This document shows positions 1 to 64,000 of a stretch of 64,000 nucleotides of DNA, piece after piece; the first letter of the stretch is position 1; every line of letters starts with the position of its first letter. Both the position numbers and the translations under genes were made by a program. The notes beneath the pieces were generated by a model. The model did no database searches. It was not told the origin of the DNA and saw only the letters and a list, made by a program, of their open reading frames with translations. Source of the DNA: a bacterium EF100-94H03 bin56 (lineage in GTDB: Bacteria > Pseudomonadota > Alphaproteobacteria > SP197); the NCBI GenBank assembly GCA_002238685.1, contig MPMV01000018.1, forward strand, positions 1 to 64,000, given 5' to 3'.

Positions 1-438
1 ATCCGGCACCGCTTCACCTCGCCTAGGGCGACGTTGCACGAGCTCTTCGGCCGGCTCGCGTTCAACATCCTGTGCGGCAACACCGACGACCACGCCCGCA
101 ACCACGCGGGCTTCTGGGACGGCGAACACCTGACCCTGACGCCTGCCTATGACATCTGCCCGCAACGCCGTTCCGGCAACTTGGCCAGCCAGGCAATGCT
201 GATCGTCGGAGACAATCGGACGAGCACACTTGCGACCTGCCTTGAGGCCGCGCGCAATTTCCAGTTCAGCCAGAAAGCGGCCAAGGACATCATCGATCGG
301 CAGATCGGCGCCATCCGGGACGCATGGGACGAAATCTGCGAGGAAGCCGCATTGACCGAAGTCGACCGCAACCTGTTCGGCCAGCGCATCTTTCTGAACG
401 AGTCTATCTTCGAAGGCACGGCGGAGGGGCTACGGTGA
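1..438 (+). CDS. HipA-family serine/threonine kinase, C-terminal part (5' end outside window)
   Basis: The frame is open from base 1 and ends with TGA at 436-438, so only the last ~145 residues are present. NTDDHARN matches the catalytic loop of HipA-type kinases (N-x-D-x-H-x-x-N). AYDICP, some 25 residues later, matches their metal-binding segment (DFG equivalent). Known HipA toxins phosphorylate glutamyl-tRNA synthetase and are neutralised by a HipB repressor; any hipB partner would lie upstream and cannot be seen. The in-frame TTG at 34 is not a credible start because the homology begins before it. It converges on the amidohydrolase gene at 572. The family call is safe; toxin activity is inferred. 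Confidence 0.85.
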   Translation: MRHRFTSPRATLHELFGRLAFNILCGNTDDHARNHAGFWDGEHLTLTPAYDICPQRRSGNLASQAMLIVGDNRTSTLATCLEAARNFQFSQKAAKDIIDRQIGAIRDAWDEICEEAALTEVDRNLFGQRIFLNESIFEGTAEGLR

Positions 439-571
439 TGGAGAACCGCGATCCCGTCAGCATCCGGGTCCGGAGATCGCGATGGACAAGGCGACGATCA
501 GGGCGGGCGGGATCGGCCCCGGGAAGATCGGCGGCAAGCATGATCTTGTGGTGCGGCTGGCCAGGGCTGCG

Positions 572-2233
572 TCACGCAGGAAAGACGAAGCGGCCGTCGA
601 CCACGGTTGCTTCCGGCTTCAGTGTTTCCAGCGTCCTTTCGTCCACGGTCGCGGGATTGTCGGGGAGGATCACGAAATCGGCCAGCTTGCCCGGAGCGAG
701 GCTGCCCTTGATCTGCTCCTCGAACGAGAGCCGTGCGGCCTCGACAGTGCAGGTTCTCAACGCCGCCAGACCATCGAGCCTTTGATCCGGCCCGATGCAC
801 CGTCCGGTGACACGCTCGCGCCTCTGGCGCGTCACGGCCATGGTCTTGAAGAGGGAAACGGGAATGTTGTCCGTGCCGATCGCGACCGGGATGCCGGCCT
901 CCAGCAGGGACCTGTGTGCCGCGACCTCGTTGCCTGCATTCGGCGCGTCGAAGTAGTCATCGCCGTTCTTCCAGAGCTGATAGACCGGAATGGTGGTGAT
1001 GATGAGACCGAGTCTGCGCACCCGCTGGTGGTCGGATGGCGCGAGCTGGCCGACATGCTCCATCACCCAGCGGCGTTTCGCGATGGGGTAGCGCTCGGCG
1101 AGCCGCTCGAAGATCGGCAGAACCCGTCCGAGATCCTCGAGGATCACGGTGTGAACGCGAAGGTCGAATTCTGCGGCCAGACACACAAGCGCGGCGTACT
1201 GTTCCTCGTCGTTGCACCATTCGACGAAGCCGGCCCATCCGGTATCGGGCAGTGAGTCACGCACCAGTCCGGCAGTGCAGGCGTTCCCGCCGAAGCCGAT
1301 GTAGACACCCGACACGCGCAGCCATTCATCGCCCAGCCCGCGGCCCCGGGCGAAGCCCAGCCAGTCACGCATGACGAGCCGGGCTTCGTGCGGATCACTC
1401 CAGGTCGGGCTGATCGTCAACGACACGCGGACGCTGAGTTCCCGCTCCTCCCAGAGCCTTTGATAGAGCCCGACGCTGGCGGCATAGGAGCCGTGGCCTT
1501 CGTAGACACTGGTCGTTCCGGCGGCATTGTAGACCTTCATGGAGCGCCGGACGGCCTCGAGGCGCTGGCGCCAGGTGAAACCTGGAAGACTCTTCAAGAG
1601 ATCGAACTCCAGGCTTGGGCGTTCGTTGTGCTCGATGATGATGCCGTTGGGAACGCCCTGCGCATCGCAGGCGATTTCGACGCCCTCACAGCGTGCCCTG
1701 GCTCCCTGGAGGATGCCGGCACGTTCCAGTGCCAGGCTGTTCAGGGCCGCATGTGTCGGTACCCGGCTCCAGGTGCCGAACGGGGCCATGATGTAGACGG
1801 CATGGTCGCGAGCCACGCCGTCGAGTTCCCGACGGTTCGGCAGCCGGCCTTCCGCGAGTGCCGAGGGGCCGTCGAGGTAGAAGGGAGCGGTCCCGACCGG
1901 CATCGTGACGATCCATTCGCCCTTCGGTGTCGTGGTTGCGGCGGCGGCCACCCGCGACAGGACATCGTCGAGTGAACGCGCGCCCGCCAGACTGATCCGG
2001 ATGTCCTTGAGGCCTTCGCGCTCCATGTGGGCATGGGCGTCGATCAGTCCGGGAACAACGCATCGCCCATCGAGATCGACCGTCTCGGTGCCGGAAGGAA
2101 GATCGCCGGCGATCTCGTCGTTGTGACCAACTGCAACGATCCGGCCACCGCGAACCAGCATCGCCTCGGCGCGGGGCGAGGCGACGTCCATGGTCACGAT
2201 GTCTCCGCCGCGCAGGAACAGGGGGCGGCTCAT
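572..2233 (-). CDS. Amidohydrolase family protein (amidohydrolase_3, YtcJ-like)
   Basis: A 553-residue protein of the metal-dependent amidohydrolase superfamily. After a small N-terminal beta domain, the metal-binding HxH appears as DAHAHM (H67, H69). A late GTDN segment supplies the usual catalytic Asp, and the C-terminus has the typical GSLAPGKLADFVIL ending. There is no signal peptide, so it should be cytoplasmic. It is the last gene of a leftward operon behind a taurine/nitrate-type ABC importer (31 bp after the permease gene). This suggests it hydrolyses the imported compound, probably an amide or cyclic N-containing molecule; the substrate cannot be told from sequence. Length is normal for the family. 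Confidence 0.85.
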   Translation of the reverse strand: MSRPLFLRGGDIVTMDVASPRAEAMLVRGGRIVAVGHNDEIAGDLPSGTETVDLDGRCVVPGLIDAHAHMEREGLKDIRISLAGARSLDDVLSRVAAAATTTPKGEWIVTMPVGTAPFYLDGPSALAEGRLPNRRELDGVARDHAVYIMAPFGTWSRVPTHAALNSLALERAGILQGARARCEGVEIACDAQGVPNGIIIEHNERPSLEFDLLKSLPGFTWRQRLEAVRRSMKVYNAAGTTSVYEGHGSYAASVGLYQRLWEERELSVRVSLTISPTWSDPHEARLVMRDWLGFARGRGLGDEWLRVSGVYIGFGGNACTAGLVRDSLPDTGWAGFVEWCNDEEQYAALVCLAAEFDLRVHTVILEDLGRVLPIFERLAERYPIAKRRWVMEHVGQLAPSDHQRVRRLGLIITTIPVYQLWKNGDDYFDAPNAGNEVAAHRSLLEAGIPVAIGTDNIPVSLFKTMAVTRQRRERVTGRCIGPDQRLDGLAALRTCTVEAARLSFEEQIKGSLAPGKLADFVILPDNPATVDERTLETLKPEATVVDGRFVFPA

Positions 2234-2263
2234 GGCGGGGCTCGCCTCATGTCGCTCGGACGA

Positions 2264-3142
2264 TCATCGCGCCTCGGCGCCATACCACGGAAAGATCCTG
2301 TCGAGTGCCGCTGCAAACAGCGTATCGGCAAGGAAACCCAGTGCGCCCAGGGCCATCAGCCCGACGAACATCATGTCGACCCTGAACACGAGGTGAGAGA
2401 ATGAGATCAGGTAGCCCAGACCACTGCTCGCCCCGACCAGTTCCGCGGCAACCAGGATGACAAAGGCCACCGCCGTGGCTTGACGCAGGCCCGCAATGAC
2501 GAACGGCAACGCCGCGGGCAGAACGACCTGCAGCATGATTCCCGAAGGCGAAGCGCCCAGGCTTGCCGCCGAACGGACATAGATGCTGGGCACGTCTCGA
2601 ACGCCGATGAACGTGTTCACCCAGACGGGGAAGAACGTACCCCAGGTGATCAGGGCGATCTTGGGCGTTTCGCCCAGGCCAAACCAGACAATGGCCAACG
2701 GAACGAAAGCGATCGACGGTATCGACCTCAAACTGTGAAGCACGGGATCCGACAGGTCGCGCAGGATCATGAGCCGTCCTGTCAGCAAGCCGGCAAGGAT
2801 GCCGGCTGTCGAGCCCAGGACGAAGCCGGAGATCGCCCGTTTCAGGCTCGACCAGGCATGACCGGCAAGTTCTCCGCTGGCAACCAGGTCCCACAAGGTC
2901 CCGACAACGCCGGACGGCGGGGGAAACATTTGCAGGTTCACCCCGGGAACCACACGCGGGGCGACCTCCCAGACGATCAGGAACAGGATCACACCCGCAA
3001 CGTTCAGCATCAGGCGCTGGACCCGGCGGTGGCGGCGCCTTCGCAGCAGGTCGACGCGAAAGCTCTCTTCGATGTGTTCCATAAGATCCGGCGTCAAGGC
3101 CTTCTGCTCATGAGAACGAGAGTCCGTTTCCGTCACCGTCAT
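2264..3142 (-). CDS. ABC transporter permease, SsuC/TauC type
   Basis: A 292-residue inner-membrane permease. A polar ~40-residue N-terminus precedes the first membrane segment (about residues 44-65), with further hydrophobic segments after it. The cytoplasmic EAA-type loop that contacts the ATPase is visible as AASLGASPSGIMLQVVLPAA. The ATG at 3142 overlaps the stop of the ATPase gene by 4 bp (ATGA), so the two are translationally coupled. Together with the ATPase and binding protein it forms an importer of the nitrate/sulfonate/taurine class. That class also carries pyrimidine precursors and other organic N or S compounds, so the family name does not fix the substrate. Confidence 0.9.
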   Translation of the reverse strand: MTVTETDSRSHEQKALTPDLMEHIEESFRVDLLRRRRHRRVQRLMLNVAGVILFLIVWEVAPRVVPGVNLQMFPPPSGVVGTLWDLVASGELAGHAWSSLKRAISGFVLGSTAGILAGLLTGRLMILRDLSDPVLHSLRSIPSIAFVPLAIVWFGLGETPKIALITWGTFFPVWVNTFIGVRDVPSIYVRSAASLGASPSGIMLQVVLPAALPFVIAGLRQATAVAFVILVAAELVGASSGLGYLISFSHLVFRVDMMFVGLMALGALGFLADTLFAAALDRIFPWYGAEAR

Positions 3143-3975
3143 GACGCTGGGTTCCCTTGACTATGGAAAATGCCGTTCACCTTTGCATAGAGCCGGCCGA
3201 ACTCCGGTTCACTCCTGTCCCGTGGCCGGGAGATGTCCACGTCCACCGTTTCCTGTATCCGGCCGGGATTGGGCGACATCACGACAATGCGGTCCCCGAG
3301 ATAGACGGCCTCCTCGATATTGTGCGTGATGAAGAAGATCGTGATGCCGACCTCCCGCCAGATTCGCAGCAGTTCGGTCTGAAGGGAGGCGCGGGTCAGG
3401 GCATCGACGGCTGCGAAGGGCTCATCCATCAGAAGGATCCGGGGGCGATTCACCAGGGCGCGCGCGACAGCCACCCGCTGACGCATGCCTCCGGAGAGTT
3501 CGAAAGGATAGCGTTGCGCCGCGTCTGCAAGACCGACGAGTTTCAATGCCTCGCTGGCGCGTTCCCTTCGCTCGGACTTCGCCATGCCCTGCATCTTCAG
3601 ACCGAACTCGACATTGCGCAGCGCTGTCAACCAGGGGAAAAGGGCATATTCCTGGAAAACCACACCGCGTTCGGGCGCCGGCCTCGAGATCGGTATCCTG
3701 TCGAAACGAAGTTCGCCGCGCGTCGGTTCGATGTAACCGGCGATGAGGTTGAGGAGCGTCGTTTTCCCGCACCCGCTCGGTCCGATCGCACACAGGAACT
3801 CCCCGTCCCGGATCGACAGCGACACGTCGAGAAGCGCCCAGGTGGATCTGCCTTCCGTCGAGGGGAAGAGCTTGGAGACATTCTCGATCGCGACCACTTC
3901 TTCATCCGGTCGCTCGGCCACATGGCTCCTACTGGAAGATCGAGCCGCCTCGCCTTCCCCTGCGACCCGTCTCAC
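3139..3975 (-). CDS. ABC transporter ATP-binding protein, SsuB/TauB type
   Basis: A 278-residue ATPase subunit. Walker A is GPSGCGKT (about 65-72), the signature motif is LSGGM, Walker B is ILLMDEPF, and the switch His lies in FFITHN. The GTG at 3975 is the outermost start and gives ~28 unconserved residues before the first ABC strand, so a slightly later start is possible. It sits 25 bp after the binding-protein gene and overlaps the permease gene by 4 bp. It should power uptake for the substrate processed by the neighbouring amidohydrolase. Confidence 0.92.
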   Translation of the reverse strand: MRRVAGEGEAARSSSRSHVAERPDEEVVAIENVSKLFPSTEGRSTWALLDVSLSIRDGEFLCAIGPSGCGKTTLLNLIAGYIEPTRGELRFDRIPISRPAPERGVVFQEYALFPWLTALRNVEFGLKMQGMAKSERRERASEALKLVGLADAAQRYPFELSGGMRQRVAVARALVNRPRILLMDEPFAAVDALTRASLQTELLRIWREVGITIFFITHNIEEAVYLGDRIVVMSPNPGRIQETVDVDISRPRDRSEPEFGRLYAKVNGIFHSQGNPAS

Positions 3976-4000
3976 GCTCTTCCCTCGATGCCACCTGATA

Positions 4001-5011
4001 TCAGCCCGACAGGTTCACCCGCTCAGGCGCCAGATTCTGGAGAGCGTCCTCGTAGACCGCACCCCTGAAGAGAGCACGCAGATCGCCATCGTATTCCGGT
4101 GAAATACCCTGACCGATCGCCCACTCGGCCTCCGCCACCATGACGTCGACCAGGCTGTCATCGAGTGTCACCCCGATATCCAGCAGGTCCATTCCGATCG
4201 TTGTGTCATCGATGGATGTCGCGGTCCGCTCGGCAACATGCCCGATTGCCTGAGACCGGTCCGTGTTGATCAGTTCTTCGGCATCCAGCAGGCTCTGCAC
4301 CGCCTTCTCGACCGTTTCCGGTGAGTCCTCGACGAGGCTGTTGTTGGCGACAAAGATGAGGTGGTAGGCCCAGATTTCATCGATGCCTTCCCGATCCAGC
4401 ACGACAATGTCGTCTCCCGCCTGGTCCTGGGCCGCAATGGCTGTCAGCCAGTCCCAGGCGAAGGCGTCGACATCCCCGCGTACGACCGCGGTCACCATCT
4501 CCGGACCACCCATGTTCACCAGCTCCACATCACTCAATGCCATGCCATGAAGCGCCAGCCATTGATTGAGGAAGAAATGGCCACTCGTGCCGACCTTGGT
4601 GGCGATTTTTCTACCCTTCAGATCGGAGGGTTCGGAAACCCCCAGTGTCCGGTTGGCGGCAACCAGCATTTCCCTGGAGGAGCGGCTGAAATCAGCCACG
4701 ACACGCGGTTCCAGGCCGCGCATCAGCGCGAGCAGCGTCGGGCTCTGGGTGGTCGTGCAGAATTCGGCACTCTCCGTCAGCACCGCATCAAGTGCAAGAC
4801 GGCCGGCCGTGAACTTGGCGACGCCGGCCTCCAGGCCATTCTTGGCCCACAGGTCGGCAGCATCTGCCGTGTAGACCACGGCCCAGCCGTGTCCTTCGCT
4901 TTCCGCGATGGTGACGGACATCTCGGCGTGTACCGGAACGATGACGGAAGGAACGACTGCCGCCACGCCCAGATAGCCTCCGGTTTGAAGTAAACTACGA
5001 CGGGAAATCAT
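4001..5011 (-). CDS. ABC transporter substrate-binding protein, SsuA/NMT1-like, with Tat-type signal
   Basis: A 336-residue periplasmic binding protein and the first gene of the leftward importer-amidohydrolase operon. The ATG at 5011 was chosen because it follows a strong ribosome site (GGGAGG, 8 bases upstream) and opens a classic exported N-terminus. SRRSLLQ resembles the twin-arginine motif, followed by a hydrophobic run and an Ala-type cleavage site near VHA. An upstream in-frame ATG at 5095 would put 28 charged residues in front of the signal and is rejected. The mature part has the two-lobe NMT1/SsuA layout (the ...GTSGHFFLNQWL region). The ligand is unknown. Confidence 0.9.
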   Translation of the reverse strand: MISRRSLLQTGGYLGVAAVVPSVIVPVHAEMSVTIAESEGHGWAVVYTADAADLWAKNGLEAGVAKFTAGRLALDAVLTESAEFCTTTQSPTLLALMRGLEPRVVADFSRSSREMLVAANRTLGVSEPSDLKGRKIATKVGTSGHFFLNQWLALHGMALSDVELVNMGGPEMVTAVVRGDVDAFAWDWLTAIAAQDQAGDDIVVLDREGIDEIWAYHLIFVANNSLVEDSPETVEKAVQSLLDAEELINTDRSQAIGHVAERTATSIDDTTIGMDLLDIGVTLDDSLVDVMVAEAEWAIGQGISPEYDGDLRALFRGAVYEDALQNLAPERVNLSG

Positions 5012-5883
5012 GTTTTGGTCCTCCCTTTCCATTGCAGCACCCGGATGGTGCCCCCTCATGGCTCTTGACGCGGCCATGTTTAATTTGACAGGCAAGTATG
5101 CAGCAATTCCGGATTCGGTTCATCACAATCTTCGCCTTTGCCCTGAAAGAGTTGAGAATCTCCCGCACTCTCTCGGTAATGGCTTGCGAGTGACAGTGCT
5201 TGCGGGAAGGCCGCGATCAGCAGTGGACGGACGAGCCGGGAGCCCCTCGAGGCGGCAGTGATTCCCGGAAGTGTCGAGAGGGCGCCGTGCGGCATCCGCC
5301 CACGTGCACACAACGATACCCGTCAGAGGTCCAGTGCTGCTTCGACCTGTTCGACATCATCCCCGCACGTGCCATTTCCGGAGCTCGGGTCTCCGCCGAT
5401 GCCGGGGCGCCCGTTTCTTGTTCAAAACCGGTGAATGCCGCTCGCATTCGGGTGCACAATTCGAGGATCGCAAGGGTTGGAGCCCACACGGTGAAACCCG
5501 GATCTCTCACCAGCCTGTGGAACAGGCTCTCGCAGCATCGATGCTCTTTGCAATCGGGGCGGAACAACTCACATATTCTTGGAATCCAGGAGTTTCCGCC
5601 TTGAGTCTCGGGGGAGAGAACTCACGTCCGAAGTGTCAGCCTTCCGTTCGCCAATGACAACGTCCCTTGCCATGCCGGAAGCCTGTGCCATATCTCCGAC
5701 ATGCTCGCCCTGGCGCAATACATCAATCTTTTCGCCCGGATCCAGGGCACGGCCCTGCCGACACCGAATTGCCGTCCCCAGAATGGCCCTCGCAACATCA
5801 GATCGATCTTAATCAGACAAAACTCTCACTTCATCCTTCCTATTTCTCCAAATGTCCGTATCTTTGTGTTGGAAGGACTGCTA
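5012..5883. other. Intergenic region with no recognisable gene
   Basis: These 870 bases separate the leftward importer operon from the rightward Fic gene. Open frames exist on both strands (for example 5217-5567 minus and 5200-5604 plus), but they are Cys/Arg/Ser-rich, lack ribosome sites and resemble no family I know. The last ~80 bases are AT-richer and should carry the fic promoter; GGAAGGA at 5871-5877 is that gene's ribosome site. Promoters for both flanking units are expected here. Confidence 0.6.
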
Positions 5884-7395
5884 ATGCCGAGAATATCCGT
5901 CGCCAAACTCCTGGATCGCATGCCGGAAGCGTTCATATCCGACAAGCACGTCACGCGGACGGTATCGCGGGCGGTGAAAGCCGGAAAGCTGCGCAAGCTG
6001 GCCTCGCGGCTCTATACCCGAAACATGGCCGATCCACCCGAAGCGATCGTCGGCCGCAATCTTTGGAATATCGTCGCCGGATACTTCCCGGGAGCGCTTG
6101 TCGCCGACCGCACCGCGCTGGAGAACGCTCCGGCGAGCGACGGATCGATATGTCTGATTACCGCTCGCGGCCGGGACATCCCGCTGCCGGGTATCACGCT
6201 GCGGCCACGGCGCGGTCCAGGGCCGCTCCCTACCGATCGACCGTTTCTCCGTGGCCTCTATCTGAGTTCTACCGCGCGCGCTTACCTGGAAAACATGCGT
6301 CCCTCGCGAGCGCGTCGCGGGCTCGTGGCTCGCACCCTCGACAGGGCCGGGATCGAGAAACGGCTCGATACCCTGATCCGGCGTTCGGGGGAAGACGCGG
6401 CAAACCGGCTGCGTGACGAGATCAATTCCCTGGCACCCGGCCTCGACCTCGAAGAGGAAGCCACCACCCTCGATGCGATGATTGGAGCCCCGCTCGGCAC
6501 CCGCGACGCGGAACTGGCCGCACCTCCCGCCGTCGCCCGCCATCTGGGTCGACCTTACGATCCGGACCGCCTGATCCTGTTCCAGGCCCTGCACACGGCA
6601 CTGCGCGACCATCCCCCGCTCTCCCGCATGGCGCCCAATCGCGGGCCCGAGGGCCATGCGATGCTCGCCTTCTTCGAAGCCTACTTTTCGAACTTCATCG
6701 AGGGCACCGAGTTTGCCGTCGACGAGGCCGCCGACATCGTGTTTCGCGGCGTCATCCCCGACGAGCGGCCCGCGGATGCGCACGACATCCTGGGCACATG
6801 GCGCATCGTGTCCGACGATCGGGAAATGTCCCGCAGCCCTGGAGATGCTTGTGCGCTGAACGACCTTCTCAAGGCACGTCACGCATCGATCATGGAGGGT
6901 CGGCCCGACAAGGATCCCGGAACCTTCAAGCATGCGCAGAACCGCGCCGGCTCCACAGTATTCGTCGCGCCGGACCTCGTCGCTGGCACACTGGCGCAGG
7001 GGTTCGACCTTTGCCGGAGCCTGGAAAGCCCCTTTCAGCGTGCGGTCTTCATGAAGTTCCTTGTCTCGGAGGTCCATCCATTCTCCGACGGAAACGGCCG
7101 GACGGCTCGGATCATGATGAACGTCGAGCTGGCGGCGGCCGGCGAGGAACGCATCATCGTGCCCACCGTGTATCGCGCCAACTATCTCTCCGCGCTGAAG
7201 GCGCTCTCGCAATCGGGTCGGCCCGAGCCCCTCATTCGCGTACTCGACTATGCGCAAAGATGGACCGCTGCCATCGACTGGCGTTCACTCGATGCGACCA
7301 CAAGCGAGCTTGACCGTTGCAATGCCTTCCTGGATCCGATCGTCGCCGAGGACGAGGGCAAGCGGCTGCGCATGCCGGGAGGCGCGGCCGAATGA
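5884..7395 (+). CDS. Fic/DOC family protein with AbiEi-like winged-helix N-terminal region
   Basis: A 503-residue protein. The ATG at 5884 follows GGAAGGA by 6 bases; the open frame continues upstream to 5701 but that part looks non-coding. Residues ~1-60 form a winged-helix-like segment (VTRTVSRAVKAGKLRKL then RLY) resembling AbiEi-type antitoxins, followed by an AbiEi-like middle region (VADRTALENA, LSSTARAYLEN). The C-terminal half is a Fic domain with HPFSDGNGRTAR at 398-409, the AMP-transfer loop. S269-N-F-I-E273-G matches the inhibitory helix (S/T)xxxE(G/N), so it is a class II, self-inhibited Fic protein. It probably AMPylates an unknown target. A relic AbiE system follows downstream. 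Confidence 0.88.
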   Translation: MPRISVAKLLDRMPEAFISDKHVTRTVSRAVKAGKLRKLASRLYTRNMADPPEAIVGRNLWNIVAGYFPGALVADRTALENAPASDGSICLITARGRDIPLPGITLRPRRGPGPLPTDRPFLRGLYLSSTARAYLENMRPSRARRGLVARTLDRAGIEKRLDTLIRRSGEDAANRLRDEINSLAPGLDLEEEATTLDAMIGAPLGTRDAELAAPPAVARHLGRPYDPDRLILFQALHTALRDHPPLSRMAPNRGPEGHAMLAFFEAYFSNFIEGTEFAVDEAADIVFRGVIPDERPADAHDILGTWRIVSDDREMSRSPGDACALNDLLKARHASIMEGRPDKDPGTFKHAQNRAGSTVFVAPDLVAGTLAQGFDLCRSLESPFQRAVFMKFLVSEVHPFSDGNGRTARIMMNVELAAAGEERIIVPTVYRANYLSALKALSQSGRPEPLIRVLDYAQRWTAAIDWRSLDATTSELDRCNAFLDPIVAEDEGKRLRMPGGAAE

Positions 7396-7530
7396 AGGGA
7401 AACCATCCCCGGCCGCCCACAACACGCGACGGCCGCTTCTTTCCATAACCTGAAGGTGGGGCGAGCCAGCCGGGAGGATCACTCTGCGTCGCCACTTCTC
7501 TGACACGCGCCAGCGAACGACTGTACCGTT

Positions 7531-7659
7531 GCAGGCAGGTTCGAGAAACTCGCGCGTGGCTTCTTTCTGAACGAATGCGGAGCATGTCATGCCACGCATG
7601 CGCGTCGCCTCGTCGAAGGTATCGAGGAACCCCTTCTCGAGGCTCAGGTTCATTCTCAC
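7531..7659 (-). pseudogene. HicB-like ribbon-helix-helix antitoxin, C-terminal remnant
   Basis: On the minus strand, from 7653 leftward, the frame reads MNLSLEKGFLDTFDEATRMR then GMTCSAFVQKEATREFL. This is the usual C-terminal DNA-binding ribbon-helix-helix of HicB-type antitoxins (N-L-S-L strand, then G-M-T-x-S-A-F helix). No HicB N-terminal domain is readable upstream in the same frame, and the frame runs on into unrelated sequence. No HicA toxin is seen. I read it as a broken fragment; a solo ribbon-helix-helix regulator is the alternative. Confidence 0.4.
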
Positions 7660-7872
7660 GACCCGCTTCCAGCGTCAGCACTGCGCCCTCCACGAGGCTC
7701 CCGGTAACGTGCGCACACAGCGCTGACGTTCCCGTTGCTGCGGTTCAGGCAGGAAACGACGCCCCGATGCCTGGTCTCGCCACCGTTGGTTCGATCCTCG
7801 GCGATCTTCAGGTATTCAAGAAACGCTCGGAAGTGCGGCCTGACGAGGCCATAGAGCAGAAGATGCCATCAC

Positions 7873-8030
7873 ATGCGGGGGTTCGAGGTCGATAGAGGCC
7901 GGAAACCCTCGCTGCGTGAGATTTGCTTCTACGATCGCGACTGGGACCGGATCGAGACCTCGGCGGATGCGGGGGATGACAGCTGCCGAGTTCGTGCGCG
8001 CAACCGCTGTCGCGGCCGTCTGGAAAGGAC
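7873..8030 (+). pseudogene. Ribbon-helix-helix (MobC/antitoxin-like) remnant with frameshift
   Basis: Two adjoining frames together give one ribbon-helix-helix pattern. The first reads SLREICFYDRDWDRIETSAD and the second GMTAAEFVRATAVAAV. The shift falls in the GATGCGGGGGATGACA stretch around 7966-7981, where restoring two bases would give ...ADARGMTAAEFV. The layout resembles MobC-type mobilisation proteins and some antitoxins. The sequence is short and degraded, so only the fold is suggested. Confidence 0.38.
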
Positions 8031-8486
8031 CCACGGGCGACCGGTTTCGCCTGCCGCTTCGTCAGGCCGCCACGCGGCTTCGCACCTCCGGATGGCGTCA
8101 TGGTGGTCGACCGCCTGGGGCAGGAGGTCGGGGTGACGACGACCGAGCGGACGATCGCCGATCTGTTCGACCGCTACGATCTGGCAGGCGGCGCGGAGGA
8201 ACTCTTCAACTCCCTGGACCTGGTGGTGCGAATCGACGCCCTGGCGCTGATCCGCTACGTGCGCGCTCTTGGCAAGGCCACCGCCGCCGGCGCCATGGGC
8301 TTCTGGCTGGAACGCGAGCAGAAGCGGCTGGGCGCCCCGGATGCTGCGCTCGAGGAGCTCCGCACACTCATGCCGGCGCAGCCCCGATAGGCTCTTGGCG
8401 CCACACCGGGCGAGGGAAAGACGGCCAGGGACTGGAACGTCATTCTCCCCGTCGATGTCCTCGAACGCCGCTTCGAGGGACTGTAG
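7980..8486 (+). pseudogene. AbiEi-family antitoxin, decayed (internal amber codon, N-terminus lost)
   Basis: The reading frame of 8100-8390 contains TTTERTIADLFDRYDL, typical of the AbiEi C-terminal half. It stops at TAG 8388-8390, yet the same frame continues ALGATPGEGKTARDWNVILP to a second stop at 8484-8486, directly before the AbiEii start. Reading the TAG as TAC would give ...QPRYALG, so a single nonsense change is the simplest explanation. Upstream the frame opens only after TGA 7977-7979, and the N-terminal winged helix is not recognisable. Intact AbiEi represses the operon and neutralises AbiEii (type IV toxin-antitoxin). This copy is judged dead. Confidence 0.72.
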
Positions 8487-9417
8487 ATGACCGCAGCATC
8501 TGCCCAGACCCTGCAGCGTCTCGCCGACGAGACGGGCCACCAGCCCGGCACGATGGAGAAGGTGCTGCGCCTTCTGGACCTGCTGCAGGAGATCGCGCGG
8601 GATGGAGTTCTGGCGGATCGCCTCGTCCTCAAGGGCGGGACGGCGCTCAACCTCTTCCATCTCGGTCGATAGCGACCTCAACTGTGTCGGAGCACTCGAC
8701 CGGGCCGAAGTCGATGCCTCGCTCGACCGTCTCTTCACTTCCCAGGGTTACGGCATTCGCCGCAGGCCTGGCGAGCATGCAGGAGGCAAGTGGCTGGTTC
8801 GCTACGCCTCGGCGCTCGACGTCAACTACATGGCCCGCCAGCCACTGTTCGGCATGGCGCGCATGGAGTCTCTTCCCCTCGGCGGCATGCGGGTGAAGGA
8901 CGTTCTCGTCCTCGACCTCCACGAAATCGTCGCCGGCAAGCTTGTCGCGCTCATCGACAGGCATGCGGCCCGCGATCTGTTCGACGCACGGCGCATCCTT
9001 TCCATCGACGGACTCGACTGGGGCCGGGTCAAGGCTGCCGTGCTGGCCATTGACGCCTGCGGGCGACGCGACTGGCGCACCAGGTCGATCGACGTCATCG
9101 CGGTCGAACCGCGTGAGTTTCGCCAGAAGCTCGCGATCTGTCTGCCTCGCGGCCACGTCGCCGCCAGGGGCGAGATCGACGCCTGGATCGAGGAGACCGT
9201 CAGGCTCTGTCGCGAAGGATTCGCCTTCCTGTTCGATCTGACAGCGAACGAGCGGGCGTTTCTCAATGGTGTGCTCGATCATGGCGAAATCGACGCCGGC
9301 CTGCTGGACATCGCGCCGGAGTTTCGTGCCCGGATCAAGGACATGCCGATGCTCGCGTGGAAGACCGGACATGTTCGCAAGCAAAGGGGATTGGACACCT
9401 GGAAGGCGGACCGATAG
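8487..9417 (+). pseudogene. AbiEii/AbiGii nucleotidyltransferase toxin, frameshifted
   Basis: The ATG at 8487 immediately follows the AbiEi stop. The first frame gives LVLKGGTALNLFHLG and then TAG. The second frame (open to 9417) resumes with SVDSDLNCVGALDR and runs through VLVLDLHEIVAGKLVAL to the usual C-terminal PMLAWKTGHVRKQRG. In intact relatives about six residues separate FHL from SVD. Here they are missing with a frame change, consistent with a ~17-base deletion between short TCGG repeats near 8660. The GG..L and DxD nucleotidyltransferase motifs are thus split across frames. With the amber codon in AbiEi, the whole type IV module looks inactivated. Confidence 0.85.
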
Positions 9418-9733
9418 AGCGCACGCTCGAGATCGTTGGGCCTCTCGAAACGCCGGTTGGCGCGATCTTCCATCCCTTCCATGCCCTTCTCGAAGAGGGC
9501 TCCACCGCCGCACTGGACGCCTGCCTCATGGCCCTTGCCGGCAGGTCTGCACTCCCGTTCAGCTTCCCCTCGGGCGTTGTCATTGTCATCGTTCTCCCGA
9601 CTGACAGACAGGCCGTCATGCTTGACCCGCGTTCACACTGCATGGCGTGGCCGAGTCGGACATCACCGCGTCTTGAGATGGCGGGGGTGCCTGCCTTATG
9701 ATCGGCGACGACTTTCTGGAGGGGTGCCCGGCC
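9418..9733. other. Intergenic region after the AbiE relic
   Basis: A 316-base stretch. An open frame covering 9357-9701 overlaps the end of the AbiEii relic but has no ribosome site and no family resemblance. GCCCT...AGGGC near 9484-9501 could form a 5-bp hairpin. I see no confident gene or RNA. Confidence 0.45.
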
Positions 9734-10333
9734 ATGTGGAAGAGACGCGAAGTTCTGGGACTGGTGGCGGGATCCCTGGTGGCGCCGGTCATCCGGTCCG
9801 GGGCGCGGGCTGACGGGGGCGACATGATCCTCGGCGACCCCGCGGCTCCCATCGAGATCATCGAATATGCCTCGATGACCTGCGGCGCCTGCGCCGCCTT
9901 CCATGCCAACACGCTTCCCGATCTCAAGGCCAACTGGCTCGAGACGGGGCGCGCCAGGCTGGTGTTTCGCGAGTATCCCCTGGACGGCCTGGCCCTCAGG
10001 GTGGCGGCACTGGCCCGCTGTGCCGGCGGCGACAGCTTCTTCCGCTTCATCGACGTGCTCTTCCGCACCAGGGAGCGCTGGGTCGGTGCGGACGATCCGG
10101 CGTCGGAACTCAAGGCGATCGTCTCATCGGGGGGCCGCGATCCGGCCATCGTCGATCAGTGCTTCGACGATCGCGTGGTGATGCAGCAGATCCTGGAGGG
10201 CCTGGAGACGGCGCGAGAGAACCATGGCGTCAGGGTGACACCGACGCTCGTCGTCAACGGAGAGGTGGTCTCCGGCGATCCCGGTTACGCGGCCCTCGAC
10301 GCGATGCTCCAGGGCATCGAGGCCGCCTTGTGA
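9734..10333 (+). CDS. DsbA-family thiol-disulfide protein
   Basis: A 199-residue exported thioredoxin-fold protein. The ATG at 9734 is preferred: GGAGGGG lies about 10 bases upstream, and the N-terminus MWKRREVLGLVAGSLVAP is signal-like with a KRR cluster. The ATG at 9698 would add 12 residues before it. The redox motif is C50-G-A-C53 and the cis-Pro loop is VTPTLVVNG. After export it should oxidise or isomerise cysteines in the periplasm. It ends 23 bp before smc; this order is common in alphaproteobacteria, but no functional link is implied. Confidence 0.9.
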   Translation: MWKRREVLGLVAGSLVAPVIRSGARADGGDMILGDPAAPIEIIEYASMTCGACAAFHANTLPDLKANWLETGRARLVFREYPLDGLALRVAALARCAGGDSFFRFIDVLFRTRERWVGADDPASELKAIVSSGGRDPAIVDQCFDDRVVMQQILEGLETARENHGVRVTPTLVVNGEVVSGDPGYAALDAMLQGIEAAL

Positions 10334-10356
10334 TCGGAGCGTGCCAGTAGACCGGC

Positions 10357-13300
10357 ATGCACTTTTCCCGACTGCGCCTCGTCGGTTTCAAGTCCTTCGT
10401 CGACCCCACCGACCTTCTGATCGAACCCGGCCTGACCGGCGTGGTCGGACCCAACGGGTGCGGCAAGTCCAACCTGCTCGAGGCCCTGCGCTGGATCATG
10501 GGCGAGGCCTCGCCCACCAGGGTGCGCGGCGGCGGCATGGAGGATGTCATCTTCGCCGGGACCAGCCTCAGGCCGTCGCGCAACCTGGCGGAAGTGACCC
10601 TCTCGCTTGCCAACCCCGGACGCGATGGCCCCCCGCGGTGGAATGATACCGACGAGATCGAGGTCACGCGGCGGATCGAGCGCGGCAGCGGATCTGCCTA
10701 CGTCATCAACGGCCAGGACATGCGGGCACGCGATGTGCGCCACTTCTTTGCCGACATCGCTTCAGGCACATCGAGTTCGGCCCTGGTGAACCAGGGCCAC
10801 ATTGCGGACATCATCAACCGCAAGCCGGCCAACCGCCGCCATCTCCTCGAGGAAGCGGCCGGAATTGCCGGTCTGCAGGCGCGCCGCCACGAGGCCGACC
10901 TGCGTCTCCAGGGTGCGGAGAGGAATCTCGATCAGCTGGTCGTCGTCATCGAGAACCTCGAAGCCCGCCACGCCGGCCTGCGCCGCCAGGAACGCATGGC
11001 GCAGCGCTACCGCAATCTCGCAAAGCGTATCAGGGATGCCGAAATGCGCTGGCGCCTGCGCCTGTGGCAGGACGCCGGCGAGGCCCTCGTCGCAGCCGGC
11101 GAGGCCTTCGCCGCCATCGAATCCGAGGTCGCCGAACTCACCGGCGCGGTGGCCGCGGCCACTTCGGCGCGCGAGGACGCTGCCACAGCGGTGCCGCCGG
11201 CCCGACGGGCGCTCGGCGACGCCGACCGCGCGCTCCATGAACTCGACGTGGCGCGTGGCGTTCTCGAGGCCGAGGGGGGACGGATCGACGCCGCCCTGCG
11301 GGAGGCACGGACCGCTCTTGGACAACTCGCCGATGACCTGGAACGCGAACAGACACTGAAAACCGAAAGCCACGAGGCGCTGGCCGCCCTCGATGCGGAA
11401 CGCGAAGGCCTCGTGAACAGCAGTGACGGGCCGCGCATCGCCGCCGCCGAAGAGGCCGCCAGGTCGGCATTGCGGGAGGTCCAGGAGATCGAGACCCAGG
11501 TGATCGAGGCAACGAGGCAAGCCGCGGCGCTCGCCGCCGAACGCCAGGCGCTCGCCAGGGAGATCGCCGACTGCGAATCCCGCCTTGCCTCCCTTGACGA
11601 GGACGTCCGGGACGATGACGGCGGCGCGGCGATCGACGCGGCCCGGACTGACCTCGCCCGGCGGCGGCACCAGGAGGACGAGGCGCGCCAGGCGCGCGAG
11701 GGCGCCCGCCGGGACCTCGTGCGCCATGAAGAGGCCCACGTGACGGCACGGCGCGTGGAAGAGGAGACACGCCTTGCCCTGCGCGGGGCCGACCAGCGTG
11801 TCGAGAGACTCGAGAGCGCGGCCGAGGCCCTCGAGGCCCAGGCCTGGAGCCACGAACAGGGAGACCTGAAGCCGCTGCTCGACTCGGTCGAGGTGTCGGC
11901 CGGATACGAGAATGCCCTGGGCGCCGCCCTGGGAGACGACCTCGAGGCCCCGTCGGGCGATGGACACGAACGGGGCTGGCAGCTTGTTGCCACGCCGGCC
12001 GCGCCCCCTTGCCTGCCGGCCGGAGCCGAGCCGCTGTCACGTCATGTGACCGGTCCGCCGGAGCTCACCCGCCGCCTTGAGCGCACCTGGGTCGTCGATG
12101 CCCTGGCGGGGAGCGAACTGGCGGCGGCCCTTGGACCCGGAGAGCGCCTCGTCAGCCGCGACGGCGACATGTGGCGCTGGGATGGCTACTACGTCACCGG
12201 ATCCCGTTCGGGCGCCGCCACCCGACTTGCCCAGAGGGCCCGCCTCGAGGCCCTGCGCCGGGATCTCGAGGAAGCCCGGCCCGATCGCCAACGGGCCTTT
12301 GAGGCGCACGCGAGCGCCGTGGAGACCGAGGCCGCGGCGCGCCTTGGAGAGGACGAGGCGAGACGCACGGCCGCCCGTCTCGGCGACCGCCTCGCCGCAC
12401 GTGTCAACGAGGCGGCCGCGGCGGCAAGGACGCTCGCCGACCTGGAAGAACGTCAGGAGCGGCGCGCCGCCGAGGTGACGCGCATGGAAGAAGAGCGGGC
12501 CTCTCTCGAAGAGACCCTCGCCCGTTGCCGCAGCGACTTTTCCGGTCTGCCGGAAGCCGACGATGAGGCCGCTCTCTTGGCGCTGCGCCAGCGGCTCGAT
12601 CTCCTGCGCCAGGAGTACCTTGAACGCCAGCGCGACTGTGACCGGCTTCATCAGGAGCGTGACCACCGCCTCGGGCGCATCGAGGCCATCAACCGCGAAC
12701 GGGACTCGTGGCGCTCGCGCGCCATCGAGGCCCGCCAGCGCATCGCCGACATGGAAGAGCGCATGGCATCGCGTCGCGCCACCTGCGAGGAACTCGAGAG
12801 CGCTCCGGAGCGCATTGCCCGTCAACAGCGCGACCTTGGCGATCGGATCGGCGCGGCCCGGGAACGGCGCAAGGCCGACGACGATCGCCTCGTCACGGCC
12901 GAAACGCGGCTGGCCGAGGCCGAGCGCACGCTGCGCCAGCATGAACAGGCGCTTTATGCGAGGCGCGAGGAACGGGCACGGCGCGAGGGAGCCCTTGCCC
13001 AGGCGAATCAGCGCTCGGGGGATGTTGCCGGCCAGATCCGCCACCACCTCTCCCTCGTTCCGGAGGACCTGGCAGACCAGGTGCCGGATGCCGGCGCCCT
13101 CGCCGAGGCCGGGGAACTGGAACAACGCTACGCGAGAGCCGTGCGCGAACGCGACAACATGGGCCCGGTCAACCTGACGGCCGGAACTGAGATGACCGAG
13201 ATCGCCGAGCAGATCGCCGCCATGGAGCGCGAGCGCAGCGACCTCGAGAAGGCCATCCAGCGGCTGCGCCGCGGCATCAGCGAACTCAACCGCGAGGGCC

Positions 13301-13791
13301 GCGAGAGACTGCTCGCCGCCTTCAACGACATCGATCGCCATTTCCAGGATCTGCACCGCCGCCTTGCAGGCGGCGAAGCGCGCCTCTCTCTGGTGGATTC
13401 CGACGATCCTCTCGAGGCCGGCCTCGAGGTCGATGCCAATCCCTCCGGCAAGAAACTTCAGGCGCTGTCACTGCTTTCCGGAGGCGAACAGGCGATGGCC
13501 GCGCTTGCCCTCATCTTTGCCCTGTTCCTCACCAACCCGTCGCCGGTCTGCGTCCTTGACGAGGTGGACGCACCCCTCGACGATGCCAATGTGGCGCGCT
13601 TTTGCGACCTGCTCGACGAGTTCGCCGCCACCGACAGCACCCGGTTTCTGGTGATCACCCATCATCGCGTCACCATGGCGCGCATGCATCGCCTGTTCGG
13701 CGTCACCATGAGCGAGCCGGGCGTCTCTCAGCTCGTCTCCGTCGACCTCGATGCCGCCGAAAGACTGCGTGACGACGCCACGGCCGCCTGA
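10357..13791 (+). CDS. smc: Chromosome segregation protein SMC
   Basis: A 1144-residue ATPase that compacts and segregates the chromosome with ScpA/ScpB. The N-terminal head carries Walker A GPNGCGKS at 31-38. Two very long Ala/Arg/Glu-rich coiled coils flank a hinge around residues 500-610 (AGYENALGAALGDDL through RDGDMWRWDGYYVTG). The C-terminal head has the LLSGGEQAMAALAL signature and VCVLDEVDAPLDDANVARF Walker B with D-loop. Length is normal for alphaproteobacterial SMC. Long open frames on the opposite strand (such as 10762-11967) are shadows of the biased codon use. Confidence 0.97.
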   Translation: MHFSRLRLVGFKSFVDPTDLLIEPGLTGVVGPNGCGKSNLLEALRWIMGEASPTRVRGGGMEDVIFAGTSLRPSRNLAEVTLSLANPGRDGPPRWNDTDEIEVTRRIERGSGSAYVINGQDMRARDVRHFFADIASGTSSSALVNQGHIADIINRKPANRRHLLEEAAGIAGLQARRHEADLRLQGAERNLDQLVVVIENLEARHAGLRRQERMAQRYRNLAKRIRDAEMRWRLRLWQDAGEALVAAGEAFAAIESEVAELTGAVAAATSAREDAATAVPPARRALGDADRALHELDVARGVLEAEGGRIDAALREARTALGQLADDLEREQTLKTESHEALAALDAEREGLVNSSDGPRIAAAEEAARSALREVQEIETQVIEATRQAAALAAERQALAREIADCESRLASLDEDVRDDDGGAAIDAARTDLARRRHQEDEARQAREGARRDLVRHEEAHVTARRVEEETRLALRGADQRVERLESAAEALEAQAWSHEQGDLKPLLDSVEVSAGYENALGAALGDDLEAPSGDGHERGWQLVATPAAPPCLPAGAEPLSRHVTGPPELTRRLERTWVVDALAGSELAAALGPGERLVSRDGDMWRWDGYYVTGSRSGAATRLAQRARLEALRRDLEEARPDRQRAFEAHASAVETEAAARLGEDEARRTAARLGDRLAARVNEAAAAARTLADLEERQERRAAEVTRMEEERASLEETLARCRSDFSGLPEADDEAALLALRQRLDLLRQEYLERQRDCDRLHQERDHRLGRIEAINRERDSWRSRAIEARQRIADMEERMASRRATCEELESAPERIARQQRDLGDRIGAARERRKADDDRLVTAETRLAEAERTLRQHEQALYARREERARREGALAQANQRSGDVAGQIRHHLSLVPEDLADQVPDAGALAEAGELEQRYARAVRERDNMGPVNLTAGTEMTEIAEQIAAMERERSDLEKAIQRLRRGISELNREGRERLLAAFNDIDRHFQDLHRRLAGGEARLSLVDSDDPLEAGLEVDANPSGKKLQALSLLSGGEQAMAALALIFALFLTNPSPVCVLDEVDAPLDDANVARFCDLLDEFAATDSTRFLVITHHRVTMARMHRLFGVTMSEPGVSQLVSVDLDAAERLRDDATAA

Positions 13792-13861
13792 CACCTGCCA
13801 GGGACGGGAATCCCCGGTGCAGGCACACTGCAAGAGGCCCTGCAAAACAATGCGAACAATG

Positions 13862-13888
13862 TGTCGTTTTTGCGACAACGACAGTCGT
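13862..13888. promoter_or_regulatory. Putative operator: three GTCGTT/AACGAC half-sites upstream of the corrinoid operon
   Basis: GTCGTT occurs at 13862-13867 and 13883-13888, and its complement AACGAC at 13876-13881. The second and third elements make a 13-base perfect inverted repeat (AACGAC-A-GTCGTT), and the two direct copies are 21 bases apart, two helical turns. The array lies ~70 bases upstream of the corrinoid-protein ATG in the only AT-richer gap before the operon. The arrangement is typical of a regulator-binding site; the binding protein is unknown. Confidence 0.4.
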
Positions 13889-13958
13889 TAACAGACTACA
13901 CTCCGGCATATGATGGACATACGTGTGCCCTTGGAGATCGACTGGTGGGAGCAGGCTG

Positions 13959-14666
13959 ATGGCCGACGTCGACGACGATCTTGATCTCACGACCCTCGAG
14001 GACGACGAACTCGTGCTGCAGATGCACGAGGATCTCTATGACGGTCTCGCCGACGAGGTTGTCGAGGGAACCAACATCCTGCTTGGACGCGGCTGGATGC
14101 CCTACAAGGTCCTCACGGAGGCTCTCGTCGAGGGCATGAGGATCGTCGGCATCGATTTCCGCGACGGCATTCTCTTTGTTCCGGAAGTGTTGCTGGCCGC
14201 CAATTCCATGAAGGCGGGCATGAGCATCCTCCGGCCGCTGCTGGCGGAGACCGGCGCGCCCAAGCTCGGCTCCATCGTCATCGGCACGGTCAAGGGCGAC
14301 ATCCATGACATCGGAAAGAACCTCGTCGGCATGATGCTCGAGGGCGCCGGGTTTGACGTGTTCGACATCGGCATCAACAACGACGCCGACTCCTATCTCA
14401 GCGCCCTTGACGAACACCGGCCGGACTTCCTCGGCATGTCGGCCCTTCTCACCACCACCATGCCCTACATGAAGGTGGTGATCGATACGCTCAAGGAACG
14501 CGGACTGCGCAACGAGTACACGGTACTGGTGGGTGGCGCACCGCTGAACGAGGCCTTCGCCAAGAGTGTCGGCGCCGACGCCTACTGCCGCGACGCGGCG
14601 GTTGCCGTGGAAACCGCCAAGGCCATGGTCGACGAACTCCGCCAGCAAGCCGGGGCGGCGGCCTGA
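13959..14666 (+). CDS. Corrinoid (B12-binding) methyl-carrier protein, MtbC/MttC-like
   Basis: A 235-residue two-domain corrinoid protein. Residues ~15-100 form the methionine-synthase-type cap (LTEALVEGMRIVGIDF, FVPEVLLAANSMKAG). From ~105 on comes the Rossmann-like B12 domain with the base-off cobalamin motif D114-I-H116-D-I-G119, then MSALLTTTM and VLVGGAPLN. The ATG at 13959 follows GGTGGGAG; an earlier ATG at 13923 adds only unconserved residues. In methylamine, methoxy-aromatic and betaine systems such proteins take a methyl group from a substrate-specific methyltransferase and pass it to tetrahydrofolate. It opens an eight-gene operon, but no substrate methyltransferase (MtxB) is present in the window. 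Confidence 0.93.
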   Translation: MADVDDDLDLTTLEDDELVLQMHEDLYDGLADEVVEGTNILLGRGWMPYKVLTEALVEGMRIVGIDFRDGILFVPEVLLAANSMKAGMSILRPLLAETGAPKLGSIVIGTVKGDIHDIGKNLVGMMLEGAGFDVFDIGINNDADSYLSALDEHRPDFLGMSALLTTTMPYMKVVIDTLKERGLRNEYTVLVGGAPLNEAFAKSVGADAYCRDAAVAVETAKAMVDELRQQAGAAA

Positions 14667-15280
14667 ACACGAACGATCACGGGCGCAGTCTCGTCATCGC
14701 CTGCGGTGCGCTCGCCCATGACATCATGACCCTTGTCCGCGTCCACGGCTGGGACGCGATCGAGATCCAGTGCCTGCCGGCCGATTGGCACAACCGGCCC
14801 TCGCTCATTCCCGATGGCGTGCGCCGAAAGATCCGCGAGGCACGGGGGTCCTTCGACCACATCTTTGTCGCCTACGCCGACTGCGGGACCGGCGGCGCCC
14901 TCGACGAGGTGCTGGAAGACGAGGGCGTGGTCAGGATCGACGGGCCCCACTGCTACCAGTTCTTCGCCGGCAGGGATGTCTTCGAGACTCTCCACGAAGA
15001 GGAACCCGGCACCTTCTATCTCACCGACTACCTGGTGCGTCATTTCAACACCCTGATCATCAAGGGCCTGGGCATCGACCGCCACCCGGAACTCGAGCCG
15101 CTCTACTTCGGCAACTACCGCCGGCTGGTGTGGCTGGCGCAGGCGCCGGATCCCGACCTCGAGGAGAGGGCGAGAGCCGCGGCGGCACGTCTGGGCCTGG
15201 ACTTCGACATGCGCCATACGGGATACGGCGCTCTGGAGACCCTGCTGACCGAAGCGCAGCAGGCGGCGGGAAGCGAGTGA
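14663..15280 (+). CDS. DUF1638 protein, likely CTG start
   Basis: A DUF1638 protein of ~205 residues, a family often found beside corrinoid methyltransferase genes; its role is unknown. The first ATG in frame (14726) would remove the conserved N-terminal SLVIACGALAHDI, which is encoded just upstream. Between that segment and the corrinoid gene there is no ATG, GTG or TTG in frame. The only plausible initiator is CTG at 14663, which overlaps the corrinoid-gene stop as CTGA and suggests translational coupling. Conserved features include LPADWHNRP, YADCGTGG and DGPHCYQFF, with Cys/His residues that could bind metal. The family is confident; the exact start is inferred. Confidence 0.85.
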   Translation: MNTNDHGRSLVIACGALAHDIMTLVRVHGWDAIEIQCLPADWHNRPSLIPDGVRRKIREARGSFDHIFVAYADCGTGGALDEVLEDEGVVRIDGPHCYQFFAGRDVFETLHEEEPGTFYLTDYLVRHFNTLIIKGLGIDRHPELEPLYFGNYRRLVWLAQAPDPDLEERARAAAARLGLDFDMRHTGYGALETLLTEAQQAAGSE

Positions 15281-15582
15281 TGGCGGCGGCCCTCACTATC
15301 GTCTACTGGCGCGACATCCCCGCCCAGGTGGTCGCGAAGGCCGGCCGCCGATCCGAGAGACGCGTGCTCTCGACCCGCTTCGAGAAGGCGATCGACCAGG
15401 CGGCCATGCATGCCGGGCTCCACGGATCGGATGCCTATCTTGAACATTGGCGCCGCTCCTCGCCGGTCGCCTGCGACGATGATCTCGCGGCCGCGGCCGA
15501 TGAAGCGGTGGCGCGCCTCGAAGCGACATTCACACCAGACGTGCTGGCGGCCCATGTCCGGGCCGGCGGCCGCGAACCCTGA
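15280..15582 (+). CDS. PF13769 'virulence factor' domain protein
   Basis: A 100-residue cytoplasmic protein whose ATG overlaps the DUF1638 stop (ATGA). It begins with a strand (LTIVYWRDIPAQVVAK) followed by RRSERRVLSTRFEKAIDQAA, matching the small PF13769 family. That family is annotated 'virulence factor' for historical reasons. In alphaproteobacteria it recurs in corrinoid/methyl-THF clusters like this one, so a role in handling the corrinoid or folate enzymes is more likely than virulence. No catalytic motif is evident. Confidence 0.75.
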   Translation: MAAALTIVYWRDIPAQVVAKAGRRSERRVLSTRFEKAIDQAAMHAGLHGSDAYLEHWRRSSPVACDDDLAAAADEAVARLEATFTPDVLAAHVRAGGREP

Positions 15583-15593
15583 CGGTACCGACC

Positions 15594-16499
15594 ATGAAAA
15601 CACCCGGACAGCTCGAGGCGCGCCTTGCCGCAGGCGACTTCGTCATCACTGCCGAGACCACGCCACCCGACGCCGCCACAAGCGACTCGGTCCTGGAGAG
15701 GGCAGGCTGTCTCAAGGGCCTCGTCGACGCCGTCAACGTGACCGACGGCGCCGGGGCCAGGGCCCACATGTCCGCCCTGCCCTGTGCAGCCATCCTGGCC
15801 GCGAACGGTATCGAGCCGGTGCTGCAGTTCACGGTGCGCGACCGCAACCGCCTCGCCATCCAGGGCGACATGATCGGCGCAGCGGCGCTGGGCGTTCCGT
15901 CGATCCTGTGCCTCCACGGCGACAGCATCACCAAGGGCGATCAGCCCGATGCAAAGGCGGTGGAGGATACCGACAGCCGTGGTCTCATCTCCATGGCGCG
16001 CCAGATGCGCGATGAGGGATGCCTGCCGTCGGGCCGGACCATCGATCCGCCTCCGGGCCTGCTGATCGGTGCTGCCGACACTCCGCGCGATCCCGGCGCC
16101 GGATTCAATACGGCCGGCCTCGATGCCAAGATCGCCGCCGGCGTGGATTTCTTCCAGACCCAGTTTGCCTACGACATCGACGTCCTCAAACGCTACATGG
16201 CGGCACTCGACGATCATGGAATCACCCAACAGGCATGGTTCATCGTCGGTGTCGGGCCGATCATGTCGGCCCGCTCGGCCCGCTGGATGGACGCGAACCT
16301 GTTCGGCGTGCACGTGCCCGAGCACGTCATTCGCAGGATCGAGGGCGCGGCGGACGAGAAGGAGGAAGGGCGCAAGGTCTGCGCCGAGCTCATCGAGCAG
16401 TTCAGGGAGATCAGGGGCATCGCCGGCGCCCACTTGATGGCGCCGAGGGGCGAGAAGGCGATCGCCCGGACCCTGAACGACTACCGGATCCGCGGCTGA
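15594..16499 (+). CDS. Methylenetetrahydrofolate reductase (MetF-type), first copy
   Basis: A 301-residue TIM-barrel flavoprotein of the MTHFR family, interconverting 5,10-methylene-THF and 5-methyl-THF with FAD. Visible family features are the early TAETTPPDA strand (catalytic Glu region), the D-A-V-N-V-T-D-G loop, TVRDRNRLAIQGDMIGA, and FFQTQFAYD late in the barrel. It lacks the long regulatory domain of eukaryotic MTHFR. Placed next to a corrinoid methyl carrier and a pterin-binding methyltransferase, it probably runs in the oxidative direction, feeding methyl groups into the folate pool; that direction is inferred from context. Confidence 0.9.
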   Translation: MKTPGQLEARLAAGDFVITAETTPPDAATSDSVLERAGCLKGLVDAVNVTDGAGARAHMSALPCAAILAANGIEPVLQFTVRDRNRLAIQGDMIGAAALGVPSILCLHGDSITKGDQPDAKAVEDTDSRGLISMARQMRDEGCLPSGRTIDPPPGLLIGAADTPRDPGAGFNTAGLDAKIAAGVDFFQTQFAYDIDVLKRYMAALDDHGITQQAWFIVGVGPIMSARSARWMDANLFGVHVPEHVIRRIEGAADEKEEGRKVCAELIEQFREIRGIAGAHLMAPRGEKAIARTLNDYRIRG

Positions 16500-16527
16500 T
16501 CCGAAAGCCGGCGGGAGACGTCCCTCC

Positions 16528-17075
16528 ATGCGGTCATTGAGAGACTGGTCGGTCCGCCATGCACGCGGCCTCGCCCGTCTCTATGTCGTCTTCGAACATC
16601 TCGTGGTCGCCATCGAGCCGCTGGCGCGCCTCATCGGCCACGAACGCCTTGAACGGCCGGTCGCCGCCGTGGAGAGAACGATCAAGGGAACCCTCTTCGA
16701 CTGCCGCATGTGCGGCGCCTGCGTGCTCTCCGACACGGGCATGTCCTGCCCCCGGAACTGCCCGAAGAACGTGCTGAACGGCCCCTGTGGCGGCGTGCGC
16801 GGGGACGGCGGCCGCGAGGGCCCTGCCCGCCCGCCCCCTGTCGGTGTGGGGGTGCCGGAGGGGGGGGCGGAGTAGGGGGGGCGGGCGGGTGGGGGCGCGG
16901 CCGGCGGCTGCGAGGTCCTGCCCGGCATGACCTGTGTCTGGGTCAAGGCCGTTGAAGGGGACCGGAACATGGGGGGCGGCACCATCGGCCTCCTGCCGGC
17001 AAGCGATCACCGCCTGTCGGGGCGGTCGTCCTGGCTCGGCATCCTGCGCCAGCGTTCGAGGGACGGCGCGCGGTG
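16528..17075 (+). CDS. MetV-like methylenetetrahydrofolate reductase C-terminal-domain protein (PF12225), split by a sequence artefact
   Basis: The N-terminal frame (16528-16875) contains the Cys-rich signature DCRMCGACVLSDTGMSCP then RNCPKN and NGPCGGVR, as in MetV subunits that carry an Fe-S cluster. The C-terminal frame resumes at about 16899 with CEVLPGMTCVWVKAVEGDR and ends RQRSRDGAR at 17075, touching the next gene. Between them lie ~96 G/C-rich bases that look like a corrupted repeat of the flanking sequence (see findings). The native gene is probably one intact ORF of ~150 residues. In acetogens MetV binds MetF and supplies electrons; here it sits between two MetF genes. Confidence 0.8.
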
Positions 17076-18161
17076 ACCGTCCTCGACCACCCGGGCACCG
17101 GGCCGCTCAACGAGGGACCGGCATTCCCCTCCATGAAGTCCCCGGGCCCCATCGACCCGGGTGCTCCCCTCGACCGGCTGCCGGGCCACAGTTCCCGCGG
17201 CCGCCTTGAACGGGTGTTGAGGTCAGGCGAGTTCGCCGTCACGGCGGAACTCTCGCCGCCCGATTCCGCCGACCCGATGGATGTCTTCGACAGGGCGGCG
17301 ATCTTCGACGGCTGGGTTGACGCCATCAATGCTACCGATGGGTCCGGCGCCAACTGCCACATGTCCAGTCTCGGCGTGTGCGCGCTGCTCACCCGTGTCG
17401 GTTACGCGACGGTGATGCAGATCTCGGCCCGCGACCGCAACCGGATCGCCATCCAGGGGGATGTCCTGTCGGCGGCGGCGATGGGGGTCACCAACATCCT
17501 CTGCCTGACCGGCGACGGCGTTCAATGCGGCGATCACCCACAGGCGCGGCCCGTCTTCGATCTCGACTGCATGTCGACACTCGCCGTGGTGCGCACCATG
17601 CGCGATGACGGCACGTTCGCATCGGGACGCCGTCTCGATCGCGCCCCCGAGCTCTTCCTCGGCGCCGCCGCCAACCCCTTCGCCCCGCCCTTCGACTACC
17701 GGCCGCTGCGGCTTCAACGCAAGATCGAGGCCGGCGCGCAGTTCGTGCAGACCCAGTACTGCTTCGACATTCCCCGCCTTGAGCGTTACATGGAGCGCGT
17801 GCGCGATCTGGGACTTCACGAGAGATGCTTCATCCTGGTGGGGGTCGGGCCACTGGCCTCGGCCCGGGCGGCGCGATGGATCCGCGCCCATGTCCCCGGC
17901 GTCCACATTCCCGACGCCGTCATCGACAGGCTGGCGGGTGCGGTGGACGCCAGGGAGGAAGGAAAGCGGCTCTGTGTTGAACTCATCCAGCGCATACGCG
18001 ATATCGAAGGCATTTCCGGAGTACACCTGATGGCCTATCGTCAGGAGGAGAGTGTTGCCTGGATCATTGCGGAGTCGGACGTGCTCAAGGGACGCACTCC
18101 GCATGCCGTTCATCCCGTTATTCCCGACTACATGCAAAGGAAGGCATGGGCCAAGGCATGA
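17073..18161 (+). CDS. Methylenetetrahydrofolate reductase (MetF-type), second copy
   Basis: A 362-residue MTHFR paralogue of the 15594-16499 gene. It shares TAELSPPDSADPMDV (equivalent to TAETTPPDA), DAINATDGSG, ISARDRNRIAIQGDVLSA and FVQTQYCFD. An extra ~45-residue Pro/Gly-rich N-terminus precedes the barrel and a C-terminal tail follows it. The GTG start overlaps the stop of the MetV-like gene. Two MetF copies around one MetV suggest a hetero-oligomer or division of labour. The pair may share electrons through MetV, but the partner and direction are not shown by sequence. Confidence 0.9.
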   Translation: MTVLDHPGTGPLNEGPAFPSMKSPGPIDPGAPLDRLPGHSSRGRLERVLRSGEFAVTAELSPPDSADPMDVFDRAAIFDGWVDAINATDGSGANCHMSSLGVCALLTRVGYATVMQISARDRNRIAIQGDVLSAAAMGVTNILCLTGDGVQCGDHPQARPVFDLDCMSTLAVVRTMRDDGTFASGRRLDRAPELFLGAAANPFAPPFDYRPLRLQRKIEAGAQFVQTQYCFDIPRLERYMERVRDLGLHERCFILVGVGPLASARAARWIRAHVPGVHIPDAVIDRLAGAVDAREEGKRLCVELIQRIRDIEGISGVHLMAYRQEESVAWIIAESDVLKGRTPHAVHPVIPDYMQRKAWAKA

Positions 18162-19069
18162 CCGAGACCGTAATCAGTTCGGCGACGAAGACCGTCGTCA
18201 TCGGCTTTGACCGTCCGTTTACCGTCATCGGCGAGCGGATCAATCCCACGGGCCGCAAGCGCCTCGCCGCCGAAATGGCCGACGGCGACTACAGCCGCGT
18301 TGAATCCGATACCCTGGCCCAGGTGGCCGCCGGGGCCCACATGCTCGACGTCAACGCCGGGGTGCCGCTCGCCGACGAACCGCAGATCCTGCATGACTGC
18401 ATCAAGCTCGTGCAATCTCTGACCGATGCGCCTCTGTCGATCGACAGTTCCATCGTCGCCGCCCTCGAAAGGGGCCTTGAGGCCTATGTCGGCAAGCCGT
18501 TGGTCAATTCCGTTACCGGCGAGGAGGAACGGCTCGAATCCGTGCTGCCCCTGGTGGCGAAACACGGCGCCGCGGTCGTTGCCATCTCCAACGACGAGAC
18601 GGGAATCTCGGAGGATCCCGACGAGCGCTTCAATGTCGCCCGCAGGATCGTCGAACGGGCAGCCGATTACGGCATCCCACCCGCGGATGTGGTGGTTGAC
18701 CCTCTGGTCATGCCCATCGGCGCCATCGGCGAGGCGGGGCGCACGAGTTTCCGAATCATCCGGCGCCTGCGCGAGGAACTGAAGGTCAACACCACCTGCG
18801 GCGCCTCCAACATCTCCTTCGGGCTGCCGGCCCGCCCGGCGCTGAACGCCGCATTCCTTACCATGGCCATGGCCAGCGGGATGACGTCGGCGATCACCAA
18901 TCCCCTGGAGTCCGAAATCATGTCGGGGATCCGTGCCGGTGACGTGATGATGGGCGTGGACCGCAACTGCCGCAAGTGGATCGCCCTCAACTCGAGCGCC
19001 GGCGCAGCAGGCGATTCCATCGCCCAGGCACGGGCGCGACGGCGCGAGGGCCGCAGGCGCCGTGGCTGA
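18158..19069 (+). CDS. Methyltetrahydrofolate:corrinoid methyltransferase (pterin-binding domain)
   Basis: A 303-residue pterin-binding TIM-barrel protein like MtgA/AcsE/the MetH folate domain, moving methyl groups between the corrinoid protein and tetrahydrofolate. Characteristic elements are FTVIGERINPTGRKRL, the AGAHMLDVNAG loop, PLSIDSS, VNSVTGEE, AISNDETGI and TTCGASNISFGLP. The ATG at 18158 overlaps the previous stop (ATGA); another ATG at 18146 is too close to AAAGGAAGG to be preferred. The C-terminus is Arg-rich. In this operon it should accept the methyl group from the methylated corrinoid protein and make methyl-THF for the MetF pair. Confidence 0.92.
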   Translation: MTETVISSATKTVVIGFDRPFTVIGERINPTGRKRLAAEMADGDYSRVESDTLAQVAAGAHMLDVNAGVPLADEPQILHDCIKLVQSLTDAPLSIDSSIVAALERGLEAYVGKPLVNSVTGEEERLESVLPLVAKHGAAVVAISNDETGISEDPDERFNVARRIVERAADYGIPPADVVVDPLVMPIGAIGEAGRTSFRIIRRLREELKVNTTCGASNISFGLPARPALNAAFLTMAMASGMTSAITNPLESEIMSGIRAGDVMMGVDRNCRKWIALNSSAGAAGDSIAQARARRREGRRRRG

Positions 19070-21059
19070 CGACCCCCTCGTTGTCTTCACGCCCTCGGGC
19101 CTGAGGAAGCGGTTCCGCCGTGGCACCGGACTCCTGGAGGCGGCGCGTGATCTTGGTGTCGACCTCGATTCGGTGTGTGGCGGACGCGGTATCTGCACGC
19201 GCTGCCAGGTGAGGATCGCCGAGGGCGAATTCGCCAAGCACGGAATCGTCTCCTCGAGGGAACACCTGACGCCTCTCGGTGACGCCGAACACCGCCAGCG
19301 GGCCAGCGGGTTGCTGAAGGACAACCGGCGGCTGTCGTGCCAGGCACGGATCGGCGGCGATCTCGTGGTGGACGTGCCGGCGGAGAGCCAGGTGCACCGG
19401 CAGATCGTCCGCAAGCGCGCCGATGCCCGGACCGTCGAGGTCGATCCGGTGGTGAAGGCGATGTATGTCGAGATCGCCGAACCGGACATGCTCGAGCCGG
19501 CATCGCACCTGCGCCGGCTCGAGACGGCGCTGAAGGAAACCTGGAACGTCACCGTCGCCGGGGTCGATGCCCATGTCCTGAGAAAACTCCACGCCACCCT
19601 TGAGGAAGGCGGCTACCGGGCCACGGTTCTGGTGCGCCGCGGCAAGCGCCTCGTCGATATCCGCCCCGGCTTTCATGACCGGCTCTACGGCCTCGCCATC
19701 GATGTCGGCTCGACCACCATCGCCGCCCATCTGTGCAATCTCCAGACAGGCGATGTCCTCGCCTCGGCGGGGCGCATGAACCCGCAGATCCGCTTCGGCG
19801 AGGACCTGATGAGCCGCGTGTCCTACGCGATGATGAACGAGGACGGCGCGGCGGCCATGACCGCTGTCGTGCGCACGGCACTGAACGAACTCGCCGGCGA
19901 GACGGCGGGCGAAGCGGGCATCGATCTCCAGGACATTCTCGAGGTCACCATCGCCGGCAACCCGGTCATGCACCACCTCGTCCTGGGTCTTGATCCCACG
20001 CCGCTGGGGTTCGCTCCCTTCGCGCTCGCCACCGACGATGCGACGATCATGCTGGCCAGCGATATCGGTCTCGAGCTCAATCCGGGAAGTCGCATCTACG
20101 CGCTTCCCTGCATCGCCGGCCATGTCGGCGCCGACGCCGCCGGTGTCCTGCTGGCCGAGATGCCCTACCGCAACGACGAGATGACACTCATCGTCGATGT
20201 CGGCACCAACGCGGAGATCATTCTCGGTAACCGCTCGCGATTGCTTGCCGCCTCCTCACCCACCGGGCCCGCCTTCGAGGGAGCCCAGATCAGTTCCGGG
20301 CAACGCGCCGCGCCGGGAGCCATCGAGCGGGTGCGGATCGATGCCGAAACCCTGGAACCGGCGTTCAGGGTGATCGGAGACGAGCGCTGGTCGAACGAGG
20401 CGGGTTTTGCCGGCGAGCCGACAGGAATCTGCGGGTCGGGAATCATCGAGATTCTGGCCGAGATGTATCTTGCCGGACTGCTCACTCAAGACGGGATCAT
20501 CGACGGCGCAATGGCCAGCCGCACACCGCGCATCATTCCGCAGGACCGCACCTTCGCCTATGTCCTCCACCAGGGGCCGTCACCCATTGTCGTGACCCAG
20601 AACGACATCCGGCAAATCCAGCTCGCCAAGGGTGCGCTCTATGCCGGCGCCCGACTGCTGATGGATCACATGGGCGTGGACTCGGTCGATCGCGTCACCC
20701 TGGCCGGCGCCTTCGGGAGCCACATCGACACCCGCCATGCGATGATCCTCGGCCTGATTCCCGACTGCCCCCTTGAACGCACCGGTTCTGCGGGCAATGC
20801 GGCCGGAACCGGAGCGCGCCTTGCCCTCCTGAATGGCGCTCTCAGAAAGGAACTCGAACGCGAAGTGCGGCGTATCGAGAAGATCGAGACGGCAGTGGAA
20901 CCGAGGTTCCAGGAGCATTTTGTCGATGCCATGGCGATACCCCACAGGACCGCCGGCTATCCCTGCCTGTCGCGGGTTGTCTCCCTGCCCCGGCGCAAGG
21001 CGGCGACGGAGGAATCCGGCGCGGGGCGCCCGCGGCGGCGGCGGAGGGCAAGGACGTGA
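19062..21059 (+). CDS. ASKHA-domain [2Fe-2S] corrinoid activation protein (RACo/DUF4445 type)
   Basis: A 665-residue reductive activator. Residues ~1-100 are a plant-type [2Fe-2S] ferredoxin domain with C39-x5-C45-x2-C48 and C93. A linker leads to a large ASKHA ATPase-like domain: LYGLAIDVGSTTIAAHLCNL, NPQIRFGEDLMSRVSY, LIVDVGTNAEIILG, ITGNP-like VTIAGNPVMHH, and GICGSGIIE. Such proteins use ATP to re-reduce inactive Co(II) corrinoid to Co(I). Its presence implies that the corrinoid protein at 13959 works in a methyltransferase cycle needing repair. It overlaps both neighbours by a few bases. Confidence 0.92.
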   Translation: MADDPLVVFTPSGLRKRFRRGTGLLEAARDLGVDLDSVCGGRGICTRCQVRIAEGEFAKHGIVSSREHLTPLGDAEHRQRASGLLKDNRRLSCQARIGGDLVVDVPAESQVHRQIVRKRADARTVEVDPVVKAMYVEIAEPDMLEPASHLRRLETALKETWNVTVAGVDAHVLRKLHATLEEGGYRATVLVRRGKRLVDIRPGFHDRLYGLAIDVGSTTIAAHLCNLQTGDVLASAGRMNPQIRFGEDLMSRVSYAMMNEDGAAAMTAVVRTALNELAGETAGEAGIDLQDILEVTIAGNPVMHHLVLGLDPTPLGFAPFALATDDATIMLASDIGLELNPGSRIYALPCIAGHVGADAAGVLLAEMPYRNDEMTLIVDVGTNAEIILGNRSRLLAASSPTGPAFEGAQISSGQRAAPGAIERVRIDAETLEPAFRVIGDERWSNEAGFAGEPTGICGSGIIEILAEMYLAGLLTQDGIIDGAMASRTPRIIPQDRTFAYVLHQGPSPIVVTQNDIRQIQLAKGALYAGARLLMDHMGVDSVDRVTLAGAFGSHIDTRHAMILGLIPDCPLERTGSAGNAAGTGARLALLNGALRKELEREVRRIEKIETAVEPRFQEHFVDAMAIPHRTAGYPCLSRVVSLPRRKAATEESGAGRPRRRRRART

Positions 21060-22363
21060 TTCCCCGATACACCCGCCCGGCGATGGCCGCCCTGTGGGAA
21101 CCGGAGAACCGTTTCCGGATCATGCTCGAGATCGAGATTCTCGCCGCCGAGGCGATGGAGGCCGCCGGCGCCATTCCTCGAGGTGTGGCGCAGGCCGCGC
21201 GGGAACGGGGCCGCATCGATGTCGGGCGCATCGACGACATCGAGCGCGAGACACGCCATGATGTCATCGCGTTTCTCACAAGCATCACCGAACAGGTGGG
21301 CGACGAGGCCCGCTGGCTGCACCAGGGCATGACCTCGTCGGATGTGCTCGATACCGCCCTGGCGGTGCAGCTCAGGGACGCCGCCACGCTCCTCATCGAG
21401 GGAACGGACCACCTGCTCGGCGTCCTCGAACGGCGGGCCCGTGAACACGCCTCGACGCTGTGCGCCGGACGCAGCCACGGCATTCACGCGGAACCCACCA
21501 CCTTCGGTCTCAAGCTTGCCGGCCACCACGCGGAATTCGCCCGCGCGAAGCGGCGCCTCGAGACGGCACGCGACGAGATCGCGGTCTGCGCCATCTCGGG
21601 ACCTGTGGGAACATTCGCGACGGTGGATCCCGCCATCGAGGCCCATGTCGCGGCGCGACTCGATCTGAAGGTGGAAACGGTCTCCTCCCAGGTGATCCCG
21701 CGGGACCGCCATGCCGCCTTCTTCGCCGCTCTGGGAGTGGTGGCCACCTCCGTCGAACGCCTCGCCGTCGAGATCCGCCACCTGCAGCGCACCGAGGTGC
21801 GCGAGGTCGAGGAGGCCTTTGCCGCCGGACAGAAGGGCAGTTCGGCCATGCCGCACAAGAAGAACCCCGTGCTCTCGGAAAACCTGACGGGCCTGGCGCG
21901 CCTCGTGCGCTCGTCGGTGGTGCCCGCCCTTGAGAACGTCGCCCTGTGGCACGAACGCGACATCTCCCATTCCGCGGTGGAACGCAACATTGCCCCCGAC
22001 GCCACCATCGGCCTCGACTTCGCCCTCTACCGGCTCGCCGGTGTCGTCGACGGCCTCGTGGTTCATGCCGGACGCATGCGGGACAATCTCGAGGCGACAC
22101 GCGGACTGGTCTTCAGCCAGAGGGTCCTGCTGGCCCTCGTCGATCACGGCATCGGCCGCGAGACGGCCTACGCCATGGTGCAGCGCCACGCCCTGGCGGC
22201 CTGGGAGGGGGGCGAGGACTTCAGGGCCAGGCTGGAAGGCGACCCGGCCATCACGGACGTCCTCGGGATGCGCGACCTCGACGACCTCTTCGACTACCGC
22301 TTCTTCACGCGGCACGCCAACGCCATCATCGAACGGGCGCTGACACCCGGCGCCACGACGTGA
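21056..22363 (+). CDS. purB: Adenylosuccinate lyase
   Basis: A 435-residue fumarase-superfamily lyase that cleaves SAICAR to AICAR and adenylosuccinate to AMP. The superfamily signature is GSSAMPHKKNP with an adjacent NL, and the catalytic His regions are WLHQGMTSSDVLDTA and GRSHGIHAEPTTFG. It overlaps the activator gene by 4 bases. It probably rides on the one-carbon operon transcript, a plausible coupling because purine synthesis consumes formyl-folate. Length is normal. Confidence 0.96.
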   Translation: MIPRYTRPAMAALWEPENRFRIMLEIEILAAEAMEAAGAIPRGVAQAARERGRIDVGRIDDIERETRHDVIAFLTSITEQVGDEARWLHQGMTSSDVLDTALAVQLRDAATLLIEGTDHLLGVLERRAREHASTLCAGRSHGIHAEPTTFGLKLAGHHAEFARAKRRLETARDEIAVCAISGPVGTFATVDPAIEAHVAARLDLKVETVSSQVIPRDRHAAFFAALGVVATSVERLAVEIRHLQRTEVREVEEAFAAGQKGSSAMPHKKNPVLSENLTGLARLVRSSVVPALENVALWHERDISHSAVERNIAPDATIGLDFALYRLAGVVDGLVVHAGRMRDNLEATRGLVFSQRVLLALVDHGIGRETAYAMVQRHALAAWEGGEDFRARLEGDPAITDVLGMRDLDDLFDYRFFTRHANAIIERALTPGATT

Positions 22364-22382
22364 CCGGTCCCCTCCTTGAGGC

Positions 22383-22703
22383 CTATTCGGACCGGACCTG
22401 GGCTTCGGCTTCCCGTTCGAGGGCCTTCAGGCGTGCCCTCACCTTGTGCTCGTCGATGTCAAGGCCCGCTTCGCGGATGTCTGCGAGCACCTTTTCGACC
22501 ACGTCGTCGTCACCGGGGCGCTCGAAATCCGCCTCGATGACTTCCCGGGCATAGGCTTCGGCACTCTCGCCACTGCGGCCGAGTTCGCCGGCAAGCCACA
22601 GCCCGAACAGCTTGTTGCGCCGTGCCGTTGTCCTGAACTTGAGGTCCTGGTTGCGGGCGAACTTGCCTTCCTCGCCCTTCTGGCGATCATCAAACAGTGC
22701 CAT
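22383..22703 (-). CDS. DUF1476 protein, F1-ATPase zeta-type inhibitor
   Basis: A 106-residue helical protein beginning MALFDDRQKGEEGKFA, the diagnostic N-terminus of PF07345. The Paracoccus member is the zeta subunit, which blocks ATP hydrolysis by F1F0. The ATG at 22703 was chosen from this N-terminus; an earlier ATG at 22817 adds unrelated residues. Charged helices (ARNKLFGLWLAGELG, REVIEADFERPGDDDVVEKV) fill the rest. It faces away from purC, the usual alphaproteobacterial arrangement, and converges on purB with a ~20-base gap. Confidence 0.93.
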   Translation of the reverse strand: MALFDDRQKGEEGKFARNQDLKFRTTARRNKLFGLWLAGELGRSGESAEAYAREVIEADFERPGDDDVVEKVLADIREAGLDIDEHKVRARLKALEREAEAQVRSE

Positions 22704-22952
22704 GGCAGCCTTCCTTACCGAGATTGCGTGGTGTTGTGGGCCGGGGACTATAAGCATAGTCGGGGTGTTCTGTCTTGTCCGCAGGAACCATCTTGCTTCC
22801 ATGTCCGGCGTCAACACCCTGGACCCCGTCGGCTTCTATCAGGATATGACGGACGATCCCTCCTGTGGACACAGTCCATTGTGTTGAAGAGGGAGGGCCT
22901 ATAGGATAGGAAGTGGTTCGTCACGGCACACATCAGGTACGGGAACCATCAC

Positions 22953-23708
22953 ATGGCTCGTCGCAGGTGTGTTCACGAAGGCAGGGAAAAGGACCTCTTC
23001 GAAGGACCGGGCCCGGGCCTCCTCGTCCAGCACTTCAAGGATGCCGCCTGGGTCCGCCGATCCAGGAAGGTCGGTGTGATCGACGGCAAGGGAGTCATCA
23101 ACAACCGCATCAGCGCGTACCTGATGACCCGCCTGACTGAGATCCGCGTACCGACGAATTTCGTGCGGTGCCTCAACATGAGGGAGCAGCTCATCCATGA
23201 GGTCGAGGTGCTGCCTGTCGAGGTGGTGGTACGCAACATCGCCGCCGCAGAATTCGCCGAAAAGTTCTCGCTCTCGGAAGGGACCGTGCTGCCGCGTTCC
23301 ATCATCGAGTTCTATCTTCGATCAGAGGAAATCTCGGACCCCCTGGTGAGCGAGGAGCACATGACCGCCTTCGGCTGGGCCTCCACCCACGATATCGACG
23401 ACATGGTGCACCTCTCCATGCGGGTCAACGATTTCATGACCGGGCTCTTCACCGGTGTCGGTATCCGCCTCGTCGATTTCAGCCTGACCTTCGGTCGCCT
23501 CTACCACGAGGATGACATGCGCCTCGTGGTTGCCGACGAGATCAGTCCGGACCGGTGCCGTCTGTGGGATGCAAGCACCAACGAACCGATGGACAAGGAC
23601 CGCTTCGCCCGTGATCTCGACAACGTCGTCGAGGGCTACCGCGAGGTGGCGACGCGCCTCGGAATTCTCTCCGAACTCAACAATCTCTCCGAGGTGCCGG
23701 GACCTTGA
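22953..23708 (+). CDS. purC: PurC-like SAICAR synthetase with altered active-site residues
   Basis: A 251-residue protein aligned end to end with alphaproteobacterial PurC, which condenses CAIR with aspartate using ATP. Well-kept segments include GKGVINNRIS, VEVVVRN, GTVLPRSIIEFY, ADEISPDRCRLWD and MDKDRF. Three ATP/metal motifs are changed: the N-terminal G-K-A-K is G10-R-E-K13; the usual DDATAFN region reads DAAWVRR (30-36); and DFKLEFGR is DFSLTFGR (175-182), so the Lys and Glu equivalent to 177 and 179 are Ser and Thr. It keeps its place before purS. It may be weak, inactive or repurposed. Confidence 0.85.
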   Translation: MARRRCVHEGREKDLFEGPGPGLLVQHFKDAAWVRRSRKVGVIDGKGVINNRISAYLMTRLTEIRVPTNFVRCLNMREQLIHEVEVLPVEVVVRNIAAAEFAEKFSLSEGTVLPRSIIEFYLRSEEISDPLVSEEHMTAFGWASTHDIDDMVHLSMRVNDFMTGLFTGVGIRLVDFSLTFGRLYHEDDMRLVVADEISPDRCRLWDASTNEPMDKDRFARDLDNVVEGYREVATRLGILSELNNLSEVPGP

Positions 23709-23944
23709 AGGCCCGCGTACACGTCACCCTCAAGGACGGTGTTCTCGATCCCCAGGGCAAGGCCATCCACCGCGCCCTGGAGACCCTGGGGTTTGCCGGC
23801 GTCAGGGATGCCCGCCAGGGCAAGGTCATCGATCTCGAACTCGATGGCGCCGACGAGTCCGACGCCAGACAGCAGGTGGACCGCATGTGCCGGCAGCTGC
23901 TGGCCAACACGGTGATCGAAGACTACACCATTGAGTTCGTCTGA
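23705..23944 (+). CDS. purS: Phosphoribosylformylglycinamidine synthase, PurS subunit
   Basis: A 79-residue PurS. It bridges PurQ and PurL in the three-part FGAM synthase, helping carry ammonia from the glutaminase to the synthetase. It begins KARVHVTLKDGVLDPQGKAI and ends with the IEDYTIEFV strand, both typical. The ATG overlaps the purC stop by 4 bases. Confidence 0.95.
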   Translation: MKARVHVTLKDGVLDPQGKAIHRALETLGFAGVRDARQGKVIDLELDGADESDARQQVDRMCRQLLANTVIEDYTIEFV

Positions 23945-23998
23945 CCTGATCATGGTGCGCGGCAGTCAGCAACCCCGGTCTGGCGAGGGGCCGGGCCG

Positions 23999-24673
23999 GT
24001 GAAGGCCGTTCTTGTCCTGTTTCCAGGCACCAACCGCGAAACCGACATGGCTGATGCACTGCGCCGCGCCGGCGCCGATGTCGTTACTGCCTGGCATCGC
24101 GACCGGGAGCTTCCCGCCGCCGATCTCGTCGTGCTCCCGGGAGGCTTTTCCCACGGCGACTATCTGCGCTGCGGCGCCATGGCGGCGCGCGCGCCCGTCA
24201 TGGCGGCCATTGTCGAAAGTGCCGGAAGGGGCGTTCCGGTTCTCGGTGTGTGCAACGGCTTCCAGATTCTCATCGAGGCGGGACTCCTGCCGGGTGCCCT
24301 GCTGAGGAATGCCGGACTGCGGTTCGTGTGCCGGACCGTTCGCCTGCGCCTCGAACGACGCTGCCGGCTGAGCGGACACCTCGAAGCCGGCGACATCATC
24401 CGTGTTCCGGTGGCCCACGGAGACGGCAACTACTTTGCCGACCGGAATCTCGCCGCGAGACTCGAGGACGAGGACCGTGTCGTCTTCCGCTATGTCCCGA
24501 ATGGCCGCGGCACCGGCAACCCAAACGGGAGCACCGGCGATATCGCCGGCATCCTCAACCGGGCCGGCAATGTCCTTGGAATGATGCCGCATCCCGAGGA
24601 TGCCACCGGACCCCGCCAGCAGAGCCGGGACGCCCTGCCCTTCTTCCAGGGCATTGTCGACAGCCTGTCATGA
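23999..24673 (+). CDS. purQ: Phosphoribosylformylglycinamidine synthase, PurQ glutaminase subunit
   Basis: A 224-residue class I glutamine amidotransferase supplying ammonia to PurL. The nucleophile Cys is in GVCNGFQIL, the His/Glu pair in MMPHPED, and the oxyanion region in LPGGFSHGDYLR. The start is GTG at 23999, ~54 bases after purS, giving VKAVLVLFPGTNRE (first residue read as Met). It overlaps purL by 4 bases. Confidence 0.95.
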   Translation: MKAVLVLFPGTNRETDMADALRRAGADVVTAWHRDRELPAADLVVLPGGFSHGDYLRCGAMAARAPVMAAIVESAGRGVPVLGVCNGFQILIEAGLLPGALLRNAGLRFVCRTVRLRLERRCRLSGHLEAGDIIRVPVAHGDGNYFADRNLAARLEDEDRVVFRYVPNGRGTGNPNGSTGDIAGILNRAGNVLGMMPHPEDATGPRQQSRDALPFFQGIVDSLS

Positions 24674-26865
24674 GTGAGGCCCTTCCCGACATCGTGGCAC
24701 GGCACGGATTCACGGCTGACGAATACGCGAAGATCCTGGACCATATGGGGCGCGAGCCCAACCTGACGGAACTCGGCATCTTCTCGGCCATGTGGAGCGA
24801 GCACTGTTCCTACAAGTCGAGCCGTCACTGGCTCAAGACTCTCGCCTCGAACGCGCCATGGGTGATCTGCGGGCCGGGAGAAAACGCCGGTGTCGTCGAC
24901 ATCGGCGGCGGTCTCGCGGCCGTCTTCAAGATGGAAAGCCACAATCACCCGAGCTTCATCGAACCCTTCCAGGGCGCGGCAACCGGTGTCGGTGGCATCA
25001 TGCGCGATGTCTTCACCATGGGGGCAAGGCCTGTTGCCCTTCTCGACGTGCTGCGCTTCGGCAGCCCGTCGCATCCGCGCACGCGCCACCTCGTGTCGGG
25101 CGTGGTGAGTGGTATCGGCAGTTACGGCAACTGCACGGGCGTGCCCACGGTGGGCGGCCAGACCACCTTCCATGCCAGCTGCAACGGCAACAATCTCGTC
25201 AATGCGATGTGCGTGGGCATCGCTCCGGCGGACCGCATCTTCTACGCCGCGGCCAGCAAACCCGGCGCTCCCGTCATCTATGTCGGATCAAAGACGGGCC
25301 GCGACGGCATCCACGGCGCCAGCATGGCGTCGACCGGGTTCGACGAGGAGGCCGAGGCGAAGAGACCGACCGTCCAGGTCGGCGATCCCTTCACCGAAAA
25401 GCTCCTCCTCGAGGCGTGCCTCGAACTCATGGCGTCGGAGTCGATCATCGCCATCCAGGACATGGGAGCCGCCGGACTGACGTCGTCCGCCGTGGAAATG
25501 GCCGCCCGGGGCGGAGCCGGCATCGACCTCGATCTCGATGCCGTGCCGCAGCGCGAGACCGGCATGACGGCCTACGAGCTGATGCTCTCCGAAAGCCAGG
25601 AGCGCATGCTGATGGTGATTCACGAGCATGCCATGGAGCATGCCCGCGCGGTTTTCGGGAAGTGGGACCTCGACTGTGCGCACATCGGCCGCATCACGAC
25701 GACCGGGCGTCTCGTGGTCAGCATGAACGGCCGCATCGAGGCCGATCTCGCGATCGGGCCCCTGGCCCATGAGGCGCCGGTCTACGAGCGTCCCTGGGCC
25801 CTTCCCGACCCGCGCCCGCCGGTTGGTGTTCCCGTTTCGCCGGTCTCCCTGGAGGCGGCGCTGCTCACCCTTGCAGGGTGCCCCGACCTCGCATCGAGGC
25901 GCTGGATCTGGGAACAGTACGATCATCTGGTCATGGGCCGGACCGTTGCCCCGCCTGGTGGCGATGCCGCGGTCATCGAACTCCCAGGCGACCGGGGTCT
26001 TGCGATGACCGCCGATGCCACACCGCGGTACTGTGAAGCCGATCCCGTGGCGGGTGGCCGCCAGGCGGTGGCCGAGGCATGGCGCAACCTCGTCGCCGTC
26101 GGCGCGCGGCCGCTCGCCGTGACCGACTGCCTCAATTTCGGCAATCCGCAGTCTCCGGCCGTCATGGGAACATTCGTCGGATCGGTCAACGGCATTGCCG
26201 AGGCAAGCCGGGCACTCGACATGCCGGTCGTCTCCGGCAATGTCTCGTTCTACAACGAGACCAGGGGCCAGGCGGTCCAGCCGGCGCCGACCATCGGCGC
26301 CATCGGTCTCATCGATGATCTCGACCGCATGGCGTCGCTTGCCTTCGGCGGCGCGGAAGAGACCATCATGGTGCTCGGCGCCACACACGGTCACCTCGGC
26401 GCCAGTCTGTGGCTGCGGGAAGTCACCGGCGCGGAAGACGGCCCGCCGCCGCCTGTCGACCTCGACGCCGAACGGCGCACCGGAGAGTTCGTTCTCGGCC
26501 TGATCCGCGACCTCGGCCTCGCCTCCTGCCACGATGTCTCGGATGGCGGTCTTCTCGTCGCCCTCGCGGAGATGGCGCTTGCCTCGGATATCGGTTTCCA
26601 GGTGAGGCGACCCGACCGTGGTGTTGGAGCGCATGCCTTCTGGTTCGGCGAGGACCAGGGACGCTTTGTCGTTTCCTCGTCCGCGGAACGGGATGCGATC
26701 GCCGCGGCGGCGAACGATGCCGGTATCTGGTGCACGGTTCTGGGGCGCACGGGCGGGGACATGTTGACAGTCGATGACGGCCGGCCCATATCGATTGAGA
26801 GTGTCCGAACGGTCCACGAGCGCTGGTTGCCGGACACCATGGGCGGCGCAGAGGAGGCATCCTGA
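24670..26865 (+). CDS. purL: Phosphoribosylformylglycinamidine synthase, PurL synthetase subunit
   Basis: A 731-residue small-type PurL, the ATP-dependent synthetase converting FGAR to FGAM. The ATG at 24670 overlaps the purQ stop and gives the expected start (SEALPDIVARHGFTADEY). Motifs include MWSEHCSYKSS, FKMESHNHPS, the first-half GAAGLTSS and the repeated second half (LNFGNPQ, SGNVSFYNE, CHDVSDGGL). The frame stays open upstream to 24250, but that part is a shadow of purQ. Confidence 0.96.
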   Translation: MSEALPDIVARHGFTADEYAKILDHMGREPNLTELGIFSAMWSEHCSYKSSRHWLKTLASNAPWVICGPGENAGVVDIGGGLAAVFKMESHNHPSFIEPFQGAATGVGGIMRDVFTMGARPVALLDVLRFGSPSHPRTRHLVSGVVSGIGSYGNCTGVPTVGGQTTFHASCNGNNLVNAMCVGIAPADRIFYAAASKPGAPVIYVGSKTGRDGIHGASMASTGFDEEAEAKRPTVQVGDPFTEKLLLEACLELMASESIIAIQDMGAAGLTSSAVEMAARGGAGIDLDLDAVPQRETGMTAYELMLSESQERMLMVIHEHAMEHARAVFGKWDLDCAHIGRITTTGRLVVSMNGRIEADLAIGPLAHEAPVYERPWALPDPRPPVGVPVSPVSLEAALLTLAGCPDLASRRWIWEQYDHLVMGRTVAPPGGDAAVIELPGDRGLAMTADATPRYCEADPVAGGRQAVAEAWRNLVAVGARPLAVTDCLNFGNPQSPAVMGTFVGSVNGIAEASRALDMPVVSGNVSFYNETRGQAVQPAPTIGAIGLIDDLDRMASLAFGGAEETIMVLGATHGHLGASLWLREVTGAEDGPPPPVDLDAERRTGEFVLGLIRDLGLASCHDVSDGGLLVALAEMALASDIGFQVRRPDRGVGAHAFWFGEDQGRFVVSSSAERDAIAAAANDAGIWCTVLGRTGGDMLTVDDGRPISIESVRTVHERWLPDTMGGAEEAS

Positions 26866-27098
26866 TGGCCATGAGTGCTGCGGAAATCGAACACCTCATT
26901 CTCGAGGCCTTCCCCGATGCCTCGATCGAGATCGAGGATCTGCGTGGCGACGGCGACCACTATGCCGCCACCGTCACCAGCGGCGCCTTTGCCGGAAAGA
27001 CGCGGGTGCAGCAGCACCAGCTGGTCTACCGGGCACTCAAGGGGAAGATGGGTGGTGAGCTGCATGCCCTCGCGCTCACCACGCGTACGCCGGACTAG
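26865..27098 (+). CDS. BolA-family protein
   Basis: A 77-residue BolA-like protein with the class II fold: VQQHQLVYRAL helix-turn and the closing LHALALTTRTP strand. The ATG overlaps the purL stop by one base. BolA-like proteins bind monothiol glutaredoxins and help move or sense [2Fe-2S] clusters. The CGFS glutaredoxin gene 77 bases downstream is its expected partner, a pairing common in alphaproteobacteria. Confidence 0.92.
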   Translation: MAMSAAEIEHLILEAFPDASIEIEDLRGDGDHYAATVTSGAFAGKTRVQQHQLVYRALKGKMGGELHALALTTRTPD

Positions 27099-27174
27099 TG
27101 GCCTTCGGCTCGCGGTTTGCCTATGGTGACCGCCAGGCACGGCACAAGACGATCCTTCGAAGGAGACCGATACC

Positions 27175-27516
27175 ATGGCACTGAACGAACACACGAAACA
27201 GCAGATCGACAGGGAACTTGGCGGGAACGACGTGGTTCTCTTCATGAAGGGAACGCCGGTGTTCCCGATGTGCGGCTTCTCGGCGGCGTCCGTGCAGATC
27301 CTTTCCCACCTCGGGGTACGCTTCAAGGGGATCAACGTCCTCGAGGCGCCGGAGATCCGCGAGGGCATCAAGACCTACAGCGACTGGCCGACCATTCCGC
27401 AACTTTATGTCAAGGGCGAATTCGTGGGCGGGTGCGACATCTTGAAGGAGATGTACGTCAGCGGCGAACTGCAGAGCCACCTCGCCGAAAAGGGAATCGA
27501 GACTGACCCTGTCTGA
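27175..27516 (+). CDS. grxD: Monothiol glutaredoxin, Grx4/GrxD type
   Basis: A 113-residue CGFS glutaredoxin. The active-site MCGFSAAS follows FMKGTPVFP, and later WPTIPQLYVKGEFVGGCDI gives the cis-Pro and glutathione-binding loop. AAGGAG lies 9 bases before the ATG. Members bind a glutathione-ligated [2Fe-2S] cluster and cooperate with BolA in Fe-S delivery. The stop overlaps the next start by one base. Confidence 0.95.
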   Translation: MALNEHTKQQIDRELGGNDVVLFMKGTPVFPMCGFSAASVQILSHLGVRFKGINVLEAPEIREGIKTYSDWPTIPQLYVKGEFVGGCDILKEMYVSGELQSHLAEKGIETDPV

Positions 27517-27851
27517 TGACGTTCGCCGACCCGGGTCACATTACTGTCTGGCATGCCCATGTCAGCTATGACCCTGCAACCCGCGACCAGGCCCTTCTGC
27601 TGCGCGAGGCGATCGGTTCGACGTTCGACGTCCTTCTCGGACGCATGAGGGACGAGCCGGTCGGTCCCCACCCCAGGCCCATGTTCATGGTGGAGTTTGC
27701 CGCCGGCGAGTTCGCTCGCCTGGTCCCCTGGCTCAGCCTCAATCACCAGAGCCTGCCGATCCTCATCCACCCGGAGACCGGCAACTTCATCGCCGATCAC
27801 CGCGACAACGCCCTGTGGATCAACGAGCGCCTCGAGCTCAACCTCTCCTGA
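27516..27851 (+). CDS. DOPA 4,5-dioxygenase family protein
   Basis: A 111-residue protein of the DOPA dioxygenase family. ITVWHAHVSYDP opens it, GPHPRPMFMVEF lies in the middle, and LPILIHPETGNFIADHRD closes it; the His residues in these segments are likely metal ligands. Many bacterial members are annotated as putative extradiol dioxygenases without a known substrate. It is coupled to grxD by a one-base overlap, so it shares the purine/bolA/grxD transcript. Confidence 0.88.
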   Translation: MTFADPGHITVWHAHVSYDPATRDQALLLREAIGSTFDVLLGRMRDEPVGPHPRPMFMVEFAAGEFARLVPWLSLNHQSLPILIHPETGNFIADHRDNALWINERLELNLS

Positions 27852-28351
27852 TATCCCCGGCCACCACAAGCCTGAAGACTCAACCATCGCCAATAGTCTG
27901 GACGGCAGAAGCTGCGTCATCACCGCGACAATCATGCACGGCCACATGTCAGCAAGTTTCTATACTGGCCATGTCGGTCAACCTGCCGCTGATGGAGACG
28001 CTTCGGTAACCGGCAATGGAGAGACTTGCAGCTGATGCGGCTCGGTCCCCCGGGCCACACGGTTGCCAGGGTTGGGGTCCCCCATGCTCCGGGAAGGACT
28101 CCCACCTGATCGTGATCGAATGCGCTATCAGCCCGGAAGGTTGCTCCACCATCGAAGCGGACATCATCACCGACAGCGCCGATCGCCGCTGGATGACCTA
28201 GGCGGTCTGCCCGGCACGCCATTCGGTGGCACTGCGATGTGTCGCGAAACATGGAATTCTACTTTGTTTCACGACACTGCGTCTTTGAATGTCGCTTCGC
28301 CCTTCGATACTTGCTTCATTGAGACACAACTCTTCATGAAGTTTCGCGTTG
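27852..28351. other. Intergenic region before the integrase relic
   Basis: About 500 bases without a confident gene. A short frame at 28016-28201 ends IEADIITDSADRRWMT and looks coding in composition, but matches nothing I recognise and has no clear ribosome site. GGGGTCCCCC near 28075-28084 is palindromic. Given the integrase fragment just downstream, this is probably decayed mobile-element DNA. Confidence 0.45.
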
Positions 28352-28510
28352 AGAGAACCCGTGACATTCGTCACCATTTGCGTCCCGCACTCTGGCCCTC
28401 GGCGAGGGCCTGCCGATGATCGGCAAGCTGCTCGACCACCGCGAGATACGCGCATCTGGCAAACGTGTCCTGAAGGCGTCGGGGACAGCATCGCGCCGAC
28501 CGAACCTTAA
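28352..28510 (+). pseudogene. Tyrosine recombinase (phage-type integrase), C-terminal relic
   Basis: Pieces in three frames line up with the integrase catalytic end. ERTRDIRH (from 28352) carries the conserved R-H. FASRTLALGEGLPMIGKLLD then HREI (28377-28448) is the box before the Tyr. RYAHLANVS (28444-28473) holds the catalytic Tyr. GVGDSIAPTEP with TAA ends at 28510. At least three small indels separate them, and the N-terminal two-thirds are absent or unrecognisable. It marks an old integration event beside the DUF4143 ATPase gene and an AbiEii fragment. Confidence 0.7.
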
Positions 28511-28587
28511 CGGGTACTCTCCGCCATCATATCCCGTCGCCTCCCCAGCCAATAGGCGCTCGTCCAACTGCAACCAATGCAACTATC

Positions 28588-28645
28588 TTCAATTGGCCGA
28601 GACCCAAACTTGCAATTGGCCGCACCCTGAGCTTACATTCGGCCG
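28588..28645 (+). promoter_or_regulatory. Promoter with three ~22-bp-spaced AATTGGCCG-type repeats
   Basis: TTCAATTGGCCG (28588), TTGCAATTGGCCG (28610) and TTACATTCGGCCG (28633) repeat at 22-23 base spacing. The middle copy holds a -35-like TTGCAA at 28610-28615. Seventeen bases on, the third copy holds a -10-like TTACAT at 28633-28638. A start at about 28645 would coincide with the ATG at 28646, and there is no ribosome site, so the transcript may be leaderless. The repeats could be operator sites. Confidence 0.55.
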
Positions 28646-29986
28646 ATGTCGAATCCGGTCTTCTATCCCCGGTCCGTCGAGCGCCGGCTTGTCGAAGCGC
28701 TCGAGGATTCGCCGGTCGTACTGATTCACGGGCCCCGTCAGTGCGGCAAGACAACGCTCGCTCAGTTCACCTGCGCGCCGAACTATCTGACCTGGCGTGG
28801 CAACGACTTGACTTGGGACGGGATTCCGCTCGCATGGGGATACTCTCAGGAAGATCGGGACTACACGTACTTCAGCTTTGACGATCCCGTTACGAGAGAC
28901 GGCGCCCGGGCGGACCCGACGGGTTTCGTTGCCGACTTGCCAGAGCGCGTTATCCTTGACGAAGTCCAGCGTGTTCCCGAGCTCTTTGAGGCGATCAAGA
29001 TATCGGTGGACCGCCAGCGGGCTCCGGGACGTTTCCTGCTTACGGGCTCCACCAACGTCTTTCTTGTTCCCCAATTGTCAGATTCGCTCGCGGGACGCAT
29101 ACAAATCGTGCCCTTGCATCCTTTGACACAGTTTGAGCTTACGGGTCATTCAACCCCATCTCGTCCCGATGCGGACTTCCTGAACGCCTTGTTCGGCGAC
29201 GGTTTTTCGATGTTCCAATGCGAGCGTCTCGCAGGACAGCTTGTCGAGAAGATCGTTGCCGGCGGCTATCCTGCGGCATTGGAGCGTCCGACCCCGAGGC
29301 GCCTGGCGAATTGGTATCGCGACTATGTGGAGGCACTCGTCCAGCGCGACGTGCGGGACATCACCCGGGTTCGCTCGCTCGACGTCCTGCCAAGGCTCCT
29401 TCGTGCCGCCGCTGCGCAGACGGCTCAGCTCTTCAACCTCAGCAGTCTGGCCTCGCCATTCGAGCTCAGTCGGCCGTCAATTGGAGACTACATCACGCTC
29501 CTCGAGAGGCTCTTCCTGCTGGAACAGCTCCCGGCCTGGCACAGCAATCGACTGAAGCGGATGGTCAAAAGACCAAAGTTGCATCTCACCGACACCGGCC
29601 TCGCCGCAGCCTTGCTCGGCACCGACGCCAAGGCGCTCGCGGCAGATAGAAATCTCCTGGGACATTTCCTGGAAACGTTTGTGTACCAAGAATTGCGAAA
29701 GCAGGCGAGTTGGCACGACGCACCGACCGCGTTCTTCCACTTCCGAGACAAGGACGGCGTGGAGACGGATATCGTCATCGAGCAGACGTCCGGTGCCGTC
29801 GCCGGCGTGGAGATCAAGGCGGCGGCCACAGTGAACCCGACTGACTTTCGTGGATTGCGCAAGCTCGAAAGGGCAGTCGGTAACCGATTCGTTCGCGGCA
29901 TAGTGCTCTATGACGGTGAAACCAGCATCCCCTTCGGTGATCGTTTGCATGCAGTTCCAATCTCCCGATTGTGGAGAATGCCGTAA
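28646..29986 (+). CDS. ATP-binding protein, AAA_14/DUF4143 family
   Basis: A 446-residue protein. The N-terminal AAA domain has Walker A HGPRQCGKTT (29-38), Walker B RVILDEVQRVPELF and sensor FLLTGSTN. The middle winged-helix-like region (YRDYVEALVQRDVRDITRV) leads to the C-terminal DUF4143 part with RPKLHLTDTGLAAALLG and a nuclease-like GVETDIVIE...GVEIKA fold (D-x18-ExK-type spacing). Such proteins are common, mobile and functionally obscure. AT content is higher than in its neighbours. Flanking integrase and AbiEii fragments support acquisition by transfer. Confidence 0.9.
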   Translation: MSNPVFYPRSVERRLVEALEDSPVVLIHGPRQCGKTTLAQFTCAPNYLTWRGNDLTWDGIPLAWGYSQEDRDYTYFSFDDPVTRDGARADPTGFVADLPERVILDEVQRVPELFEAIKISVDRQRAPGRFLLTGSTNVFLVPQLSDSLAGRIQIVPLHPLTQFELTGHSTPSRPDADFLNALFGDGFSMFQCERLAGQLVEKIVAGGYPAALERPTPRRLANWYRDYVEALVQRDVRDITRVRSLDVLPRLLRAAAAQTAQLFNLSSLASPFELSRPSIGDYITLLERLFLLEQLPAWHSNRLKRMVKRPKLHLTDTGLAAALLGTDAKALAADRNLLGHFLETFVYQELRKQASWHDAPTAFFHFRDKDGVETDIVIEQTSGAVAGVEIKAAATVNPTDFRGLRKLERAVGNRFVRGIVLYDGETSIPFGDRLHAVPISRLWRMP

Positions 29987-30164
29987 GCGCTATTGCCCGA
30001 CCTTGCCAAGGCGCGTTGGAAAAAGCATCAGGCCTGCGTGCCACGGCCCGCACCGGTACGGGGGTTCGGCGTTGCAACGGGCTTGTTCCACTCTTCAAGA
30101 ACCGAACCATATCCGGTATCTGGTTTTCCTGCGCTACTCGGCGGAAGCCGGACTACGCAACATC

Positions 30165-30275
30165 ATGATCGCCGAAGCCGAGGTCGTGCTCACCTACCTT
30201 CTCGAGGTGATGGCGGAGCACGGCATCCTGGACAAGCTCGCCTTCAAGGGCGGTACATGCCTGTGCAGGGACTGA
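30165..30275 (+). pseudogene. AbiEii-type nucleotidyltransferase, N-terminal fragment
   Basis: Only ~36 residues remain: IAEAEVVLTYLLEVMAEHGI then LDKLAFKGGTCLCRD and TGA. FKGGT is the first nucleotidyltransferase motif of AbiEii/AbiGii toxins; the DxD and all later parts are missing. It lies at the right edge of the presumed insertion after the DUF4143 gene, and is a different copy from the one at 8487. Confidence 0.7.
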
Positions 30276-30401
30276 AAGCAAATGTCCGTCCGGCGACAAC
30301 GCCGTGTCCTGATGACTCCATGTCAGGATGAGACCATCGAGGCGTGCGAAACGGCGGGTAGATGCCTACAATGCCCGTGGACGGTCACTCGCGGGAACAC
30401 G

Positions 30402-31034
30402 TTGCGCGTTCTGACGATCTTCTGCCACCCCGAACGGGAGTCCTTCACCGGAGCGCTTCTCGATGCGTTCCTCTCAGGACTCGAGGATGCCCGTCATGCC
30501 TGGGATCTGGCCGACCTTCACAGGGAAGGATTCGATCCGCGGTTCCGCCCGGACGATTTTGCCCAGTTCACGAAGGGGCCGGGGGCGATGCCCCCGGACG
30601 TGTTGTGCGAGCAGGAGCGCGTCATGCGCGCCGACGCCATCGCCTTCGTCTTTCCCGTCTGGTGGTGGTCGTTTCCGGCCATGCTGAAGGGCTGGATCGA
30701 CCGGGTGTGGTGCCAGGGATGGGCCTACGATTTCACGATCCGGCAATCCCGCGGCCTTCTGACACTGGAGCGGGCGGTTCTTCTCTGCTCCGCCGGGTCG
30801 TCCGCCGCCACCTATCGGCGCTATGGTTACCAGGAGGCGATGCGCCGCTCGATCGACGTCGGCGTTCTTGGCTACTGCGGCATCGACGACGTTGCGATGC
30901 ACATCTTCCCGGGAGTGGACGACGACAGTGATGCCCGACCAGCCTGGCTGGCAATGGCCCGGAAGATCGGACGGAACATGACCGCCAAACCACCGGCGCC
31001 TGCCATGTCATACCGTTCGCTGCCCAACATGTGA
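30402..31034 (+). CDS. NAD(P)H oxidoreductase, flavodoxin-fold (MdaB/WrbA-like quinone reductase)
   Basis: About 210 residues. RVLTIFCHPERESFTGALLD is the flavodoxin-fold phosphate loop, and FVFPVWWWSFPAMLKGWIDRVW is the conserved FMN/FAD-binding block (split here only by my reading). AVLLCSAGSS follows. The frame is open from 30282, but homology begins right after the TTG at 30402, preceded by GCGGGA; a start farther upstream cannot be excluded. It is likely a soluble flavoprotein reducing quinones or supplying electrons. It precedes the MBL hydrolase by 16 bases. Confidence 0.82.
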   Translation: MRVLTIFCHPERESFTGALLDAFLSGLEDARHAWDLADLHREGFDPRFRPDDFAQFTKGPGAMPPDVLCEQERVMRADAIAFVFPVWWWSFPAMLKGWIDRVWCQGWAYDFTIRQSRGLLTLERAVLLCSAGSSAATYRRYGYQEAMRRSIDVGVLGYCGIDDVAMHIFPGVDDDSDARPAWLAMARKIGRNMTAKPPAPAMSYRSLPNM

Positions 31035-31050
31035 CGCCGGGAGACCCGTC

Positions 31051-31776
31051 ATGCGTATCGCCACACCCGAGACCTGGTACGAGACAACCTCCCTCGAGGA
31101 CGGCGTGACGCATGTCCACGAGCCCTTCATCAAGGCCTTCTTCCGCTGCAATATCTGGCACGTGCGCGGCCGCGACCGCGACATGCTGGTGGACAGCGGC
31201 ATGGGTGTCGTGAGTCTCGTCGAACAGGTGGCGCTGGTGGCCGAACGCCCCTGCCTGGCGGTGGCGAGTCACACCCATTTCGACCACATAGGCTGCCACC
31301 ACGAATTCCGGGAGCGTCTGTGCCATCGCCACGAGGCCGCCCTGATGGCACGGCCCACCCGCGCCAACACTCTCGCGGATCCTTACGTCACCGACGACAT
31401 CTTCACCCGGCGTCCTCCCGGGCCCTACAGTTCGCGAAGCTACGAAGTAAGATCCGCACCGGCCACGCGGCTCATCGACGATGGCGACCGCGTCGATCTG
31501 GGCGACCGGAGTTTCGAGGTGATGCATACGCCCGGACACTCCCCCGGCAGCATCATGCTGTGGGAGGCGGCCACGGGCATCCTGTTCTCCGGCGACACGA
31601 TCTATGACGGACCACTCATTGACGATGCCTATCATTCCGACAGGCAAGCCTATGCCGTCACCATGAAACGCATCCACGATCTTCCGGTTCGTGTCGTCCA
31701 CGGCGGCCACTTTCCGAGTTTCGACGGCAGGCGCTACCGCGCGCTCATCGCCGCCTGGCTCGGACAAACGACTTGA
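31051..31776 (+). CDS. MBL-fold metallo-hydrolase
   Basis: A 241-residue metallo-beta-lactamase-fold hydrolase with the zinc motif SHTHFDHIG, then HTPGHSPGS, SGDTIYDG and VVHGGHFPSF. The latter supply the remaining His and Asp ligands. There is no signal peptide. The substrate is not evident; relatives cleave thioesters, lactones or phosphoesters. Its place between the flavin reductase and the Rieske/Pot block suggests a role in the same catabolic route, inferred from context only. Confidence 0.9.
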   Translation: MRIATPETWYETTSLEDGVTHVHEPFIKAFFRCNIWHVRGRDRDMLVDSGMGVVSLVEQVALVAERPCLAVASHTHFDHIGCHHEFRERLCHRHEAALMARPTRANTLADPYVTDDIFTRRPPGPYSSRSYEVRSAPATRLIDDGDRVDLGDRSFEVMHTPGHSPGSIMLWEAATGILFSGDTIYDGPLIDDAYHSDRQAYAVTMKRIHDLPVRVVHGGHFPSFDGRRYRALIAAWLGQTT

Positions 31777-32194
31777 GGGTGCCGTACGGCACATCGTTCG
31801 GCCGGCCTTCGTAACAATGGAACCTGGCAGGCAACCGGTGCCACTCGCACCGGGAATCCCGGACATCGCCGACGGCGTCGAAGACCCTCATCCCGTCGCG
31901 CCACTGGCCATTCGGGACGCTTTCACTGAGACAAAATGGAACCGGCTCCAGTCGCTGGCGGAGTTCACTGCGGAGACGAAGTTGCGCCCAGACACACGTT
32001 CCTGGCGCGCGTAGATCCGCTGTCGACGCACACGACGTTTTCTGCATGGTTTGGCAATCATCATGAACGTTCAGCCGCAGGACACGCAGGAAACCCACCG
32101 TCGACTGAAGTTGTGGCTGCGTCTGCCATCTGGAATACTGACCAAAACTTCGCACGGGCGGAAAAATTGTGACAGGAAAAGCGGGAGGGGGAGG
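31777..32194. other. Intergenic region with palindrome and hairpin before the cupin operon
   Basis: GTGCCGTACGGCAC at 31779-31792 is a perfect 14-base palindrome beginning 2 bases after the MBL stop. CCGGTGC-CACTC-GCACCGG at 31835-31853 can form a 7-bp hairpin. Either could end the upstream transcript or bind a regulator. Farther on, TTGTGG (32111-32116), 17 bases, and AATACT (32134-32139) make a fair sigma70-like promoter for the cupin gene. No gene is recognised here. Confidence 0.5.
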
Positions 32195-32584
32195 ATGACG
32201 GACCGGGCGGCAGGTTTTCATGTGAGCAGGGCGTCGGATGCCTCCTGGACCGCCGATGACGGAGACTCGGCGTTCGTCAGCCGGGACCTCGGACTCGAGG
32301 TTGCGACGGGGGGCAGGTTCGCGGCCGATGTCAGCCGGGCGACCGGACACGGGGCGCTCGAGGAGCTTCATTCCCACCTGCTCGACTTCCAAATCGTCTA
32401 CGTGCTCGAGGGGACCGCGACATTCTGGTACGAGGGCGAGGGCGAGGTGACGTTCGCAAGAGGCGACTTCGTGCACCAGCCGCCGGGAATTGCGCATCGC
32501 GTCATCACCGTCTCGCCGGACTGCGAACTTCTCCAGGTAACAGCTCCGGCGGACTACGAGACGGTCGCCACCGACGCTTCCTGA
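32195..32584 (+). CDS. Cupin-domain protein
   Basis: A 129-residue single-domain cupin. ELHSHLLDFQIVYVLEG gives the first cupin motif (H-x-H...E/Q-like), and GDFVHQPPGIAHRV the second. The ATG at 32195 follows a strong GGGAGGGGGAGG site; the frame runs up to 32051 without support. It may bind a metal and act on, or sense, the substrate of the Rieske oxygenase encoded 8 bases downstream. No DNA-binding domain is present, so a regulator role would be indirect. Confidence 0.85.
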   Translation: MTDRAAGFHVSRASDASWTADDGDSAFVSRDLGLEVATGGRFAADVSRATGHGALEELHSHLLDFQIVYVLEGTATFWYEGEGEVTFARGDFVHQPPGIAHRVITVSPDCELLQVTAPADYETVATDAS

Positions 32585-32591
32585 TAACGTC

Positions 32592-33755
32592 ATGACCGCC
32601 GGGCACCGCGTCAGCGACGACCCTCTGGCCTCACCGGTCCTCGCTCCCCGCTACTACACGGATCCGGCGGTGTTCGAGGCGGAAAGGACGAGTGTCTTCC
32701 ACGCCTCGTGGATCTACATGTGCCATGCTGGCGAAGTGCCGGAACCGGGCTCCATGCTGCCCCGGACGATCCATGGAGAACCGCTGGTCGTCGTGCGCAA
32801 TCGCGAGGGGGAATTGCGCGCCTTCCACAATGTCTGTCAGCACCGCGCCATGCAGGTCGTGAAGGAGCGGTGCCGCCGCAATGTACTGCAATGCCCCTAT
32901 CACGGGTGGGTCTACGATCTCGACGGGCGTCTCGTCGGCGCCAGGCGCACGGCGCATCTCGAGGCCTTCGACAGGACCTCGCTCGGCCTCCTTCCGGTAC
33001 GGTTCGCGGAAATCGACTCGTTCGTCTTCGTCAACATCGATGGCACGGCACCTCCTGCCGAAGAGATTTTCGGACCGGTCCTCGCGGATGCCCGCGCCTG
33101 CGGCGTGGAGCCGGCAGGTCTGCTCAAGGCGCGCCATATAGACTACGAGATACGCGCCAACTGGAAGGTGGTGATCGACAATTTCGTCGAGTCCTACCAC
33201 ACCGAAGTCGCCCATCCCGGCTATTGCGAATACGCCGACTTCGACCGTGCCTTCGTCGAGGACGGACCCTGGCATACCCTGATGGGAGGCCCGCCAGCAC
33301 GGCACGTGATGGAGTCCTGCCGCCGGGACGGAATTCCCGGTGTAACGGCGAACCGCTACAACTGGGCATGGCCGACAACGATGGTGCTGTTCTCTCCCGG
33401 TCCCGCCAATCTCTTCATCTGGGAAGCGATCCCCCTTTCATGGGAACGGACCGTGTTCCGTCACACGTTCTTCTTCGACCGGCCCGAGGACGACCTGCTG
33501 CCCGAGCAGCAGGCACACATCTCGATGGACGGCGCGCTTCAGGCCGAGGACACGGTGCTTGTCGAAGGGGTCTGGCAGGGGCTGAAGTCCCTTGCGGCGC
33601 CGCGGGTCGGCCGCTACGTCGTCAACGACGGGGAAACGCAGCACAGCGAGCGGGCCGTGTGGCGGTTCCACCACCGCCTCCAGGGGCTCTACGACCTGGC
33701 CGGAAGGGCCGAGGCCCGGCATCCATCAACATCACCGAGGGAGACAGTTTCATGA
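32592..33755 (+). CDS. Rieske non-heme iron oxygenase, alpha subunit
   Basis: A 387-residue ring-hydroxylating/demethylating oxygenase. The Rieske [2Fe-2S] motif is CQHRAM (C-x-H) followed by CPYHGW (C-x2-H). The catalytic domain has NWKVVIDNFVESYHTEVAHP, whose two His residues with a later Asp bind iron. Related enzymes hydroxylate aromatics or demethylate quaternary amines such as betaines and carnitine. The polyamine/quaternary-amine-type transporter that follows favours an amine substrate, but this is inference. No ferredoxin or reductase gene adjoins; the flavoprotein at 30402 is one possible donor. It overlaps the next gene by 4 bases. Confidence 0.92.
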   Translation: MTAGHRVSDDPLASPVLAPRYYTDPAVFEAERTSVFHASWIYMCHAGEVPEPGSMLPRTIHGEPLVVVRNREGELRAFHNVCQHRAMQVVKERCRRNVLQCPYHGWVYDLDGRLVGARRTAHLEAFDRTSLGLLPVRFAEIDSFVFVNIDGTAPPAEEIFGPVLADARACGVEPAGLLKARHIDYEIRANWKVVIDNFVESYHTEVAHPGYCEYADFDRAFVEDGPWHTLMGGPPARHVMESCRRDGIPGVTANRYNWAWPTTMVLFSPGPANLFIWEAIPLSWERTVFRHTFFFDRPEDDLLPEQQAHISMDGALQAEDTVLVEGVWQGLKSLAAPRVGRYVVNDGETQHSERAVWRFHHRLQGLYDLAGRAEARHPSTSPRETVS

Positions 33756-34804
33756 CTTTATGGACGAGAACATTCGGGATTGCCGCTGTGTTCCTTGCAG
33801 GGATCGCCCCCCTTCACGCGGCAGACGACGAACTCAACGCGCTGGTCTGGTGCGACCATTCCGATCCGGCGTTTCTCGAGCCCTTCGAGGAAGAGCACGG
33901 CGTCACGGTCAACATCAAGGAGTACGAAGGAACGGGCGTCGCGCTGGCGCTTCTCGAGCAATCACAGCCCGGCGACTGGGATGTCTTCGTCGTCGATGGG
34001 GTCGATGTTCCGCGGATCGTGGAGGCCGGCTATCTTGCGCCGCTCGACCGGGAGGGCCTGCCGCTCGACGATATCTTCCCCGGCATACGCGATTCCGAGA
34101 TTCACGAGATCGACGGCGAACTCTACGCCGTGCCCGAGAAGTTCGGCTACAACACGATCTCCTACAATGCGTCGAAGGTGAATGCCGACGACATGCGCGA
34201 CATCGCCGTTCTCTGGGGCGATGCCTACAGCGGCCGAATTGCGATCTACGACTACTATATTCCGCTCATCAACCTGGTGGCGATCGGCCTTGGCCTTCGC
34301 GAAGATGGCATCACCGCGGACGAGTTGCCGGCGATTCGCGAGCACCTGCTCAAGATGAAGGAACATTCCGCGATGGCGGGCGATGTCGTCTCCGTGCAGA
34401 CCGCTCTTGCAACCGGCGACGTCGACATCATCGCTGGCGGCGGCGAATGGGCGACGGCGGTGCTGATGGCCGAAGATCCCGACATGGAATGGGTGAACCC
34501 GGATCAGGGCGGCGTGCGCTGGTCCCAGTCGATCGGCGTCTTCAGGGATGCTGGCAATCCGGAATTGGCCCGCAAGTTCGTCGAGTATGTCCTCAACCCA
34601 GAAGGCCAGGCACGCCTGGCGACCTCGTCGTGCTACTGGGCCATGCCCTCGAACAGCAAGGCCGCGCTCACCGACGAAGAGAAGTCGATGCTGCGCTGGG
34701 ATGAACAGGAAACCTTCATCGCCAATTCCTGGCCCTACTTCATCCCGGATCCCGAGCTCGACGCCATGTTCCTCGATATCTGGACGGAAATGCTGCAGCA
34801 CTGA
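33752..34804 (+). CDS. Extracellular solute-binding protein, PotD-like
   Basis: A 350-residue periplasmic binding protein of the spermidine/putrescine class. The ATG at 33752 overlaps the oxygenase stop. The signal peptide MTLWTRTFGIAAVFLAG... cleaves near LHA-ADD. The mature protein has LVWCDHSDPAFLEPFEEEHG, EYEGTG, VPEKFGYNTISYN and the late CYWAMPSN region. The frame remains open far upstream (to 32708), an overlap shadow inside the oxygenase gene. It delivers the substrate to the permeases encoded at 34878 and 35735. Confidence 0.9.
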   Translation: MTLWTRTFGIAAVFLAGIAPLHAADDELNALVWCDHSDPAFLEPFEEEHGVTVNIKEYEGTGVALALLEQSQPGDWDVFVVDGVDVPRIVEAGYLAPLDREGLPLDDIFPGIRDSEIHEIDGELYAVPEKFGYNTISYNASKVNADDMRDIAVLWGDAYSGRIAIYDYYIPLINLVAIGLGLREDGITADELPAIREHLLKMKEHSAMAGDVVSVQTALATGDVDIIAGGGEWATAVLMAEDPDMEWVNPDQGGVRWSQSIGVFRDAGNPELARKFVEYVLNPEGQARLATSSCYWAMPSNSKAALTDEEKSMLRWDEQETFIANSWPYFIPDPELDAMFLDIWTEMLQH

Positions 34805-34835
34805 TCCTGCGCGCTCTTAATCGCGGATCACAGAC

Positions 34836-34865
34836 GTCCCGGTCCGCACGGCTGCGGGCCGGGAC
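34836..34865 (+). terminator. Intercistronic hairpin between potD-like and potB-like genes
   Basis: GTCCCGGTCCGCA (34836-34848) pairs with TGCGGGCCGGGAC (34853-34865) over 13 positions with one G-U pair and a CGGC loop. No U-run follows. Such hairpins after a binding-protein gene often protect its mRNA or partly stop transcription, so that more binding protein than permease is made. Confidence 0.6.
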
Positions 34866-34877
34866 GGGAATGACGGG

Positions 34878-35723
34878 ATGAACCGGCGAGGACTGGCGGG
34901 CTGGGTCTTGCTGGCGCCGGCACTCCTGTGGGTCATGGCGTTCTTCGTCGTACCCTTCGCCGTCATGGCGCTCTACAGCGTCTGGAGAAGGGAGGGTACG
35001 CAATTGGTGCGCGAGCCCTCGCTCGTGAACTATGAGACGTTCCTGGACAAGAGCTATCTTCTCGATGCCCTCTTCAACTCCCTCGAGATCACGGCCATCA
35101 CGGTGGTCCTCTCGGTGCTCTTCGCCTATCCGCTGGCCTATATTCTGGCCTTCCTCGTACCCCGGCGCTGGCAGCGTCTCGGGCTCATTCTCGCCATCCT
35201 GCCGTTCTGGACTTCCTATCTGGTGCGTTCCTACAGCTGGCTCCTGGTGCTGTCGGAAAACGGCGTCATCTCGCAGACACTCGTCACCCTGGGCCTGCTC
35301 TCCGAAACCATGTCGTTCGCCAACAGCAACGGAGCTACCGTCCTGGGTTTCGTCCACTTCTTCACGATGCTCCTGGCGCTGACCATCTACGCCAATCTGG
35401 TCCAGATATCGCCGAACTACCGCAGGGCCGCAGAGGATCTCGGGGCATCCAGGCTCCAGAGCTTCATCCATGTCGTCCTTCCGCTGAGCCTGCCCGGCAT
35501 TATGATCGGCGCGTTCATCACCTTCGTGCTGGCGATTGGCGATTACGTTACGCCTCAGATCCTGGGCGGAAACCGCGAACTGGTCATGCCGCAGGCGATC
35601 CTTCTGCAGGTCCAGCGCCGGGCGGACTTTCCCATGGCGTCCGCCATGTCGCTCGTGCTTATGCTCGTCATCTCCGCGGTCTTCCTGGCGAGCGCACGCT
35701 GGCTGAAGATGGACCGGGTCTGA
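34878..35723 (+). CDS. ABC transporter permease, PotB-like
   Basis: A 281-residue inner-membrane permease with about six hydrophobic segments (the first near residues 9-33). The EAA loop is NYRRAAEDLGASRLQSFIHV, then LPLSLPGIMIGAFI. The conserved GDYVTPQILGG after the loop is typical of PotB-type spermidine/putrescine permeases. It starts 74 bases after the binding-protein gene, behind the hairpin, and is followed at 12 bases by the second permease. Confidence 0.92.
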   Translation: MNRRGLAGWVLLAPALLWVMAFFVVPFAVMALYSVWRREGTQLVREPSLVNYETFLDKSYLLDALFNSLEITAITVVLSVLFAYPLAYILAFLVPRRWQRLGLILAILPFWTSYLVRSYSWLLVLSENGVISQTLVTLGLLSETMSFANSNGATVLGFVHFFTMLLALTIYANLVQISPNYRRAAEDLGASRLQSFIHVVLPLSLPGIMIGAFITFVLAIGDYVTPQILGGNRELVMPQAILLQVQRRADFPMASAMSLVLMLVISAVFLASARWLKMDRV

Positions 35724-35734
35724 GGAGGCCTCGG

Positions 35735-36514
35735 GTGCTCACCGTCATTCCTGCCGCAGTCTACGTGCTGGCGGCCTATGCCTTCATCTACCTTCCTGTA
35801 GTCGTTCTCGTGATCTTCTCGTTTCAGGACGGAAGGCTCCCTGTTCCTCCCTTCAAGGGCGTGTCGCTGCGCTGGTACCACGAGGTCTTTTCGGATTCCG
35901 ACCTCATGGAGGCGCTCGTCAATTCCGTCATGGTGGGAGTCGTTTCGGCGACGCTGGCGACCGTCCTGGGTTTTCTTGCGGCCCATGCCCTGGCGCGCCA
36001 CCGCATACCCGGCGCCGTCGTCTTCCAGTGGCTCCTCATGGCCCCGCTTTCGGTCTCCTACCTCATCATCGGCATCGGGCTTCTAATCACCTTCACGGCG
36101 ACCGGCATGCCGAAGTCGCTGCTGTCCGTCGTCATCGGCCATGTCGTGATCAACCTGCCGCTGGCCTTTGGTATCTGCTATTCGCAACTGGGTGGCCACC
36201 AGGTCAGCGCCGAACGCGCCGCGCGGGATCTGGGGGCGCGTGAATGGCAGGTCCTGGCTCTTGTCAGCGTACCCATGATGTGGCCGGCGATCGCGGCGTC
36301 GTTCTTCCTGTCGTTCACCCTGTCGTGGGATGAATTCATAATCGCCTGGCTCGTGACGCGTTTCGACGTCACCCTTCCGGTCGAGATATGGAGTCTGCTG
36401 AGAAGCGGTCTCGATCCCACGACGAACGCGGTCGGGACCGTGGTGTTCGCAATCTCCATGGCGCTCGTGATTGTCATGGAACTGTTCGTGTTCCGCAGGA
36501 AGACCCGCGCATGA
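35735..36514 (+). CDS. ABC transporter permease, PotC-like
   Basis: A 259-residue permease, start GTG at 35735. The hydrophobic N-terminus (AVYVLAAYAFIYLPVVVLVI) is followed by the PotC-type SFQDGRLPVPPF loop. The EAA motif is AERAARDLGAREWQVLALV, then FTLSWDEFIIAWLVT, the usual PotC sequence. It should pair with the PotB-like subunit in the membrane. The stop overlaps the ATPase ATG by 4 bases. Confidence 0.92.
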   Translation: MLTVIPAAVYVLAAYAFIYLPVVVLVIFSFQDGRLPVPPFKGVSLRWYHEVFSDSDLMEALVNSVMVGVVSATLATVLGFLAAHALARHRIPGAVVFQWLLMAPLSVSYLIIGIGLLITFTATGMPKSLLSVVIGHVVINLPLAFGICYSQLGGHQVSAERAARDLGAREWQVLALVSVPMMWPAIAASFFLSFTLSWDEFIIAWLVTRFDVTLPVEIWSLLRSGLDPTTNAVGTVVFAISMALVIVMELFVFRRKTRA

Positions 36515-37575
36515 CCCGACCGCTCGTCAGCCTGGAAGGCGTCACGATGCTGTTCGGCGAGACCGCTGCGGTCAGGGACATCTCCCTGGAGATCCACGAA
36601 GGCGAATTCGTCGTTCTTCTCGGCCCGTCGGGCAGCGGCAAGACGACACTGCTCAACATTCTTGCCGGCTTTGTCGAACCGACGCGCGGCCGGGTGCTGA
36701 TCTCCGGCATGGACATGAGCCGCGTGCCTCCCGCGAGAAGGCCGACCACGACGGTGTTCCAGGACTATGCCCTGTTTCCCCACATGAGTGTCGCCCGGAA
36801 CGTTGCTTTCGGCCTGGCGATGCGCGGCATTCCGGTGCCGCAGAGGCGGCAACGAAGCGAGGCAGCCCTCGATCTCGTGGGGTTGTCCGGCGCCGGTGGG
36901 CGGCGTGTGCACGAACTGTCGGGCGGCCAGCGGCAGAGGGTCGCCCTGGCGCGGGCCATCGTCGTCGATCCCCGGGTCCTTCTTCTGGACGAGCCCCTGG
37001 GAGCGCTCGATCTCAACTTGAGGCGGCAGATGCAGGAGGAACTGCTCCATCTGCAACGGCACCTGGGAACCACCTTCGTCCACGTGACGCACGACCAGGA
37101 CGAAGCCATGAACATGGCGGACACGATCGTGGTCCTCAACGAAGGCAGGGTCGAGGACCAGGGGCCTCCCGCCCGGATCTACCTGAAGCCCGCGACACGG
37201 TTCGTCGCTACGTTCATGGGCGACAGCAATCTGGTCGAGGGCACGGTCACGCGAAGGGACGACCATGGCGTCACTGTCGCCACCGTGTTCGGCGCGCTGG
37301 AACTTCCGGTCCGCGACCTTCCCGAGGGAAGGGTGATCCTCTCCCTCAGGCCCGAACAGATCGCTCCGGCGCCCGGCGACGGATTCGCGGCGCTCTGCGA
37401 AGGCGTTGTCAGGGAGTGCCATTTCAGCGGTACGCATATCCGCTGCCGCCTCATGGTGGGGCGTGACGGCGACCGGGAGTTTCAGGTGAACCTGCCGGCG
37501 CGCACGGCGGTGCGCCCCGGCGACCGCCTGAGCCTCTATGTCGATCCGGCCGATGTGGTTGCACTTGCCGGCTGA
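36511..37575 (+). CDS. ABC transporter ATP-binding protein, PotA-like
   Basis: A 354-residue ATPase. The ATG at 36511 overlaps the PotC-like stop; an open frame from 36388 is a shadow. Walker A is GPSGSGKT, the signature LSGGQRQRVALARA, Walker B VLLLDEPLGALD and the switch HVTHDQDEA. The last ~110 residues form a TOBE domain (MGDSNLVEGTV... LSLRPEQI), as in PotA/PotG. It completes the importer linked to the Rieske oxygenase. Confidence 0.93.
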   Translation: MTRPLVSLEGVTMLFGETAAVRDISLEIHEGEFVVLLGPSGSGKTTLLNILAGFVEPTRGRVLISGMDMSRVPPARRPTTTVFQDYALFPHMSVARNVAFGLAMRGIPVPQRRQRSEAALDLVGLSGAGGRRVHELSGGQRQRVALARAIVVDPRVLLLDEPLGALDLNLRRQMQEELLHLQRHLGTTFVHVTHDQDEAMNMADTIVVLNEGRVEDQGPPARIYLKPATRFVATFMGDSNLVEGTVTRRDDHGVTVATVFGALELPVRDLPEGRVILSLRPEQIAPAPGDGFAALCEGVVRECHFSGTHIRCRLMVGRDGDREFQVNLPARTAVRPGDRLSLYVDPADVVALAG

Positions 37576-38036
37576 AACCCCTTCAAAACGACGTTGAGCA
37601 CCGAAAGGCCGTGCGCCGTGGCGCGCAGTCCACCGTTGTCGCGAATCCGGCGGGTGACTCTCACCCGGCGAACCAACGGTTACCATTCAGCGGCGTATTG
37701 TCGCCCTCTTGCTGCCTCCCACCGGGTGGCTTGGCGGCTCTTTCCCCGACAACTGTCGGTCGGGAACCCGGTGCTCACTGTCGATCAACTCATGCGCCCG
37801 ACGACATGAACCTTCCCTTGCAACATCACACATTGGCGCTTCGTCGCCCCCTGACGAACGGGCGACAGGGAAGAACGTGCCCGACTGACAGATGTCCGCA
37901 AATTGTTCGGGATGCCCTGACTGACGCCTCGAATCGCCGGATCGGGGGCGTCGTGCCGGACCTGAAGGTCACCAATGAAGACAGGTACGGTCGATTCCGG
38001 AGGGGCTTGCAAGTGCCGTGTTTTCCGAATGGGGGG
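37576..38036. other. Intergenic region with nested hairpin after the Pot operon
   Basis: At 37730-37773 CACCGGGT pairs with ACCCGGTG and encloses CCGACA-AC-TGTCGG (37746-37759), giving a two-level hairpin that could end the PotDBCA transcript, though no U-run follows. CGGGTGA-CTC-TCACCCG at 37661-37677 is a second small hairpin. No gene is recognised; the fic gene on the other strand ends at 38037, so transcription converges here. Confidence 0.45.
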
Positions 38037-39032
38037 TCATTCGCGCCCTCGCAAGACGGCCTGACCACGCCTGGTCAGCCTGTATCGCTGGTTTCGTGCT
38101 CTCGGTGATGTCGGATTGGTCATTTCCACATAACCCTGCTCCAGGGCAGGCAGCAGGTATCGTTGCCGAAACGATTTGCGATCGTTCAGGCCAAGGGCCT
38201 GAAGAACCTCCCGCGCCGACTTCTCCTCCCCGAGGACAGAAACCAGGCGTCGTACTTGGGGGGTTTGCTGCAGGGTTTCCTGGGGGGTCGAGAGGGCTTC
38301 GAGGATCGCCTCCAGCATGAAGACGATGAACGGGGTGCTTTCCCCCCTGGCAGAACTCTCCTGAATGGCCGTGTAGTAGTCGCCCTGGCGTGCGTGGACC
38401 ATGCTCTCCACGGGAACGCAGGCAAAGAGGGGATTCCAGCGCGTCAGGATCAACGTCTGCCAAAGGCGGCCCAGACGGCCGTTGCCATCCTCGAAGGGGT
38501 GGATGAACTCGAACTCGTAGTGGAAAACCGGACTGGCTATCAACGGATGCTCGTCCGTTCCACCCAGCCAGGAAAGCAGGTTCGCCATGGCTCCGGAAAC
38601 ACGGTCGGCGGGCGGTGCGATGTGATGCACGGCGCCCCCTCCGGCCACCACGGCCCGGGCACGCCGATAGTGCCCGGGAAGGTCGAGCAGCCCGGTCATG
38701 AGTGTCTCGTGAGCGGCAAGAAGGTCGGCCTCGCTCGCCGGATCCCATTGCGGGAACATGTCGTAGGCGGCCAACGCGTTGCGTGCCTCCCGGATTTCCC
38801 GTGGTGGCGCGATCACCGGCTTTCCCTCAAGGATTGTCGCGATCTGGCCTTCGCTGAGCGTGTTGCCTTCAATCGCCAGGGATCCCTGGATCGTGCGGAT
38901 GCGGTTGATTCGCCGCAAGTGCAGATTCTCCCCCTCAGCCAGTGCCTGCGCCCGGCCAAGCGCTTCACCGATCCGGATCGAAAGGGTGGATATGGACGGG
39001 TTTGTTGCGTAGGGCGGTGGCGTGGGCGTCAT
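38037..39032 (-). CDS. Fic family protein with C-terminal winged helix
   Basis: A 331-residue Fic protein. S51-L-A-I-E55-G is the N-terminal inhibitory motif, so it is class II. HPFEDGNGRLGR at 178-189 is the full catalytic loop including the His and the phosphate-binding Gly/Arg residues. The C-terminal ~70 residues (VRRLVSVLGEEKSAREVLQAL... RYRLTRRGQAVL) look like a winged helix. Many such proteins AMPylate themselves or a host enzyme; this target is unknown. It stands alone, divergent from typA. It is not closely similar to the Fic protein at 5884. Confidence 0.92.
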   Translation of the reverse strand: MTPTPPPYATNPSISTLSIRIGEALGRAQALAEGENLHLRRINRIRTIQGSLAIEGNTLSEGQIATILEGKPVIAPPREIREARNALAAYDMFPQWDPASEADLLAAHETLMTGLLDLPGHYRRARAVVAGGGAVHHIAPPADRVSGAMANLLSWLGGTDEHPLIASPVFHYEFEFIHPFEDGNGRLGRLWQTLILTRWNPLFACVPVESMVHARQGDYYTAIQESSARGESTPFIVFMLEAILEALSTPQETLQQTPQVRRLVSVLGEEKSAREVLQALGLNDRKSFRQRYLLPALEQGYVEMTNPTSPRARNQRYRLTRRGQAVLRGRE

Positions 39033-39312
39033 GCACCGGGTCCTCCGTCAGCCCTTTCGTTGAAGCTGTCCACGCAGGAAAGAGCGACGCGCCATGGGGC
39101 GACCGGCCCGGGAACCGCCATTGCGGGCTCGCATGAGGCAGGGGTCATGCACGAGCCCACGGACCACGGGATCCGCCAGCGCATCTTCATCCCCCTTACC
39201 ATTTCAGCAGGACTGACCATGGTGGAATGATCACCGTTTTCTTGTTAAAAATCAAGTCGTTCGGTTGTGTTCTCGACAGTGGTGTATGAGTTTCGGCTCC
39301 GCTGTTATCTGG

Positions 39313-39355
39313 GGGCAAGTCGCCCGCCAGGGATGAGGCGACGGGCGACTTGTCC
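39313..39355 (+). promoter_or_regulatory. Strong leader hairpin upstream of typA
   Basis: GGGCAAGTCGCCCG (39313-39326) pairs with CGGGCGACTTGTCC (39342-39355): a 14-bp stem with one G-U pair and a 15-base loop. It lies in the fic/typA divergent gap, 134 bases before the typA ATG. The preceding sequence is AT-rich (39240-39260) and could be a promoter, placing the hairpin in the typA leader. There is no U-run. It could be an RNA thermometer-like or protein-binding leader, or a small RNA. Confidence 0.5.
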
Positions 39356-39488
39356 TGTACGCGTTTCGGTTCCAGATGGTGTTCGCTGCGCTGATTCCCT
39401 GACTTCGGCCATGGGTCCTTGCATCCATGCACTCCGGCGTTATGGTGCCGCGCGCCTTCGCGGGTGCCCCCTCCAGCCTCACGTACTC

Positions 39489-41309
39489 ATGATGAACCTG
39501 CGCAACATTGCGATCATCGCCCATGTCGATCACGGAAAGACAACGCTGGTGGACGTGCTGTTCCGCCAGTCGGGCACGTTCCGTGACAACCAGCGGGTTG
39601 CCGACAGGGCGCTTGATTCGAACGATCTTGAGCGTGAGCGCGGCATCACCATTCTCGCCAAATGCACCTCTGTGGTCTGGGAAGGGACCACGATCAACAT
39701 AGTCGACACGCCCGGACACGCCGACTTCGGAGGCGAGGTCGAACGTGTCCTCGACATGGTGGATGGCGTTCTCGTGCTGGTGGATGCCTCGGAAGGCCCG
39801 ATGCCCCAGACCAGGTTCGTGCTCTCCAAGGCCCTGGCGCTGGGGCTGAGGCCGATGTGTGTCGTCAACAAGGTCGACCGCCCGGACCAGCGGGCGCATG
39901 AAGTCGAAGAGGAAATGTTCGACCTCTTCGCCTCCCTGGATGCCAGCGATGAACAGCTCGACTTCCCGACCCTCTTCGCCTCGGCCAGGGAAGGCTGGGC
40001 ATCCTTGACCCCGGATCGCGGCGCAGACGACATGACCGCGCTCTTTGAGACGATTCTCGGCCACGTTCCGCCTCCAGCCATCGACAGCTCGCCGGATTTC
40101 CGCATGCTGGCGACGATCCTAGAGTCAGACCCCTGGCTCGGCAGGATCGTGACCGGCCGAATCGCCTCGGGGCACGTGCGCCCCAACATGACGGTCCAAG
40201 CCCTCTCCCGTGACGGCGACCTGATCGAGACCACCAGGGTCACCAAGGTTCTTGCCCGGCGCGGATTGGAGAGCGTGGCGCTGGAGGAGGCGCATGCCGG
40301 AGACATTGTCTCGCTCGCGGGCCTCGGTGTGGCGACGGTCGCCGACACGGTGGCCGGTCCCGGCGTGAGCGAACCACTGCCGGCAACGCCGATCGACCCC
40401 TCGACGATCGCCATCACCTTCTCGATCAACGATGCGCCCCTGGCGGGTCTCGAGGGCGACAAGGTGACATCGCGCGTGCTTCGCGACCGCCTCTTGAGGG
40501 AAGCGGAGGGCAATGTCGCCATCGAGGTCTGTCCGGTGCCGGACGACGACGCACTCGACGTTTCCGGGCGCGGCGAACTCCAGTTGGCCGTCCTGATCGA
40601 ACAGATGCGCCGGGAAGGCTACGAGATGTCGATCAGCCGACCGCGCGTGCTTCTGCGCGACAATCCGGAAAGCGGGACGCTCGAGGAACCGATCGAGGAA
40701 GTCGTGGTGGATGTCGACTCCGACCACGCCGGCGCCGTGGTGGAAACCCTCTCGCGTCGCAGGGGCGAACTCAGGGACATGAGAACGCTTTCCGGCGGCA
40801 AGCAGCGTCTCGTCTTCCAGTGCCCGTCGCGGGGTCTGATCGGCTACCACGGCGAGTTCCTCGGCCGCACCCGGGGAACCGGCGTCATGCACCGTGTCTT
40901 TCACGCATACGGGCCGCATCGCGGGCCGCTGCCGACACGACGCCAGGGTGTCCTCGTTTCGCTGGAGCGGGGCAGAGCATCGGGCTATGCCCTCTTCGGT
41001 CTCGAGGACCGGGGTCGCCTGATGATCGGCCCGGGCGAAGATGTCTATCCCGGCATGATCATCGGCGAACACAGCCGCGGCAGCGACCTCGACGTCAACC
41101 CTCTCAAGTCCAAACAGCTCACCAACTTTCGGGCGGCTGGCAAGGACGACGCCCTCGACCTTTCTCCGCCGATGCGCCTGACCCTCGAACAGGCGATCGC
41201 CTGGATCGCCGACGACGAACTGGTCGAAGTCACGCCCGCATCAATTCGCCTGCGCAAGCGCTACCTCGACGTCCACGAACGTCGCCGCCACGCCCGCGCC
41301 GGCAGGTGA
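39489..41309 (+). CDS. typA: Ribosome-associated translational GTPase TypA/BipA
   Basis: A 606-residue GTPase that binds ribosomes like EF-G and aids assembly and stress growth. G1 is HVDHGKTT, G2 region ERGITI, G3 DTPGHADF and G4 NKVDR, followed by the beta-barrel, alpha/beta and TypA-specific C-terminal domain ([26 protein letters not shown]). The ATG at 39489 (or 39492) starts the canonical [15 protein letters not shown]; the frame upstream to 39267 is untranslated leader. Length is normal. Confidence 0.97.
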
Positions 41310-41617
41310 GGCCGCAGTTCGAGCGCGACTCATAGACATGACAGGCATTCGTGCCGGGTACACCCGGCTGTTGGAGTGCCTTCTTCTGGCGCGGCAGCAC
41401 TGGAACGTTGCATCCGTGTTCAGATGGCGACCCCGTCATCGTTCTTCTCGAGACGCATGGCAGTCCGTTCGGACTCTCGGGTTGCGCTCGGCAAGTCCCC
41501 TTCACCGGACTTCGCCGCTTCAGTCGGGACACCCCGAGACCCGTGGCGGGCGACCGCAAGGCCGATGGCGCCATGTATCGATCCGGTTGGGATAGCCGAA
41601 GGCAGACCAAGAGGTTC
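41310..41617. other. Intergenic region between typA and the AbrB/PIN module
   Basis: GCCGGG-TACA-CCCGGC at 41353-41368 is a short perfect hairpin 43 bases after the typA stop, and could be a weak terminator, though only a few T's follow. Open frames across 41338-41610 on both strands show no family resemblance and have no ribosome sites. I see nothing else. Confidence 0.4.
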
Positions 41618-41646
41618 TTGCTGTCACGGAAACAAGGGTCTAATGT
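41618..41646 (+). promoter_or_regulatory. Sigma70-like promoter of the AbrB/PIN module
   Basis: TTGCTG at 41618-41623, a 17-base spacer and TAATGT at 41641-41646. A start near 41653 would leave a ~29-base leader before the antitoxin ATG at 41682. The region is AT-richer than its surroundings. The antitoxin probably represses this promoter, as in related modules. Confidence 0.6.
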
Positions 41647-41681
41647 TTCCTTACTTCGCGTTCAGTATTTGGAAACCGATC

Positions 41682-41906
41682 ATGCTTGCCAAGCTGACCG
41701 CCAAGAACCAGTTGACCTTGCCCAAGGCAGCGGTCGCAGCGGTGGAGACAGCCGAATACTTCGATGTCACCACGGAGGACGGCCGAATCGTTCTGACGCC
41801 GGTTCGAGTCAACCGCGCTGACGGTGTGCGGGCGAAGCTTGCCAAGCTCGGGCTCTCGGATGCCGACGTGAAGGATGCGGTGGCATGGGCGCGGTCTCGC
41901 GATTGA
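41682..41906 (+). CDS. AbrB/SpoVT-type antitoxin (swapped-hairpin DNA-binding)
   Basis: A 74-residue protein. LAKLTAKNQLTLPKAAVAAV is the swapped-hairpin AbrB/MazE fold (K-x-Q-T-L-P-K pattern), then YFDVTTEDGRIVLTPV. The C-terminal tail (AKLGLSDADVKDAVAWARS) should bind the toxin. The ATG at 41682 was chosen because homology starts there; the open frame from 41376 is not coding-like. Its 3' end overlaps the PIN gene by 22 bases, typical of coupled toxin-antitoxin pairs. Confidence 0.88.
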   Translation: MLAKLTAKNQLTLPKAAVAAVETAEYFDVTTEDGRIVLTPVRVNRADGVRAKLAKLGLSDADVKDAVAWARSRD

Positions 41907-42343
41907 CGCCAGTTCGCCCGGTCCTTGACACAGGTGTTCTGGTCTCGTCTCTGCTGTTTCATACCGGCCAGGTTTCATGGCTGCGTGAAGCCTGGCGACA
42001 GGGCCGCATCCGCCCGCTCGTCAGCCGTGAGACCACTGCGGAATTGATCCAGGTCCTCGCTTACCCGAAGTTTGCGCTTGATGCCGACGATCTACGCGAA
42101 CTGTTCGACGACTACCTCCCCTGTTGCGAGAGCGTCGACGTCTCCGGCAAGCCGGTAGAGATGCCGCAATGCCGGGACCCGTTCGACCAACCCTTCCTGC
42201 ACCTTGCCGCGGTCGGACAGGCGGATGTGCTTGTCACCGGCGACGCCGACATCCTGGCGCTCGCAGACGCATTCGCCGTGCCGATACTCTCCCCGGGCTC
42301 GTTTCGGCGGCGGCTATCGGGTGAGAAAGGAACGGACAGCTGA
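41885..42343 (+). CDS. PIN-domain ribonuclease toxin (COG1569 type)
   Basis: A 152-residue PIN-fold protein. The acidic metal-binding residues appear in VLDTGVLVSSLLF, SRETTAELIQVL, CRDPFDQPFLHLA and VTGDADILAL, so all four are kept. It likely cleaves RNA when freed from the AbrB-type partner encoded just upstream. The ATG at 41885 lies inside the antitoxin gene. A ~100-bp repeat begins at its stop. Confidence 0.9.
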   Translation: MGAVSRLTPVRPVLDTGVLVSSLLFHTGQVSWLREAWRQGRIRPLVSRETTAELIQVLAYPKFALDADDLRELFDDYLPCCESVDVSGKPVEMPQCRDPFDQPFLHLAAVGQADVLVTGDADILALADAFAVPILSPGSFRRRLSGEKGTDS

Positions 42344-42472
42344 CCCGCTTCGGTGTCGTGGACTGCCGGTGCTTGCTGCAACAGAGCAACGAATTTCGCG
42401 GGGACGCGCCCCCTCGGGGAACCCATCGTTCCGAGTCGAACAGGTCAGGAAAGGATCAACCAGGTCGGCGTG
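42339..42472. repeat. Dispersed repeat, copy A (left of GYD gene)
   Basis: Begins GCTGACCCGCTTCGGTGTC, then ~24 bases absent from copy B, then CGAATTTCGCGGGGACGCGC and CCCCTCGGGGAACCCAT, ending near AGGTCGGCGT. Copy B at 42938 shares all blocks in the same order and orientation with scattered differences. CCCCTCGGGG can form a small hairpin. Confidence 0.7.
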
Positions 42473-42552
42473 CCCAGGCCATCAAGCGGCAAGGGGCAGC
42501 GCTTCATCGCCTTGGGAGAATCGCCGGATCCGGCGAAATTCGCGGAGGCGGA

Positions 42553-42834
42553 TCAGCCCGAAGCGAGGGCGTCGAACGTCTCCACGTCAACGGCGGGCGA
42601 GGTCAGGAACCCGATCCCGGTCAGGCGCGTCAACCTGAGTGAGACCTGCATCGCGGTCTCGACATCCGGCAATTCAACGAAGAGGACGAGATCGAAGGTC
42701 CCGAGCAGCGCGTACATGCCGATGACCTCTCCGCCGCTCTCCCGGACCACCTCTGCCGCCTGATCGGTGCGCGACGCGCTGATCTCTTCCATCGACCCTT
42801 GCGTGTACTTTCCGAGCATGACGAACTTGGCCAT
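42553..42834 (-). CDS. GYD-domain protein
   Basis: A 93-residue ferredoxin-fold protein of the GYD family (KFVMLGKYTQGSMEEI..., YALLGTFDLVLFVELPD, where GTFD replaces the usual G-x-Y-D). Members are small dimeric proteins of unknown function. It is alone on its strand and is enclosed by imperfect direct repeats at 42339 and 42938. This suggests the gene or segment may have been inserted or excised as a unit. Confidence 0.87.
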   Translation of the reverse strand: MAKFVMLGKYTQGSMEEISASRTDQAAEVVRESGGEVIGMYALLGTFDLVLFVELPDVETAMQVSLRLTRLTGIGFLTSPAVDVETFDALASG

Positions 42835-42937
42835 GATGTCCCCTTCGGTGCGAATTCAGTGTTACGCGAACCGTGCCCGAAGCGGACGGGCAACGCAAGC
42901 TGGAGAGCCCGGCTTGTTTCGGTGGCTATCGGGGACG

Positions 42938-43045
42938 GCTGACCCGCTGCGGTGTCCAGGGCATCGAAATTCGCGGCGACACGCCCCCTTGGGGAACCCG
43001 TCTTCCAGCAAGCCAGGCAAGAAGCATACCGGTCGGCGTCGCGAC
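42938..43045. repeat. Dispersed repeat, copy B (right of GYD gene)
   Basis: Begins GCTGACCCGCTGCGGTGTC, then CGAAATTCGCGGCGACACGC and CCCCTTGGGGAACCCGT, ending near CGGTCGGCGTCG. It matches copy A with one shorter internal block. Each copy lies just outside the GYD gene, about 600 bases apart. Confidence 0.7.
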
Positions 43046-43132
43046 ACGCGCGCGGGTCGCGGATCATGCTCGATGCGACGAAAAGGGAACGGTTCGGGGA
43101 GGCCCGCTTCGCAGACAACGCCTCAAGGGTAA

Positions 43133-43753
43133 TCAGGCCTTGGAGTAGAACTCCACCACGAGGTTGGGCTCCATCCTGACCGGATAGGGCACCTCGGCGA
43201 AGGACGGGGTCCGGTGGAAGACACCCCGCATGCGGTCGATGTCCACTTCCAGGTACTCCGGCACGTCGCGGTCGCCGGACACCACGGCCTCGAGCACGAG
43301 GGGCAGCTCCCGAGAGGACTCCTTGACCTCGATCACGTCCTCGGGATTCACCCGATAGCTCGGAATGTTGACCTTGCGTCCATTGACATGAATGTGGCCG
43401 TGATTGACGAACTGCCGGGCCGCAAAGACCGTCGGCACGAACTTCATACGGTAAATCACGATATCAAGTCGGCGCTCGAGAAGACCGATCATGTTTTCGA
43501 TGGTATCACCGCGGTGCCTGTAGGCGTCGTCGTAGACCCGGCGGAACTGGCGTTCCGTGATATTGCCGTAGTAGCCCTTGAGTTTCTGCTTGGCCGCAAG
43601 CTGGACACCGTAGTCGGTCGGCCGGCGGCGTCTCGACTGGCCGTGTTCACCGGGCGGGTAGAGCCGGTTTGTCAGGAACTTCTTGGGTCGACCCCACAGA
43701 TTCTCGCCGTTGCGGCGGCAGATCTTGTACTTCGATGACAGGCGCTTGGTCAT
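43133..43753 (-). CDS. rpsD: 30S ribosomal protein S4
   Basis: A 206-residue S4, a primary binder of 16S rRNA. The N-terminus [20 protein letters not shown] and [17 protein letters not shown] are typical of alphaproteobacteria, and the S4 RNA-binding domain follows ([32 protein letters not shown]). It is a single-gene unit with its own consensus-like promoter at 43816-43844. Confidence 0.98.
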
Positions 43754-43815
43754 CCGGTCTTCACAGTTCTCTTGCCCACGTTCAGATCAATGTCCCTCTA
43801 AGGGAGTGCCGGCGC

Positions 43816-43844
43816 GTTGTAGTCAAGCGAGCCTGACTTGTCAA
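43816..43844 (-). promoter_or_regulatory. Consensus-like promoter of rpsD
   Basis: On the minus strand TTGACA (43844-43839), exactly 17 bases, and TACAAC (43821-43816), about 63 bases upstream of the rpsD ATG. The -35 box overlaps the stop region of the trmJ-like gene. The perfect -35 fits strong ribosomal-protein expression. Confidence 0.75.
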
Positions 43845-44560
43845 TCCGAATTCCCGTCGGGACGTCCCGCAAGGGCGCTCACCACGCCCCGCAGGGTCCT
43901 CACCTCTCTCCCGGAAAGAGCGGCGCGCTGGAACATGGTGCGCAGGTTGCGCACCGTCACCGGTCTTTGCTCCCGGTTGCGCAGGAACCCGCTTGAATCG
44001 AGGGCGCCGACGAGTTGATCGAAGAACCCGTCGAACTCCGCCATGGTGGCCGGTGTGGCGGCGGCACCCGATTGGGCAACCGCTTCGCCGGCATCGGAAC
44101 ACTCCCAGGCGAGGATGAGGACAGCCTGGGCGAGATTGAGCGACCACTGCCGGCCCGGGGTGGGGATGCGCACGAGGGCATCGGCGAGTACCACCTCGTC
44201 GTTGGCGAGGCCGGTGCTCTCGGGCCCGAAGAGAATGCCGGCCCTGAGATCCCCGCAACGGCAGGCCCGCGCCACCTCACCGGGCGTGAGGACGGGCTTG
44301 GCCATGTCGCGATGCCGCGCGGTGGTGGCCCACAGGCGCTGCAAGTCGCCGATGGCCTCACGCGTGGTGGCATGAAGACTGGCGCGGTCGAGAACATCTC
44401 CGGCTCCCGTCGCCATCGCCCGGGCGTCCGCATTGGGCCAGCCGTCGCGTGGCGCCACGATCCTGAGATCGTCCAGTCCGAAGTTCGCCATGGCGCGGGC
44501 GGCGGCGCCGATGTTCCAGCCGAGCTGGGGGCGCACCAGAATGATGGCGGGCGGCGCCAT
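43841..44560 (-). CDS. RNA 2'-O-methyltransferase, TrmJ/SpoU family
   Basis: A 239-residue SPOUT (knotted-fold) methyltransferase. The start PPAIILVRPQLGWNIGAAAR gives motif 1, ILFGPESTGLANDEV motif 2, and RQWSLNLAQAVLILAWEC motif 3. The C-terminal ~75 residues match the TrmJ extension. TrmJ methylates position 32 of tRNAs; this identity is likely but not certain within the family. The ATG at 44560 overlaps the cimA stop by a few bases. An upstream start at 44764 is a shadow. Confidence 0.9.
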   Translation of the reverse strand: MAPPAIILVRPQLGWNIGAAARAMANFGLDDLRIVAPRDGWPNADARAMATGAGDVLDRASLHATTREAIGDLQRLWATTARHRDMAKPVLTPGEVARACRCGDLRAGILFGPESTGLANDEVVLADALVRIPTPGRQWSLNLAQAVLILAWECSDAGEAVAQSGAAATPATMAEFDGFFDQLVGALDSSGFLRNREQRPVTVRNLRTMFQRAALSGREVRTLRGVVSALAGRPDGNSD

Positions 44561-46149
44561 CAGGCAGGCGCATTCTCGCGCAGCAGCTTGTAGGTGATGG
44601 AGTCGACCAGCGCCTGGAACGAGGCGTCGATGATATTGGCGGAGACCCCGACGGTGCTCCACGGCATGTCGCTGTCGTCGGTGCTCTCGATGACCACCCG
44701 TGTCACCGCCCCGGTGCCGGCCTTGGGCGACAGGATCCTCACCTTGTAGTCCACCAGGCGCCAACCGCCGAGGTAGCCGGCATACTTGCCGAGATCCTTT
44801 GCAAGGGCATGGTTGAGAGCATCGACGGGACCGTTGCCCTCGGCTACCGAGAGCAGGCGTTCGCCGCCGACGATGAGCTTGACTGTCGCTTCCGACCCCG
44901 TCACGAGCTTGCCTAGGACGTTGTGGCGCCTCTCCACGAGAACCCGGAAACTCTCGACCTCGAAATAGGTGGGGACCGTTCCCAGAAGCCGCCTGGCCAG
45001 AAGTTCGAAACTCGCCCCGGCGCCGTCATAGGAATAACCTTCGAATTCCCGGGCCTTGACCTCGTCGACAAGGCTGTCGAGGCGCGGATGACTGACGTCG
45101 ACCTCTATTCCGGCCTCGGCGAGGCGGGCCAGGATGTTGGACCGTCCCGACTGCCCGGAGACCACGATGTGACGGCGGTTGCCGACACGTGCCGGCGCAA
45201 CGTGTTCATAGGTCCTGGGATCCTTCATCACCGCCGAGACATGCAGGCCGCCCTTGTGGGCAAAGGCAGCACTGCCGACATAGGGTGCGTGGTGATCGGG
45301 CGGATTGTTGAGCATCTCGTCGAGCATGCGGGAAACCCGCGTCAGGTGCGTCAGGTCGTCATCGCCGATCCCGGTCTCGAAGTCGGTCTTGAGCAGGAGC
45401 GTCGGAATGACCGACACCAGGTTGGCATTGCCGCAGCGCTCTCCCAGGCCGTTGAGCGTCCCCTGCACCTGGCGGGCGCCCGCATCCACTGCCACCAGGG
45501 AGTTGGCAACGGCGTTTCCGGCGTCGTCGTGGGCGTGGATGCCGAGACGCTCGCCCCCCAGGCGCGCCACAACGGCGCCGACAATCTCTCCCACCTCCCC
45601 TGGAAGCGTTCCGCCGTTGGTGTCGCACAGCACCGCCCATCGCGCTCCCGCCTCGAGTGCCGCCTCGATACAGGCCAGCGCAAAGCCGCTGTCGGCCTTG
45701 TAACCATCGAAGAAGTGCTCCGCATCGAACAGGGCCTCGGCGCCGCTGGCAACGACGTGCGCCATGGAATCGGCGATCATGGCGATGTTCTCGTCCCTGG
45801 TGATTCCAAGGGCCAGGTCGACGTGGAAATCCCATGCCTTGCCGACCAGGCAGACCGCGGGCGTTCCAGGCGCCATGACGCCGGCAAGACCCGGGTCGTT
45901 GGCGGCGCTGCGTCCGGCACGGCGCGTCATGCCAAAGGCGGTAAAGCGCGCCCGCGCGAATGACGGCGGCGAGGCAAAGAAGGCGTCATCCACGGGGTTG
46001 GCCCCCGGGAATCCGCCCTCGATGTAGTCGACACCGAGGCGATCGAGGGCCTCGGCGATCTGGATCTTGTCGGCAAGGGAAAACGACACGCCATGAGTCT
46101 GGGCGCCGTCACGCAAGGTGGTGTCGAACAGGTGAATGCGCTCTGCCAT
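44560..46149 (-). CDS. cimA: (R)-citramalate synthase
   Basis: A 529-residue enzyme condensing pyruvate and acetyl-CoA to citramalate, a threonine-independent entry to isoleucine. It belongs to the LeuA family: FDTTLRDGAQTHGVSFSL active-site start, DYIEGGFPGANP, HAHDDAGNAVANS metal-binding His pair, GLGERCGN, then the C-terminal regulatory domain (feedback by isoleucine in relatives). DTTLRDGAQTHG and EGGFPG favour citramalate over isopropylmalate synthase. It is coupled by overlaps to cysS and the trmJ-like gene. Confidence 0.93.
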   Translation of the reverse strand: MAERIHLFDTTLRDGAQTHGVSFSLADKIQIAEALDRLGVDYIEGGFPGANPVDDAFFASPPSFARARFTAFGMTRRAGRSAANDPGLAGVMAPGTPAVCLVGKAWDFHVDLALGITRDENIAMIADSMAHVVASGAEALFDAEHFFDGYKADSGFALACIEAALEAGARWAVLCDTNGGTLPGEVGEIVGAVVARLGGERLGIHAHDDAGNAVANSLVAVDAGARQVQGTLNGLGERCGNANLVSVIPTLLLKTDFETGIGDDDLTHLTRVSRMLDEMLNNPPDHHAPYVGSAAFAHKGGLHVSAVMKDPRTYEHVAPARVGNRRHIVVSGQSGRSNILARLAEAGIEVDVSHPRLDSLVDEVKAREFEGYSYDGAGASFELLARRLLGTVPTYFEVESFRVLVERRHNVLGKLVTGSEATVKLIVGGERLLSVAEGNGPVDALNHALAKDLGKYAGYLGGWRLVDYKVRILSPKAGTGAVTRVVIESTDDSDMPWSTVGVSANIIDASFQALVDSITYKLLRENAPA

Positions 46150-47492
46150 CAGATCCGCCTCCAGGTCGTTCCCCCGGGTCCGTCCATGAGCTCGATTCCC
46201 CTGTCCTTGAGTTCATCGCGGATGCGGTCCGCCACACGGAAGTCCTTTCTCGCCCGGGCTTCGCCGCGCCTGGCAATCGCCTCGACGACGTCATCCTCCT
46301 TCGTACCCTGCAACCAGGATTCTGCCGGCTCCTGGAGAATTCCAAGAAGGCCCCCTGCCCCACGCAACGCGCCACCGGCCCCTCTTTCGCCCTTGCGCGC
46401 CCGGCTCTCGAGACCATGCATCACGGCAAGCGCTCGCGGCGTGTTGAGATCATCGCCGAGTGCGTCGACCACCTCGTCGGGAGGCGACACGGCCGGGGGA
46501 TCCCCCGCTTCCTGGAGGGTGCGGTAGAAGCGCGAGATCTGGGACCTGGCCTGCATCAGGAGATCGAAACTGAAGTCGAGAGGCTTGCGATAGTGGGTGC
46601 CGAGAAGAGCCAGGCGCAGGACCTCGCCAGGCCAGTCCTCCAGAAGGTCACGCACGGTGTGGAAGTTGCCCAGCGACTTGGCCATCTTCTCGTCGTCGAC
46701 GGTCAGAAAGCCGTTGTGCATCCAGATCCGGGCGAAGCCGGCGCCGGGATGCGCCGCACAGGTCTGGGCAATCTCGTTCTCGTGGTGGGGAAAGACAAGA
46801 TCGCGGCCACCGCCGTGAATGTCGAAATCCAGTCCGAGATGGCAGGCACTCATGGCGGAACACTCGAGGTGCCAGCCCGGGCGTCCGTAACCCCAGGGAC
46901 TCTCCCATCCGGGAAGATCGCCAGAGGACGGCTTCCAGAGCACGAAGTCGGCGTCATTCCTCTTGTAGGGGGCCACATCCAGACGCGCCCCGGCAATGAT
47001 GTCCGGGACCGTGTTGCCGGAGAGCCGGCCATAGCCGGGCCAGGACGGCACATCGAAGAGAACATGGCCTTCCGCCTCGTAGGCATGGCCCTTTGCGACA
47101 AGTTGGCCGATGAGGGTGATCATCTCCTCCACGTGGTCCGTCGCGCGGGGTTCAACCGACGGTTCGAGACATCCAAGAGCGCGGACATCCCGGTGAAAGG
47201 CGACGATGGTGTCGGCCGTGAAGTCCCTGATCCGGATGCCCCGTTCGATGGCCGCCGCGTTGATCTTGTCGTCGATGTCCGTGATGTTGCGCACATACGT
47301 GACATGAGCGTCACCGAAGTGGAGGCGCAGCAGGCGGAAGAGGACATCGAAGACCACCAGTGGCCGGGCATTGCCGAGATGAATGAGGCCATAGACGGTT
47401 GGCCCGCATACATAGAGTCCGACCTTTCCCGCCTCGACGGGAACCAAAGTCTCCTTGCGCCGAGACAGCGTATTGTGGAACGAAAGTGTCAT
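46149..47492 (-). CDS. cysS: Cysteinyl-tRNA synthetase
   Basis: A 447-residue class I synthetase. The ATG at 47492 begins MTLSFHNTLSRRKE; an earlier start at 47585 is unneeded. YVCGPTVYGLIHLGNARP includes a zinc Cys and the HIGH-equivalent HLGN. FPHHENEIAQ gives the zinc His/Glu and KMAKSLGN is the KMSKS loop. The C-terminal anticodon-binding part ends DGPGGTTWRRI. Length is normal. It overlaps cimA by one base. Confidence 0.97.
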   Translation of the reverse strand: MTLSFHNTLSRRKETLVPVEAGKVGLYVCGPTVYGLIHLGNARPLVVFDVLFRLLRLHFGDAHVTYVRNITDIDDKINAAAIERGIRIRDFTADTIVAFHRDVRALGCLEPSVEPRATDHVEEMITLIGQLVAKGHAYEAEGHVLFDVPSWPGYGRLSGNTVPDIIAGARLDVAPYKRNDADFVLWKPSSGDLPGWESPWGYGRPGWHLECSAMSACHLGLDFDIHGGGRDLVFPHHENEIAQTCAAHPGAGFARIWMHNGFLTVDDEKMAKSLGNFHTVRDLLEDWPGEVLRLALLGTHYRKPLDFSFDLLMQARSQISRFYRTLQEAGDPPAVSPPDEVVDALGDDLNTPRALAVMHGLESRARKGERGAGGALRGAGGLLGILQEPAESWLQGTKEDDVVEAIARRGEARARKDFRVADRIRDELKDRGIELMDGPGGTTWRRI

Positions 47493-47619
47493 GAAGCAGA
47501 TCCCCTGAACAAGGGGCGCCATTCCCCTCGTCAGCCCGACCCCTCGGGCCGGCTTTTCAATAGCCGCCACCACGCTGGATGGCAAACCCGCCGACAGTCC
47601 GCGGGCGTGGCCTTGCGCA

Positions 47620-49275
47620 TCACCTGCGGAACCGGTTGGTCACGGGATAGCGGCGATCGCGGCCAAAGGCCCGCGGTGTGATCCTGACTCCCGGCGGCGC
47701 CTGGCGGCGCTTGTATTCTGCCCGCATCAGCATAGTCCAGATTTCTTCGACAAGGGCCCGGTCGTGGCCCCCGGCGGCAATCTCGTCGAAGGTCATCTCC
47801 TGTTCCACGAGACGAGTGAGAATGTCGTCGAGAACCTCATAGGCCGGCAGGCTGTCCTCGTCCTTCTGGTTCGCCCGGAGTTCCGCGGTTGGCGCCCTGG
47901 TGATGATTGAGACGGGGATAACAGGTCCCGCCGGTCCCAGGAAGCCGTCGCCGGAATGATGGGAGCGCCAGTGCGCGAGGCGGTAGACATCCGTCTTGTA
48001 GACATCCTTCAGCACGGAAAAACCGCCGCACATGTCACCGTAGAGAGTCGCGTAACCGACCGACATCTCGGACTTGTTTCCGGTAGAGAGCACCATGTGG
48101 CCGAACTTGTTGGAGAGCGCCATCAGAACCATGCCCCTTGAGCGGGCCTGGATGTTCTCTTCCGCCTCGTTGGGATCACGGCCGGCAAAGTGGCTTGCGA
48201 GCATGCCGTCGAGGGCATTGACGGCGTCATGGATAGGGACGGTGTCAAGACGCGTCCCGAGAAGCCTGGCACAGGCCGTGGCATCATCGAGACTTTCCTC
48301 GCTCGTGTAACGCGACGGCATCATGACGCACCACACCCTGTCACCACCAAGGGCATCGGTGGCGATGGCCGCAGAGAGGGCGGAATCGATTCCCCCTGAG
48401 AGCCCGATGAGAACGCCGGCAAAACCATTCTTGGCCACATAGTCGGCGAGCCCGGTGACAAGGGCCATATACATGGACTCCAGACGTTCCGGCTCTGTCG
48501 CGATCAGCCCCTCCCCGCAGCTCCACCCTGTCGCATTGCGCTGCCAGGTGGTGGTGACCACCGACGTCGACCACGAGGGGAGCTGGGCGCGCAGCGCCCA
48601 GGAGGAGTCGAGGACGAAGGAAGCGCCATCGAACACCAGTTCGTCCTGACCACCGACCTGATTGACGTAGATGAGAGGCAGCCGGCACTCGGTGACACGG
48701 GCCACCGCCTGACTCATGCGCCGGGCCACGTTCTCCACATCGAAGGGCGAACCGTTGAGCACGACCATGATCTCGGCACCGTTTTCCTCCAGGCACTCGG
48801 TGACCTCACCGCTCCACATGTCCTCGCAAACCATGACGCCAAGCAGGGTATCGCGGAACGGCACCGGACCAGGCAGCGGCCCGGAAGAGAACACGCGCTT
48901 CTCGTCAAAGACTCCGTAGTTCGGAAGGTCGTGCTTGAGGCGCGTGTGGCGCACCGTTCCACGGTCGATGAAGTGGGCGGCATTGAAGAGCCTGCCATCC
49001 TCGACATGGCTGGCGCCCAGCACCACCGCCGGTCCACCATCCGCGGTCTCCCGGGCGACTGCGGCCACCCCTCCCCCGACATCGTCCTGAAAGGCCGGGC
49101 GCAGCACCAGGTCCTCGGGCGGGTAGCCGTCAATCACGAGTTCCGATGCGATCATGAGATCGGCTCCGGCGGCGGCGGCCTCCCGGCGCGCCGCCAGCAC
49201 CTTCGCCACATTGCCATCGACATCACCCACAGCCGGATTGAGCTGGGCGAGGGCGATTCTCAGGCTATCAGTCAT
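47620..49275 (-). CDS. nadE: Glutamine-dependent NAD+ synthetase
   Basis: A 551-residue two-domain enzyme. The N-terminal nitrilase-fold glutaminase has the Glu-Lys-Cys triad in SELVIDGYPPEDL, LKHDLPNYGVFDE and VMVCEDMW. The C-terminal ATP-pyrophosphatase has LIGLSGGIDSALSA and STGNKSEMSVGYATLYGD. It amidates nicotinate adenine dinucleotide using glutamine. The ATG at 49275 overlaps the end of the nicotinate phosphoribosyltransferase gene by 8 bases, putting two NAD salvage steps in one operon. Confidence 0.96.
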   Translation of the reverse strand: MTDSLRIALAQLNPAVGDVDGNVAKVLAARREAAAAGADLMIASELVIDGYPPEDLVLRPAFQDDVGGGVAAVARETADGGPAVVLGASHVEDGRLFNAAHFIDRGTVRHTRLKHDLPNYGVFDEKRVFSSGPLPGPVPFRDTLLGVMVCEDMWSGEVTECLEENGAEIMVVLNGSPFDVENVARRMSQAVARVTECRLPLIYVNQVGGQDELVFDGASFVLDSSWALRAQLPSWSTSVVTTTWQRNATGWSCGEGLIATEPERLESMYMALVTGLADYVAKNGFAGVLIGLSGGIDSALSAAIATDALGGDRVWCVMMPSRYTSEESLDDATACARLLGTRLDTVPIHDAVNALDGMLASHFAGRDPNEAEENIQARSRGMVLMALSNKFGHMVLSTGNKSEMSVGYATLYGDMCGGFSVLKDVYKTDVYRLAHWRSHHSGDGFLGPAGPVIPVSIITRAPTAELRANQKDEDSLPAYEVLDDILTRLVEQEMTFDEIAAGGHDRALVEEIWTMLMRAEYKRRQAPPGVRITPRAFGRDRRYPVTNRFRR

Positions 49276-50440
49276 CTGCCTGACGACCGCCCGGGTGACG
49301 CAACAGGAACTCGCGGCCAACCTTGACCCGCGGAGTGCCGTTGTAGGCCACGATATCGGCGGTGGCGTAGGTCTCGCTCCACCGTTCGGGCAGATAGCTT
49401 CCGGTGCCGATGACGTCCACCGGCGCAGCGGCGACGGCCATGACCTTGCACTTGGCAGGATCGAAGCCCGAGGATGCGACGATCCTGACCTTCGGAAAGC
49501 CCGCTCCGTCGAGCTGCTCGCGCAGGTGCCAGATGGCGGCGGCCGAAACGCCCGTGCCGATCAGGTAGCGCAGTTCGGTTTCGGAACGGTATCCGCGAAT
49601 CGCGTCGGGACGGTTGCGCTCGAGAACGGCATAGCTGCGGGGCGGATCGAGACCCTCGACGAAACGGCCACCGCCGGTATCGATGCGCAAGGCGAGGTCT
49701 CCGGACGCCGCCATATCCGGGAATCGCCGGCAGACCGCCAGGGAGTCGCTGATTTCCCTGCCGAAATAGTCGACGAGAACGGTCATGGGAAGGTCGGGAT
49801 GGACCTCGTGGAACATCTCCGCCGCCGCCACCGTGCTGCCGGCATAGCCGATCAGGGAATGGGGCATGGTGCCAAAGCCGCGCTCATTGCCGAAGTAGTG
49901 ACTCGTGGCATCGGTCGCGTTGCCGACAAAACCCCGGGCCCCGACCTTGCGCCGGGCCCGCATCGACCCGACGGCGGCGGCGTAGGCCATGATCTCCGCC
50001 ATCTCCGTGCCCGCACAGTGGCGGGCATCCATGGCGAGGAAGTCGGTTTGCGGCATGTCGACACACATGGTGTAGGCGTTGTACGCGGCCACGCAGGCCG
50101 GGCCGAGCTTCTGCAGGAACAGGGTCTCGAGATCCACGAGATGCTCGTAGGAACCGGTGATGTAGGCGATGGGTTCACCGGCGCCGATCCAGCGGCCTTC
50201 CTCGTATTCCAGGTCGATGCCGACGGTCACGCCGCGTGAGCGGGCGATCGCGCGCAGCCACTCGGTCATCAGGCGTGGGGCCGACACCACCGGCCTGCGC
50301 ATGAAGACGGCGTAGGTCACCTTGCAGTCACCAAACGAGGCAACGGCCCTTCTCGTGCGGTTGAGATAGGTGTCCGTCCACCGGCTCACCTCTCCGTCAC
50401 GGGGCCACTGCCGACATCCCTGGTCCATGGCCGGCATCAC
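49268..50440 (-). CDS. Nicotinate phosphoribosyltransferase
   Basis: A 390-residue type II phosphoribosyltransferase of the shorter PncB form. Visible elements are VGIDLEYEEGRWIGAGEPIAYI, AMDARHCAGTEMAEI, FVGNATDATSHYFGN, HSLIGYAG, the catalytic-base region VLVDYFGREI, RIDTGGGRF and SSGFDPAKC. It makes nicotinate mononucleotide, two steps before NadE in NAD salvage. The exact start among nearby ATGs (50440, 50437, 50428) is uncertain. Confidence 0.9.
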   Translation of the reverse strand: MMPAMDQGCRQWPRDGEVSRWTDTYLNRTRRAVASFGDCKVTYAVFMRRPVVSAPRLMTEWLRAIARSRGVTVGIDLEYEEGRWIGAGEPIAYITGSYEHLVDLETLFLQKLGPACVAAYNAYTMCVDMPQTDFLAMDARHCAGTEMAEIMAYAAAVGSMRARRKVGARGFVGNATDATSHYFGNERGFGTMPHSLIGYAGSTVAAAEMFHEVHPDLPMTVLVDYFGREISDSLAVCRRFPDMAASGDLALRIDTGGGRFVEGLDPPRSYAVLERNRPDAIRGYRSETELRYLIGTGVSAAAIWHLREQLDGAGFPKVRIVASSGFDPAKCKVMAVAAAPVDVIGTGSYLPERWSETYATADIVAYNGTPRVKVGREFLLRHPGGRQADD

Positions 50441-50488
50441 GGAGGTCCTTCCGGCGGACGAGGCCTCAGACGGCCTGCTTGCAGACGA

Positions 50489-51868
50489 TCACTCCGCTGC
50501 AACCGCCCTGACTGTCTGTTCACGTTCAGTTCTCAGCTGTTCGGCGATGAGAAACGCGAGTTCGAGGGCCTGGCTGGCATTGAGGCGCGGATCGCAATGG
50601 GTGTGGTAGCGGTCGGAGAGATCGTCATCCGAAATCGCCTGGGCGCCGCCGATACACTCCGTGACATCGCGTCCCGTCATCTCGAAGTGCACACCGCCGG
50701 CGTGGGTGCCCTCGGCCCGGTGAATGGCGAACACCTCGCGCACTTCCGACAGGATCCTGTCAAAGGGCCGGGTCTTGTATCCGTTTGCCGCCTTGATCGT
50801 GTTGCCGTGCATGGGATCGCAGGACCAGACGACGACCCTTCCCTCTCTCTCGACCCGGCGAATCAGCCTTGGCAGATGATCTGCCGCCTGACCCGCGCCC
50901 ATCCGGGTGATCAGCGTGATGCGGCCGGCCTCGTTGTCGGGGTTGAGGATATCGAGCAGGCGCAGCAGGTCATCCGCCTCCAGCGACGGCCCGCACTTGA
51001 TGCCGAGCGGGTTGTTGATCCCGCGCAGGAACTCGACATGAGCATGGTCGCTCTGGCGCGTACGGTCACCGACCCAGAGCATGTGGGCCGAGGTGTCGTA
51101 CCACCCTCCGGTGGTCGAATCGATGCGCGTCATGGACTCCTCATAGGGGAGCAGCAGAGCTTCGTGGGAGGTGTAGAAGTCGGTTTCGCGCATCTGCGGC
51201 ACATTCTCGGGCGTCAGGCCACAAGCCTTCATGAAGGAGAGCGCCTCCTGGATACGTTCGGCCATTTCGGCGTAGCGATGACCCTGGGGACTGTCCGCGA
51301 CAAAGTCGTTGTTCCAGCTCGACACCCGCTGCAGGTCGGCAAATCCGCCCTGGGCGAAGGCGCGCAGCAGGTTGAGGGTCGAAGCCGCCTGATGATAGGC
51401 CTGGAGCATGCGCTGGGGATCGGGCCGGCGGGCGTCCCCGGAGAACCCGATGGCGTTGATGATGTCGCCCCGGTAGCTCGGCAGTTCGACATCATCCTGG
51501 ACCTCGACGGGCGCCGAACGCGGCTTCGCGAACTGGCCGGCCATACGGCCGACCTTGACGATCGGCAACGCCGCTCCGAACGTCAGGACCACAGCCATCT
51601 GCAGCAGCACCCTGAAGGTATCGCGGATCGTGTCGGGGTGGAACTCGGCGAAGCTCTCGGCACAATCGCCACCCTGGAGAAGGAAGGCATCGCCCTGCGC
51701 CGTCCTCGCCAGAGCCTGTTTCAGTGAACGTGCCTCGCCGGCGAACACCAGGGGCGGACATTCGTGCAGACGGTCCTCCACGGCCTTCAATTCGTTCCGG
51801 TCGGGATAGTCAGGCATCTGCCCGACAGGGAAATTGCGCCAGCCTGACGGTGTCCATTGTGCAGTCAT
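50489..51868 (-). CDS. Class II 3-deoxy-7-phosphoheptulonate (DAHP) synthase
   Basis: A 459-residue plant-type DAHP synthase, first enzyme of the shikimate pathway, condensing PEP and erythrose-4-phosphate. The N-terminus is [19 protein letters not shown], then [10 protein letters not shown] (metal Cys), [56 protein letters not shown] and [14 protein letters not shown]. The ATG at 51868 fits these; 51886 adds six residues. It is the only DAHP synthase in the window. Confidence 0.96.
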
Positions 51869-51918
51869 GACGTCCTCGCAAGCCATCCGGGGATGGCCTC
51901 GTTGTGCCGGTGGCGTGT

Positions 51919-52101
51919 CTATACGTTGCCGCGACGGCGATTTCCAGTCCCGCAGGCGTCCGGTGACGCGTCATCGGCGGCCGGCGACGCCTTGAAAGCC
52001 TGGTCAATGGTACGCTGCACGAGATTCCTGACATACCAGGACGACAGCGCCTCGCTGGCCGGTCCGGCGGGCTCGTAGACGCAACGACCCGTCTCGTCCA
52101 T
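51919..52101 (-). CDS. Small hypothetical protein
   Basis: A 60-residue frame directly after the LysM-protein gene on the same strand (14-base gap). It begins [20 protein letters not shown] and contains [19 protein letters not shown], which looks helical and coding in composition. The ribosome site is weak (AAGGCGGC). I do not recognise the family. It could be a real co-transcribed small gene or chance. Confidence 0.35.
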
Positions 52102-52115
52102 CGGGCGCGCCGCCT

Positions 52116-54289
52116 TCAGTTCTCCGCCACCCTGTCCTGCGGCATGACGAAGATCTGGCCGGGATAGATCAGGTGGGGATCGGCAATCTGGTTCCGGTTG
52201 GCCTCGTAGATGAGGGTATAGAGGATGCCGCGGCCGTAAGTCCGGCGGGCGATCCGCCACAAGTTGTTGCCGGGCTGGATCACGATCAGCCGGTCAGAGG
52301 CCTCCGGCATGACGAACGAGGCACGCACGAAGGGCGTCTCGAGACGGGCGACGACGTCACCTTCCTCGTTGATCTCGTCGACTCTGAGCGAATGGGTTCC
52401 CTCGCCAACCGAATCGTCAAGCGCCACCGTCCACTCTCCGTCCTCGGCATCGGCCACGCCGGCAACGTGGTCGTCGACGTAGACAACGACCGTGTCACCC
52501 GGAGTTGCCTGGCCACCCATCGAAACATTGCCTTCCTCGTCATAGCTGAGGCTGTCGAGAGCCAGGTCGCCACCGCCGGAGATACCGATCCCTTCCTCTC
52601 CTCCCTGGATGACCTCGACACCGCCGCCATCCTCATCATCCATCATCACGGTCAGGACATCGTCGGCCTCGTCACCCGTCGGTTCCTGCGGCACCGAAAC
52701 CACGACAATCGTGTCGGAATGCGTGGTCTCGCCCTCTCCGTTCACGGAACTGAGCTTCAACTCATGGGCTCCGGAATCCAGGGGTTCCTCGGTAACGATC
52801 ACCCAGTCACCGGCGGCGTCGGCCACGGTCTCGCCGACCACGTCATCGCCCGACGTCACGACAATGGTCGCGCCGGGCTCCCCCGAGCCTGCCATCACTG
52901 CATCTCCGGTGGTCTCGACCCTCACAACATCGAAGTCCGGACCGGCCTCGACATCCTCTTCCGTGACCACGTCAACGTCATCCGTGACGGTGGCGTCATC
53001 CTCGCTCACTGTGGTGGCGGCGGTGCCGTCTTCCACGGTCGAGACGTCCGTGGCGGCCGTCATCTCATCGCCGTCGGTGACCGCGGCGTCATCCTCGCTC
53101 ACGGCAACGGTGGTGCCGTCCTCCAGGGGTGCGGCGTCCGCATCGGCCATCATCTCACCGTCATCGGTGACGGTGGCGTCATCCTCGCTCTCCGTGGTGG
53201 CGGCGGTGCCGTCTTCCACGGTCGAGACGTCCGTGGCGGCCACCATCTCATCGCCGTCGGTGACCGCGGCGTCATCCTCGCTCACGGCAACGGTGGTGCC
53301 GTCCTCCAGGGGTGCGGCGTCCGCATCGGCCATCATCTCATCGTCATCGGTGACGGTGGCGTCATCCTCGCTCACCGTGGCGGCGGCGGTGCCGTCTTCC
53401 ACGGTCGAGACGTCCGTGGCGGCCATCATCTCATCGTCCTCGGCGACCGCGGCGTCATCCTCGCTCACCGTGGCGGTGGCGGTGCCATCTTCCACGGTCG
53501 AGACGTCCGTCGCAGCCATCATCTCATCGTCATCTGTGACCGCGGCGTCATCCTCGCTCACCGTGGTGGCGGCGGTGCCGTCCTCCACGGTCGAGACGTC
53601 CGTGGCGGCCATCATCTCATCATCGTCGCTGACCGCGGCGTCATCCTCGCTCACCGTGGCGGCGGTGGTGCCATCTTCCACGGTCGAGACGTCCGTCGCG
53701 GCCATCATCTCATCGTCGTCGGTGACGTCATCCTCGCTCACCGTGGCGGCGGCGGCGCCGGCTTCCACCGTCGAGACGTCCGTGGGGGCGGCGAGCCGAG
53801 CGTCATCGTCGCTCACCGTGGCGGCGGCGGTGTCGTCCTCCACGGTCGAGACGTCCGTGTCGGCCATCATCTCATCGTCGTCGGTGACCGCGGCGTCATC
53901 CTCGCTCACCGTGGCGGCGGCGGTGCCGTCTTCCACGGTCGAGACGTCGGTGGCGGTCACCATCTCATCGTCCTCGGCGACCGCGGCATCATCCTCGCTC
54001 ACGGCAACGGCGGCGCCATCCTCCACCGTTGCGGCATCCATGTCCGAGATCGTGGTGCCGGTCGTCTCCCGCGCGCCCCCCCGCCATCCTCCCCGCCCCC
54101 GGCAACGGCGGCCCTCTCCTCCACCGTTGCGGCATCCATGTCGGAGATCGTGGTGTCGGTCGTCTCCGAGCCGGCATCAACGGGTTCGGTGGTGACGGTG
54201 TCGCCGGGTCCACGGTCGTCGCGCAGCACAAGCCACAGGGCAAGGGCCAGAACGGCCAGCACGACGATCACGGCGCTGAGTTTCTTCAT
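52116..54289 (-). CDS. LysM-domain envelope protein with Ig-like domains and long acidic repeat region (frame broken by an artefact)
   Basis: The start at 54289 gives a membrane anchor/signal ([20 protein letters not shown]) and a periplasmic stem. About twelve ~30-residue acidic repeats follow (core [20 protein letters not shown]). Next come two Ig-like domains: [20 protein letters not shown]... HELKLSSV and [15 protein letters not shown]... [10 protein letters not shown]-terminal LysM closes the protein ([20 protein letters not shown] then [19 protein letters not shown]), which should bind peptidoglycan. The frame shifts between ~54020 and 54120, where a ~98-base corrupted duplication lies (see findings); the native protein is probably ~690 residues. 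Relatives lack the repeat array. Confidence 0.85.
52961..54041 (-). repeat. In-frame tandem repeat array (~93-bp units, about 12 copies)
   Basis: About twelve units of 25-32 codons encode variants of [29 protein letters not shown]. Two units are a different subtype ([19 protein letters not shown]). Unit lengths differ by whole codons, so the frame is kept. The product is extremely Asp/Glu/Thr/Ser/Val/Ala-rich and should be extended and disordered. Such arrays change copy number easily. Confidence 0.9.
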
Positions 54290-54452
54290 GTCGGAATTCC
54301 CGGGCGATCAAGAGTGCTTCCCTCCTCGGGAGAGGAAGCGGACGGTGGCGGCAGGGATGCGTTCCTCAAGACAGATGTCACGGACAAACCGGGCGCGCGG
54401 TGACGGCAAGACTACCATCGACCGGCCGAATGTGCGAGGCCGCTCATTCCGG

Positions 54453-54480
54453 TTGTCCGGTCACGCGAAATCTCTATGTT
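54453..54480 (+). promoter_or_regulatory. Sigma70-like promoter of icd
   Basis: TTGTCC at 54453-54458, 16-base spacer, TATGTT at 54475-54480, 30 bases before the icd ATG. GCTTCC...GGAAGC at 54316-54339, also in this gap, could form a small hairpin on the LysM side. Confidence 0.5.
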
Positions 54481-54510
54481 GCGCCGCAGCATGGGGCGGA
54501 GACAAAGGCC

Positions 54511-55731
54511 ATGGCAAGAATTCCGGTAGAGAACCCGGTGGTCGAACTCGACGGCGACGAGATGACCCGCATCATCTGGGGGTTCATCAGGGACCGGCTG
54601 ATCCTTCCCTGGCTTGATGTCGAACTTCTTTACCATGACCTGGGCATCGAATCACGCGATGCGACGGACGACCGCATCACCGTGGAGGCTGCCCAGGCCA
54701 TCAAGCGGCACGGTGTCGGCGTCAAGTGCGCCACCATCACGCCCGACGAGGCGCGGGTCAGGGAATTCGGGCTGAAGAAGATGTGGCTGTCGCCCAATGG
54801 CACGATCCGCAACATCCTCGGCGGCACGGTCTTCCGTCAGCCCATCATCTGTTCCAACGTCCCCCGCCTCGTCCCCGGCTGGACCAGGCCCATCGTCATC
54901 GGCCGCCACGCCTTCGGCGATCAGTACCGGGCGACGGATTTCGTGGTGCCGGGAGCCGGTACGCTCACCGTCACGTTCACCCCCGCCGACGGCAGCGAGG
55001 CCATAGAAAGAACAGTCCACGATTTCCCGGCAGGCGGCGTGGCCCTTGCCATGTACAATCTCGACGAGTCGATCCGCGGCTTTGCGAGGGCCTGCATGAA
55101 TTATGGCCTCAGCCTCGGCTGGCCCGTCTACCTGTCCACCAAGAACACCATACTCAAGGCCTATGACGGGCGCTTCAAGGACCTCTTCCAGGAGGTCTTC
55201 GACAAGGAATTCGCGGAGAGGTTTGCTGCCCGGGGCATCGTCTATGAACACCGTCTCATCGACGACATGGTGGCCGCGGCCCTGAAGTGGGAGGGCGGTT
55301 TCGTATGGGCCTGCAAGAACTACGATGGCGACGTGCAATCGGACACCGTCGCCCAGGGTTTCGGCTCCCTGGGATTGATGACATCGGTGCTGATGACGCC
55401 CGACGGCTCGGCGGTGGAAGCCGAGGCGGCCCACGGCACGGTGACGCGGCACTTCCGCCAGCACCAGCAGGGCCGGGAGACCTCGACCAACCCCATCGCC
55501 TCGATCTTCGCCTGGACGCGCGGCCTCAAGTCAAGAGGCGAGTTCGACGGGACACCGGATGTCACCGGGTTTGCCGAGATTCTGGAGGACGTCTGCGTTG
55601 CCACCGTCGAACAGGGTCACATGACGAAGGATCTCGCTCTCCTGATCGATCCGGACCAGCCATGGCTCACCACCAGCGCCTTCCTCCACAAACTCGAGGA
55701 AGGCCTCCAGGCGCGATTGCGGGGCAGCTAG
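54511..55731 (+). CDS. icd: NADP-dependent isocitrate dehydrogenase (homodimeric, eukaryote-like type)
   Basis: A 406-residue TCA-cycle enzyme oxidising isocitrate to 2-oxoglutarate. [32 protein letters not shown]-like [48 protein letters not shown] and [12 protein letters not shown] are all diagnostic. The last also carries the NADP-selecting context. The ATG at 54511 gives the normal start ([16 protein letters not shown]); the open frame from 54400 is leader. It stands alone behind its own promoter. Confidence 0.97.
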
Positions 55732-55840
55732 GCCAACCGGGGGCGTGCATCTTTTCTTGAAAGGGCGGGGGCGATCATGGAACATGGGCCAATCACTGAC
55801 TTGTGTGCCCCACAAAATCTTGAATGGGAGGTCATTATCC

Positions 55841-57025
55841 ATGACACACCTTGATCCGACCCGGTTGGACATCAACCGGATCACCGACGGCATCCGCAGC
55901 GGCAAGTACGACCGCCGCCAGATGAATGCCATTCTTGGAGCCTTCGGCATCTCCACCGTCATGGTGCCTCTGGCCTCATCGGCGCAGGACGAGGTTCCGG
56001 CGCAGAGTTGCGGAGACAGCGATACGCCGCTGACCTTCACATGGTCCGGCTACGACGAGGTCCACTTCCACCAGCAGTACATCGACAAGTACGGCTGCGC
56101 CACGAACTTTACCTTCTGGGGTGACGAGGAAGAGGCCTTCGCCAAGATGCGGGCCGGCTTTTCACCCGACGTCATGGCGCCCTGCACCTACAAGCTGCGC
56201 CAGTGGTATGACGCCGGGCTCCTGGGCAACATTGATACCAGCCTGCTCAGCAACTGGGATGACATCCTGCCGTCGCTGAAGAACGTCGATGATGCTGTCA
56301 TCGACGGCAAGCGCATCTTTGTCCCGATGGACTGGGGCCAGACATCAGTCACATTCCGCACCGACCTGGCGCCGGAGTATGTCGACGAGGAGAACCACTC
56401 CTGGGGCATTCTCTGGGATCCGAAGTACGCCGGCCGTCTGTCAATGATCGACAGCCTGATCGACGGTGTCGCCGTCGCCGGGATCTACGCCCTGCTCGAG
56501 AATCCATACGATCTCACGGATCCTGCCGACATGGAGACCGTCGCCAACCTGCTTCGCGAGCAGTTGCCCCTGCTGCGCTACTACTCGAACAGCATGACGG
56601 ACGTCGAGCAGTCCCTCGCATCGGGCGAACTTGTCGCGGCCGCAACCTGGAACAGTTCGATAACCGCACTGCGCGGCCAGGGACTGCCCGTTGATTTCAT
56701 GAAACCCAAGGAAGGGGCGATGACCTGGGTGTGCGGCCTCTCGCGCAGCACGATGAACGACGGGCACGGTGACGAAATGATCATCAAGGCGCACGACGTC
56801 ATCGACTCCTACCTCTCGCCCGAAGCGGGCATCTTCGAGATCGTGTCCTATGGATACGGTCATGCCAACGCGAAGGCCTACGACGGGGTGTCGGAAGACC
56901 AGCTTGCCGAGCGCGGCCTCTCGAAGGATCCGGAAGAACTGCTGTCGACCGGCATCTTCCAGATTGCGATGACACCGGAAGACCAGATCCAGATCATGTT
57001 CGAGGAGGTCAAGGCCGGAATCTGA
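55841..57025 (+). CDS. Orphan extracellular solute-binding protein, PotD-like
   Basis: A 394-residue binding protein. The ATG at 55841 follows GGGAGG by 9 bases. The N-terminus is unusually long before the hydrophobic stretch (DRRQMNAILGAFGISTVMVP, ending ASSAQD). The RR suggests possible Tat export. The mature part has LTFTWSGYDEVHFHQQYIDK, FVPMDWGQTSVTFR, WGILWDPKYAGRLSM and MTWVCGLS, in line with spermidine/putrescine-type binding proteins. It is not close to the one at 33752. No permease or ATPase genes follow; a strong hairpin ends the unit. Confidence 0.88.
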   Translation: MTHLDPTRLDINRITDGIRSGKYDRRQMNAILGAFGISTVMVPLASSAQDEVPAQSCGDSDTPLTFTWSGYDEVHFHQQYIDKYGCATNFTFWGDEEEAFAKMRAGFSPDVMAPCTYKLRQWYDAGLLGNIDTSLLSNWDDILPSLKNVDDAVIDGKRIFVPMDWGQTSVTFRTDLAPEYVDEENHSWGILWDPKYAGRLSMIDSLIDGVAVAGIYALLENPYDLTDPADMETVANLLREQLPLLRYYSNSMTDVEQSLASGELVAAATWNSSITALRGQGLPVDFMKPKEGAMTWVCGLSRSTMNDGHGDEMIIKAHDVIDSYLSPEAGIFEIVSYGYGHANAKAYDGVSEDQLAERGLSKDPEELLSTGIFQIAMTPEDQIQIMFEEVKAGI

Positions 57026-57055
57026 CCGCCCCGACTCATTGAGACACCGGATCGG

Positions 57056-57085
57056 CAGGGACCGGGAGGCTACTCCCGGTCCCTG
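57056..57085. terminator. Bidirectional hairpin terminator
   Basis: CAGGGACCGGGAG (57056-57068), loop GCTA, CTCCCGGTCCCTG (57073-57085): a perfect 13-bp stem between the convergent solute-binding and TrmN6-like genes. TTGCATT follows on the plus strand. Position and strength fit a shared terminator, though the U-run is weak. Confidence 0.8.
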
Positions 57086-57098
57086 TTGCATTCAGGGG

Positions 57099-57839
57099 TC
57101 AGCACCACTCCAGGCCGGCCCCATCCTCGAGAACATGCCGTGCCTGCGGCGTGTATCGCCCGTCCGCTCCATGCAGCACCAGCCCCGGCAGGAGCCTGAG
57201 CGGCCGCGCTGACCCCCTGGTGGCACGCACCAGGACTCGTTTCGCCGGTGTCACGTCGTCACGGGGCAACAGCGGCATGATGTCGATGGCTCCTGTCCGC
57301 CGTGCCAGGATGCCAAGGATGTCGCCCAGTCTCTCTGCCCGGTGCACGAGAATGATGGCCCCCTTGTAGGCTAGACGTTTCAGGCAATGGCCAATCCAGT
57401 CCTCCAGCGGCATCGTCTCGACCATGGCGCCAGCACGGCGCGGATCCTGCGGCGCCCTGGCCTGGCGAAGATCGAGATGGGGCGGATTGGTCATGACGAC
57501 ATCGAATCGTTCACCGTGCTGGAGCGGATCTGCAACATCCCCTTCGCGAACGGTGACACGCGCCGCAAGATCGTTCAGCGCGATGTTGCGTCTCGCCAGA
57601 TTGACGAGGGCGGGGTCGCGCTCCAGCCCGGTGATGTGCGTCGACGGCAGGCGCCTGGCGAGGCACAGCATCGCGCCGCCGGCGCCACATCCGGCATCCA
57701 GCACGCGGGCCTTGTTCCGCGCCACGACCGCAGCCGCCAGCATGACGGTGTCGGTGGTCGTCTTCAGCCCATGCTCCTGGCCGGCAATGCGAATCCTGCC
57801 GCCCAACAGTGTCTCGGCGGCTTCAGCCTCCCCGGACAT
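57099..57839 (-). CDS. tRNA1(Val) adenine-37 N6-methyltransferase-like protein (TrmN6 family)
   Basis: A 246-residue SAM-dependent methyltransferase. VLDAGCGAGGAMLCLARR is the SAM-binding loop, TGLERDPALV motif II, and VVMTNPPH the N-P-P-H catalytic motif of N6-adenine enzymes. The ATG at 57839 overlaps the DUF2007 gene by 17 bases. The family includes TrmN6 and related amino-methylases, so the exact substrate is likely but not certain. Confidence 0.9.
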   Translation of the reverse strand: MSGEAEAAETLLGGRIRIAGQEHGLKTTTDTVMLAAAVVARNKARVLDAGCGAGGAMLCLARRLPSTHITGLERDPALVNLARRNIALNDLAARVTVREGDVADPLQHGERFDVVMTNPPHLDLRQARAPQDPRRAGAMVETMPLEDWIGHCLKRLAYKGAIILVHRAERLGDILGILARRTGAIDIMPLLPRDDVTPAKRVLVRATRGSARPLRLLPGLVLHGADGRYTPQARHVLEDGAGLEWC

Positions 57840-58041
57840 CGATCCCGGCGTCACGCAGAAGGTCACGGGCGAAGTCTTCATCGCTGTCGCCCACCAGCAG
57901 GCGCTTCTCGATGGCAAGAATGCTGCCCTGCAGGGCGCTGGTGTGCTGATCGAACACATGGTGGGCAACGTCCGCATCCTTGAGGACGGCGCTGGCCCAG
58001 GAGAGCGTTACCACGTCGTTGGTCCGCAGAATTTCCTTCAT
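57823..58041 (-). CDS. DUF2007 protein (putative signal-transducing protein)
   Basis: A 72-residue protein matching DUF2007: KEILRTNDVVTLSWASAVLK then DADVAHHVFDQHTSALQGSI, which resembles the nitrogen-regulatory PII-like small fold. The ATG at 58041 begins the homology; earlier starts add unrelated residues. It overlaps the TrmN6-like gene, is likely co-transcribed, and diverges from the polyprenyl synthase gene. Its function is unknown. Confidence 0.85.
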   Translation of the reverse strand: MKEILRTNDVVTLSWASAVLKDADVAHHVFDQHTSALQGSILAIEKRLLVGDSDEDFARDLLRDAGIDVRGG

Positions 58042-58187
58042 GGATGCCGGTCTCCTGCCATGACGGTTGACCATAGCGTGTCGCGACCGGCGATGACACG
58101 TGCGCCTTTATCATGGCCCCCCTTGCTGATAGGATTCATTCATCGGCGGACCGCATCCGGCGATCGTGCCGCAGTCCGGAGCGTCCA

Positions 58188-59198
58188 TTGTCCGTCGCAC
58201 GCCCCCATCCCGAACACGCCGGGTATTCCATTGAAGACCTGAGACGTCTGGTTGCCGACGATCTCGCGGCCGTCGATCACGTCATTGTCGGACTCCTCGA
58301 CAATCCCGTGGAGATGATCCCGAAGATCGCCGGGCACATCGTCTCGTCGGGAGGCAAGCGTATCCGCCCCACGCTCACCCTGCTGGTGGCCCGGATGTTC
58401 GGTTACCACGGCACCCGCCACATCAGCCTTGCAGCCTGCATCGAGTTCATTCACACCGCGACACTGCTGCACGATGACGTGGTCGACGGCAGCACGCTGA
58501 GACGCGGCGCGGCAACGGCCAATGCCCTGTGGGGCAACAAGCCTCCCGTCCTTGTCGGCGACTTCCTGCTGAGCCGTGCCTTCCGGCTGATGGTCAGTGA
58601 TGGTTCCCTGGAGATCCTTGGCATTCTCACGGAGGCCTCGGCTGTCATCGCCGAGGGTGAAATCAGGCAGCTCGCCATTGCCAACGACCTCTCCGTCTCG
58701 CCTGATGCCTGCATGGAAGTGCTCCAGGCAAAGACGGCAACGCTCTTTGCCACGGCAAGCGAGATCGGCGCCGTGGTTGCCGGCGAGGACGGAAGCGGGC
58801 GCCAGGCCATGCGTGATTATGGTCTGTCCCTTGGTACCGCCTTTCAGCTCGTCGACGACGTTCTCGACTACTCGGCACTGCAGAATGACCTTGGCAAGAC
58901 GATCGGCGACGACTTCCGCGAGGGAAAGATCACCATGCCGGTCCTGCTGGCATTCGAGCGCGGCACACCGGCCGAACGGCGGTTCTGGGAGCGCACGTTC
59001 GCCCAGGTGAACCAGCGCGACGGCGACCTCGAGCACGCGATGACCCTTCTCGCCCGCCACAATACCCTGCAGGCCACCCTGGAAGAGGCGCAGCGCCATG
59101 CCGTGTTGGCGCGCGAGGCCCTCGAGGACCTTGCCGGGAACGCCTATCGCGATGCACTGCTGGATCTCGTCGGGTTCTGCATCGACCGGAAGTTCTGA
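58188..59198 (+). CDS. ispB: Long-chain polyprenyl diphosphate synthase (IspB type)
   Basis: A 336-residue trans-prenyltransferase making the ubiquinone side chain. The first Asp-rich motif is LLHDDVVDGSTLRR, the second LVDDVLDYSA; GGKRIRPTLTLL and GDFLLSRAF are also typical. The TTG at 58188 has GGAG six bases upstream and gives a normal N-terminus. An ATG at 58113 would add 25 basic residues and has no ribosome site. Chain length (C40 or C50) cannot be read from sequence. Confidence 0.93.
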   Translation: MSVARPHPEHAGYSIEDLRRLVADDLAAVDHVIVGLLDNPVEMIPKIAGHIVSSGGKRIRPTLTLLVARMFGYHGTRHISLAACIEFIHTATLLHDDVVDGSTLRRGAATANALWGNKPPVLVGDFLLSRAFRLMVSDGSLEILGILTEASAVIAEGEIRQLAIANDLSVSPDACMEVLQAKTATLFATASEIGAVVAGEDGSGRQAMRDYGLSLGTAFQLVDDVLDYSALQNDLGKTIGDDFREGKITMPVLLAFERGTPAERRFWERTFAQVNQRDGDLEHAMTLLARHNTLQATLEEAQRHAVLAREALEDLAGNAYRDALLDLVGFCIDRKF

Positions 59199-59229
59199 TC
59201 CGACGGGCGCCGTCGCCAGGCAACGACGC

Positions 59230-61308
59230 ATGGAGGGAACGGCGCACGGCAAGGGCTCCACTGACACGTACCGCATTGCTGTCGATGTCGGAGGAACGTT
59301 CACCGATCTCGTGCTGCAGGACGGCATTGGCGCACTGCTGATTGCCAAGACCCTGTCGACACCAGGTGATGTCTCGAAGGGAGTCATGCGGGCCCTTGAC
59401 CTCGTCGCCGGACGCCTTGGCATCGATTCCGGATGTGTGCTCGCGCGCTGCGACATGTTCGTGCACGGATCGACCATCGCCACCAACACCATGCTGGAAC
59501 ACTCCGGCGCCCGCGTCGGCCTCCTTGTCACCAACGGGTTTCGCGACACCCTGGTCATCCGGCGCGGTGTGCGCGAGGACATGTGGGACCACCGCACTCC
59601 CTTCGCGCCGGTCCTGGTTCCGCGCTACCTGCGCATCGGCATTCCCGAACGCATCGATCGCGACGGCAGGGTCGTGGCTGACCTTGACCGTGAGGCGGTC
59701 CGGGAGGCAGCGCTCTTCATGAAGGCCGAAAGTGTGGAAGCCGTGGCCGTGTGCTTTCTCAACAGTTACATGGAGCCATGCCACGAACGTGAAGCGGCCG
59801 GGATCCTGCAGGAGACGTTCGGCGCCGATGCCGTCAGTCTCTCCTCCGAGGTCGCGCCCATCATCGGCGAGTACGAACGCAGTTCGACAACGGTCATCAA
59901 CGCCGCCCTTGCGCCGAAAGTCGTTCCCCATCTCGTGCGCCTCGACAGGACACTTCAACAGGGCGGCTTCAGCCGTCCTCTCCACCTGGTCCAGAGCAAC
60001 GGCGGTGCGGCGTCCGTTGCCCAGATGCGTGAACGTCCGGTCAGCCTTCTGCTCTCCGGACCGGCCGCGTGCGTCGGAGCCCTCGATCTCGTGGCCGGGC
60101 AGACCGGCCACGATCACCTCATCTCCATGGAAATCGGCGGCACGAGCTGTGATGTGGCCATGATGCACGCCGGCGAGGTGGCGCTCACCGACGACCTGAT
60201 GATCGCCGGGTACCACGTCGCGGTCCCCGCGGTCGACGTCCACACGGTGGGTGCCGGGGGCGGAACCATCGCGTCCGTGGATGCCGGCGGGATGATCAGG
60301 CTGGGACCACAGGGCGCCGGGGCCTACCCTGGACCCGCCTGTTATGGCCTGGGAGGCACCCGGCCCACCGTTACCGACGCCCTCGTGGTGCTCGGGCGCC
60401 TGAGTGCCGAGGCCTTTGCGGAGGGCGAGATCACCCTCGTTCCGGAGCGCGCCGCCGTGGCGCTGTCACGGGATGTGGCCGAGCCGCTGGCAATCACGAC
60501 CCGGGACGCCGCCGCCGGTGTCGTCACCCTCCTTGAGCAGAACCTCCTCCATGCGGTGGAACGGATCAGCATCGAACGGGGTTACGATCCGGCCGCATCG
60601 ATCCTGGTGGCCGGCGGTGGCGCCGGACCGATGCATGGCGCGGCAATCGCACGCCTCATCGGTTGCCGCACCGTCTACGTCCCGCGCCAGGCAGGCGCGC
60701 TTTGTGCCCTTGGCATGCTCAACACCGATGTTCGGCACGACTTTCTGCGCGTCCTCTTCGGCGAACTCGATCGCATCGAGGAAGCTGACGTCGCCCGCAC
60801 CTACACCGGCCTCGAGGACGAGGCCGCCAGCGTTCTCGCCGAGGAAGGCTTTGCCCCGGACCACATCGCGGTCACGCGCTCCATGAACCTCAGGTACCAG
60901 GGTCAGCAATGGTCGGTGAGGATTCACGCGCCCCGCTTCGAAAGGGATGAACTGCGGGCCGCTTTCGAGGAAGCGCACCAGCGGATGTACGGCCATATCC
61001 AGCCCGGGGGCACCCTGGAAATCACCTCGCTGCATGTCACCGGACACGGTGTGGTGCCGCGCATTGTTGTCGCCGACGACCGAAGGCAGGGAACCCGGCC
61101 GGACCCCATCACGCGCCGGCCTGTCTTCGCCGATTCCGTCCGGGGTGTCCTTGATACTCCGGTCTATCGGGCCGATTCGCTGGCGCCGGGGATAACGCTC
61201 GACGGGCCGCTTCTCATCGAGGAAGCGACCACGACGATTCACGCAGGTCCCCGGGACCATGTCACTATCGACCGATTCGGAAACTACCTGATCTCACTGG
61301 AGCCGTGA
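59230..61308 (+). CDS. Hydantoinase/oxoprolinase A family (HyuA)
   Basis: A 692-residue ATP-dependent amidohydrolase-type subunit. It starts YRIAVDVGGTFTDLVL (actin-like ATP site), then VHGSTIATNTMLE, SSEVAPIIGEYERSSTTVIN, EIGGTSCDVAM and HTVGAGGGTIASVD. Relatives act on hydantoins, 5-oxoproline or ketones as HyuA-HyuB complexes using ATP. The ATG at 59230 was chosen since the conserved part begins shortly after. It overlaps hyuB at a single base. The class III aminotransferase after the tRNA may belong to the same nitrogen-catabolic route. Confidence 0.93.
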   Translation: MEGTAHGKGSTDTYRIAVDVGGTFTDLVLQDGIGALLIAKTLSTPGDVSKGVMRALDLVAGRLGIDSGCVLARCDMFVHGSTIATNTMLEHSGARVGLLVTNGFRDTLVIRRGVREDMWDHRTPFAPVLVPRYLRIGIPERIDRDGRVVADLDREAVREAALFMKAESVEAVAVCFLNSYMEPCHEREAAGILQETFGADAVSLSSEVAPIIGEYERSSTTVINAALAPKVVPHLVRLDRTLQQGGFSRPLHLVQSNGGAASVAQMRERPVSLLLSGPAACVGALDLVAGQTGHDHLISMEIGGTSCDVAMMHAGEVALTDDLMIAGYHVAVPAVDVHTVGAGGGTIASVDAGGMIRLGPQGAGAYPGPACYGLGGTRPTVTDALVVLGRLSAEAFAEGEITLVPERAAVALSRDVAEPLAITTRDAAAGVVTLLEQNLLHAVERISIERGYDPAASILVAGGGAGPMHGAAIARLIGCRTVYVPRQAGALCALGMLNTDVRHDFLRVLFGELDRIEEADVARTYTGLEDEAASVLAEEGFAPDHIAVTRSMNLRYQGQQWSVRIHAPRFERDELRAAFEEAHQRMYGHIQPGGTLEITSLHVTGHGVVPRIVVADDRRQGTRPDPITRRPVFADSVRGVLDTPVYRADSLAPGITLDGPLLIEEATTTIHAGPRDHVTIDRFGNYLISLEP

Positions 61309-63047
61309 TGCCTGCCCCCGACCCGGTTCGACTGACTCTCGTACAGAACCGCCTCGACCACATCTCCCGCCAGATGGGCCGGGTCATGACACGCACGGCG
61401 CGCAGCCCGATCTTCAGCCAGAGTCACGATTTCTCGTGCTTTCTGGGCAATGCCGACGGTGTCCTCATCAGCCAGGCCGACGGCATCCCCATCCACACAG
61501 GCGGCGGCGGGCTGGCGCTGAGAACCCTGATCGAGGCTTTCCGCGATGCCATCGGCGACGAGGACGTGTTCTTGCTGAATGACCCCTATGTCGCCGGAGG
61601 CAACCACCTGCCGGACTGGGTCATCGCGCGGCCGGTCTTTCATGAAGGAGAACACATCGCCTTCGCCTGCAACCGGGCGCACCAGTCGGACATCGGTGGC
61701 GGCGCCGCCGGAACCTACAATCCCCTGGCGACGGAGATCTTCCATGAGGGGTTGCGCATACCGCCCCTGAAACTCGTCGAGGCGGGTGTGACACGCCAGG
61801 ATGTCTGGAATCTGCTGCTCCTCAACTCGCGCACCCCGGACCTGCTCGACGGCGACCTGCGCGCCATGCTGGGCTCGACCCGGATCGGCATGGAACGCCT
61901 CCAGGCCCTGGTCCGGGACGCCGGACGCGATGACGCCGTCGCCTGCTTCGAGGGGATCCTCGACCACGGTGACCGGATGTTGCGCACGTGCATCGACAGT
62001 TTGCCGGATGGCACCTGGTGCGGTGGAGACGCGACGGACAACGACTGTTTCGAAGAGAAGCGGACCGAAATCGAGGTGGCGCTGATCGTTCGTGGCGACC
62101 GCATCACGGTCGATTTCTCGGGTTGCGGACCACAAATCCGGGGCTTCAAGAACAGTTCGGTCGCCAACACCATGTCGGCGACCTACATGGCTCTGGGATC
62201 CTTCTTTCCCGTGGACCTGCCACGAAACGAGGGCACCTTCCGTTCGGTTCACCTGGTGATGCCCGAAGGATCGATCGTCAATCCCCGGCCACCGGCGCCG
62301 ATGACCATGAACACGGTCTTCATCGCCCACCACATCGTCCACGCCATCTGGCGCGCCCTTGGCGAGGCGAGACCGGATCTCGCCTGTGCCGGCTGGGGGC
62401 GGAGCGTTCACCCGATCGCGGCCGGACACGATCAGGCCCGGGACCGCGGTTTCATCATGTATCACTGGCATGCCATGCCCGGCAGTGGCGCCGTCGAGGG
62501 TCGCGACGGTTTCGAGCAGATCGGTCACCTGATTTCCCTGGGCGGTCTCACCATTCCCAACCTCGAGGACTACGAGCAGCTCTACCCCGTCCGCTACATC
62601 AGGCACGAGCTGCGCCGTGATGGCGGCGGGCCCGGCACCTGGAGGGGTGGTTGCGGGGTGGATTACCTCGTGGACGTGGAGGATTCCTCGACCTTCCATT
62701 TCCGCAGCGAGGGCCTCGGACGGCCCAGCGGCCACGGCGCTGCCGGGGGCAATGAGGGGGCCGGCGGCGCCATGGAGGTCACGGAACGCGACGGCTGTCA
62801 GCACCTTCCTGCCGCCTATGGCAGTCATGCCTACGGTCCCTGTACCTACCACGCCCTTTCGCCCGGCGGTGGCGGCTGGGGCGATCCCTTCCGGCGTCCT
62901 CTTCCGGAGGTCGCCCGTGACGTCAGGGACGGTCTGGTCAGCATCGAGGCAGCGCGCCAGTCCTATGGTGTGGTCGTCGACAGCGACGGCGTCATCGACC
63001 GGCCGGCCACCGATGCGCTGAGGAACGGCGCCGCGGTTGCGGGCTGA
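61308..63047 (+). CDS. Hydantoinase/oxoprolinase B family (HyuB)
   Basis: A 579-residue partner of HyuA. The ATG at 61308 overlaps the hyuA stop (TGATG); a GTG one codon earlier adds only one residue. Family features are ARSPIFSQSHDFSCFLGNAD, GIPIHTGGGG, FLLNDPYVAGGNHLPDW, FSGCGPQIRGFKNSS and the late GGGGWGDPFRR. The His/Asp-rich LNDPYVAGGNHLPD is probably the metal site. The pair should hydrolyse a cyclic amide-like compound. Confidence 0.93.
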   Translation: MPAPDPVRLTLVQNRLDHISRQMGRVMTRTARSPIFSQSHDFSCFLGNADGVLISQADGIPIHTGGGGLALRTLIEAFRDAIGDEDVFLLNDPYVAGGNHLPDWVIARPVFHEGEHIAFACNRAHQSDIGGGAAGTYNPLATEIFHEGLRIPPLKLVEAGVTRQDVWNLLLLNSRTPDLLDGDLRAMLGSTRIGMERLQALVRDAGRDDAVACFEGILDHGDRMLRTCIDSLPDGTWCGGDATDNDCFEEKRTEIEVALIVRGDRITVDFSGCGPQIRGFKNSSVANTMSATYMALGSFFPVDLPRNEGTFRSVHLVMPEGSIVNPRPPAPMTMNTVFIAHHIVHAIWRALGEARPDLACAGWGRSVHPIAAGHDQARDRGFIMYHWHAMPGSGAVEGRDGFEQIGHLISLGGLTIPNLEDYEQLYPVRYIRHELRRDGGGPGTWRGGCGVDYLVDVEDSSTFHFRSEGLGRPSGHGAAGGNEGAGGAMEVTERDGCQHLPAAYGSHAYGPCTYHALSPGGGGWGDPFRRPLPEVARDVRDGLVSIEAARQSYGVVVDSDGVIDRPATDALRNGAAVAG

Positions 63048-63065
63048 CAAGGCAGCCGGTATAAG
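63037..63065 (+). promoter_or_regulatory. Promoter of tRNA-Pro
   Basis: TTGCGG at 63037-63042, exactly 17 bases, TATAAG at 63060-63065; a start near 63072 would lie ~21 bases before the tRNA. The -35 box sits in the end of hyuB. Confidence 0.6.
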
Positions 63066-63092
63066 GCCGGCGCTGCGGATAACCCATGTCGG

Positions 63093-63169
63093 CGGAGTGT
63101 AGCTCAGCCTGGTAGAGCACTGTCTTCGGGAGGCAGGGGCCGGAGGTTCAAATCCTCCCACTCCGACCA
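63093..63169 (+). tRNA. tRNA-Pro (CGG anticodon)
   Basis: A 77-base cloverleaf. The acceptor arm CGGAGTG pairs with CACTCCG, followed by A and encoded CCA. The D-arm contains GCTCAGCCTGGTAGAGC. The anticodon stem CTGTC/GGCAG holds the loop TTCGGGA, whose middle CGG reads CCG proline codons. The T-arm is GGAGG-TTCAAAT-CCTCC. All stems pair, with one T-G in the anticodon stem. Confidence 0.97.
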
Positions 63170-63252
63170 TCACCCCTCATGATCCGGCGACGCGCTTGAA
63201 CGCGGTGCCCGTGCGCTGTATCGACGGCGGTGCAGCCAGTGGACGGCCCGAC

Positions 63253-64000
63253 ATGATCATCGACCCCCTCTCGACGCTCCCCAGGATTGCCTCCGGGCGG
63301 GGTATTCACGTCTGGGACAGCGACGGCAAACGCTACATCGATGCATCGGGCGGACCGGCTGCCTTCAGCATTGGCCACGGCAACCGCGAGGTCAATGACG
63401 CGATCAAGAAGCAGCTCGACGACATTGCCTTCGGCTATCGCTTCCACTTTCGCAGTGACGCCGCGGAGGAACTGACGGAGATCATCACCCGCCGGGCGGG
63501 AGGCGACCTCGGTCACGTCATCTTCACCACCGGCGGTTCGGAGGCTGTCGAGAGTTGCCTCAAGCTGGCGTTGCAGTACCACCAGGCCCGGGGCGAGACC
63601 TCGAGGGTCCGCTTCATCAGCCGCGAACGTTCATGGCATGGCAACACCCTCGGAGCGCTCTCCGTCTCGGGGTTCCACCAGCGCCAGCGTCCCTACCGGG
63701 GCTCGCTCATCGAAACGAGCCGTCTTTCGCCGGTGAACGCCTACAGGCCGCCGGCCGGCGTCGCTGCCGGGGATGTTGCCGAGCACTGCGCCGCAGAACT
63801 CGAGAACGAGATCGCCCGGCTGGGAGCTGAGAACGTCGCCGCCTTCATCTTCGAACCGGTCGTGGGCGCCGCCGGGGGCGCCGTTCCCGCCCCCGACGGG
63901 TACGCGCGCCGCATCCGCGAGATCTGTGACAGGACCGGGGTGCTGATGATTGCCGACGAGGTGATGTGTGGAGTCGGTCGCTGCGGCACCTGGCGGGCGC
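63253..64000 (+). CDS. Class III (PLP-dependent) aminotransferase, 5' part (runs off window)
   Basis: The first 249 residues of an aspartate/omega-amino-acid-type aminotransferase. VWDSDGKRYIDASGGPAAFS opens it, IGHGNREVNDAI follows, TTGGSEAVESCLKLA binds the PLP phosphate, and SWHGNTLGALSVSG and FIFEPVVGAAGGAVPAP follow. The frame is cut at 64000 just after MIADEVMCGVGR, where the Asp binds the PLP ring nitrogen; the catalytic Lys lies beyond the edge. The ATG at 63253 gives a normal N-terminus. It may process an amino acid released by the HyuAB pair upstream; that link is inferred. Confidence 0.92.
   Translation, partial: MIIDPLSTLPRIASGRGIHVWDSDGKRYIDASGGPAAFSIGHGNREVNDAIKKQLDDIAFGYRFHFRSDAAEELTEIITRRAGGDLGHVIFTTGGSEAVESCLKLALQYHQARGETSRVRFISRERSWHGNTLGALSVSGFHQRQRPYRGSLIETSRLSPVNAYRPPAGVAAGDVAEHCAAELENEIARLGAENVAAFIFEPVVGAAGGAVPAPDGYARRIREICDRTGVLMIADEVMCGVGRCGTWRA

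Follow-up and report, generated by a model that had tools for sequence, protein, structure and literature searches.

An expanded acidic repeat array in the linker of a predicted membrane-anchored Ig-LysM protein from four closely related alphaproteobacteria

How a periplasm-spanning protein can hold membrane and wall together is limited by the length of its spacer. In the alphaproteobacterium EF100-94H03 bin56 (lineage SP197), a gene for a protein with two bacterial immunoglobulin-like (Ig) domains and a LysM domain carries, between these domains and a hydrophobic anchor, several hundred residues of acidic tandem repeats. The locus raises the question of what such an array is: a spacer that has grown under some constraint, a by-product of repeat growth, a folded stalk, or in part a fault of the assembly. 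The DNA analysed here, referred to as the window, is a stretch of 64,000 nucleotides (contig MPMV01000018.1, positions 1 to 64,000). An earlier note on it had described a twelve-unit acidic stem that replaces a normally short linker, and had suggested a spacer or cation-binding stalk of variable length.

The gene occupies positions 52116-54289 of the minus strand, with its ATG at 54289 and its stop at 52116; its extent was read from the frames and from a collinear, intact gene in a sister species, G007. The first 30 residues (54200-54289) form an N-terminal membrane anchor that aligns with the anchor of G007, upstream DNA included. Downstream of the array, and on the same strand, lie a first Ig domain (Pfam Big_6, PF17936; 52701-52910; E = 1.6e-8), a second Ig domain (Big_13, PF19077; 52356-52514; E = 1.2e-9, the best stretch being profile positions 33-89 of 102) and a C-terminal LysM domain (PF01476; 52140-52283; E = 1.2e-7). 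All three are present in the window sequence in this order, and each is matched by 17 of 17 alignment rows. The hydrophobic anchor is encoded 5' of the array, but as assembled it stands in another frame; in G007 the two are in frame. Peptidoglycan binding is predicted from the LysM match, and we infer topology, wall binding, disorder of the array and its function as a spacer.

The gene is divergent from that of an NADP-dependent isocitrate dehydrogenase (IDH; 54400-55731), and in several further genomes of this family the two are likewise near neighbours. On its other side, between it and a class II DAHP synthase gene, a conserved 60-aa frame (minus strand, 51919-52101) is 85-90% identical in loci L043 and L041 and 53-73% identical over 32-47 residues in seven of the 15 other loci searched; it is probably a real small gene.

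The array itself (minus strand, 52965-54047) was delimited with Tandem Repeats Finder and from its translation. Over 52972-53789 the program reported a period of 93 (8.9 copies, score 1111) and one of 183 (4.5 copies, score 1191), with additional rows extending to 54002. The encoded 361 residues comprise about 12 units of 25-31 aa, with 12 unit starts and 11 complete units (31, 31, 25, 29, 31, 31, 31, 30, 31, 30 and 31 aa), and their autocorrelation at lag 31 is 0.50, as against at most 0.26 in 200 shuffles. The composition is 22.4% D, 10.0% E, 16.1% T and 6.4% S, with 117 residues of D+E and a single one of K+R+H. Two subtypes can be told apart by their unlike endings, units 8 and 10 (30 aa) and the 31-aa type, and unit lengths differ by whole codons. 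In these respects the earlier description holds: the size of the array, its acidic D/E/T/S-rich make-up and its position are as claimed there, and so are the two subtypes and the whole-codon differences. The unit profile found no second array locus in the window's genome. A known repeat domain was sought and dropped: a Pfam search of the 641-aa frame returned LysM only, and phmmer gave no match for the array among PDB sequences at E <= 0.001. The sense frame of the array is the sole stop-free sense frame in the window and in G007 alike. Two plus-strand frames run over the window array (52173-54617, 814 aa; 52609-54195, 528 aa), and stop-free antisense frames number two in the window array and one in that of G007, one of them being open in both; these look like by-products rather than genes, stop-free frames being possible in GC-rich repeats of whole codons.

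How widely the array is distributed was examined with a profile of its units, which found one locus each in four of 41 genomes (the window's own, G000, and G007, G006 and G001) and no match in the other 37. These four belong to a genus represented by ten genomes and are all close relatives: G000, G007 and G001 form a 100/100 clade in a tree of IDH, from which G006 was left out for want of an IDH match, and the DAHP synthase of G006 is 95% identical to the window's. In G007 (contig JAPPGE010000076.1, MAG RHO1_bin_48) the gene is intact and encodes 782 aa, with anchor and array in one open frame; its array has fifteen units of exactly 30 aa each, a 30-aa period, and spans 445 aa with 169 D/E and zero basic residues. 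The Ig-LysM parts of G007 and G006 are 87-88% identical to the window's. In G006 (contig JAJEBJ010000048.1, MAG jk18x9bins.14) the gene starts within the array, at the end of the contig, and in G001, where no Ig-LysM match was found, the IDH contig terminates within an in-frame anchor and array. In two of the four array genomes a contig end thus truncates the array and in another the frame is broken, and metagenome assemblies that end or break frame in such arrays can hide the protein.

In the other six genus members the linker is acidic as well and 56-84 aa long, with 23-32% D+E and 0-4% K+R. The array therefore looks as if an already acidic linker had expanded in a single set of close relatives. 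It is not the same fixed array in all relatives, an outcome that the earlier note had named as counting against variability: it occurs in four of the ten genus genomes, its units are unlike between species, and there are about 12 copies in the window and 15 in G007, a comparison between species, each represented by one genome, with copy numbers taken from metagenome assemblies. Such short-read counts are provisional because the window contains exact repeats of up to 97 nt and G007 of up to 123 nt; a general warning on repeat copy counts from short-read assemblies is given in PMC6868369. The repeat count may thus still be produced by the assembly, the other outcome that the earlier note had named as counting against its reading.

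The same linker position is variable well beyond this genus. Of 16 genomes from the family, 14 have the Ig-LysM part, and its profile matched in 138 of 241 genomes sampled from the class, in proteins with an N-terminal membrane anchor. Linker length ranged from 34 to 599 aa (38 measured of 45 loci parsed; six of seven unparsed loci were read by eye and then measured, and L027 was left out), in loci deliberately chosen as the longest open frames, so that these values are no estimate of frequency. At the same position, locus L065 (genome G085) has 4.7 copies of a 165-nt repeat, and L068 (G233) has 2.3 copies of a 129-nt repeat running to the contig end; both belong to two other families of the class, and their repeats are unlike the window units in sequence, an apparent case of independent repeat growth at the same site. 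L070 and L071 have weakly periodic linkers rich in Ala, Lys and Glu. Different lineages have thus acquired extended stalks here, either of low complexity or built of repeats, and the idea that the protein family normally has a short linker is roughly true, with the amendment that linkers reach about 600 aa and that other lineages have repeats of their own. A widespread family whose spacer alone was rebuilt repeatedly, out of unrelated repeats, would amount to a natural experiment on what a disordered periplasmic linker's length and charge do to function.

Comparison of the units indicates how the arrays may have changed. Mean DNA identity of units is 0.861 within the window and 0.821 within G007, as against 0.750 between the two. 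Of the 29 units, 25 have their closest counterpart in their own genome, whereas shuffled labels gave a mean of 10.5 and a maximum of 21; the four exceptions are the units from G001 and G006, all of them from truncated arrays. Within the window, the pair of units 8-9 and the pair 10-11 seem to stem from a recent two-unit duplication, with identities of 0.978 and 0.968. Within arrays, pooled dN/dS is 0.54 and 0.46, and between units of the window and those of G007 it is 0.79; unit pairs not being independent, these values are a rough guide. Across units, the majority of acidic columns is retained. All this fits arrays that turn over through successive duplications or unequal exchange while mildly constrained. 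Turnover by duplication or recombination is suggested because the units in the two well-covered arrays most resemble those of their own genome; homogenisation within a genome is shown for these two arrays only, and recombination would be one way to bring it about. The variable-length acidic spacer proposed in the earlier note gains from this in part, since the arrays are much longer than the 56-84 aa of the six other genus members and have been homogenised separately in two genomes.

We consider it probable, with real room for doubt, that the locus encodes an inner-membrane-anchored, peptidoglycan-binding tether with a disordered polyanionic spacer that has expanded and is turning over in four close species. 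Membrane and peptidoglycan would be linked by an N-terminal transmembrane anchor, then the spacer, then the pair of bacterial Ig domains and, at the C terminus, the LysM domain. The short, already acidic spacer would have grown through in-frame duplication of a 90/93-nt unit, giving in the four species a disordered polyanionic stalk of about 360-450 residues, and unequal recombination or slippage could keep the array turning over. Such a stalk probably serves as a spacer by entropic and electrostatic means: repulsion between like charges would swell it, salt and divalent cations would screen it, and the Ig-LysM head could reach the wall and keep hold of it while its distance from the membrane varies. 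A spacer is favoured over a specific binding site because other lineages have long linkers of other composition at this position. Several points weigh against this reading. The acidic positions are more conserved across units than a free polyelectrolyte would need, although recent duplication could also explain this; for the four units of G001 and G006 the closest match lies in another genome; the window copy as assembled would not yield a joined protein; and the copy numbers stem from metagenome assemblies.

The same variation could also be read without any function at all, and we regard this as rather unlikely. If the linker tolerates nearly any length and sequence, slippage in GC-rich repeats could have left the array as a by-product that does not affect function, as might be expected from the wide spread, across the class, of linker composition and of linker length (from 34 to some 600 aa), from the different repeats that other lineages evolved and from the dN/dS of 0.79 between window and G007 units. 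Neutral growth of this kind sits less well with the lower values within arrays (0.46-0.54) and the retention of most acidic columns, and with the retention of the array in four species, nearly free of basic residues.

The frame break in the window copy needs to be resolved before that copy is built upon. Read from 54289, the anchor frame meets a stop after 96 residues, and the first ATG of the array frame lies no earlier than 54041; anchor and array are in different frames in the window assembly, and they separate at a run of seven G (minus strand, 54076-54082, located from the sequence and the frames). The description in the earlier note stands for the array but had missed this break. Around it is a G-rich tandem duplication (minus strand, 53981-54167; copies at 54079-54167 and 53981-54069) with a spacing of 98 nt, which is not a multiple of three. 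That anchor and array frames differ, and that the break coincides with the seven-G run, might be taken to mean that the break is real and that the gene is off in this genome, whether decaying or phase-variable at the run. We hold this to be unlikely. Over the 89 nt aligned, the two copies of the duplication differ at 11 positions, and at 11 of 11 one copy has G (binomial tail 0.007, taken against the 0.63 seen where units mismatch one another); G content in the patch rises to 22 in 30 nt, a density attained by 0.03% of the window's 30-mers. Because all the mismatches involve G and the patch is so G-rich, a sequencing or assembly fault is more likely than a working switch. The G007 gene aligns with the window on both sides of the patch, which is itself missing there; the duplication is also absent from G001, and in both genomes the anchor-array junction is in frame without a seven-G run, so that the run is no conserved switch. 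The array itself, moreover, retains one open frame. Elsewhere in the window, the G-richest plus-strand 30-mers, with up to 24 G in 30, lie at 16840-16930, possibly another doubtful patch.

It is very unlikely, in our estimate, that the stalk is instead folded, as a calcium-stabilised beta-solenoid or beta-roll forming a rigid or cation-switched rod. By the charge-hydropathy rule both the window and the G007 arrays fall on the disordered side, and for a swollen chain we estimate an end-to-end distance of about 18-20 nm and a contour length of 130-162 nm. The two AlphaFold2 results disagree. For five G007 units the model had no secondary structure (pLDDT 47.8), a result weakened by some alignment rows standing one unit out of register, whereas the whole window protein, modelled from three rows, showed regular strands in the array over its first 220 residues (block pLDDT 51-78), about two to each unit in its early part, with the Ig and LysM part poorly modelled. 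These strands would speak for a fold and count against plain disorder, as would the strong conservation of D/E positions between units and the uniform 30 aa of the G007 units. Little weight is placed on the strands, however, because AlphaFold2 has been reported (PMC11795689) to yield unrealistic beta-solenoids with stacked acidic residues for repeats. Foldseek with the whole-window model placed Ig-like chains of Bap and SiiE near the top of the best 50 rows, and there was no solenoid among the 50 matches listed. The window array and the G007 protein contain no GGxGxD motif, as looked for in an RTX beta-roll, and no DxDxDG motif, as in EF-hand or dockerin-like sites, and window units of 25-31 aa would be awkward to stack in a solenoid. 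A folded stalk is retained as a rival only.

A more ambitious reading, which we think equally doubtful, is an adjustable periplasmic ruler in which recombination changes copy number in populations and a calcium- or magnesium-responsive polyanion sets the reach of the LysM head, such rulers having been built independently in several lineages; if true, several alphaproteobacterial lineages would tune membrane-to-wall spacing at the same site.

The probable spacer-bearing tether can be set beside systems already described. With the anchored Big_6-Big_13-LysM family the window protein shares the domains and their order, the C-terminal LysM and the invariant LysM residues, and an N-terminal anchor that stands in another frame as assembled; the linkers of that family are mostly non-repeated, whereas the acidic array of 30-31-aa units occurs only in the window's group. 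Our literature search on the function of this family found no characterised member, and that on acidic repeats in periplasmic linkers found no paper combining all the features sought. Among the papers weighed for function, PMC7901474 describes a candidate member of the family; a LysM protein has been reported in Bradyrhizobium arachidis (PMC9927569), and RSP2543 of Rhodobacter sphaeroides was set aside, being described in PMC5442454 as an endopeptidase with LysM.

The LysM part is related to that of Kbp/YgaU (PRK11198) of E. coli (7pvc, 7vcm), with a match only at the LysM end and a score of 50.5 bits against the PRK11198 equivalog, below the NCBIfam cut-off of 134. The calcium-stabilised repeat adhesin model (NF033510) likewise scored 27.7 bits, over an Ig domain, with a cut-off of 50. 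TonB, as PMC10771500 describes it, has an inner-membrane anchor, a disordered linker that spans the periplasm and a C-terminal folded domain, and in this layout the window protein, with its predicted disorder and topology, resembles it. The TonB linker is rich in Glu-Pro and Lys-Pro, whereas Pro makes up 0.8% of the window array, which counts a single basic residue among its 361 and leads to a LysM end. The B repeats of SasG, in the account given in PMC6868369, are coding tandem repeats that form a stalk and vary in copy number. A stalk made from coding tandem repeats is what the two share; the SasG units are identical and 128 aa long, whereas those of the window are diverged, 25-31 aa long and probably periplasmic, and were compared between species only. 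A repeat-expanded linker in an envelope tether is a known sort of linker evolution, to which the window array adds a variant.
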